Translations under genes and position numbers: made by a program
Shown here: piece after piece, positions 1 through 33,403 of the stretch
Layout: the number at the start of each line of letters is the position of its first letter
Numbering within the stretch: the first letter of the stretch is position 1
Notes under the pieces: generated by a model
What the model was told of the DNA's origin: nothing
The model's input: only the letters and a program-made list of their open reading frames with translations
Database searches by the model: none
Assembly: GCA_001443495.1 (NCBI GenBank)
Contig: LDXR01000025.1
Span: 1 to 33,403 of the forward strand
Direction of reading: 5' to 3'
Length of the DNA stretch: 33,403 nucleotides
Source: a candidate division NC10 bacterium CSP1-5
GTDB taxonomy: Bacteria; Methylomirabilota; Methylomirabilia; Methylomirabilales; CSP1-5

Positions 1-35
1 CGGGACCGTCGATTCCGCCAGGGGCTGAAAAGCTC

Positions 36-872
36 TTAGGGGTGCTCTTCGACTCGGATCGTGAGATACAGGTCCCCGGCGATCCCGTTCGATCCGGCGG
101 CGCCCTTCTGTCGGAGACGGAGGCGGCTGCCGGTCCGGACGCCAGGCGGGATGGTTACCAACAGTTCCTCCTGCTCGCCGTTTCGTTGAACGGCGACCGG
201 CTTCTTGGTGCCGTGGCGCGCCTCGTCGGCGGTGACCGTGACGGTGGAGAGGAGATCGGAGCCCTTCGTGGTGATCCAGTCGCCTCGAAAGAGGGCGGTG
301 ACAAGCCGCTTCAGTGTCCTTCCAGCCGCCTTAAGGAGGCGTCCGGAGAGGGCGGGGCGGTCCGATCGTTCACCCGTGACCGAATCGGCCCGGACCGCGT
401 GTCGGCGGAAAGTTCTGGAAAGAGTGAAGCCGCCGGGGCCCATCACGAAGACGCCGCCAAAGACGACCCCCCGCCCGCCGAAGAAGGTCTGACGGAAGAA
501 GCGCTCGTCGAACCGGAACCCGGCGCGCTGGAACTCCCGGCGCAGCTCGTCGAAGATGGCACTGGCGAAGGGGTCGGTGAAGACGTCGCGGAAGATATCC
601 TCCTGGCGATAGCGGAATCCGGGGTCTCCGGGGGGGAAGCCGGCCTGGCGGAAGGCGTCGTACTGGCGGCGCTTCTCGGGATCGATCAGGACGGCGTACG
701 CCTCGCTGATTGCCTTGAACCGGTCCTCCGCCTGCCGGTCGCCCCTATTGCGGTCGGGGTGGTTTTCGAGGGCGAGGCGGCGGTAGGTCCGCTTGATTTC
801 CTCGGGAGTTGCCTCGGGCGAGACCCCCAAGATTCGATAATAGTCTTTTGTGGCGGCGTTTCTCCAGGCCAT
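36..872 (-). CDS. J-domain co-chaperone (DnaJ/CbpA-like, no zinc finger)
   Basis: A 278-residue protein. Residues about 10-73 form a J domain (YYRILGVSPEATPEEIK, HPD at 38-40, then an ISEAYAVL helix). By family knowledge this part stimulates the ATPase of a DnaK-type Hsp70. The middle is rich in Arg, Phe and Gly. The last 70 residues resemble one DnaJ C-terminal substrate-binding beta domain (VTIPPGVRTGSRLRLRQKG). There is no CxxCxGxG zinc-finger repeat, so this is closer to CbpA or a type III J protein than to DnaJ itself. A GTG at 899 would add nine residues, but it lies inside the best promoter, so I chose the ATG at 872, which would give an almost leaderless message. No partner Hsp70 gene is in view. 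Family is secure; the client is unknown. Confidence 0.88.
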   Translation of the reverse strand: MAWRNAATKDYYRILGVSPEATPEEIKRTYRRLALENHPDRNRGDRQAEDRFKAISEAYAVLIDPEKRRQYDAFRQAGFPPGDPGFRYRQEDIFRDVFTDPFASAIFDELRREFQRAGFRFDERFFRQTFFGGRGVVFGGVFVMGPGGFTLSRTFRRHAVRADSVTGERSDRPALSGRLLKAAGRTLKRLVTALFRGDWITTKGSDLLSTVTVTADEARHGTKKPVAVQRNGEQEELLVTIPPGVRTGSRLRLRQKGAAGSNGIAGDLYLTIRVEEHP

Positions 873-882
873 GGCATCGTCA

Positions 883-912
883 ATTCTATCGCTTGCCACC
901 AGGGCGGGTCAA
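883..912 (-). promoter_or_regulatory. Putative sigma-70 promoter for the J-domain gene
   Basis: On the minus strand TTGACC (907-912) is followed after 18 bases by TAGAAT (883-888). The predicted start of transcription, about 876, is only a few bases before the ATG at 872, so the message would be nearly leaderless. Seen by eye only. Confidence 0.45.
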
Positions 913-940
913 GCTCGCCCCCGCACTCGGGCATGATGAC

Positions 941-3835
<2,895 letters not shown>

Positions 3836-3860
3836 CCCTCACTCCCCTGGAGAGGGCCTC

Positions 3861-3889
3861 AATTTACCCTAACGGGTCAGGGCTGTCAA
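3861..3889 (-). promoter_or_regulatory. Sigma-70 promoter for the FAD/Fe-S dehydrogenase
   Basis: On the minus strand a perfect TTGACA (3884-3889) lies 17 bases from TAAATT (3861-3866). The predicted start, near 3854, leaves a leader of about 20 bases that contains the GGAG ribosome binding site. Confidence 0.6.
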
Positions 3890-3918
3890 CGGCGTGGCCC
3901 TGATCCTCCATGAATCGC

Positions 3919-3947
3919 TTGCCTCACGTGGCGGCGGTGCGTATGCT
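3919..3947 (+). promoter_or_regulatory. Possible promoter for the AEC transporter
   Basis: TTGCCT (3919-3924), 17 bases, then TATGCT (3942-3947), in the intergenic region shared with the divergent dehydrogenase. Four of six bases match consensus in each box, so this is a moderate candidate. Confidence 0.35.
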
Positions 3948-4002
3948 CTAGCGACTGCTCAAGATTTTCTCGGTGAGACCGGTTGATTCCACGGAGGGGG
4001 CA

Positions 4003-4944
4003 ATGGCGACAATTGTCGGCATCGTCTTCCCGATCTTCGCCCTCATCGGGCTCGGATACCTCGGGCGGCGCCTCGGCCTCCTCAGCGGCGATGCCGCGGC
4101 AGCCCTGAGTGGGTACGTCTATTACTTCAGCCTGCCGGCGTTGCTCTACGTGAAGGTCGCCGAGGTTCCGGTCGCGGAGTTCTTCAGCGGAAATCTGATC
4201 TTTGCGTACTCCGGGGGGATCCTCACCGCAAGCCTGCTGATCTGGGCCGTGGGTAGGCTGAGGAGAATGGACCGGCGCACCATTGGGATGTTCATCCTGA
4301 ATGCCACGTTCGGGAACGTGGGCTACATGGGCGTCCCGTTCAATACGGTGGCCTTCGGCGAGCGGGGGATCCCGATCGTGGCCTTGACGATCGTCTTGAC
4401 CCTGACCATCACTACTCTCTTGAGCGTGACGCTCGGTCTCGCCGTCATAGAAGGGGGCGGATCGAACGTGAATGGCTGGCGCGGTCTCATGACCAGCCTC
4501 TTCCCCCGCCGCTTTCTGAGCAACCCGGTTCTCCTCTCGATCGCTATAGGCGTCCTGGCATCCCTCCTCACGATCCGACTACCGGAGCCGGTCCAGAGAT
4601 TCCTCGGGCTCCTCGCCGACACCGCCGGGCCCGTGGCCCTGTTCGCGATCGGGACGTTCCTTCACGCGACGCCGGTCCTTAAGGGGCTTCGCGAGGTCAC
4701 GGTACTCGCGGGGGTGAAGCTGGTGGCCCTTCCGCTCCTCACGATCGCGTGGTTTTACTGGTTGCCGGTGGAGCGCGTTCCCTTCGCGATCGCAGTCCTG
4801 CAGTCGGCGATGCCGGTCGCGGCGACGAATTTTGTCTTTGCCCAGCAGTTCGGCGTTGCCGTGGAGGTGACGGCCGCTGGAATCGTCGTCTCGACGGTCC
4901 TCTCGCTTTTGACTCTTTCCATCCTCCTGTTGCTCCTCCTATGA
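4003..4944 (+). CDS. AEC-family (auxin efflux carrier-like) transporter
   Basis: A 313-residue, very hydrophobic protein with about ten predicted membrane spans in two five-helix halves. A central charged segment separates them (VIEGGGSNVNGWRGL, then LFPRRFLSNPVLLSI). The opening IVGIVFPIFALIGLGYLGRR and the LSNPVLLSIAIG segment are typical of the AEC/MdcF/YfdV permeases, which move carboxylates or other small organic anions across the inner membrane. The ATG at 4003 is preceded by GGAGGGGG at a good distance; a GTG at 3973 has no such site. It is divergent from the D-2-hydroxyacid dehydrogenase, which makes a hydroxyacid a reasonable but unproven substrate. Confidence 0.85.
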   Translation: MATIVGIVFPIFALIGLGYLGRRLGLLSGDAAAALSGYVYYFSLPALLYVKVAEVPVAEFFSGNLIFAYSGGILTASLLIWAVGRLRRMDRRTIGMFILNATFGNVGYMGVPFNTVAFGERGIPIVALTIVLTLTITTLLSVTLGLAVIEGGGSNVNGWRGLMTSLFPRRFLSNPVLLSIAIGVLASLLTIRLPEPVQRFLGLLADTAGPVALFAIGTFLHATPVLKGLREVTVLAGVKLVALPLLTIAWFYWLPVERVPFAIAVLQSAMPVAATNFVFAQQFGVAVEVTAAGIVVSTVLSLLTLSILLLLLL

Positions 4945-4999
4945 GACAGGGGCAAACTTGGCCGCCTTCCAACCCCATACACCGCTCGCGTAGGCTACC

Positions 5000-5710
5000 T
5001 CAGAGTCGGTGAAGATAGGCGCCACCGAGCTGCTCCATTTGTTCCTCGATCCAGCGCGCGCGCTCCTCCACATAGGGAGACGGAGTGTTCGCGTGCAAGC
5101 GCTTGGGATTAGGCAGTACGGCGGCAAGGAGTGCAGCCTCCGACGGTGTGAGTTCTGAGGGATGCTTCCCAAAGAAGGTTTTGGCGGCGGCATACACCCC
5201 GTGGGTCCCGTCACCAAACTCGGCGATGTTCAGGTACACCTCGAGGATGCGTCGCTTTGGCCAGAAGAGCTCGAGGAGGACAGTGAAGTAGGCTTCGAGC
5301 CCCTTGCGGATATAGCTCCGACCTTCCCAGAGGAAGAGATTCTTGGCGACCTGTTGGGTGATGGTGCTCGCCCCGCGGACGCGGTGCCGCGGCCCCTGGT
5401 CTTCGATGGCCCCGGCGATCGACTCGAAGTCGAAGCCCCAGTGGTGGGGAAATTTCTGGTCTTCCGCCGCGACGACGGCAACACGCATGGAAGGGGAAAT
5501 CTGTGCCCATCCTGTCCAGCGATAGCGAATGGGGATACCCTGTCGGGAGACCAGGTGGGCGAGACTTCTCCGAAGCATGAAGGCACTCGTGGCCGGCGGC
5601 ATGAAGCGCAGATAGAGGACCGGCGCGATGGTGAGGACGAGGGCCATCCCCAGCGCTAACGCAAGAGCTTTCCCAGTTCGCCTGACTATAATGTGGGTCG
5701 ACACAGACAT
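5000..5710 (-). CDS. mtgA: Monofunctional biosynthetic peptidoglycan transglycosylase
   Basis: A 236-residue protein, close to the usual MtgA length of about 240. It polymerises lipid II into glycan strands at the outer face of the inner membrane. An N-terminal membrane anchor (about residues 15-35) is followed by a GT51 domain with the catalytic-Glu motif [12 protein letters not shown] (83-94). Further family motifs are [17 protein letters not shown] and [17 protein letters not shown]. No transpeptidase domain follows. I placed the start at the ATG at 5710 by family length; a TTG at 5812 would add a basic tail with no homology. No strong Shine-Dalgarno is visible before 5710. It is convergent with the AEC gene and divergent from lipA. 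Confidence 0.93.
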
Positions 5711-5722
5711 GAAAGGTGAATC

Positions 5723-5751
5723 ATTTTCCCCCTGCCCGCCTCTTGGGTCAA
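5723..5751 (-). promoter_or_regulatory. Possible promoter for mtgA
   Basis: On the minus strand TTGACC (5746-5751), 17 bases, then GAAAAT (5723-5728). The leader to the ATG at 5710 would be very short, which fits the missing Shine-Dalgarno. Confidence 0.35.
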
Positions 5752-5830
5752 GCCTCTTTTGCCCTCCTCGCGCTCCTCTACCCGCAAGCGAGAGTGAAAG
5801 GAGGAGAAACAACGGGTTGCACTAAGAGGT

Positions 5831-5858
5831 TTGATGGAGGGGACCCATGGTGTATACT
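5831..5858 (+). promoter_or_regulatory. Promoter of the lipA-nuo-apgM-pdh-lipB operon
   Basis: TTGATG (5831-5836), 16 bases, then TATACT (5853-5858, five of six matches). It lies about 40 bases before the lipA start and is the best candidate for the beginning of the long central transcript. Confidence 0.55.
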
Positions 5859-5898
5859 CGAACTAAGTACTGAACCCGATGTCGGGGGAGGCGAAGGA

Positions 5899-6813
5899 AT
5901 GCTCCCGGTCGTTGAAGCCCGTGAGGCGCCGGTGATCCGAAAGCCGGAGTGGCTCAAGGTCCGCGCCCCTGGCGGCGAGAACTTCATGCGGCTCAAGGGG
6001 CTGCTCCGGACCCTGAACCTGCGCACGGTTTGTGAGGAGGCCCGCTGTCCCAACATCGGCGAGTGCTTCGAGAATCTGACCGCCACCTTCATGATCCTCG
6101 GGGACATCTGCACCAGGCGCTGCGGCTTCTGCGCTGTCACCCACGGCCGGCCCACCGGCCTCGATGGGCAGGAGCCTCACCGGGTGGCCGACGCGGTCAA
6201 GGTATTGGGGCTCGAGCATGCGGTGATCACCTCCGTGAACAGGGACGATCTCCCGGATGGAGGGGCGCCCATCTTTGCCGCCACCATTCGTGCCATCCGG
6301 GAAACCTCCCCGGGCTGTACGGTCGAGGTGCTGATTCCGGATTTCAAAGGAAACTGGAACGCCCTGGAGGCGGTCTTGGAGGCGCAACCGGACATCTTGA
6401 ATCACAACATCGAAACGGTTCCTCGCCTCTACCGGGTGGTGCGGCCAGGGGCAAGATATGAACGATCCCTCGAGCTGTTAGAGCGGGCCAAGCGCTTTGA
6501 CACCGCGATGCTCACCAAGTCTGGACTCATGCTGGGGTTGGGCGAGGAGCAAGATGAGCTTGTCTCCACCATGCGGGACCTGGTCCGGATCGGTTGCGAC
6601 ATCCTCACGCTCGGGCAATATCTCCGGCCGAGTACCAATCATCTGCCGATCGTTCGGTTCTACCATCCCGACGAGTTTCAGGAACTCAAGGCGATCGGGC
6701 AGGCCCTGGGATTCAACCACGTGGAGGCCGGGCCGTTAGTGCGGAGTTCGTACCACGCCGGCCAGCAGGCCCGGGCCATCGGGGGTGGTACCCCCCTCCT
6801 TCCGAAGGATTGA
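5899..6813 (+). CDS. lipA: Lipoyl synthase (radical SAM)
   Basis: A 304-residue protein that inserts two sulfurs into protein-bound octanoyl groups to make the lipoyl cofactor. Both LipA clusters are complete: the auxiliary-cluster cysteines Cys45, Cys50 and Cys56 ([12 protein letters not shown]) and the radical SAM triad Cys71, Cys75 and Cys78 (CTRRCGFC). The C-terminal RSSYHAG supplies the serine ligand of the auxiliary cluster. The ATG at 5899 follows GGGGAGGCGAAGGA; a longer reading from 5716 adds 61 residues that do not look like LipA and overlap the mtgA promoter region. It is the first gene of an operon holding the main lipoyl-dependent complex, pyruvate dehydrogenase, and the octanoyltransferase lipB. 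nuoC starts three bases after its stop. Confidence 0.96.
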
Positions 6814-6816
6814 TCT

Positions 6817-7320
6817 ATGAGCGGGCTCTCTCCGCCGGAGGTCCATCCAGTGGCCTCTCGCTTGCAAGAGGCCTTTCCAGGAGCGGTGCTGGAGGTGACG
6901 ACCTTCCGGGACGAGGTGACGATTACTGTCGAGCGGGAGGCGATCGTTGGCATCTGCCGCTTCCTCAAAGAGCACCCGGATCTCCGGTATGACTTCCTGG
7001 CCGATCTCTGTGGTGTGGATTGGCTGGAAAGGCGGGAGCCGAGATTCGAGGTGGTCTATAACCTGTACTCGATCTCCCGCGCGGACCGCATCCGGGTAAA
7101 GGTTCGGGTGCTGGACGGAACGGAGGTGCCCTCGGTGACCGGCGTGTGGCCCACCGCCAATTGGCATGAGCGCGAGGTCTTCGACATGTTCGGCATCCGA
7201 TTCGCGGGACATCCCGATCTCCGTCGGATCCTGATGCCCGAAGACTGGGAAGGACATCCCCTCCGAAAGGATTACCCGGTGGCGGAGATGCCGCGTTGGT
7301 GGGAAGTGAACAAACCATGA
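6817..7320 (+). CDS. nuoC: NADH-quinone oxidoreductase subunit C (30 kDa)
   Basis: A 167-residue protein matching the Complex I 30-kDa subunit, part of the peripheral arm beside the quinone site. The signature WHEREVFDMFGIRFAGHPD and the following RRILMPEDWEGHPLRKDYP are nearly canonical. The N-terminal part (YDFLADLCGVDW) is also typical. The gene begins three bases after lipA, so the two are translationally close. Normally nuoC sits between nuoB and nuoD; here neither is present, and the next gene is nuoI. The last codons (NKP, stop) run into a heptamer repeat tract (7316-7336). Confidence 0.95.
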   Translation: MSGLSPPEVHPVASRLQEAFPGAVLEVTTFRDEVTITVEREAIVGICRFLKEHPDLRYDFLADLCGVDWLERREPRFEVVYNLYSISRADRIRVKVRVLDGTEVPSVTGVWPTANWHEREVFDMFGIRFAGHPDLRRILMPEDWEGHPLRKDYPVAEMPRWWEVNKP

Positions 7321-7336
7321 ACCCTGAACCATGAAC
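7316..7336. repeat. Tandem heptamer repeat at the nuoC/nuoI junction
   Basis: Three 7-base units on the minus strand of the type GTTCANN (plus-strand CATGAAC, CCTGAAC, CATGAAC). The first overlaps the nuoC stop codon. Same unit family as at 9145-9243 and 20274-20301. Confidence 0.7.
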
Positions 7337-7353
7337 GAGAATGGAGCGTAAGC

Positions 7354-7848
7354 GTGAACATGCTCTCAGCCATTGCCAAAGGGATGTTCACCACCTTCAA
7401 GCACATCTTCCGCAAGGAGGTCACCGTCCCCTATCCCGAAGAGCGTCTTCCTGTCTCCCCCCGCTTCCGGGGACGCCACTTTCTGGTGGTCGATGACGAC
7501 GGCCTGGAGCGTTGCGTGGGGTGCGAGCTGTGCGCCGTCGCGTGCCCGGCGGACGCCATCTACATCGAGGCGGCCGAGAATACGGAGCAGGTACGCGTCT
7601 CGCCCGGGGAGCGATACGCCAAGGTGTACATGATCCACATGTTTCGGTGCATCTTCTGTGGCTATTGCGAAGAGGCCTGTCCCGAGGATGCGATCTTTCT
7701 CGGGAAGGAATACGAGATGGAATGCTACACGCGGGACGGCTTCATCTACGATAAAACCAAGCTCAACCTCAATGTTCGGGGGGCGGCCAAGCAGCGTCCC
7801 GAGGTGCTTCACCGGCTGCAGGAGGATCTGTCGACGTACCATAAGTAG
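7354..7848 (+). CDS. nuoI: NADH-quinone oxidoreductase subunit I (2x[4Fe-4S])
   Basis: A 164-residue ferredoxin-like Complex I subunit (TYKY/NuoI) that carries clusters N6a and N6b and passes electrons toward NuoB. Two complete sets of cysteines are visible: Cys54, 57, 60, 64 (CVGCELCAVACP) and Cys99, 102, 105, 109 (CIFCGYCEEACP). An N-terminal amphipathic segment (AIAKGMFTTFKHIFRK) resembles the membrane-association helix of NuoI. The start is the GTG at 7354 with GGAG seven bases upstream. It lies next to nuoC and without nuoA, B, D, E, F, G, H or J-N nearby. A stand-alone polyferredoxin role is an alternative, but length and motifs match NuoI closely. Confidence 0.93.
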   Translation: MNMLSAIAKGMFTTFKHIFRKEVTVPYPEERLPVSPRFRGRHFLVVDDDGLERCVGCELCAVACPADAIYIEAAENTEQVRVSPGERYAKVYMIHMFRCIFCGYCEEACPEDAIFLGKEYEMECYTRDGFIYDKTKLNLNVRGAAKQRPEVLHRLQEDLSTYHK

Positions 7849-7929
7849 GACCCGATGTTCGGTGTCCAGAGTCGGGGGGTAGAGAAGGAACTGAGAGACG
7901 TCGGACCTCGGACGCCTGAAGGACAGGAC

Positions 7930-9132
7930 ATGGATCTCGACACTCTGAAAAGTCTTGCGGTGAAGGCGGACACAAAGATCATTCTCCTGGTCCTGGATGG
8001 CCTGGGAGACCTGCCTCGCGAGCCGGGGGGGCCGACCCCGTTGGAGGCGGCGCGGACGCCCAACATGGATGCCCTGGCGGTCCGGGGTGCGTCGGGGTTG
8101 GTGGATCCGGTGGGACCCGGGATCACCCCTGGGAGCGGCCCAGGACACCTGGGTCTTTTCGGCTACGATCCGTTGAAGTACCGGATTGGCCGGGGGGTGC
8201 TCGAGGCCTTGGGGATTGACCTCGAACTCACTCCCAGGGATGTGGCCGCCCGTGGCAACTTCTGCACCATGGATGAGGCGGGCAGGGTGACCGATCGTCG
8301 CGCCGGGCGGCTCTCGACCGAGCGTTGCATCGAGCTTTCACGGCTGTTGGATGCCATCCGGCTCGAGGGGAGCGAGGTGATCGTCCGCCCGGTCAAGGAA
8401 CATCGATTCGTCGTCCTCTGGCGGGGCGACACGCTTTCCGATCAGTTGACCGAATCGGATCCGCAGCGGCTCCACGAGGCGCCGCTCAAGGTGGAGGCCA
8501 AGATCCCTGAGGCCGAGAGGACGGCGAGGCTCGTCAACGTCTTTATCGAGAAGGCACGGTCGCTGCTGAGGGAGAAGCACCCGGCAAACATGATTCTCCT
8601 GCGGGGCTTCGCCACGCATCCCAATCTGCCCACCTTTCGAGAGCTCTATCAGCTCCAGGCGGCGGCCGTTGCTGTGTATCCGATGTATCGGGGACTCGGA
8701 AAGCTGGCGGGGATGCAGGCGCTCCTGGCCGGTCCGAGCGTGCGGGAAGAGTTCGAAGTCGTGCGCCAGCACTGGCAGAAGTACCATTTCTTCTACGTAC
8801 ACGTGAAGGGGACCGACACGGCCGGCGAAGACGGGAACTTCGACGCCAAGGTCGCAGTGATCGAAGAGGTGGACCGCGAGCTCCCGACGTTGCTGGCGCT
8901 CCAGCCGGACGTCCTCGTGGTCACCGGGGATCACTCCACCCCGGCCAGCCTCAAGGCCCACAGTTGGCATCCTGTTCCGGTGTTGCTGTCGAGCCGCTGG
9001 TGCCGACCAGATGACGTCCAGGAGTTTTCGGAGCGGGAGTGTCTCCGGGGCGGCCTGGGGCGGCTGCGGGGGAAAGAGATCTTACCCCTCGCGCTGGCCC
9101 ATGCCGAGCGCCTCGCGAAGTTCGGGGCGTGA
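7930..9132 (+). CDS. apgM: 2,3-bisphosphoglycerate-independent phosphoglycerate mutase, archaeal type
   Basis: A 400-residue member of the alkaline-phosphatase superfamily that interconverts 3- and 2-phosphoglycerate in glycolysis and gluconeogenesis. Visible are the metal-binding VLDGLGD (Asp23, Asp27), the nucleophile segment PGSGPGHLGLFGYDP (Ser69), HVKGTDTAGEDG from His291, and TGDHSTP with Asp334 and His335. The length and GSGPGHLGLFGYDP fit the ApgM subfamily rather than the roughly 510-residue GpmI. The ATG at 7930 has AAGGA upstream; an ATG at 7855 would add 25 residues encoded by a degenerate repeat-like stretch. It sits between nuoI and pdhA, linking the last glycolytic steps to acetyl-CoA formation. 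Confidence 0.92.
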   Translation: MDLDTLKSLAVKADTKIILLVLDGLGDLPREPGGPTPLEAARTPNMDALAVRGASGLVDPVGPGITPGSGPGHLGLFGYDPLKYRIGRGVLEALGIDLELTPRDVAARGNFCTMDEAGRVTDRRAGRLSTERCIELSRLLDAIRLEGSEVIVRPVKEHRFVVLWRGDTLSDQLTESDPQRLHEAPLKVEAKIPEAERTARLVNVFIEKARSLLREKHPANMILLRGFATHPNLPTFRELYQLQAAAVAVYPMYRGLGKLAGMQALLAGPSVREEFEVVRQHWQKYHFFYVHVKGTDTAGEDGNFDAKVAVIEEVDRELPTLLALQPDVLVVTGDHSTPASLKAHSWHPVPVLLSSRWCRPDDVQEFSERECLRGGLGRLRGKEILPLALAHAERLAKFGA

Positions 9133-9144
9133 CAGGAACAGGCA

Positions 9145-9243
9145 GTTCATGGTTCAGGGTTCACAGTTCAGGGTCGGAGATTACAGAGCGCTCCCCGCGT
9201 TCCGGCCGTGGACTATAATCCCTGAACCATGAACGATGAACGA
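9145..9243. repeat. Inverted heptamer repeat element upstream of pdhA
   Basis: Four tandem heptamers (GTTCATG, GTTCAGG, GTTCACA, GTTCAGG; 9145-9172) face three reversed ones on the other strand (plus-strand CCTGAAC, CATGAAC, GATGAAC, from 9221). About 50 bases lie between them, including a perfect TATAAT (9214-9219) that has no good -35 box. Transcribed, the arms could fold into a long imperfect hairpin between apgM and pdhA. Confidence 0.7.
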
Positions 9244-9296
9244 CTCGACTGAGCTCGTCGAAGTCCGTGAACTCTGATCCAGAAGGGGCGAGAAGG

Positions 9297-10295
9297 ATGG
9301 GGGGGAAGACGGCAGCGAAAGTCGGGCAGTCCGGTCTTGACAAGAAGACCCTTCTGAACTTCCTCCACCAGATGCTCCTGATCCGGAAGTTCGAGGATAA
9401 AGCGGGGGAGCTTTACGCCCGCGGCAAGATCGCGGGCTTCCTCCACCTCTATAACGGCGAGGAGGCGGTGGCCGTCGGGGCCATCTCTGCGCTCGAGCCA
9501 CACGATCTCGTCATCACGCACTACCGGGATCATGGCCATGCGATCGCCCGGGGGCTCGACGCCAAACGCCTGATGGCCGAGTTATTCGGGAAAGCCACCG
9601 GTGTGGCCAAAGGGCACGGAGGCTCGATGCACTTCTTTGATGCCTCCCTGGGCTTTTACGGCGGTTGGGCCATCGTCGGAGGTCACCTTCCCCTGGCCGT
9701 GGGGTTGGGGCTCGCAAGCAACACCCTGCGCAAGAACCAGGTGATCCTCTGTATCTTCGGGGATGGGGGAACCAATATCGGCTACTTCTACGAGTCCCTC
9801 AACGTGGCCAAGCTGTGGAACGTCCCAGTCGTTTTCCTGTGCGAAAACAACCTCTACGGCATGGGGACCGCGCTCCATCGTGCCTCGGCGATCCGCGAGG
9901 TATACCGGAAGGCGGCGGTCTTCGATATCCCGGCCGAGCGCGTAGACGGGATGGATGTGCTCGCGATGCGCGAAGCCACGGTGAAGGCGGTGGCCCATGC
10001 CCGGGGTGGTGGCGGTCCGTACTTCCTGGAGGCGATGACGTATCGCTTCCGGGGTCACTCCATGGCCGATCCGATCCTGTACCGGGACAAGAGTGAGGTG
10101 GAGGAGTGGAAGCAGCGGGACCCCATCATCCTCTTCCAGCAGCGGCTGAGAGAGGAGGGGGTCTTGACCCCGCAGGATCTGGAGCAGATGGAGCGGGAGA
10201 CGGATGAGCTGGTAGCCGACGCGGTGAAGTTCGCCGAGGAGAGTCCCGAGCCACCGCTCAGCGATCTGCACGAGGACATCTACGCCAATCCCTGA
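9297..10295 (+). CDS. pdhA: Pyruvate dehydrogenase E1 component, alpha subunit
   Basis: A 332-residue thiamin-diphosphate-dependent E1 alpha subunit; with PdhB it decarboxylates pyruvate and reductively acetylates the lipoyl arm of E2. The TPP/Mg motif runs from G155-D156-G157 to N184-N185. The regions around THYRDHGHAIARG and YRFRGHSMADP (phosphorylation-loop equivalent) match the alpha subunits of PDH and acetoin dehydrogenase. The ATG at 9297 has a GGGG site eight bases upstream; a GTG at 9267 lacks one. pdhB follows after 16 bases. The alternative, acetoin or branched-chain dehydrogenase, is less likely given the neighbouring lipA, lipB and apgM. Confidence 0.92.
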   Translation: MGGKTAAKVGQSGLDKKTLLNFLHQMLLIRKFEDKAGELYARGKIAGFLHLYNGEEAVAVGAISALEPHDLVITHYRDHGHAIARGLDAKRLMAELFGKATGVAKGHGGSMHFFDASLGFYGGWAIVGGHLPLAVGLGLASNTLRKNQVILCIFGDGGTNIGYFYESLNVAKLWNVPVVFLCENNLYGMGTALHRASAIREVYRKAAVFDIPAERVDGMDVLAMREATVKAVAHARGGGGPYFLEAMTYRFRGHSMADPILYRDKSEVEEWKQRDPIILFQQRLREEGVLTPQDLEQMERETDELVADAVKFAEESPEPPLSDLHEDIYANP

Positions 10296-10311
10296 GCCGG
10301 AGGATTGAGCC

Positions 10312-11298
10312 GTGCCGATGATCACCTATCGAGAGGCCCTGCACCACGCCCTTCGCGAAGAGATGACGCGGGACGAGCGCGTGCTGATCTTTGGCGAGGA
10401 TGTGGTGGCGTACGGAGGGGCCTATGGCGTCACCTCCGGGCTCGCGAAGGACTATGGCGAAAAGCGAGTCTTCGATGCGCCGATCGCCGAGGGGGTCATC
10501 GCGGGGGCGGCCGTGGGAGCGGCAATGGGGGGGCTGCGGCCAGTGGCCGAACTCATGACGATCAATTTTGCCCTCCTCGCGGCGGATCAGATCATCAACC
10601 ATGCCGCCAAGGTCATGCACATGTTTGGGGGCCAGATGTCGGTGCCCCTCGTGATTCGAGCGGTAGGCGGCGGCGGGGCTCAGCTCGCTTCAACCCATTC
10701 GCAGAGCCTCGAGCCGATGTTCGCCCATGTTCCCGGTCTCAAGGTCGTCACGCCGGCAACACCCGCCGATGGGAAGGGGCTCTTGAAGAGCGCCATCCGG
10801 GACGACGATCCGGTCCTCTTCATCGAGCACGCCCTGCTCTACCGCGTCCGGGGAGAGGTGCCGGAGGGGGAGCATCTGGTCCCCCTGGGGAAGGCCGCGG
10901 TCAAGCGGGAGGGGAAGGATATCACCCTCGTGGCCTACTCCCGGATGACCCTGGTGGCGCTTCAGGCGGCCGATCTCCTGAGTCAGGAGGGGATCGAGGC
11001 TGAGGTCGTGGACCTCAGGAGTCTCCGCCCGCTGGACACGGAGACGGTGCTCGCCTCGGTCCGGAAGACGCATCGAGCGCTCACCGTCGAGGAGGCCTGG
11101 CGTACGTACGGGATCGGCGCAGAGATCGCAAGCCGAATTCAGGAGGAGGCTTTCGATGACCTGGATGCGCCGATCCGTCGCATCTCCGGTGTGGAGGTTC
11201 CTCTGCCCTACGCCAAGAATCTCGAGCAGGCGGCGATTCCGGATGCGCAGCGGGTCATGAAGGCGGTCAAGGAGATCTTTGCGCGGACCGGCGGGTAG
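10312..11298 (+). CDS. pdhB: Pyruvate dehydrogenase E1 component, beta subunit
   Basis: A 328-residue transketolase-like E1 beta subunit. It opens with ITYREALHHALREEM and contains FGEDVVAYGGAYGVTSGL (catalytic-Glu region) and APIAEGVIAGAAVGAAMGG. The C-terminal transketolase domain includes VVDLRSLRPLDTETVLASV and ends with PLPYAKNLEQAAIP. Together with PdhA it builds the alpha2beta2 E1 of the complex. It starts at GTG 10312 behind GGAGG, tightly linked to pdhA. The subunit type is certain; pyruvate specificity is inferred from context. Confidence 0.93.
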   Translation: MPMITYREALHHALREEMTRDERVLIFGEDVVAYGGAYGVTSGLAKDYGEKRVFDAPIAEGVIAGAAVGAAMGGLRPVAELMTINFALLAADQIINHAAKVMHMFGGQMSVPLVIRAVGGGGAQLASTHSQSLEPMFAHVPGLKVVTPATPADGKGLLKSAIRDDDPVLFIEHALLYRVRGEVPEGEHLVPLGKAAVKREGKDITLVAYSRMTLVALQAADLLSQEGIEAEVVDLRSLRPLDTETVLASVRKTHRALTVEEAWRTYGIGAEIASRIQEEAFDDLDAPIRRISGVEVPLPYAKNLEQAAIPDAQRVMKAVKEIFARTGG

Positions 11299-11339
11299 CG
11301 ACGGGGCTTGGTTTCTCGGGATTGCGAAAGGAGGGAGCG

Positions 11340-12551
11340 GTGGTCACCGAAGTCGTCATGCCCAAGATGGGCTACGATATGACCGAGGGGACCATCGTCC
11401 GGTGGCGGAAACAGGAGGGGGATGAAGTCAAGCGCGGGGACATCATCGCCGAGGTCGAGACCACCAAGGTAACGGTAGAGGTCGAGGCGTACAGTTCTGG
11501 TATCCTGCGGAAGATCCTGGTTCCTGAGGGGCAGACGGTCCCGGTCGGTGAGGTGGTCGCCATTATCGCGGACCGGGATGAGCCCATCCCCGGCGTGGCG
11601 GAGAAGGCAGCTGCTCGCGAAAGGGCGCCCCAGGCGGTGAAGGAGGCCCCGAGACCCGAGGGAGCAGATGAGGAGGCTCCCCGGGTCCCTGCCTCGCCGA
11701 TCGCCCGCCGCATTGCGCGCGAGCAAGGCCTGGACCTTCGACAAGTCACGGGGACTGGCCCGGGTGGGCGGATCATCAAGGAGGACGTCGAGGCCTTTCT
11801 CGCGAAACGACCCGCCGAGGCACCCAGGCCCTCCCCTGCACCGGTGGCCGCCGCCGCGCCTCACGACATTCCTTATGAGGAGCGAGAGCTTTCCCGGCTC
11901 CGGCAGACCATCGCTCGCCGGATGGCCGAGAGCAAAAGGGTTGCGCCCCACTTCTATGTCACCTCGGAAATCGACATGACCGAGGCGTTGAAGCTGCGGC
12001 AGGGGTTGAACGCCCTCGGAGAAGGGGCGAAGATCTCGGTCACCGATATGCTGGTGAAGGCGGCGGCCAAGACCCTCCAGGAGTTTCCGGAGGTGAATGC
12101 CTCTTTCGCCGATGGGAAGATACGGGTCTACCGGCGGATCAATATCGGCATCGCCGTCGCGCTGGATCAAGGGCTCGTGACGCCGGTCCTTCCTGACTGC
12201 GACAAAAAGCCGCTGGCCCAGATCGCGCGAGAGGCCAAAGAGCTGGTCGAGCGCGCTCGGACTGGGCGGATGCGGCAGGAGGACCTGACCCCCGGCACCT
12301 TCACGATCAGCAACCTGGGGATGTTTGATGTGGATGATTTTGTCGCGGTCATCAATCCGCCCGAGGCGGCCGTCCTGGCCGTGGGCTCGGTTATCCCCCG
12401 GCCGGTCGTGGTAGGTGGCGAGGTCAAGGTGGCCGACCGGATGCGGGTGACGCTGTCCGCGGACCACCGGGTCACCGATGGTGCGGTCGCTGCGCGGTTC
12501 CTCCAGCGCTTCAAACTTTTCCTCGAGCAGCCTCTCCACCTCGTGAGTTGA
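11340..12551 (+). CDS. pdhC: Dihydrolipoyl acyltransferase (E2) of pyruvate dehydrogenase
   Basis: A 403-residue E2 in the usual order. One lipoyl domain (about 1-77) carries the lipoylated Lys43 in VETTKVTVEVEA. A Pro/Ala/Glu-rich linker leads to the E1/E3-binding domain (ASPIARRIAREQGLDLRQV, about 118-155). A second linker precedes the catalytic domain with the active-site HRVTDG (His376, Asp380). It transfers the acetyl group to CoA. The start is GTG 11340 with AAGGAGG five bases upstream; a TTG at 11322 would overlap that site. A single lipoyl domain is the simple form seen in many bacteria. Lys43 should be the main target of the lipA and lipB products encoded in the same operon. Confidence 0.94.
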   Translation: MVTEVVMPKMGYDMTEGTIVRWRKQEGDEVKRGDIIAEVETTKVTVEVEAYSSGILRKILVPEGQTVPVGEVVAIIADRDEPIPGVAEKAAARERAPQAVKEAPRPEGADEEAPRVPASPIARRIAREQGLDLRQVTGTGPGGRIIKEDVEAFLAKRPAEAPRPSPAPVAAAAPHDIPYEERELSRLRQTIARRMAESKRVAPHFYVTSEIDMTEALKLRQGLNALGEGAKISVTDMLVKAAAKTLQEFPEVNASFADGKIRVYRRINIGIAVALDQGLVTPVLPDCDKKPLAQIAREAKELVERARTGRMRQEDLTPGTFTISNLGMFDVDDFVAVINPPEAAVLAVGSVIPRPVVVGGEVKVADRMRVTLSADHRVTDGAVAARFLQRFKLFLEQPLHLVS

Positions 12552-12712
12552 ATCTGTGGTCGAGTCACCTCGTCGGTGTTTCAACGCGTTCGGATGTTCG
12601 CGACACCGTGGTCATCCGCGCCTGAGGACGAGAGGACCCACTCTGAAGCGGCCCAGCAGCGGCTGGCTGCCAGGACTGCTGTATTCGTCGGTTGTTTGTG
12701 AAGGGGCAAGCG

Positions 12713-14107
12713 ATGGCAGAGAAGTATGACCTCGTGGTGATCGGCAGTGGCCCCGGGGGCTATGTGGGCGCCATCCGGGCGGCCCAGCTTGGGATGAAGG
12801 TCGCCATCGTGGAGCGAGACCGCCTGGGAGGGGTCTGTCTCAACTGGGGTTGTATCCCGACCAAGGCCCTTCTGCGAAACGCCGAGATCATCGCGCTCCT
12901 GCGTCGGGGCGAGGAGTTTGGATTCAGCTTTGACAACCTGCGGCTGGACTTCTCGGTGGCGGTGAAACGCAGCGAGCAGGCGGCTCGAAAGCTGTCCAAG
13001 GGTGTCGAGTATCTCATGAAAAAGAACAAGGTGACGGTGGTGCCCGGGGAGGGAAGGCTCGCTGGCAGTGGCCAGGTCCGGGTGGCCAAAGATGGCAAGG
13101 TGACGGAGCTGGAAGCGGCACGGATCCTTCTGGCGACCGGTTCGCGTCCGCGGGAGATCCCCGGGGTTCCGATTGATGGCAAGCGGGTCATCACCAGCAC
13201 CGAGGCTCTGAGCCTCCCTCAGGTCCCTCGGTCGCTGCTGATTATTGGTGCCGGAGCGGTCGGCGTGGAGTTTGCCGATGTCTATCACGCCTATGGCGCT
13301 GAGGTGATCCTCATCGAAATGCTTCCTCGGCTCTTGTCGGTCGAGGATGCCGAGATCTCGAACTTCTTGGAAAAGATCTTCGCCAAGCGGGGCATCAAGA
13401 TTCGGACTGGCACCAAGGTCGAGGGGGTGACGGTGAAGGGGGAGCAGGTCTTCCTTCGGCTCTCCAACGAAGGCAAGACAGAGGAGATCAATGGGGATGT
13501 CGCGCTGGTCGCCATCGGTCGCATTCCCAACATCGAGGCGTTGGGGATCGAAGGGTTGGGAGTCAGGGTGGGCCGCGGCAGCTTCATCGAGGTGGGCGAG
13601 CGGTTCGAGACGTCGGTTCCGGGCATCTACGCCATCGGCGATGTGATCGGCGGTCCTCTCCTTGCCCATAAGGCGATGGCGGAGGCAGTCGTGGCGGTTG
13701 AGGCAATGGCTGGACAGAGCGGGAGACGGATCGATCCCTCAAAAATCCCGAACTGCACCTACTGCTCCCCCCAGGTGGCCAGCGTCGGGCTCACCGAGGA
13801 GCAGGCAAAGGAAAAGGGACGCCAGATCAAGGTGGGCCGCTTCTCCTTTCAGGCCAGCGGCAAGGCGGTGGCGCTGGGCGATACCGAAGGGTTTGTCAAG
13901 GTGGTAGCGGATGCAGAGTACGGCGAGATCCTGGGCCTCCACATCATCGGACCCGAGGCGACCGAGATGATCGCCGAGGCCACGATGGCCCGGACCCTCG
14001 AGGCGGGGCTCGACGAAGTGCACCACTCGATCCACGCCCACCCGACCCTTTCCGAGACCGTGGCCGAAGCCTGCCTGGCCGCCCTGGGCCGCCCCATCCA
14101 TATGTAA
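12713..14107 (+). CDS. lpdA: Dihydrolipoyl dehydrogenase (E3)
   Basis: A 464-residue flavoprotein disulfide reductase that reoxidises the dihydrolipoyl arm and reduces NAD+. The FAD-binding GSGPGGYVGAIRAAQLG, the redox disulfide Cys42/Cys47 in CLNWGCIPTK, the NAD-binding GAGAVGVEFADVYHAYG, and the C-terminal dimer motif HPTLSE (His443, Glu448) are all present. The ATG at 12713 follows AAGGGG by six bases. A 161-base gap separates it from pdhC; I see no terminator there, so read-through from the pdh genes is likely. lipB begins ten bases after its stop. Confidence 0.96.
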   Translation: MAEKYDLVVIGSGPGGYVGAIRAAQLGMKVAIVERDRLGGVCLNWGCIPTKALLRNAEIIALLRRGEEFGFSFDNLRLDFSVAVKRSEQAARKLSKGVEYLMKKNKVTVVPGEGRLAGSGQVRVAKDGKVTELEAARILLATGSRPREIPGVPIDGKRVITSTEALSLPQVPRSLLIIGAGAVGVEFADVYHAYGAEVILIEMLPRLLSVEDAEISNFLEKIFAKRGIKIRTGTKVEGVTVKGEQVFLRLSNEGKTEEINGDVALVAIGRIPNIEALGIEGLGVRVGRGSFIEVGERFETSVPGIYAIGDVIGGPLLAHKAMAEAVVAVEAMAGQSGRRIDPSKIPNCTYCSPQVASVGLTEEQAKEKGRQIKVGRFSFQASGKAVALGDTEGFVKVVADAEYGEILGLHIIGPEATEMIAEATMARTLEAGLDEVHHSIHAHPTLSETVAEACLAALGRPIHM

Positions 14108-14112
14108 CGGAG

Positions 14113-14147
14113 GTCCGATGTCCGACGTCCGAAGTCCGAGGTCCCAG
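14113..14147. repeat. Five tandem heptamers GTCCGAN overlapping the lipB start
   Basis: GTCCGAT, GTCCGAC, GTCCGAA, GTCCGAG and GTCCCAG stand in perfect 7-base register. The lipB ATG (14118-14120) is formed across the first two units and the remaining units encode the first residues of LipB. Confidence 0.8.
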
Positions 14148-14825
14148 AGCGAATGCATCGTAGAGTGGCTCGGGCGCGTAGAGTACGGCGAGGTCCTCGC
14201 GTTGCAGCGGCAGTGGGCGTCCGCGCGGACACAGGGGCTGGCGGAGGATTGCCTTCTCCTCCTCGAGCATCCGCCGGTGATCACCCTGGGGCGGGGAGCG
14301 AAGCGGAGGCATCTCCTCGCGGGCGAGGATCTCCTGCGAGCTCAGGGCATCGAGGTGTGGGAGATCGAGCGGGGGGGCGATGTCACCTTCCACGGACCAG
14401 GGCAGCTCGTCGGGTACCCTATTCTTGATCTCACGCGCCACGGGAAGGACCTCCACCACTACATGCGAAGACTTGAAGAAGTGCTGATTCGGACCCTGCA
14501 TCGGTACGGTATTCAAGGAGAGCGGAGTGCCGGCCAGACAGGGGTCTGGGTTCATGGGGCCAAGATCGCCTCCATCGGGGTGCACGTCAGTCGCTGGGTG
14601 AGCCGGCACGGTTTCGCCTTGAACGTGAGCCCCGATCTCAGCGCATTCGATCTCATCATGCCCTGTGGCCTCAGCGGGATTCGAATGACCTCTATGGCGG
14701 CCCTCCTCAAGCGACAGGTGCCGGTCCAGACAGTGGCCGAGGCGGTCGCCGTGCAGTTCGCGCTCGTCTTCGACTGCGCTGTGCGATGGCGGAGCAGTCC
14801 GGAGGCGGTCCTGTCTTTGCCATGA
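14118..14825 (+). CDS. lipB: Octanoyl-[acyl-carrier-protein]:protein N-octanoyltransferase
   Basis: A 235-residue LipB, which moves octanoate from ACP to the lipoyl-domain lysine so that LipA can add sulfur. Family motifs are LEHPPVITLGRG, RGGDVTFHGPGQLVGYP, GQTGVWV, and the catalytic Lys149 (GAKIASIGVHVSRW) and Cys183 (PCGLSG). GGAGG stands five bases before the ATG at 14118. The first dozen residues (MSDVRSPRSQSE) are encoded by a heptamer repeat tract and do not belong to the family core, which begins near CIVEWLGRVEYGEV. With lipA at the other end of the operon, it makes this region self-sufficient for de novo lipoylation of PdhC. Confidence 0.95.
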   Translation: MSDVRSPRSQSECIVEWLGRVEYGEVLALQRQWASARTQGLAEDCLLLLEHPPVITLGRGAKRRHLLAGEDLLRAQGIEVWEIERGGDVTFHGPGQLVGYPILDLTRHGKDLHHYMRRLEEVLIRTLHRYGIQGERSAGQTGVWVHGAKIASIGVHVSRWVSRHGFALNVSPDLSAFDLIMPCGLSGIRMTSMAALLKRQVPVQTVAEAVAVQFALVFDCAVRWRSSPEAVLSLP

Positions 14826-14837
14826 GCGGAGGGGGCG

Positions 14838-15155
14838 ATGAGCACACGAGACCAGTATTACCATCAGGGCCTCGCCCATTTTGCCAGGCGGGAGAGTGAT
14901 CAGGCGATTGCCGCCTTCACAAGGGCGATCGAACTGGATGAGAGCTACGCCGATGCGTATTTGGCCTTGGCTCAGAGCTACGATCAGAAGGGCATGATCG
15001 ATGACGCCATCACCACGATCAAAAGGGCGATTGCCCTGAACCCCAAAGAGCCCCTCTACCACACCAGCCTTTCAGTCTTATACCGCAAAAAGGGGATGAT
15101 CCCCGAGGCCGAAGCCGAGATGGCACAGGCCATGGCGCTCCAGCGCGGCTCATAG
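14838..15155 (+). CDS. Small TPR-repeat protein
   Basis: A 105-residue protein consisting almost entirely of three tetratricopeptide repeats (GLAHFARRESDQAIAAFTRA, then AYLALAQSYDQKGMIDDAI, then YHTSLSVLYRKKGMIPEAE). No signal peptide or membrane segment is visible, so it should be a cytoplasmic protein-interaction module. It is the last gene of the lip-pdh operon, starting 12 bases after lipB behind GGAGG and followed by an intrinsic terminator. Its partner is unknown; placement suggests assembly or regulation of the dehydrogenase complex, which is a guess. Confidence 0.85.
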   Translation: MSTRDQYYHQGLAHFARRESDQAIAAFTRAIELDESYADAYLALAQSYDQKGMIDDAITTIKRAIALNPKEPLYHTSLSVLYRKKGMIPEAEAEMAQAMALQRGS

Positions 15156-15174
15156 TCCCCTTGGTGGAAGGCGC

Positions 15175-15214
15175 AAGGGCATCAAAGATACGATACTATG
15201 ATGCCCTTTTTCTT
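15175..15214 (+). terminator. Intrinsic terminator of the lip-pdh operon
   Basis: A perfect 10-bp stem (15175-15184 with 15199-15208) with a 14-base loop, running into TTTTTCTTTC. It lies 20 bases after the TPR gene. Confidence 0.85.
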
Positions 15215-15224
15215 TCGGGAAACC

Positions 15225-15253
15225 TTGCTTTTCCAGGAACTTTACCCTATTGT
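15225..15253 (+). promoter_or_regulatory. Possible promoter of the beta-propeller gene
   Basis: TTGCTT (15225-15230), 17 bases, TATTGT (15248-15253), in an AT-richer stretch just after the terminator. The boxes match weakly but the position is right. Confidence 0.3.
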
Positions 15254-15325
15254 TAGCCAGTTTTTCACTGTTCATGTCATATCCCTCGCTCATCACGTGA
15301 AAAGGAAGCGCGAAAAGGAAGAGAG

Positions 15326-16381
15326 ATGGCGACGAGATTACGATGGGAGAGGCTGGCCACCGGGCTGTTCCTGGGGTCGGCATTGCTGGCTTCTGGAATG
15401 CCTGTGACCGCGGCAGAGAAGCCGGAGGCCACCCTGTTTGTCACCTCTGAAGCGACGAACACGATAGGGGTGTACCGAGGGATCGGGGCGGACCTCAAGA
15501 AGGTGGCGACGATCCCAGTGGGGAAAGACCCTCACAACCTGGCCCTCTCACCCGATGGGAGGTGGGTGGCCGTTGACAACCGGCGTTCAGACGAGGTGTC
15601 GATGATCGACACCACCGCGTTGCGAGAGGTCATCCGGCTCAAGACCGGACGCCAGCCCCACGACATGGTCTTCAGCCCGGACAGCTCCCTCCTCTACATC
15701 GGCCACGAGCTCGATCCGTATATCGCCAGGTTTGAAGTGGGCAGCTGGAAAGAGCTGGACCACATCTCCGTGGGGACCGCACAGCACGATATCTCCGTGA
15801 CTCAGGACCATACGGAGCTCTGGTTCACCGTGACCGGTTCCCGCTTCAAACCGGGGCTGAGGCGGGTCGGGGTGGTCGATCTCCGATCGGCGAAGCTTGC
15901 CCAGATGATCGACACAGGGCACGACGCCCACGACGTCATCTTCAGTCCAGATGGGAAAGAGGCCTGGATCACCAACTCGGGCTTTCTCACCGTCCCGAGC
16001 GATGTGGTGAACGTGATCGACGTCCAGAGGCGTGAGTTGCTGGCCACCCCCAAGATCGGGAAGTATCCCTTCCACAGCCCGAAGCGGGGTCGGGACGGAA
16101 ACTACGTTCCGTTCAACGCCAGGGAGATGTGGTTCAGCGATCACGGTCTGAAGCAGCTCCTGGCGGTGGACCTGCGGAGCCGCCAGGTCGTGGCGACCGT
16201 GAACGTCGGAGCCGAGCCCTTTCACGTGACCGTGACCCCGGACGGCGTCCTCTACGTGGCCAATCACCATTCTGGGACCGTGTCAGTCATCGACGGGCCA
16301 AGCCGGAAGGTCCTGGGTACGATCAGGGTTGACAAGCATCCCCACGGCATCGCCGTGCTGGTCCCGGGGGTCCACCGGTGA
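15326..16381 (+). CDS. Exported YVTN-type seven-bladed beta-propeller protein
   Basis: A 351-residue protein. Residues 1-30 look like a Sec signal peptide ending near VTAAEK. The rest consists of about seven 40-residue propeller blades with the YVTN/YncE pattern (HNLALSPDGRWVAVDN, HDMVFSPD, HDISVTQD, HDVIFSPDGKEAWITN, HVTVTPDGVLYVANHH, HGIAVLV). Nearly every blade begins its inner strand with a histidine, often after Pro, so several His may line the central channel, as in heme d1 or copper propellers. YncE-like proteins also show PHG motifs without a cofactor, so metal or heme binding is not established. It stands alone between a terminator and azlC. Confidence 0.82.
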   Translation: MATRLRWERLATGLFLGSALLASGMPVTAAEKPEATLFVTSEATNTIGVYRGIGADLKKVATIPVGKDPHNLALSPDGRWVAVDNRRSDEVSMIDTTALREVIRLKTGRQPHDMVFSPDSSLLYIGHELDPYIARFEVGSWKELDHISVGTAQHDISVTQDHTELWFTVTGSRFKPGLRRVGVVDLRSAKLAQMIDTGHDAHDVIFSPDGKEAWITNSGFLTVPSDVVNVIDVQRRELLATPKIGKYPFHSPKRGRDGNYVPFNAREMWFSDHGLKQLLAVDLRSRQVVATVNVGAEPFHVTVTPDGVLYVANHHSGTVSVIDGPSRKVLGTIRVDKHPHGIAVLVPGVHR

Positions 16382-16516
16382 TCCCCTCTTTCGAAAGCCA
16401 CCATCATATCGAGTGCCTTTCCTGGGATACCCGGGAGCGTTGGCGGGTGTGGGGGTCCCAGGCCAGAGGGAGAGGGAAGGGCTCCGGTTCCAGCCGTGCC
16501 CTGCCGTCGATAGCCG

Positions 16517-17227
16517 ATGAACCGTGACCAGCTTTCGAGTTTCACGGAAGGGGCCCTGGCAGCCATCCCTGTGTGCGTGGCTTTCTTTGCCATCACCGTT
16601 ACCTTCGGGATCGCCGCGCACGCCGCCGGCCTCGCGGCGGGTGAGGTGTTGCTCATGTCGGCGGTGGTCTTCGCCGGCCCGGCCCAGTTTCCCGCCATCG
16701 AGCTGCTCCCCCTGAGTGGACAGGCAATGCAGATCCTGCTGAGCACCCTTTTCATCAACTTCCGCTTTGCGGTGATGAGCTTTGCCCTCGTGCCTCACCT
16801 CAAACGCGTTCGGACGGCTGGATTGGTGGCAGGGGCGCAGCTCATCACGATGAGCACCTTTGCCGTCTCCTTTCTGCGCTTTCAGCGGAGATCGAATCAC
16901 GACAACTTCATCTATTTTCTCGGAGTGGCGATTCCGAGCTACATCTGCTACCTGGCAGGAACCGTGGTCGGATACTACTTCGGGGCTCGAATCCCCGCGG
17001 GATTCGAAGAGGGGATCTCCTTTATCTTTCCGGCCTATCTCGCCGCGCTCCTGGGGGCGGAACTGAGGGAGCGGCGGTCGATTGCGGTCGTGGGTGTGGC
17101 CTTTCTCGCCACCCCGGTCGTCGAGGCGCTCGTGCCGGGGTGGGGGCTCATCCTGAACGCCATCGGGGTGGCTACGGCGGCCATTGGGGCGGAGGCGTGG
17201 TGGGAGAGCGCGTCGCCATCATCCTAA
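16517..17227 (+). CDS. azlC: AzlC-family branched-chain amino acid exporter, large subunit
   Basis: A 236-residue hydrophobic protein with the AzlC/LIV-E pattern: an FFAITVTFGIAAHAAGL helix, AVVFAGPAQFPAIELL and INFRFAVMSFALVPHL. About seven membrane spans are predicted. AzlC together with AzlD exports branched-chain amino acids or analogues (B. subtilis AzlCD, C. glutamicum BrnFE). The azlD start lies 28 bases inside its 3' end, so the two are translationally coupled. Confidence 0.9.
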   Translation: MNRDQLSSFTEGALAAIPVCVAFFAITVTFGIAAHAAGLAAGEVLLMSAVVFAGPAQFPAIELLPLSGQAMQILLSTLFINFRFAVMSFALVPHLKRVRTAGLVAGAQLITMSTFAVSFLRFQRRSNHDNFIYFLGVAIPSYICYLAGTVVGYYFGARIPAGFEEGISFIFPAYLAALLGAELRERRSIAVVGVAFLATPVVEALVPGWGLILNAIGVATAAIGAEAWWESASPSS

Positions 17228-17514
17228 CGATGGGGCTGGGGACGTATCTGTTGCGGGTCTTCCCGCTCCTCTTCGCCCACCGACTCTCCCTCGGTCCGCG
17301 CATCCTCCGGTGGTTTCAGTTCGTCTCGTACGCCGTCATCGCGAGCTTCGTGTGGTTTGGCTTCACGAAAGGCGCCTCGCCGGCAGGCATGATGGGCTTT
17401 CGGGTCATCGCGCTGGGCCTGACGATCCTGGTGGCGGTCCGCACGAAGAACGCGTTGCTCGGCATGGCGGCCGGGATCGCGGCCGTGCTGATCCTTGCAC
17501 GGGTAGGCGCGTGA
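17200..17514 (+). CDS. azlD: AzlD-family branched-chain amino acid exporter, small subunit
   Basis: A 104-residue membrane protein with three to four spans. The motifs ILTMGLGTYLLRVFPLL, FVSYAVIASFVWFG and ALGLTILVAVRTKNALLGM are typical of AzlD. The GTG at 17200 has GGAGG four bases upstream and overlaps the end of azlC. Longer readings from 17140 are only the shifted frame of azlC. Its stop codon overlaps the start of the next gene (GTGA). Confidence 0.88.
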   Translation: MGERVAIILTMGLGTYLLRVFPLLFAHRLSLGPRILRWFQFVSYAVIASFVWFGFTKGASPAGMMGFRVIALGLTILVAVRTKNALLGMAAGIAAVLILARVGA

Positions 17515-18362
17515 GTGCGCTGGCCCTGGGCCTGGTCATTGGCTCTGCCTTCTTCCACGCCACCTGGAACCTGTTCGCCAAGGAGAGCGAGGACAAGCTC
17601 CTGTTTCTCTGGTGCGTGCTGGGAGCGGGCGGTCTCGTCTTCCTTCCGATTCTCCTCCTCGGTCCCTGGCCGGCGCTGCCCCGCGAGGGCTGGGGTTATA
17701 TCCTGGCCTCCGGTGTAATTCACGCGTGCTACTATTCGTTCCTTGCCCAGGCCTATGACCGGGGGGACCTCTCCCTCGTCTATCCCCTCTCCCGGGGATC
17801 CGGCGCCCTCTTGGTGGTGGTCCCGGCAGCCCTCGTGATCGGCGAGCGGCCGTCCGGCCTGGGGCTGTTGGGGATCGGGAGCATTGTCTTCGGTCTCCTG
17901 CTGTTGCACCAGTCCCCCGGAGGTCGTCTCGATCTCTTGCGGGGCGCCCACGTCCCTCGGGCGCTCTGCACCGGCGCGACCATTGCAACCTATTCCACCG
18001 TGGACAAGTTAGGAGTCGGCGTCGTGCACCCGCTCACCTTCGTTGTGTACTTCCACCTGACGAGCTTCGTCCTCTTGGCTCCGTGGATTCTCCTCACGCG
18101 GGGCCAGAGACTCCTGGTGGATCTCTCGAGGCAGCGCGGGCGGGTCCTGATGGCGGGAGCATTCCAGAACCTGTCCTACGGTCTGGTGCTCACCGCCATG
18201 ACCCTCGCCAATGTGAGTTACGTGGTCGCCACGCGCGAGGTGAACGTGATCATTGGAGCAATGCTGGGGGCGTGGCGGTTACGGGAGGGACGGCCAGGGC
18301 ACAAGCTTGTGGCCTCGGCTTTCGTCGCGACCGGGCTGGTCATGATCGGCCTCTTCGGGTGA
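17511..18362 (+). CDS. EamA/DMT-superfamily permease
   Basis: A 283-residue protein with about ten membrane spans in two EamA-type halves. It starts with ALGLVIGSAFFHATWNLFAK, typical of the drug/metabolite transporter superfamily, followed by YSFLAQAYDRGDLSLVYPLS and, in the second half, TLANVSYVVATREVNVIIG. The start is the GTG at 17511, which overlaps the azlD stop. These permeases often export amino acids or metabolites, in line with the neighbouring azlCD, but the substrate is unknown. Confidence 0.88.
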   Translation: MSALALGLVIGSAFFHATWNLFAKESEDKLLFLWCVLGAGGLVFLPILLLGPWPALPREGWGYILASGVIHACYYSFLAQAYDRGDLSLVYPLSRGSGALLVVVPAALVIGERPSGLGLLGIGSIVFGLLLLHQSPGGRLDLLRGAHVPRALCTGATIATYSTVDKLGVGVVHPLTFVVYFHLTSFVLLAPWILLTRGQRLLVDLSRQRGRVLMAGAFQNLSYGLVLTAMTLANVSYVVATREVNVIIGAMLGAWRLREGRPGHKLVASAFVATGLVMIGLFG

Positions 18363-18378
18363 GAATGACAAATGGCGC

Positions 18379-18407
18379 TTGTCGAGCAGGCTCGTCTTCA
18401 CTATAGT
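18379..18407 (+). promoter_or_regulatory. Promoter of the alpha/beta hydrolase gene
   Basis: TTGTCG (18379-18384), 17 bases, TATAGT (18402-18407). The predicted start, near 18414, lies before the chosen ATG at 18436 and rules out upstream start codons. Confidence 0.55.
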
Positions 18408-18435
18408 ATGGTGTCTCGTGGAGGCACGGGGGATC

Positions 18436-19260
18436 ATGGAGAAGTCACGGGTGGCCATCAGAGAGGGCAAGATCGCCTACGTCCTCGAGGGGGAGGGTGA
18501 GCCGGTCGTTCTGATCCATGGCATTCCCACATCCGTGTATCTCTGGCGGGACGTGATTCCGCCGCTCAGTCGGGAGTTCGCCGTCTGTGCCCTGGACCTT
18601 CACGGATACGGTGATTCTGACAAGCCGCCCAAGGCAGATCTCTCGGTCCGGGCCCAGGCGGCCTACGTGGCGGAGTTCATGATGCGTGTGGGATTAACAC
18701 ATGCCACCGTGGCGGGCCACGATATCGGCGGTGGCGTGGCCCAACTTCTGGCCCTGGGCCGACCGGAATTGGTCAAGCGCCTCGTCCTGCTGGATACGGT
18801 GGCGTACGATTCGTGGCCTGTGCCGGAGATCGACCGTCTCAAGGACCCGGCCTGGGATCAGATCATCGAGACCATTGACTTGCGCAAGGGCTTCAAGAGG
18901 GCGTTGCTGCGCGGCGTCTTCCACAAGGACCGCGTCACCGACGCTCTCGTGGAGGAATACGTTCGTCCGTTTGATGGTGTGGAAGGAAGGCGAGCCTATC
19001 TCCGGTGCGCCCGGGCCCTCAATAACCGGGACCTCCTGATCCGGGCTGCGGAGATCGAGCGACTCTCGCTGCCCGTGCTCATCCTCTGGGGAGAGGCCGA
19101 TGACTATCAGGACGTCGAGTACGGTCAGCGCCTGGCGGATCGGCTGGATGCGTCCCGGCTGGTAGTTCTGAAAGACGCGGGACATTTCCTCCCTGAGGAT
19201 CAGCCGGAGGAGATCGCCCGTTTGATGGGGGCGTTCATTCACGAGACGAGCGCCCGGTAG
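18436..19260 (+). CDS. Alpha/beta hydrolase with aspartate nucleophile (dehalogenase/epoxide hydrolase-like)
   Basis: A 274-residue alpha/beta-hydrolase. HGIPTSVYLWRDVIP supplies the oxyanion HGxP motif and closely resembles the same region of haloalkane dehalogenases. The nucleophile elbow GHDIGGG puts Asp96 where lipases and esterases have serine. Asp222 or Asp223 (GEADDYQD) is the likely acid and His250 (AGHFLPEDQPEE) the base. An Asp nucleophile is known from haloalkane and fluoroacetate dehalogenases and epoxide hydrolases. The halide-binding Trp that follows the nucleophile in DhaA-type enzymes is Ile here, so the reaction remains open. Cytoplasmic, without signal peptide. It has its own promoter and is probably monocistronic. 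Confidence 0.85.
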   Translation: MEKSRVAIREGKIAYVLEGEGEPVVLIHGIPTSVYLWRDVIPPLSREFAVCALDLHGYGDSDKPPKADLSVRAQAAYVAEFMMRVGLTHATVAGHDIGGGVAQLLALGRPELVKRLVLLDTVAYDSWPVPEIDRLKDPAWDQIIETIDLRKGFKRALLRGVFHKDRVTDALVEEYVRPFDGVEGRRAYLRCARALNNRDLLIRAAEIERLSLPVLILWGEADDYQDVEYGQRLADRLDASRLVVLKDAGHFLPEDQPEEIARLMGAFIHETSAR

Positions 19261-19267
19261 AAGATAG

Positions 19268-19296
19268 TTGACGGCAGCGGTGAAACTGGGTATAGT
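19268..19296 (+). promoter_or_regulatory. Promoter of the CopD-like gene and yjbQ
   Basis: TTGACG (19268-19273), 17 bases, TATAGT (19291-19296): five of six matches in each box with ideal spacing. It lies directly after the hydrolase stop. Confidence 0.62.
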
Positions 19297-19317
19297 TAAA
19301 CGCCCAGGTGGGCCAGG

Positions 19318-19812
19318 GTGGTGCTTGCATTGCTGCACACGTTGGCGGTCGTGGTCTACCTGGGGGGGACTGTATTCCTCGGGGCAGTCCTCATCCCGGT
19401 TGTTCGGCGCCGAGGGCCCGAAGCGGAAGGGCTCCGCATCGTGGCGGCGGCAATTCGGGTCTTTCATCCGTTGAGCCTCGCGAGCCTGGGGGTGTTGGTC
19501 CTGACGGGAGCGGGTGCGCTGACGCCGATGAAAGAGACCCTGGGGCCAGAGTATGTGCCGCGCCTCTTCGGGGTACTGGCGCTGAAGCTCCTCTTGGTAT
19601 TTGTCCTGATCCTGGTGAGCAGTTATCAATTCTTTGCCCTGGGCCCGCGGCTCCTCAGGGCGCTCCCGGCTGAGGGAGAAAAGCCCGGGGGAGACGCGTG
19701 CAGGGTAGGCATGCAGCTGATGCAGCGCCTCCAGTGGTGGAGCCTTGTGGCGATCGCTTTGGGCGCTGCCATCGTGTATCTGGGCCTCCGAATGGGTCGC
19801 ATGGGATCGTGA
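19318..19812 (+). CDS. Four-helix CopD-like membrane protein
   Basis: A 164-residue protein with four predicted membrane spans (about 3-28, 50-68, 83-108, 135-156). His7 in helix 1 (LLHTLAVVVYLGGTVFLG) and His50 at the start of helix 2 (FHPLSLASLGVLVLTG) match the pattern of CopD/YebZ-like proteins, whose histidines may bind copper or heme. The start is GTG 19318, shortly after a strong promoter. The function is not known; alternatives are other small cytochrome-b-like membrane proteins. yjbQ follows after 28 bases. Confidence 0.65.
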   Translation: MVLALLHTLAVVVYLGGTVFLGAVLIPVVRRRGPEAEGLRIVAAAIRVFHPLSLASLGVLVLTGAGALTPMKETLGPEYVPRLFGVLALKLLLVFVLILVSSYQFFALGPRLLRALPAEGEKPGGDACRVGMQLMQRLQWWSLVAIALGAAIVYLGLRMGRMGS

Positions 19813-19840
19813 GGAGGCCTAGTGAGCGGAGGAGGGTTCT

Positions 19841-20269
19841 GTGAGGATCGCCTTTGAGACCATTTCGGTCAAGACGAAGGAGCCGCTCCAGCTCTTGGAC
19901 ATCACCCAGACGGTCCGGGACTTCCTGGGCAAGCACGCGATTCGCAATGGGGTCTTGCTCCTGAACACCCTGCACACCACTGCTGTCCTGTTCACCAATG
20001 AGTTTCAGGCTGCCCTCATCGAGGACATGAAAGAGCTCCTCGCCCACCTCATTGAGGATCAGCGGTACTATCGGCACAATGATCCCCAGCACTCTGACTG
20101 TACGCGGGCGAACGCCAGCTCCCACCTGCGGGCCATGTTGATGTCTCGGACGCTGGCCCTTCCCGTTCGGGCAGGAGAGATGGTCCTCGGTCGCTGGCAG
20201 AGCATCATCTTTGCGGAGCTCGATGGTCCCCAGGAGCGAAGCATTCAGTTCCAGATCCTCGGCGAGTAG
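19841..20269 (+). CDS. yjbQ: YjbQ / UPF0047 family protein
   Basis: A 142-residue single-domain protein of the YjbQ family. Typical are NTLHTTAVLFTNEFQ, DMKELLAHLIED, HNDPQHSDCTRANASSHL and LGRWQSIIFAELDGP. The conserved His, Asp and Glu residues form the family's putative metal site. Low thiamin phosphate synthase activity has been reported for some members, but the physiological role is unsettled. The start is GTG 19841 with GGAGG five bases upstream. It follows the CopD-like gene and is followed by a heptamer repeat. Confidence 0.93.
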   Translation: MRIAFETISVKTKEPLQLLDITQTVRDFLGKHAIRNGVLLLNTLHTTAVLFTNEFQAALIEDMKELLAHLIEDQRYYRHNDPQHSDCTRANASSHLRAMLMSRTLALPVRAGEMVLGRWQSIIFAELDGPQERSIQFQILGE

Positions 20270-20273
20270 GATC

Positions 20274-20301
20274 GTTCACAGTTCACCGTTCACGGTTCAC
20301 C
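20274..20301. repeat. Four tandem heptamers GTTCACN
   Basis: GTTCACA, GTTCACC, GTTCACG and GTTCACC in exact 7-base register between yjbQ and mqnE. Only the seventh base varies. Confidence 0.85.
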
Positions 20302-20366
20302 GAGAGTTCTACGGATGGGCAGCCTCATCCACGCCGTGAACGGCCGACCCTAAAACGGAGGTAGCG

Positions 20367-21530
20367 GTGGAAGCGCTATTCGCCCGTACGGGGCTGGCTG
20401 ATCTCTATGAGAAGGTCGTCCAGGGCGAGCGCCTGAGCTACGACGACGGTCTGCGTCTCTACCGGACCCCAGAGCTGACCGCGGTGGGTGCGCTGGCCAA
20501 TGTGGTCCGGGAGCGCATGAACGGGGATGCCACCTACTACGTCCGCAACCTCCACATCAACTACACCAACATCTGCAACAAGCTGTGCAAATTCTGCTCC
20601 TTCTACGCCCCGCCCGGCGACCCCAGGGGCTACGTGCTCACGCCAGACGATATCGTCGCCCGTCTCGCGGAACATCGCGATCACGTCATCCGCGAGATCC
20701 ATATGGTCGCGGGGATCAACCCGAAACTCCCTTATCAGTACTATCTGGACATCCTCCGGTCGGTCCGCGCGGCCCGGCCCGAAGCGCAGATCAAGGCCTT
20801 TACCATGATTGAGCTGGCCCAGATCGCCCGGGCGGCGAAAAAGCCGCTGGGGGACGTTCTCGAGGATCTCAAGGGCGCGGGTCTTGCCTGCGTTCCCGGG
20901 GGCGGGGCCGAGGTCTTCAGTGACCGGGTGCATGAGGAGCTCTTTCGCGCCAAGCTGGATAACGAGGGATGGTTCCAGGTGGCCCGCGAGGTCCACCGGG
21001 CAGGGCTCAGGTCGAACGCCACCATGCTCTACGGTCACATCGAGACGGTCGAGGAGAAGGTCAAGCATCTCCTCCACATCCGGGAGCTCCAGGACGAGAC
21101 GAAAGGGTTTCAGTGCTTCGTGCCCTTGGCCTTCGACCCCGCCCGGACCGAGCTCGAGCATATTCCGGTGACCACGGGGCAGCAGAATCTGCGGGAGATC
21201 GCCATCGCCCGCCTGCTCCTGGATAACTTCCCCCACATCAAGGCCTTCTGGATCATGATCACGCCACAGATCGCCCAGCTGGCCCTCTGGTACGGGGCGG
21301 ATGACCTGGACGGGACCGTCAGTCATTACGAGATCACGCACGCCCTGGGAACCGCCTCTCATCACCAGGCCTTGAGCCATCAGGAGCTTCTGGATCTGAT
21401 CAGCGAAGCGGGTCGGGTCCCGGTCGAACGCGATGCGCTCTACAACGTGATACCGGAGCAGTTAGCTGTCGGCGGTCAGCAGTCGGCGAAGGGTTCCGTG
21501 AGCCTGCGGGTGTTGTCGTCGAGCAGTTGA
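20367..21530 (+). CDS. mqnE: Aminodeoxyfutalosine synthase (radical SAM)
   Basis: A 387-residue radical SAM enzyme of the futalosine menaquinone pathway; it joins a carboxyvinyl-oxybenzoate unit to SAM-derived adenosine to give aminofutalosine. The cluster cysteines are Cys70, Cys74 and Cys77 (CNKLCKFCSFYA) after NLHINYTNI. HMVAGINPKLPYQYYLD and VPGGGAEVFSDRV are typical of MqnE. GTG 20367 has GGAGG upstream. After the expected end (ALYNVIPEQ) there is an unusual tail of about 25 residues, the first part of it encoded by a heptamer repeat at 21464-21491. mqnC follows 26 bases later. Together the two genes indicate a menaquinone-based respiratory chain, into which the D-2-hydroxyacid dehydrogenase and Complex I could feed. 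Confidence 0.95.
   Translation: MEALFARTGLADLYEKVVQGERLSYDDGLRLYRTPELTAVGALANVVRERMNGDATYYVRNLHINYTNICNKLCKFCSFYAPPGDPRGYVLTPDDIVARLAEHRDHVIREIHMVAGINPKLPYQYYLDILRSVRAARPEAQIKAFTMIELAQIARAAKKPLGDVLEDLKGAGLACVPGGGAEVFSDRVHEELFRAKLDNEGWFQVAREVHRAGLRSNATMLYGHIETVEEKVKHLLHIRELQDETKGFQCFVPLAFDPARTELEHIPVTTGQQNLREIAIARLLLDNFPHIKAFWIMITPQIAQLALWYGADDLDGTVSHYEITHALGTASHHQALSHQELLDLISEAGRVPVERDALYNVIPEQLAVGGQQSAKGSVSLRVLSSSS
21464..21491. repeat. Heptamer repeat inside the mqnE 3' end
   Basis: AGCTGTC, GGCGGTC, AGCAGTC and GGCGAAG stand in 7-base register and encode part of the non-conserved MqnE tail. Confidence 0.6.
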
Positions 21531-21556
21531 GGCGCTCTTTCTCCTTGAGGTGACCG

Positions 21557-22633
21557 ATGTCAGGGAACGGGGCCAGTCGCTTGCAAGAGATTGAGGCGAA
21601 GGTGCTGGCCGAAGGGCGGCTGAGCGGCGAGGATGGCCTGGCCCTCCTTCAGGTGACCAACCTCCCGTGGTTAGGCTTCCTCGCCGATACGGTGCGGCGA
21701 CGGAAGCGTCCGGAACGGGAGGTGACGTATGTCGTGGGCCGCATCATCAACTATACCAATGTCTGCTGGGTGAAATGCACCTTCTGCGCCTTTTACCGCC
21801 TGCCCGGCCACCAGGAGGGCTACGTCCTCTCGCGAGAGGAGATCTTCCAGAAGATCCAAGACGCCGTTGACCACGGCGGCACCGAGGTCCTGTTCCAGGG
21901 GGGCCTGAACCCGGCGCTGAAGATCGACTACTTCGAAGAGATCTTCCGGGCCATCAGAAGGCGCTTCCCCGTTCATATCCACGGCCTCTCACCCGCGGAG
22001 CTCATCTATCTGGCCAAGATTTCGCGGCTTTCGCTCAGAGAAACCCTCCTGCGACTGAAGTCGGCGGGGCTCGGCACCATCCCGGGAGGGGGAGCGGAGA
22101 TCCTGGTGGACGATGTCCGGCAGGCCATCTCCCCTTTAAAGGACACGGTGGAAGAATGGCTCGACTGCATGCGGACGGCCCATCAGGTCGGGATCCCGTC
22201 GAGCGCCACCATGATGTTCGGGTCGGTGGAGACGGCGGCGCAGCGCGTGGAGCATCTCCTCCGGCTCCGGTCCCTTCAAGATGAAACAGGCGGGTTCACC
22301 GCCTTCGTGGCCTGGAACTTCCAGCCCGATGGGACCGACCTGAAGGGGAAGCGGGCCTCGGCCTTCGATTATCTGCGGACCGTGGCCGTGGCCAGGCTGA
22401 TGCTCGACAATTTTGGCAATATCCAGGCGTCGTGGCTGACCCAGGGGCCGAAGGTGGCTCAAATCGCCCTCCACTATGGGGTGAACGACCTGGGCAGCAC
22501 CATCTTCGAGGAGCGCGTGGTCTCCGCCGGGGGGACCAAATTCATGGCCTCTCGGGAGGAGATTGAACGAGTCATTGCGGACGCTGGCTATACCCCCCGC
22601 GTCCGGAATACACGGTACGAGATCCTGAGATAA
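21557..22633 (+). CDS. mqnC: Cyclic dehypoxanthinyl futalosine synthase (radical SAM)
   Basis: A 358-residue radical SAM enzyme that cyclises dehypoxanthinyl futalosine in menaquinone synthesis. The cluster cysteines are Cys70, Cys74 and Cys77 (CWVKCTFCAFYR) after IINYTNV, in the same positions as in MqnE. EVLFQGGLNPALKIDYFEE, HGLSPAELIYLA and IPGGGAEIL are MqnC motifs. The ATG at 21557 follows GAGGTGA. MqnA, B and D are not in the window. The protein is full length with no anomalies. Confidence 0.95.
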   Translation: MSGNGASRLQEIEAKVLAEGRLSGEDGLALLQVTNLPWLGFLADTVRRRKRPEREVTYVVGRIINYTNVCWVKCTFCAFYRLPGHQEGYVLSREEIFQKIQDAVDHGGTEVLFQGGLNPALKIDYFEEIFRAIRRRFPVHIHGLSPAELIYLAKISRLSLRETLLRLKSAGLGTIPGGGAEILVDDVRQAISPLKDTVEEWLDCMRTAHQVGIPSSATMMFGSVETAAQRVEHLLRLRSLQDETGGFTAFVAWNFQPDGTDLKGKRASAFDYLRTVAVARLMLDNFGNIQASWLTQGPKVAQIALHYGVNDLGSTIFEERVVSAGGTKFMASREEIERVIADAGYTPRVRNTRYEILR

Positions 22634-22684
22634 TCCGCCTGAGTCTGGCGGGGAGAACGACGAGCATCAGAGAGGAGGTAGGGC

Positions 22685-24976
22685 ATGGGCACCACACTGG
22701 CCGTCACGGACCTTTCTCGCGAGCCTTCGAGCTCGGCGTGTGTCGATCTCCTGCCCGAGGCCCGAAGGTACAGAACATTCCACGTAGTCCTCGTCAAGCC
22801 CTCGAAGTACGACGACGACGGGTATGTGATTCGGTTTTGGAAGGGGGTGCTCCCGAGTAACACGCTCAACGTCTTGCGCGGGCTGACTGAAGACGTCAAG
22901 CAACGGCGGGTCTTCGGGGATATGGATATCCAGGTGGATGCCTTTGACGAGACGGCCGAAAAGATCCCCGTCAAAAGGATCATCCGTTGGAGTCGTCGCC
23001 CCGACACCAAGCTGATCGTGTGCCTGGTCGGCGTGCAGACGAACCAGTTTCCGCGGGCCCTCGAGCTGGGACGGAAGTTCCGGGCTCACGGGATCGACGT
23101 GGTCATCGGTGGGTTCCATACCAGTGGCACCGTCAACATGTTGAGTTCCGATGAACCGGACATCCAGGAGCTTTTCCGAGAATCCATCATTGTCGTGTCG
23201 GGCGAGGTAGAGGGGAAATGGGAGGGCATCCTCGCAGACATCCTCAACGGACAGCCCAAGCCGCTCTACTCCTTTGCCCAGGATCTCAAGAGTCTCGTGG
23301 ACATCGAGAAGGCGCCGTGGCCTGTGATCAGCCCGAAATCGATGCAGCACTTCGCGCGGACGACCTTCGGGACCGTGGACACCTCCCGGGGCTGCCCGTT
23401 CGCCTGCACCTTCTGCACCATCATCAACGTGCAGGGACGAAAGATGCGGGAGCGAAGCCCCGAAGAGATCGCGGAGCTGCTCCGGCACAATTATCGCAAG
23501 CACGACATCGACTTCTACTTTTTCACCGACGACAACTTTGCCCGGAAGAAACTGTGGCGCGAGACCTTCGAGGCCCTGATCCGGCTCCGTCAGGAAGGCC
23601 TCAAGATCACCTTCATGATGCAGGTGGACCTGGCGCGCAAGCCGAAGGACTTTGTCCGCCTGGCTGCTGAGGCCGGGTGCACCCAGGTTTTTATCGGCAT
23701 GGAGAGCGTCAATCCGGAAAACCTGAAGGCCGAGGGCAAGGGGCAGAACAAGGTCGAGGAGTACGTGGACATCATCCGCGAGTGGCACGAAGCGAAGGTA
23801 GTAGTTCATGTCGGATACATCATCGGCCTGCCCTTTGATACCAAGGAGCAGCTTCCCCAGGACATCCAGTATCTGACGGATATGATCCAGCCCGACGTCG
23901 CGTCGTTCTTTATGCTGACGCCGTTGCCGGGATCGCACGATCATCTGGAAATGAAGAAGCGGGGCGAGTGGATGGATCCGGATTTCAACAAGCGGGATTC
24001 TTTTCATGCGACGGTCCATCATCCGCATATGACGGCCGAGGAATGGACCGAGGCTTACGAGAACGCGTGGAAAGCCTTTTTCAGCCAGGAGAATATCACG
24101 AGGATCCTCTCCCGGTGGAGCCATGACCCGACCACCTACTGGAACCTGATGATCAACCTGATCTGGTACAAGAACGCGTCCCTGATCGAGAAGCAGCACC
24201 CGATGGTCGCCGGCTTTTTCCGTCTGAAAGAGCGGCGGTCCCGCAGACCCGGATTCGCCATCGATCCGTTGCCCATCCACCTCTGGAAGCGAACGAAGGA
24301 GGTGTTCCGTCTCTTCGTGTCGTGGGCCCGCTTTCTGAAGGAGATGGAGGAGATCTGGCTGCAGACGCGTCCGCGAAGTGACGCGGAAAAACGTTTTTCC
24401 GGGGAGATTCAACGCATTCAAGGAGAGATATGGCAAGCGTTGCGGATCGCGGAATGGCACAAGGCGTACGCCAATGCCAAGGCGGCCCTGCCGGCCAAGG
24501 CCAGGGCGTTGCTCGATCCGTTTGATGATCTTGCCTCGAAGATCCTGATCAGTCGCAAGGATCTGGATGCCTTCCTGCACAAATGGGGGGGTCTCCAGGC
24601 GCGGATCCTCAAGCTCCGTCGGCACCTCGTAACGGAAGATGGGCCGGCGAGATGGCTGGACCACCTGTACGATGTGCACACACAAGCCTGGCAGGGCCTG
24701 AACCTTCAGGAGTGGCGGGAGGCCTACTCGAGCTTCAGGGAGAAACCTCCGTCAGGGGTCAAGCTCCGGTATGTCAAGTTCGATCCCTTGAAGAACCAGC
24801 TCGTCTACTCCCGGCAGGACTTGCAAAGAGTATGGGCGAGGACTCGGGAGCACCTCCGCGGTTGGCGATTCTGGAATATCCGCCCGTGGCTACTCACGGT
24901 CGCGTTCTTCAAGGATCTGTTCCTGACGACGTCTTTTGCCCGGAGGGCCCTCACCTCTTTTCACCGTTACCAGTAA
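22685..24976 (+). CDS. B12-binding-type radical SAM protein with long C-terminal extension
   Basis: A 763-residue protein. Residues about 30-210 have the layout of a cobalamin-binding Rossmann domain (LIVCLVGVQTNQFPRALELG, VVIGGFHTSGT). The radical SAM core follows with Cys237, Cys241 and Cys244 (SRGCPFACTFCTI), FFTDDNFARKK and FIGMESVNPENLK. After about residue 500 comes a region of some 260 residues rich in Trp, Arg and Lys that I do not recognise. It looks helical and ends with a basic, aromatic segment (WLLTVAFFKDLFLTTSF) that could touch the membrane. A strong GGAGG precedes the ATG. It lies 51 bases after mqnC. Family members are often methyltransferases or ring-modifying enzymes; the substrate here is unknown, and a link to quinones or other lipids is only suggested by context. 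Confidence 0.82.
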   Translation: MGTTLAVTDLSREPSSSACVDLLPEARRYRTFHVVLVKPSKYDDDGYVIRFWKGVLPSNTLNVLRGLTEDVKQRRVFGDMDIQVDAFDETAEKIPVKRIIRWSRRPDTKLIVCLVGVQTNQFPRALELGRKFRAHGIDVVIGGFHTSGTVNMLSSDEPDIQELFRESIIVVSGEVEGKWEGILADILNGQPKPLYSFAQDLKSLVDIEKAPWPVISPKSMQHFARTTFGTVDTSRGCPFACTFCTIINVQGRKMRERSPEEIAELLRHNYRKHDIDFYFFTDDNFARKKLWRETFEALIRLRQEGLKITFMMQVDLARKPKDFVRLAAEAGCTQVFIGMESVNPENLKAEGKGQNKVEEYVDIIREWHEAKVVVHVGYIIGLPFDTKEQLPQDIQYLTDMIQPDVASFFMLTPLPGSHDHLEMKKRGEWMDPDFNKRDSFHATVHHPHMTAEEWTEAYENAWKAFFSQENITRILSRWSHDPTTYWNLMINLIWYKNASLIEKQHPMVAGFFRLKERRSRRPGFAIDPLPIHLWKRTKEVFRLFVSWARFLKEMEEIWLQTRPRSDAEKRFSGEIQRIQGEIWQALRIAEWHKAYANAKAALPAKARALLDPFDDLASKILISRKDLDAFLHKWGGLQARILKLRRHLVTEDGPARWLDHLYDVHTQAWQGLNLQEWREAYSSFREKPPSGVKLRYVKFDPLKNQLVYSRQDLQRVWARTREHLRGWRFWNIRPWLLTVAFFKDLFLTTSFARRALTSFHRYQ

Positions 24977-25031
24977 TCGTCTCCCAGCATGCCCTCCAGA
25001 TCCGTCGAGGTGCCCCGCGGGGTGGCGGTTG

Positions 25032-25847
25032 ATGGGATGTGAGGTCGTGGATGCGGCGGGGAGGCGCGTGCGTCTCCCCGCTTTGCCTTCCCGCATCATC
25101 TCCCTTGTCCCGAGCATCACCGAGACCCTCTTCGCGTTGGGCCTCGAGGAGCGTCTCGTCGCTGTGACCCGTTTCTGCACCGAGCCATCGGCTGGCGTGG
25201 CGGCCAAGGCGAGGGTCGGTGGACAGAAGGATCCAGATCTCAAGAAGATTCAATCCCTCCAGCCTGACCTGGTTATCGCCAATATGGAGGAGAATCGCCG
25301 TGAGGACGTTGACGCCTTGGACGCGATGGCGATTGCCGTCTACACGACGTACCCCCGGACGGTGGAGCAGGGCATCGCGATGGTCGGTGAGCTCGGCTCC
25401 CTGACGGGAACCGAGGGGCGGGCCAGCGCCATCGCGGCCTCCCTGGAGGCGGTCTACCGGGACGTCTCGCAGGAGGTCAGCGGGCAAGGACGGCTGCGGG
25501 TCTTCTGTCCCATCTGGCGCAGGCCGTACATGTCTATTAATCAAGATACGTACATCCACGACGTCCTCCGGACATGCGGTGGGGAGAACATCTTTGCCGC
25601 CAGTGGCCAGCGCTACCCCAAGATCTCGTTGGCGGAGGTCGCGGATCTCAAGCCCGAGATCATCCTCCTCCCCGATGAGCCGTACCCCTTCCATCCGAGA
25701 CACCTCGCGGATCTCCAGCCCTTCGAGGGATTCATCCCGGCCCTGGCGACCGGCCGTGTCCACTTCGTCGACGGCAAACTCCTCTCCTGGTACGGCCCCA
25801 GAATCGGGGAGAGCCTTCGCACGCTTCGGGCGCTCTTCCTTGGTTAG
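25032..25847 (+). CDS. BtuF-like helical-backbone metal/cobalamin-binding protein without signal peptide
   Basis: A 271-residue protein of the periplasmic-binding-protein type seen in BtuF and Fe-siderophore receptors: PSRIISLVPSITETLFALGLEERLV, then KIQSLQPDLVIAN, AEVADLKPEIILLPDEPYPF and a C-terminal WYGPRIGESLRTL. The protein starts directly at the domain (MGCEVVDAAGRRVRLP), and neither this start nor an upstream in-frame one at 24936 gives a signal peptide or lipobox. No BtuC- or BtuD-type permease genes are nearby. Either the protein works in the cytoplasm or its export signal was lost. Its position next to a B12-type radical SAM gene fits a cobalamin-related role, by inference only. Confidence 0.8.
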   Translation: MGCEVVDAAGRRVRLPALPSRIISLVPSITETLFALGLEERLVAVTRFCTEPSAGVAAKARVGGQKDPDLKKIQSLQPDLVIANMEENRREDVDALDAMAIAVYTTYPRTVEQGIAMVGELGSLTGTEGRASAIAASLEAVYRDVSQEVSGQGRLRVFCPIWRRPYMSINQDTYIHDVLRTCGGENIFAASGQRYPKISLAEVADLKPEIILLPDEPYPFHPRHLADLQPFEGFIPALATGRVHFVDGKLLSWYGPRIGESLRTLRALFLG

Positions 25848-25854
25848 GCCTGCA

Positions 25855-26394
25855 ATGATCACCCCCGAGCCAGAGTTCGAGCGGCTGGTCCTCGAGCATC
25901 TCGACGGCCTCTATAATCTCGCTCGGTGGCTGACCCGGAACATGGACGAGGCGCAGGACCTGGTCCAGGAGACGGCGCTCAAGGCCCTGAAGGCCCGAGA
26001 TCAGTTTCGGGGGGGAACAACCCTGACGGCCTGGCTGTATAGAATATTGAGGAATAGCTTCATCGACAGGTACTGGAAGCGGCAACGGGAGCCTTCGGGT
26101 CAGGACGACGACCTCCCCGGGGTTCTGAGAGAACTGGAGCAGGCGCTTGAGGAGACCGAGATCGAGCACCTCCGGCCTCTGGTGGCGGCAGACATCAACC
26201 GGGCCCTGAAGGCCCTTCCGGAGCAGTGGCGGACCACCGTCCTGCTGGCGGAGGTGGAGGGGCTCACCTGGGAGGAGGTCGCCGAGGTCATGGACTGCCC
26301 GTTGGGCACGGTTCAGTCTCGCATATTCCGGGCCCGCAGAGTGCTGCGACAGCTCCTGAAGGACTACGCGCCCGAAGACAAGGGTGGGGAATAG
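25855..26394 (+). CDS. ECF (RpoE-type) RNA polymerase sigma factor
   Basis: A 179-residue group IV sigma factor. Region 2 (about 8-72: LDGLYNLARWLTRNMDEAQD, then TLTAWLYRILRNSFIDRYW) binds core polymerase and the -10 box. Region 4 (about 120-170: LPEQWRTTVLLAEVEGLTWEE, TVQSRIFRARRVLRQLL) binds the -35 box. It begins seven bases after the BtuF-like gene, and its TAG stop shares one base with the GTG of the anti-sigma gene, a classical arrangement. The signal it responds to is unknown. Longer readings upstream are the shifted frame of the BtuF-like gene. Confidence 0.93.
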   Translation: MITPEPEFERLVLEHLDGLYNLARWLTRNMDEAQDLVQETALKALKARDQFRGGTTLTAWLYRILRNSFIDRYWKRQREPSGQDDDLPGVLRELEQALEETEIEHLRPLVAADINRALKALPEQWRTTVLLAEVEGLTWEEVAEVMDCPLGTVQSRIFRARRVLRQLLKDYAPEDKGGE

Positions 26395-27182
26395 TGGTAA
26401 CCTGTCACACATGTCGAGAGCACATTCCAGGACTCCTTCAGGGGGTCCTCTCTCCGGCCCTGGTCGCCGAGCTGGGGAGTCATCTGGCAGGCTGTGAGGC
26501 CTGTCAGACGGAGTTGGCCGAGGAGCAGGCCCTCTCCCGCCGGCTCCGGGAGGTGGCCCACTACCGATTGTCGGCGGATCTCCGTGCTCAGATAGAAGGG
26601 CAGCTTGAGGGGAAGACCTGGATGGGGATCCCGACCTGGGTCACATGGCGTTGGCTGGCGGCCGCCGCAGTTTTGCTTTTGGCGTTGGCAATTTCACCCC
26701 TGATGCTCATCCGGCGAGACCCTCTCCGTACCTTTATCCCTGAAGCGACACGCAAGCATCGCGAGATGGTGGTGCAGCATGAACTCTTCGCCTTCCCCGA
26801 TGTCGGTCCGGAGGGATCGGCGGAGCTTCCCCGTCTCGTCTCGGAGCAGCTTGGCCTTCCTGTTACATCCCTTTTCTTGGGCGATTCCGATCTGGTTTTT
26901 ATGGGTGCCCGCCCGCTGGTCGCGGGGGACCGAAAAGGGGTCGTCATCGTCTATGCCGATCACTATGGGTGGGTGAGCTCTCTCCAGTGTGTCTCTGCCC
27001 CAGAGATCGAGGTTCCCAAGAGGAACCGGCTGCAGGTTGAAGCCTTCCACCCCTACCACACCCAGGTCGATTCTCTCCAGGTCTTGGTCTGGAAGCAGGA
27101 GGAGATGGCCTGTTTCCTGGTGGCCCAGGCGAGTGACCAGGAGCTGGCTGATCTCTTTCTGAAGGTCCGCAGAGGCATGTAG
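26394..27182 (+). CDS. Membrane anti-sigma factor with zinc-finger (ZAS) domain
   Basis: A 262-residue protein. The N-terminal zf-HC2 motif has His30, Cys34 and Cys37 (HLAGCEAC) preceded by Cys4/Cys7, which is the fold that holds ECF sigma factors inactive. One membrane span (about 87-106, WLAAAAVLLLALAISPLMLI) is followed by an extracytoplasmic domain of about 155 residues with no motif I recognise. The start is the GTG at 26394, overlapping the sigma stop codon, so the pair is translationally coupled. Release of the sigma factor probably follows a signal sensed by the outer domain or by zinc/thiol oxidation. The helicase gene follows five bases later. Confidence 0.88.
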   Translation: MVTCHTCREHIPGLLQGVLSPALVAELGSHLAGCEACQTELAEEQALSRRLREVAHYRLSADLRAQIEGQLEGKTWMGIPTWVTWRWLAAAAVLLLALAISPLMLIRRDPLRTFIPEATRKHREMVVQHELFAFPDVGPEGSAELPRLVSEQLGLPVTSLFLGDSDLVFMGARPLVAGDRKGVVIVYADHYGWVSSLQCVSAPEIEVPKRNRLQVEAFHPYHTQVDSLQVLVWKQEEMACFLVAQASDQELADLFLKVRRGM

Positions 27183-27187
27183 TTCGG

Positions 27188-28438
27188 ATGTCTGAGGCGG
27201 GGAAACACGGAATCGCTATGCCGGTTGCATTCCGGACTCTCGATCTTCCCGAGCCGGTTCTGCAGGGAATCGAGGCAGCCGGTTTCACCCACTGCACTCC
27301 CATCCAGGAGCTGACCCTTCCCCTGATTCTCCAGGGGAAAGATGTCGCAGGACAGGCCCAGACCGGGACCGGGAAGACGGCGGCCTTCCTCATCGGCTGC
27401 TTCACCCGCCTCCTGCGCACTGACCGGATGACCTCACCGGGTACCCCGAGGGCCCTCATCGTCGCGCCGACCAGAGAGCTCACGGTACAGATTCATGAGG
27501 ATGCTCGGCTTCTCGGACAGTTTACCCCCCTGAGTATCCTCGCGGTCTACGGGGGGATCGACTACCACAGGCAGCGGGATGCCCTACGGCAGAAGGTGGA
27601 CATTGTCGTGGGGACCCCAGGCCGCCTCATCGATTATTTGAGACAGCGCGTGTTCAGCCTCAAAGCCGTTCAGGTGCTGGTGATCGACGAGGCGGACCGG
27701 ATGTTCGACATGGGCTTCATCAAGGATATCCGGTACATCCTGCGCCGCCTTCCCCCGTACCACGCCCGCCAGTCCTTCCTCTTCTCGGCGACCTTGGGCT
27801 ATCGGGAGATGGAGCTGGCCTACGAGTTCATGAACAATCCCGTCAAGGTCTCTGCCACTCCGGAACAGCTCACCGTTGCCCAGGTGGAAGAGATTCTTTA
27901 CCATGTGGCCCGGGAGGAGAAGCTCCCTCTGCTCCTAGGGCTTCTGAAGCGGGAGCGGGGAGAGCGGATTCTCATCTTCGCCAATACCAGGCGGGCTGCG
28001 CAGTGGCTCGCTGATCGACTGACCCTCTATGGCTACCAGAGCCAGGCCATCACCGGCGACCTCGACCAGCGGAAACGACTCAAGGTCATGAAGGCCTTCA
28101 AGGAAGGGGAACTTCCGATCCTGGTGGCGACCGATGTTGCCTCGCGTGGTCTCCATGTCGAGGGGGTGACGCATGTCATCAACTACGACGTGCCCCAGGA
28201 CCCGGAGGACTATGTTCATCGAATCGGCCGGACCGCCAGGGCGGGGGCGTCGGGGAAGGCCATCACCTTGGCCGACGAGGGGTTCGTCCTTGCCCTGCCG
28301 GACATCGAGACCCTGATCGGTCACAAGATCCCCGTGGAGTGGCCTGCGGAAGAACTCTTCCTCAAGACCGCCCCTCCGTCCCGGGCTCCTGAGCGCGGTG
28401 ACCGGAGAAGGCGGCGCCACCGACCTCATCCCTCTTGA
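27188..28438 (+). CDS. DEAD-box ATP-dependent RNA helicase
   Basis: A 416-residue RhlB/RhlE-like helicase that unwinds RNA duplexes for ribosome assembly or mRNA turnover. The motifs are in order: Q motif (TPIQELTLPLIL), motif I AQTGTGKT, Ia PTRELTVQ, Ib TPGRL, II DEAD, III SAT, IV ILIFANTRRAA, V ATDVASRGLHV and VI HRIGRTARAG. The C-terminal tail is basic (RGDRRRRRHRPH), typical for nonspecific RNA binding. The gene starts five bases after the anti-sigma gene, which is an uncommon linkage and suggests that the helicase is part of the same stress regulon. Confidence 0.93.
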   Translation: MSEAGKHGIAMPVAFRTLDLPEPVLQGIEAAGFTHCTPIQELTLPLILQGKDVAGQAQTGTGKTAAFLIGCFTRLLRTDRMTSPGTPRALIVAPTRELTVQIHEDARLLGQFTPLSILAVYGGIDYHRQRDALRQKVDIVVGTPGRLIDYLRQRVFSLKAVQVLVIDEADRMFDMGFIKDIRYILRRLPPYHARQSFLFSATLGYREMELAYEFMNNPVKVSATPEQLTVAQVEEILYHVAREEKLPLLLGLLKRERGERILIFANTRRAAQWLADRLTLYGYQSQAITGDLDQRKRLKVMKAFKEGELPILVATDVASRGLHVEGVTHVINYDVPQDPEDYVHRIGRTARAGASGKAITLADEGFVLALPDIETLIGHKIPVEWPAEELFLKTAPPSRAPERGDRRRRRHRPHPS

Positions 28439-28457
28439 GCGTACCTTCTGGAACTCG

Positions 28458-28483
28458 GGAACAGTTTCGGCCACTGGTCCGTC
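28458..28483 (+). promoter_or_regulatory. Possible ECF-type promoter
   Basis: GGAAC (28458-28462), 17 bases, CGTC (28480-28483) resembles the GGAAC / CGTC pattern of ECF sigma promoters. It lies 160 bases before the small secreted protein. Weak, seen by eye. Confidence 0.22.
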
Positions 28484-28644
28484 AAAGAGGGTAGTCGGTG
28501 GCCGTGTGGTCTGAGGGGCTTTCCGGAGAGGAGGTGAGACCCAACGAGGCTCACGCTTGAGGTACCCGGCAGGGGTGCCTGGTTGTACACGCGACACATG
28601 GGGATACGGCAACCCGGTTTTGCACACCGTCAGGAGGTGACTCG

Positions 28645-29067
28645 ATGTTCGCGATACGCAGACCGTTTCTTGGGCTGCTCACGGCGCTCGCCTTCGGCCT
28701 CTCGGCCATGGCGGTGGGTTCCGCCCTGGCTCAGCAAGCCCCTCCTGCCCCTCTCAAGACGGCCACGGCGAAAGAGCTGGGCACCTTTCTCGTCGAGGCC
28801 AAGGGGATGACGTTGTATGTCTTCGACAACGACAAGGAGCCCGGTAAGAGCACGTGTAACGAAGGCTGCGCAAAGGCCTGGCCGCCCTTTGCCCCCGAGG
28901 CGGGGGACCCGGCCCCCGTCGCCCCCCTCAGTGTCATCACGCGGGATGACGGCTCCAAGCAGTACGCGTACAAGGGGAAGCCGTTGTACTACTATGCCAA
29001 AGACAAGAAGGCGGGCGACACTACAGGCCAGGCAGTAGGGAATCGCTGGTGGGTGGTCAAGCCGTAG
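28645..29067 (+). CDS. Small secreted PF03640 (COG4315)-type repeat protein
   Basis: A 140-residue protein with a Sec signal peptide (RRPFLGLLTALAFGLSAMAVGSALA, given here only as residues 5-29) and two copies of the 'secreted repeat of unknown function'. The first copy is GMTLYVFDNDKEPGKSTCNE with Cys71 and Cys75 (TCNEGCAKAWPPF); the second is GKPLYYYAKDKKAGD ending in GNRWWVV. No lipobox is present, so it should be soluble in the periplasm or outside. Proteins of this family occur near redox and stress genes; the function is unknown. GGAGG stands before the ATG, and a strong terminator follows. Confidence 0.9.
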   Translation: MFAIRRPFLGLLTALAFGLSAMAVGSALAQQAPPAPLKTATAKELGTFLVEAKGMTLYVFDNDKEPGKSTCNEGCAKAWPPFAPEAGDPAPVAPLSVITRDDGSKQYAYKGKPLYYYAKDKKAGDTTGQAVGNRWWVVKP

Positions 29068-29098
29068 AGTTTCTGCGCCGTTAGGGTGCTTTCAACCG

Positions 29099-29131
29099 GG
29101 GCCCTCGTTCACGAGGGCCCTTGCTTTTTTT
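29099..29131 (+). terminator. Intrinsic terminator after the PF03640 gene
   Basis: A perfect 9-bp GC-rich stem (29099-29107 with 29112-29120), loop TTCA, followed by a T-rich tail ending in seven T. Confidence 0.9.
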
Positions 29132-29207
29132 GCCCTTTCCCTCTTCCTCCCTCCTCGCGCTCTCGCCGCCGCGTCGGCATCCTCCTTGCATCAGAACATA
29201 GATACGA

Positions 29208-29468
29208 ATGACCAGTGCGACCCCGGTCGCCGCTGAGTTGATTGTTCACCAGGGACGTACGCACATGAGTCCGGTCCTCGAAATTCCCGAGGGTTTCTGT
29301 AGCTCCCATGGCCTCTATCAAGGCCTGGAGTGCCCCGATTGCCTCCAAACGGAGGAGGCAGAGACCGAGAATCAGTCACCGATTTCTGAGCCGGTCCCGG
29401 TTGTCTGGATCGTCCGCGTGAACTCTCGTACCGTCCGAAAGCCTGACGGGCCTAAGGCCGTAGCGTAA
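29208..29468 (+). CDS. Possible small protein with a zinc-ribbon-like Cys/His motif
   Basis: An 86-residue reading frame (inner start at residue 20 possible). It contains Cys31, His34, Cys42 and Cys45 in the spacing CxxH-x7-CxxC (FCSSHGLYQGLECPDC), which could bind one zinc ion. The remainder is low in recognisable features. It lies between a terminator and the thiamin promoter, in a region without other genes. No convincing ribosome binding site stands before the first ATG. I do not recognise the family; it may be a chance frame, but the four ligands in a row argue for a real gene. Confidence 0.4.
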   Translation: MTSATPVAAELIVHQGRTHMSPVLEIPEGFCSSHGLYQGLECPDCLQTEEAETENQSPISEPVPVVWIVRVNSRTVRKPDGPKAVA

Positions 29469-29603
29469 ATCCCGGTAGCCCCAGAATACATCCACCGGAC
29501 ACGCACCGACCCTCCGGAGCGAGGGCACGGACCTTCCGCAGTCTTTGGAGTTCCGTGAGAGTATGGGCTGGTGCCTGGGGGGCCCGAGAAGGAGAGGGGG
29601 GAG

Positions 29604-29632
29604 TTGACAAGCTCAGGACAAGCTGCTAGAAA
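29604..29632 (+). promoter_or_regulatory. Promoter of the thiamin operon
   Basis: A perfect TTGACA (29604-29609), 17 bases, then TAGAAA (29627-29632). The predicted start, near 29639, lies just before the riboswitch. Confidence 0.65.
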
Positions 29633-29649
29633 AGACCTACAATTGAAAG

Positions 29650-29740
29650 CACTACGGGAGCTCGCGGAGGCGAGCTGAGAGGTCCCGGTAATCGCGGGAC
29701 GACCGTCGAACCTGATCTGGATAATACCAGCGAAGGGAGA
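29650..29740 (+). promoter_or_regulatory. TPP riboswitch (THI element)
   Basis: Conserved thi-box elements appear in order: a stem AGCTCGC / GCGAGCT leading into CTGAGAGG, a GC-rich variable stem (TCCCGG / CGGGA), GAACCTGATCTGG, ATAATACCAGC and GAAGGGA. This is the aptamer that binds thiamin diphosphate and lowers expression when it is abundant. It lies directly after a promoter and before an intrinsic terminator, ahead of the Rieske gene and thiC. Confidence 0.93.
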
Positions 29741-29762
29741 ACCCGGGAAATGCGTAGAGTTG

Positions 29763-29797
29763 AGGCGCCGGAGGTACCCCTGGCGCCTTCTTTTTTG
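29763..29797 (+). terminator. Intrinsic terminator downstream of the TPP riboswitch
   Basis: Stem AGGCGCC (29763-29769) with GGCGCCT (29782-29788), possibly extended inward, followed by TCTTTTTTG. Located 25 bases after the aptamer, it is the probable expression platform: TPP binding would favour this hairpin and end transcription. Confidence 0.8.
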
Positions 29798-29836
29798 AGA
29801 ACGGCGTCTGTTCGCATCTCACTGAAGGGGAGGGCA

Positions 29837-30145
29837 ATGCCTAGGAAGATCAAGGTGGCTCAAGTGAGTGACGTCGCGCCCGGAGAGGGGAAAATCGTTC
29901 AGGCAGATGGCGAGCAGATCGCGCTGTTTAACGTGGGTGGGAGGTTTTACGCGATCCACAACACCTGTCTCCACCGGGGCGGCCCGCTCGGGGAGGGTGA
30001 GTTGGACGAAACCACCGTCACCTGTCCCTGGCACGGCTGGCAGTACGATGTGGCCACCGGGGCCAATGTCAGGAACCCGGCGGTCAAGGTCGCGAGCTTC
30101 AACGTGAAGGTCGAGGGGGCGGATGTCCTCGTCGAGCTCCCGTAG
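29837..30145 (+). CDS. Rieske-type [2Fe-2S] ferredoxin
   Basis: A 102-residue soluble Rieske protein. The cluster ligands are Cys44, His46 (CLHRGG) and Cys63, His66 (CPWHGWQYD). It resembles the small ferredoxin partners of ring-hydroxylating dioxygenases and NirD-like proteins. The ATG at 29837 has GGGGAGGG upstream; a frame from 29750 would run through the terminator and is rejected. The gene lies between a TPP riboswitch/terminator and thiC, so its expression should drop when thiamin is present. No oxygenase gene is nearby. A role as electron donor in thiamin synthesis, for example to the Fe-S enzyme ThiC, is an inference. Confidence 0.9.
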   Translation: MPRKIKVAQVSDVAPGEGKIVQADGEQIALFNVGGRFYAIHNTCLHRGGPLGEGELDETTVTCPWHGWQYDVATGANVRNPAVKVASFNVKVEGADVLVELP

Positions 30146-30259
30146 CGTGACGCGGGCTCCCGGTCGGACCGCGATGAGAGTCCGAGGCATCCACGTGGAC
30201 ATCTCTCCGTGGCCCGCGTACGCCGTGCCACGCCCGAGAGATGCCTTTCCGAGGGGTGA

Positions 30260-32104
<1,845 letters not shown>

Positions 32105-32193
32105 AAAGTGGCGGCGAAATCTACCAGAAAGCTTGATCGAGACCACGAATCCCCCCTCCATTCCTGCTCGATGCGCGGACGAGAGCTTGCTCC

Positions 32194-32256
32194 ATGGGGC
32201 AGACCCTGCCGGTCGAGGCCATGGAGGAGAAACCGATGAAGATCCAGGCGAATTAG
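32194..32256 (+). other. 20-codon frame ending like a truncated ThiS start
   Basis: After thiC a short frame encodes MGQTLPVEAMEEKPMKIQAN. Its inner ATG (32236) has GGAGGAG eight bases upstream and encodes MKIQAN, the way many ThiS sulfur-carrier proteins begin, then a stop. It may be a thiS remnant or a leader peptide, or chance. No other reading is better supported. Confidence 0.2.
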
Positions 32257-32261
32257 GGGCG

Positions 32262-33056
32262 ATGGACGATCTCGGCCGGGCCTTCGTCTCTTTCCTTCAC
32301 CAGGTCGCGGTTGGCGGCATGGTGGCGCTGCTCTTGATCCCCTTTGAGGCCATCAGCCGCCAGTTCTTTCGGATCGCTGGTCTGATCCTCCTCACGGTAG
32401 AAGGACTGGCCCTCTGGCGGACCGGAGGAGAGGGATGGATTCAGGGGTGGTCCGGTGCCCTCTTTGTCGCGCTCCTACTGGCGTTCACCGTGATTTGGTT
32501 CGTCCCCGGTACTCCGGGCGCGACGGTCCTGCATCGCTTCGGCATTGTTGCGGGGGTATTTCTCCTGGTGGCCGATGTCCTGCGCTATCCGATTGCCGGG
32601 GCGGGGCCGTTGGGGATCGTCATGGGCGCGACTAATGCGCTCACCTCGGCCCTCCTGCTCGGGACGGCGCTGGTTGGGCTTCTCCTCGGGCACCGATATC
32701 TGAACGAACCGCATCTGCCCGTTTCTCTGATCAAGCGCCTCTCCGATGTCTTCTGTATGGTTATTCTACTCCAGGGGGCCCTGCCGGCGCTCTTCACGCT
32801 CCTGGTCTATAGTTTTGGGGGGTCAAACTTGGTGGGGGAGTGGTTGCGCCTCTTGGGCGAGCACTGGGCCCTCCTCTTTGGCCGGATGATCGTCGGGATC
32901 GGCGCCTCCTTAGGGGTTGCGCTGGTGATCTTGAATTGTTTACGCCTCCCCAACGTCCAGGCGGCCACCGGTTTTTATTACGTAGCAGTCATCACGGTTT
33001 TTCTTGGCGAATTTCTGGGCCGCTACCTCCGCGCATTCGCATCACTTCCCTTTTAG
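32262..33056 (+). CDS. Unknown multi-span membrane protein
   Basis: A 264-residue, strongly hydrophobic protein with seven to eight predicted membrane spans. Polar landmarks include VLHRFGIVAG, LGHRYLNEPHLPVSLIKRL and FGRMIVGIGASLG. The histidines in HRFG and GHRYLNEPH sit at helix ends and could bind a cofactor or quinone, which I cannot confirm. ATG 32262 follows AGGGG; the longer frame from 32019 overlaps thiC and is rejected. It lies 125 bases after the restored thiC end and could be cotranscribed. I do not recognise the family. An octamer inverted repeat begins right after its stop. Confidence 0.75.
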   Translation: MDDLGRAFVSFLHQVAVGGMVALLLIPFEAISRQFFRIAGLILLTVEGLALWRTGGEGWIQGWSGALFVALLLAFTVIWFVPGTPGATVLHRFGIVAGVFLLVADVLRYPIAGAGPLGIVMGATNALTSALLLGTALVGLLLGHRYLNEPHLPVSLIKRLSDVFCMVILLQGALPALFTLLVYSFGGSNLVGEWLRLLGEHWALLFGRMIVGIGASLGVALVILNCLRLPNVQAATGFYYVAVITVFLGEFLGRYLRAFASLPF

Positions 33057-33136
33057 GATGCTAGAAGGCTACGACGCTAGGAGGCTAGAACGCTTGATCT
33101 TTCCGAGCGTACCAGCATTCCAGCCTACTAGCATCC
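33057..33136. repeat. Octamer tandem repeat forming a long inverted repeat
   Basis: Four direct octamers (GCTAGAAG, GCTACGAC, GCTAGGAG, GCTAGAAC; 33060-33091) face three reversed octamers (33106-33136). The outer 15 bases (33057-33071 and 33122-33136) are complementary except for one mismatch. The loop is about 11 bases. It could act as a terminator-like hairpin for the membrane-protein gene. Confidence 0.8.
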
Positions 33137-33403
33137 GATCCGTGCGGCCCGCGGGTCCTGTCGTCGGCCGACCCATCCGTCCTCGGAGACTCCACGCACC
33201 ATTTCATCACGAGCCAGATTGCGGTGGCGAGATTCTCCTGCGGTCGGATGGGAACGAAAAGGCAGCACCTCCACGACCCTCGCTCCGGGCCTCCCGCGGC
33301 GACCCTGCGCGGCGGCTTACGGCCTGGGTCCCTCCGTGTTCACGCTCCGTGCAGAGCCCAGAAGCACGGATCGCGCCTCGGTTTCCCAGGCCGTCGCTCG
33401 CCG
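33137..33403. other. GC-rich stretch without a recognisable gene
   Basis: From the end of the octamer element to the window edge no convincing reading frame, RNA gene or repeat was seen on either strand. Short frames open here but lack ribosome binding sites and recognisable protein content. It may be a spacer or the edge of a feature lying outside the window. Confidence 0.4.

Follow-up and report, generated by a model that had tools for sequence, protein, structure and literature searches.

A dispersed heptamer repeat probably captured as the translation start of lipB in an NC10 bacterium

Degenerate heptamer arrays of the GGGAATC/GGGANTN type are known from Xanthomonas, where 186 and 183 of them were counted in two genomes, four units being the commonest length (Rehm et al. 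2015, PMC4692102). The passages of that paper on the arrays place them mostly between genes and nearer the upstream one, count 70 and 75 convergent cases and judge phase variation unlikely. Geobacter metallireducens carries tandem hepta- and octanucleotides (GTTGCTYN, TCTCCGTS, MTYCTGA and GGACCGG). According to the sections of PMC2700814 on these elements, three classes are proposed as IHF/HU sites and GGACCGG, which also occurs inside genes, as a regulatory RNA element. In marine Beggiatoaceae, TAACTGA direct repeats of 2-6 copies stand at gene boundaries and some overlap gene ends (MacGregor 2015, PMC4679880, passages on the repeats).

We analysed a stretch of 33,403 nucleotides from candidate division NC10 bacterium CSP1-5 (the window; its genome is called G000 below), in which a heptamer array stands between the genes for dihydrolipoyl dehydrogenase and LipB. 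The features at this junction are as follows.

12692..14107, + strand: lpdA, dihydrolipoyl dehydrogenase (TIGR01350, 1.9e-174), stop codon at 14105-14107; this is the longest frame and the true start is probably inside it
14109..14113, + strand: putative Shine-Dalgarno sequence GGAGG, read from the letters; GGAGG-TCCG-ATG is also present in loci L014 and L015
14113..14147, + strand: heptamer array, GTCCGAN x4 followed by GTCCCAG; one of a dispersed family of arms, solo and in sense, 5 nt past the lpdA stop
14118..14825, + strand: lipB (TIGR00214, 1.7e-56); ATG from units 1 and 2, residues 1-10 repeat-coded

The gene order is E2 subunit, lpdA, then lipB. The array reads GTCCGAT GTCCGAC GTCCGAA GTCCGAG GTCCCAG and was called with period 7 by Tandem Repeats Finder. 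The pattern GTCCGANGTCCGA was matched at four places in the window, three of which belong to this array, and nowhere in 100 dinucleotide shuffles. A preliminary description had counted five GTCCGAN units: four are exact, and the fifth carries one mismatch. It had also placed the beginning of the repeat within the ribosome binding region and the ATG at a unit joint. Both placements hold: the last G of GGAGG is base 1 of the array, and in the ATG (14118-14120) the A and T close unit 1 while the G opens unit 2. The sequence supports the view that the array supplies the start codon and first residues of lipB. The spacing between GGAGG and the ATG is 4 nt, which is short by the usual rule and counts against use of this ATG. 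Because the match to the LipB catalytic domain (PF21948) begins at residue 23, the repeat-coded residues 1-10 lie outside that domain.

We compared the array and its family with the described systems, as far as the passages on those systems go. The likeness to the Xanthomonas GGGANTN arrays is close: both are degenerate heptamers, dispersed and present as facing pairs, and for both phase variation is judged unlikely. Period-7 dispersal and column-limited degeneracy were found here as in Xanthomonas, and so were convergent pairs, in the GTCC[GA]A family; the lipB arm itself is solo. The unit sequence is different, however, and the Xanthomonas arrays form G-quadruplexes, while GTCCGAN, by reading, holds no run of three G. 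GTCCGAN arrays are thus an architectural relative of the Xanthomonas arrays and not a member of the G-quadruplex family. In the passages on the Xanthomonas arrays, start-codon donation is not met with. The Geobacter elements share short, partly degenerate, dispersed tandem units, and their classes 1 and 2 are opposite-strand pairs (PMC2700814). The TAACTGA repeats, as described, have one main unit, are mostly forward, stand just before starts and mostly go without a Shine-Dalgarno sequence; unlike them, the arrays here are degenerate, often behind stops and often facing, and GGAGG is present at lipB. The heptamer contingency locus HMW1A of Haemophilus influenzae likewise has a 7-bp tandem unit (PMC8262952, in the part that treats this locus). 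Among the matches listed in our searches of the freely readable literature, nothing concerned heptamers in Methylomirabilota, and no paper combined lipB, a tandem repeat and a start codon.

We examined the lpdA-lipB junction in relatives. Each of the seven genomes of the genus (G000 to G006) contains a single LipB match, and a match is present in 30 of the 35 genomes of the order. In a LipB tree, G000, G004 and G005 form a clade (support 96/99). The junction of G004 and G005 reads GGGAGGTCCGATGTCCGAGGT(C/T)CGATGC, that is, GGGAGGTCCGATGTCCGAGGT(C/T)CGATGCATC, and encodes MSEVRCIV; the lipB DNA of G005 is identical to the public record L014, a Candidatus Methylomirabilota MAG. The lipB start of the window and its Shine-Dalgarno sequence are common to two sister species. 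These two have three units and are exactly 21 nt, or three heptamers, shorter than the window, so that the lipB frame is kept. The claim that the array encodes a non-conserved N-terminal extension also stands: the Cys that comes after M-R-E in LipB of G001 and G003 is preceded by 12 residues in the window and by 5 in G004 and G005.

G001 is arranged differently. Its lpdA ends in TGA, followed by GGAGG and seven GTCC/GTC-type heptamers (GTCCGAA GTCCAAC GTCCGAG GTCCGAT GTCCAAC GTCAATA GTCAAAC). After the array come a spacer, AAGGAG and a TTG start with RECEAYW, so that lipB has a ribosome site of its own. The arms at the lipB junction of the window, G004, G005 and G001 all begin 5 nt past the lpdA stop. 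In G003 (L012/L017), an unrelated 9-mer array, AGTACAGAR, stands directly before lipB (MRECETYW). The upstream region is longer in G002 and G006, and the stretch compared there contains no such repeats.

We propose that the lipB array is a solo arm of a dispersed heptamer family that was captured as a translation start and kept in frame, and we give this reading a probability of roughly 0.7. Ancestrally, the arm would have stood behind lpdA, as it does in G001, whose lipB starts separately from a ribosome site of its own. The common ancestor of G004, G005 and the window species may then have lost the spacer, and with it the ribosome site and start that lipB had used before. A new initiation site would then have arisen from GGAGG beside the lpdA stop and an ATG provided by a T-ending unit (GTCCGAT|GTCC). 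Translation from the repeat would add a short leader, probably dispensable, of about 2 residues in G004 and G005 and about 9 in the window species. Units would be gained and lost by slow slippage, and selection on the LipB frame would retain only three-unit changes. The window lipB retains more of the apparent old codons (SEC) than its counterparts in G004 and G005. We infer the order from a G001-like to the fused state, and regard it as unproven since the tree leaves G001, G003 and G002 with G006 unresolved around the trio; insertion or growth of a repeat at the start would look similar.

It is conceivable, though on balance unlikely, that no spacer was deleted and that the array instead arose right where lipB starts, by insertion or by local duplication of, for example, a pre-existing GGAGGTCCGATGTCCGA. 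GGAGGTCCGATG is common to all three close species, and the 9-mer array that G003 has directly before lipB indicates that repeats can grow locally at this junction. G001, however, has the same heptamer family 5 nt past lpdA and well before an intact lipB start, which favours an older arm.

The preliminary description had further proposed that gain or loss of one unit shifts the frame and could switch lipB on or off or move its start. Its arithmetic is right: when a script gave the array 1-8 of the window's own units and accepted ATG, GTG, TTG or CTG from 32 nt upstream or behind the array, only 2, 5 or 8 units yielded a start in frame with the LipB core. The comparison of unit number across relatives that it had suggested shows that the number is not constant (five units in the window, three in G004 and G005). 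The on/off switch found no support: the sole difference seen between species is exactly three heptamers, in frame. This difference is one event and no proof of selection. Heptamer contingency loci such as HMW1A are long arrays that vary in number. Unlike them, the lipB array is short, imperfect and in frame.

Two orthologous arrays elsewhere hold their visible unit number across the same species: the array between rpsJ and rplC shows the same visible units in G000 and G004, and one that encodes the tail of a PAP2 protein keeps its unit number in G000, G004 and G005. Several arrays, moreover, adjoin housekeeping genes: the neighbours include rpsJ-rplC, rpmJ, coaBC, apgM, a malate dehydrogenase gene and a candidate lpxB, which, in this unsystematic sample, are not surface genes in particular. 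A similar argument against phase variation was made for Xanthomonas in the passages on its arrays (PMC4692102). On the other side, the period of seven leaves a working frame with few unit numbers, and loss of LipB might be survivable: the same genome encodes a second protein of the lipoyl-ligase type, LplA-like (PF21948, 5.1e-32; L095 on contig C1, 15149-16015, minus strand), which weakens the argument that lipB, being essential, would not be switched. Judged from these sequences, phase variation at lipB is unsupported; we consider a switch quite improbable and rejected it as the main reading on the in-frame difference, the short imperfect array and the two stable orthologous arrays. The data look like a captured arm kept in frame, an accident of evolution and not a contingency switch.

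Still less probable is a conserved regulatory element for translation of lipB, acting as a protein- or RNA-binding site or as the code for a leader peptide. A translational role for TAACTGA heptamers before start codons is proposed by MacGregor (PMC4679880, passages on the repeats). At lipB, however, unit number and context vary, and the array is absent there in G002, G003 and G006.

The lipB repeat is one arm of a dispersed set of degenerate heptamer arrays (GTCCGAN, GTCCAAN, GTTCANN) found in all seven genomes of the genus. Matches to GTCCGANGTCCGA number 16, 30, 12, 8, 44, 34 and 10 in G000-G006 (reversed-pattern control, 0-1), 11 in G007, which belongs to another family, and 0-5 in 33 other genomes, where the control is also 0-1. 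Matches to GTCCAANGTCCAA number 13, 9, 49, 13, 6, 8 and 22 in G000-G006 and 35 in G007, with a control of 0-1 in these eight genomes and of up to 14 in other genomes of the order. For GTTCANNGTTCANNGTTCA, each genome of the genus has 60-124 matches (control, 0). From the counts of GTCCGANGTCCGA and GTCCAANGTCCAA, the preferred hexamer varies by species: GTCCGA is favoured in G004, G005 and G001 and GTCCAA in G002, G006 and G007, with a mixture in G000 and G003. This shift may stem from general base composition.

In the window itself, several further arms are present.

7313..7336, - strand: GTTCANN-type array within which the upstream gene has its TGA stop (7318-7320)
7899..7913, - strand: GTCCGAN arm between nuoI (ends at 7848) and a gene for an apgM-type phosphoglycerate mutase, whose ATG is at 7930
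9145..9170, + strand: GTTCANN array, first arm of a facing pair
9223..9243, - strand: TGAACNN array, second arm of the facing pair with 9145..9170
20274..20300, + strand: GTTCACN array directly past a stop codon

Facing pairs stand at what seems to be the same nuoI-apgM junction in G004 (L147) and G001 (L125). Other neighbours of arms, identified by family, are L36 (G001), CoaBC (G003), NuoI and ApgM (window) and malate dehydrogenase (G005); LpxB, beside an arm in G003, is a 39-residue piece with a weak match.

We scored self-matches at fixed lags in 403,404 bases of the same genome, comprising the window and 19 further stretches (10.5% non-coding). Lag 7 gave 34 tracts (versus 5 in a second-order Markov control), 23 of them mostly non-coding. 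The mostly non-coding tracts at other lags numbered 0-1 each for lags 4-6 and 9-13, 12 for lag 8 and 14 for lag 14, a harmonic. The window and three of the stretches had been picked for known hits. When these were set aside, 16 stretches remained (310,001 bases, 11% non-coding). In this subset, the mostly non-coding tracts numbered 9 at lag 7 and 9 at lag 8, beside 6 and 2 coding ones, and 0-1 at lags 4-6 and 9-13. Period 7 is thus enriched between genes, and in the subset chosen without regard to hits period 8 is equally so; we therefore dropped the idea that period 7 stands alone. Units among the lag-7 tracts include GTTCANN, GTCCGAN, GTCAGCN, GTCATCG, GTCAATG and GTGATTG. The unbiased test of column degeneracy is a permutation of mismatch columns in these tracts: of 81 mismatches between units, 70 sit in the two most affected columns of their tract. 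These 70 come from the 23 tracts with at least two mismatches, and 0 of 2000 permutations were as clustered. In other phyla, 76 loci (448,699 bases) held 31 lag-7 tracts and also 31 lag-9 tracts, coding and non-coding being pooled. Loci L045, L068 and L072, from Acidobacteria and Gemmatimonadetes, contain heptamer arrays with complementary units nearby.

Are the arrays mobile? Of 41 genomes, 26 have a match to the Y1 transposase domain (Y1_Tnp, PF01797). No match was found in G001 (68% complete) or G003, both of which carry arrays, and G009 and G025, with 10 and 13 matches, hold 0 to 2 arrays. Transposase presence does not track array abundance in these genomes, and mobility of the REP/RAYT kind, which may nonetheless operate, was set aside as the explanation. 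An Rfam scan at the gathering score of L101, L106, L111 and the window found no family for the arrays. The sole Rfam match in these four sources was a TPP riboswitch (RF00059, 56.4 bits) at 29644-29755 of the window.

To place the arms relative to genes, we drew them from the genome sample and from 60 stretches chosen among the GTCCGANGTCCGA sites listed, a set that is not random. In this set, 34 of 104 GTCC[GA]A arms start 0-18 nt past a same-sense stop that closes at least 100 open codons. For the opposite strand the number is 4 of 104, and for random positions it is 922 of 20,800. The other 70 arms are not within 20 nt behind the stop of a long frame. Neighbouring arms at most 120 nt apart are facing in 29 cases, point the same way in 3 and 1 and diverge in none; four of the 29 facing pairs are re-fetched copies, leaving 25. 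As neighbouring arms mostly face each other, they could form intercistronic hairpins. Within 120 nt, 54 of 112 arms have no facing partner. The lipB arm is among these, so that the hairpin part is inapplicable to it. At least one single facing unit lies on the proper side of 6 of the 54 solo arms, versus 1 on the wrong side.

One facing pair could be followed across species. It lies between the stop of rpsJ and the ATG of rplC (S10 and L3 were confirmed as neighbours in G000) in all six genomes of the genus in which the junction was found; for G005, the search for the junction gave no match. The two arms remain complementary across the species' shift of hexamer, and 93.8% of cells pair, versus 21-51% when the partner is slid. 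The helix is kept; covariation is weak, as 113 of 500 shuffles scored as high, and RNA covariation at this junction was discarded as not above shuffles. Fold z-scores average -4.5 over 25 elements and mostly restate the complementarity of the arms. Seventh bases are complementary in 34 of 201 cases (51 +/- 6.5 expected) and, with orthologous copies removed, in 20 of 118 (29.6 +/- 4.5 expected; 2% of shuffles as low). This signal is weak, and since the units of this set were located by their hexamer, freedom at column 7 is in part built in; avoided pairing at the seventh base was set aside. A broader reading would make the facing arms genus-wide intercistronic hairpins with 6-bp steps, a deliberately unpaired seventh base and a common factor, from whose stray arms genes like lipB borrow starts and stops. 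The shift of hexamer between species, the complementarity kept through it at rpsJ-rplC and the low count at the seventh base point that way, yet we find this reading doubtful.

Arms also enter genes elsewhere. In G000, four GTCCGAN units and GTCTAG encode the C-terminal tail and stop of the PAP2 protein (L106, 4201-4231); the corresponding DNA appears alike in G004 and G005 (L146, about 664-690; L165, about 739-765). A histidine kinase of G000 has a facing pair in frame within its HATPase domain (L107, 7879-7972), and, by reading, a kinase-like frame of G002 (L133) contains another, in frame and ahead of its DTGIGI motif. lipB is therefore not alone in having repeat-written coding sequence.

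Behind some solo GTCCGAN arms (L111 from 14992 onward; L135, L141, L167) stands a longer multicopy repeat, GAGCGAGGAGG... GGCGACATCTGGCTTGCGTC..., which seems to be a dispersed element in its own right. The dispersed near-palindromic sequence CTCGACTGAGCTCG(C/T)CGAAGTC adjoins heptamer arrays at 9244-9265 of the window, in L106 (about 2642) and in L111 (about 13992). Contigs of G004 and G005 (L155, L161, L166) end within or about 120 nt past GTCCGAN arrays, which suggests that such repeats may break assemblies.

Taken together, the family described here is a new lineage, in Methylomirabilota and with several unit families, of the known paired heptamer arrays, and the specific new detail is the proposed start-codon capture at lipB. 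A dispersed repeat has apparently been turned into the translation start of a core metabolic gene, one relative (G001) still displays the array together with the old start, and six species keep a facing pair at one and the same junction of a ribosomal operon. The function of such arrays is thereby open to comparative and experimental tests.

Follow-up and report, generated by a model that had tools for sequence, protein, structure and literature searches.

A B12-type radical SAM protein with a duplicated helical tail next to menaquinone genes and a btuF-like gene in an NC10 bacterium

BchE and HpnJ are among the few cobalamin radical SAM (rSAM) enzymes which do not methylate (PMC13142503). The known non-methylating enzymes act on hopanoids, porphyrins, nucleotides, peptides and lipids (PMC13142503). 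The rSAM gene described here is located on a contig of 33,403 bases, which was analyzed at its whole length and is called the window in the following; the genome comprises 2.77 Mb in 40 contigs. It belongs to an NC10 bacterium, a relative of the nitrite-dependent methane oxidisers. No paper joining Methylomirabilis, radical SAM and cobalamin was found in the literature searched, and searches for signal-less BtuF and a futalosine link revealed nothing on a pair of rSAM and BtuF by title or abstract.

Gene order and architecture of the radical SAM protein

As predicted originally, the rSAM gene directly follows two menaquinone genes, both of which score above their NCBIfam equivalog cut-offs. 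The gene order in this part of the window is:

19841-20269, plus strand: YjbQ
20367-21530, plus strand: mqnE (MqnE TIGR03700, 449.4 bits, cut-off 434.55)
21557-22633, plus strand: mqnC (MqnC TIGR03699, 477.4 bits, cut-off 428.1)
22685-24976, plus strand: rSAM, 763 aa (PF04055, orthologues, structure model)
25032-25847, plus strand: BtuF-like protein, 271 aa, without signal peptide (PF01497, NF038402, survey of N-termini, synteny)

The rSAM gene starts with the ATG at 22685, which is preceded by GAGAGGAGGTAGGGC, and the btuF-like gene follows in the same direction after a gap of 55 bp. Counts of promoters and terminators were no different from those in shuffled sequences. Directly 3' of btuF, from about 25855 on the plus strand, an ECF sigma factor gene was found, followed by a zinc-finger protein which is a probable anti-sigma factor (window 25855-27182). 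A Rieske-type ferredoxin, ThiC and a protein without family are encoded at 29750-33056 of the window; the Rieske gene and the family-less gene remain close to btuF in another family of the phylum (f3; L163, L165, L166).

The rSAM gene is real, as judged from its match to PF04055, the CxxxCxxC motif and orthologues with 68-91% identity in most genomes of the order. The PF04055 match covers residues 233-396 (E 3.9e-22, 79.6 bits against a Pfam cut-off of 29.5) and, together with the motif, places the protein in the radical SAM superfamily. The radical SAM core is the sole domain matched by Pfam. The whole-length AlphaFold model, built with a 68-row alignment, reached a pLDDT of 88.5 and a pTM of 0.86. 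Two features mark the first part of the protein:

22772..23284, plus strand: N-terminal Rossmann domain of the B12-binding type, about residues 30-200 (model, fold matches, invariant columns)
23393..23416, plus strand: CxxxCxxC radical SAM cluster motif (C237, C241, C244), residues 237-244, invariant in the 68-row alignment

In the model, strands of the Rossmann domain alternate with helices, and G142-G-F-H145 is invariant in the family across the same alignment. By model and Foldseek, the domain precedes the radical SAM core as expected for class B. The best solved folds found by Foldseek are AprD4 (E 4.9e-17), TsrM, TokK, OxsB, MgmA and CysS, which bears out the predicted B12-type architecture. 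The Pfam B12-binding profile matched neither the whole protein nor the isolated N-terminus, even at E up to 10. The layout is nevertheless supported because Foldseek ranks B12-type rSAMs first, and the missing match weakens the class B assignment only slightly, since this profile overlooks some true members. Among the NCBIfam models, BchE (TIGR02026, 90.7 bits, cut-off 481.35) and HpnJ (TIGR03471, 85 bits, cut-off 577.6) stay far below their cut-offs, and none of the family members tested passed an equivalog cut-off.

The absent Pfam match and the fold match to AprD4 leave room for an enzyme which does not bind cobalamin. AprD4, the best structural match, works without cobalamin, and a B12-type fold that lost its cofactor is a tentative, rather doubtful explanation for the present protein. 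Against it stand the invariant GGFH of the Rossmann domain and the likely cobalamin importer encoded in the same genome. Moreover, the classical DxHxxG motif is missing from many true cobalamin rSAMs.

The helical tail and the distribution of the family

A stretch of about 260 residues behind the core had been noted earlier as unassignable. This stretch is real and conserved (46-56% identity in the closest deltaproteobacterial relatives), and it has no assignable match. In the model, residues 529-763 (about 235) are almost wholly helical. Searches with the tail returned no Pfam hit above its cut-off, no PDB structure of similar fold at E<=0.001 and nothing from PHROGs. Three candidates were rejected: DUF6956 (E 0.048, under its cut-off), the best Foldseek hit of the tail alone (E 0.88, chance) and PDB chain 9nw3 (TLP1), which matched the tail profile at E 0.006 and was taken as chance. 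The tail is divided as follows:

24269..24379, plus strand: long helix with the family motif EMEExWLQTR, residues 529-565 (model, alignments)
24380..24628, plus strand: helical repeat copy 1, about residues 566-648 (local alignment, hhalign, profile match at model positions 1-113)
24629..24883, plus strand: helical repeat copy 2, about residues 649-733 (local alignment, hhalign, profile match at model positions 45-157)
24884..24970, plus strand: moderately hydrophobic terminal helix, residues 734-762 (29 residues; model)

The tail contains a partial tandem duplication. Local alignment of both copies gave a score of 92 (shuffles 25 +- 4.5, 0/2000 as high), and hhalign a probability of 98% (reversed control 1%). 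Independently, the tail profile matches full-length orthologues twice in overlapping ranges, at model positions of about 1-113 and 45-157, as fits a partial duplication. Outside the rSAM, the tail module was not found in 94 genomes of the phylum. In some relatives hardly any tail is present (proteins of 590-610 aa), in others it consists of one copy (about 650-690 aa), and a third group has longer tails of other kinds; Stappia sediminis (L128) has the short form. This sorting leaves out three tails of at least 205 residues outside the clade and those of 165-204 residues. The two-copy group forms one clade (support 100/99) of 7 Methylomirabilota and 8 deltaproteobacterial rows, and one-copy or tail-less relatives occur in many phyla. 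In two genomes of the same genus (G013, G009), a second rSAM paralogue of 590 aa with about 41% identity and without the helical tail was found (L051:75-1847, L052:6723-8495). It lies near an LpxD-like gene, named by eye.

The original prediction also mentioned a possible membrane-touching end. The terminal helix is moderately hydrophobic; it is not transmembrane, and its hydrophobic moment is indistinguishable from that of shuffles in most members. A contact of this helix with the membrane surface is a guess.

In the phylum, matches to the rSAM were identified in 27 of 95 genomes (E<=1e-40). Most of them are orthologues at 68-91% identity belonging to families f1, f2 and f6; in f3, one genome (G014) carries an orthologue fragment at a contig end, and genomes of f7, which belongs to the same class, have none. 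Beyond the phylum, at least 512 relatives were found in GTDB contigs across many phyla, and none in viral contigs. Compared with family f6, the rSAM mostly shows 68-76% identity and MqnC 55-61%. The deltaproteobacterial orthologues (L060-L067) are 63-71% identical and about as near as those of other Methylomirabilota families, which suggests from sequence similarity that the rSAM moved between phyla. Many of the compared genomes are incomplete MAGs, whose gaps could account for single absences but hardly for the whole distribution pattern.

The BtuF-like neighbour and the menaquinone genes

The predicted BtuF fold of the neighbouring protein was confirmed by PF01497 (E 9e-25) and by NF038402 for helical backbone metal receptors (181 bits against a subfamily cut-off of 30). 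Its mechanical ORF begins with TTG at 24936 within the rSAM gene, and the supported start is the ATG at 25032. The absence of a signal peptide, for which a wrong start would have been the alternative, also holds: in two genomes of the same genus (G010, G013), the aligned start is preceded by a stop at a distance of 4-5 codons. No leader-like hydrophobic stretch was seen in close relatives of the protein, and the Methylomirabilota orthologues examined have no leader. The protein has Asn at the position aligned with Trp66, the stacking residue of E. coli BtuF.

The statement that transporter genes are missing is correct for the neighbourhood and wrong for the genome. Contig C10 (G000; L180:9562-14624) encodes a BtuF-like paralogue with about 35% identity and a signal. 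Behind it lie genes for a FecCD permease and an ABC ATPase, and then a larger ORF which, from its sequence, may encode a TonB-dependent receptor. This is likely the B12 uptake locus of the genome.

Of the 95 genomes of the phylum, 88 encode the BtuF-like protein or its paralogue of about 35% identity. Family f7, which lacks the rSAM, commonly has the closer orthologue. For the BtuF loci, genes were called with a codon-scored caller. Linkage to mqnC extends over more families for the btuF-like gene than for the rSAM, and also over more families than the linkage between btuF and the rSAM. In family f4 (G018), btuF directly follows mqnC without an rSAM. In f2, a gene upstream of btuF encodes a protein which was judged RtcB-like by eye (L168:10750-12219 in G001, L170:1543-2991 in G003), and in L168 this gene lies between mqnC and btuF.

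The order mqnE-mqnC-rSAM-btuF is conserved in one genus, and among 80 rSAM loci, btuF or mqn genes were nearby only in three same-genus records. In most members of f6, the rSAM is located elsewhere, after aspS-phoH-HD-era-recO-ADH genes (ADH, zinc alcohol dehydrogenase; gene names from our reading of the sequences). Clustering of the best rSAM loci revealed no shared neighbourhood beyond local synteny; it used the longest ORFs, which picked wrong frames in GC-rich DNA.

Both proteins had been proposed to form a cytoplasmic pair, in which the signal-less BtuF-like protein would bind cobalamin in the cytosol and load or store it for the adjoining rSAM. We consider this improbable. The signal-less state is real, the two genes are adjacent and co-directional, and a search of genome contexts found the adjacency again in G014, a single genome from a different family. 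Furthermore, G015-G017 carry a different B12-type rSAM directly upstream of btuF (L164:1347-3440, L165:2463-4556, L166:5245-6843). This f3 protein has 697 aa where complete and about 26% identity to the rSAM of the window; in L164 and L165 it was seen between mqnC and btuF together with a 184-aa protein without known family. However, the two partners show a double dissociation. The BtuF-like protein is widespread without the rSAM, for example in f7, and the eight genomes outside the phylum that come closest, whose two-copy rSAMs have about 63-71% identity, contain BtuF-like matches of at best 25-29% or none. The arrangements in f4 and f2 described above and the Asn at the Trp66 position also speak against a functional pair.

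A widespread, unnamed cobalamin rSAM family with a membrane-docking helical tail, which would perform an undescribed modification of membrane lipids and be aided in some Methylomirabilota by a cytoplasmic BtuF-like cobalamin carrier, is likewise an unlikely combination. Very unlikely is a modification of menaquinone or a futalosine-pathway intermediate, at which the position behind mqnE-mqnC in the genus had hinted: mqnC is also present in most rSAM-positive genomes of the phylum, but none of the eight closest outside genomes with two-copy rSAMs has an MqnC over cut-off (their matches of about 345-350 bits fall short and look like CofH), the linkage to mqn is local and missing in f2 and f6, G007 has the rSAM without mqnC at E 1e-90, and G015, G017 and G019 have mqnC without an rSAM orthologue.

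Since rSAM, BtuF-like protein and mqnC occur apart, neither a constant partnership nor a role specific to quinones appears likely, and this negative result spares a false lead. The recurrence of B12-type rSAMs beside btuF, together with the rSAM-btuF adjacency in two families, gives a residual hint of a link.

Proposed role and comparison with known systems

The rSAM is fairly probably a stand-alone enzyme of class B that depends on neither the BtuF-like partner nor menaquinone synthesis and belongs to a large, unnamed radical SAM family. Its architecture, the duplication, the distribution of the family and the dissociation from btuF and mqn were established by computation. As expected from family membership, SAM on the [4Fe-4S] cluster (C237/C241/C244) would be cleaved to a 5'-deoxyadenosyl radical, which would abstract a hydrogen of the substrate. 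Cobalamin may sit in the Rossmann domain and take part in a methylation or in a ring formation or rearrangement, as in BchE or OxsB; this use of cobalamin is a guess. The helical tail, enlarged by duplication in the clade of Methylomirabilota and deltaproteobacteria, probably forms a lid over the active site or a docking surface for a bulky substrate. Such a substrate is favoured, at low confidence, because the tail is large, and a lipid-like nature is guessed. The last helix might place the docking at the membrane surface, again a guess, and the adjacency to btuF and mqn would be a local arrangement. The occurrence in many phyla and the strong conservation suggest a shared, unrecognised reaction, for which the defined tail domain offers a handle to name and test the family.

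Among known systems, BchE and HpnJ share the B12-type radical SAM core and give the best NCBIfam scores of the rSAM. In contrast to the window protein, their match spans the core only, and they have no counterpart of its C-terminal region. AprD4 (PDB 6fd2) is the best fold match, with a TM-score of 0.72 by target length and 18-19% identity, but it consists of 454 residues without a comparable helical tail and acts on a sugar (paromamine). The BtuF-like protein shares the PF01497 fold with BtuF, and PDB BtuF entries match it at E 1e-15 to 1e-19. It differs from periplasmic BtuF by its lack of an export signal and by not adjoining BtuC/BtuD, as permease and ATPase sit with the C10 copy; its score of 91.3 stays below the PRK03379 equivalog cut-off of 234, and it carries Asn in place of the aligned Trp66.
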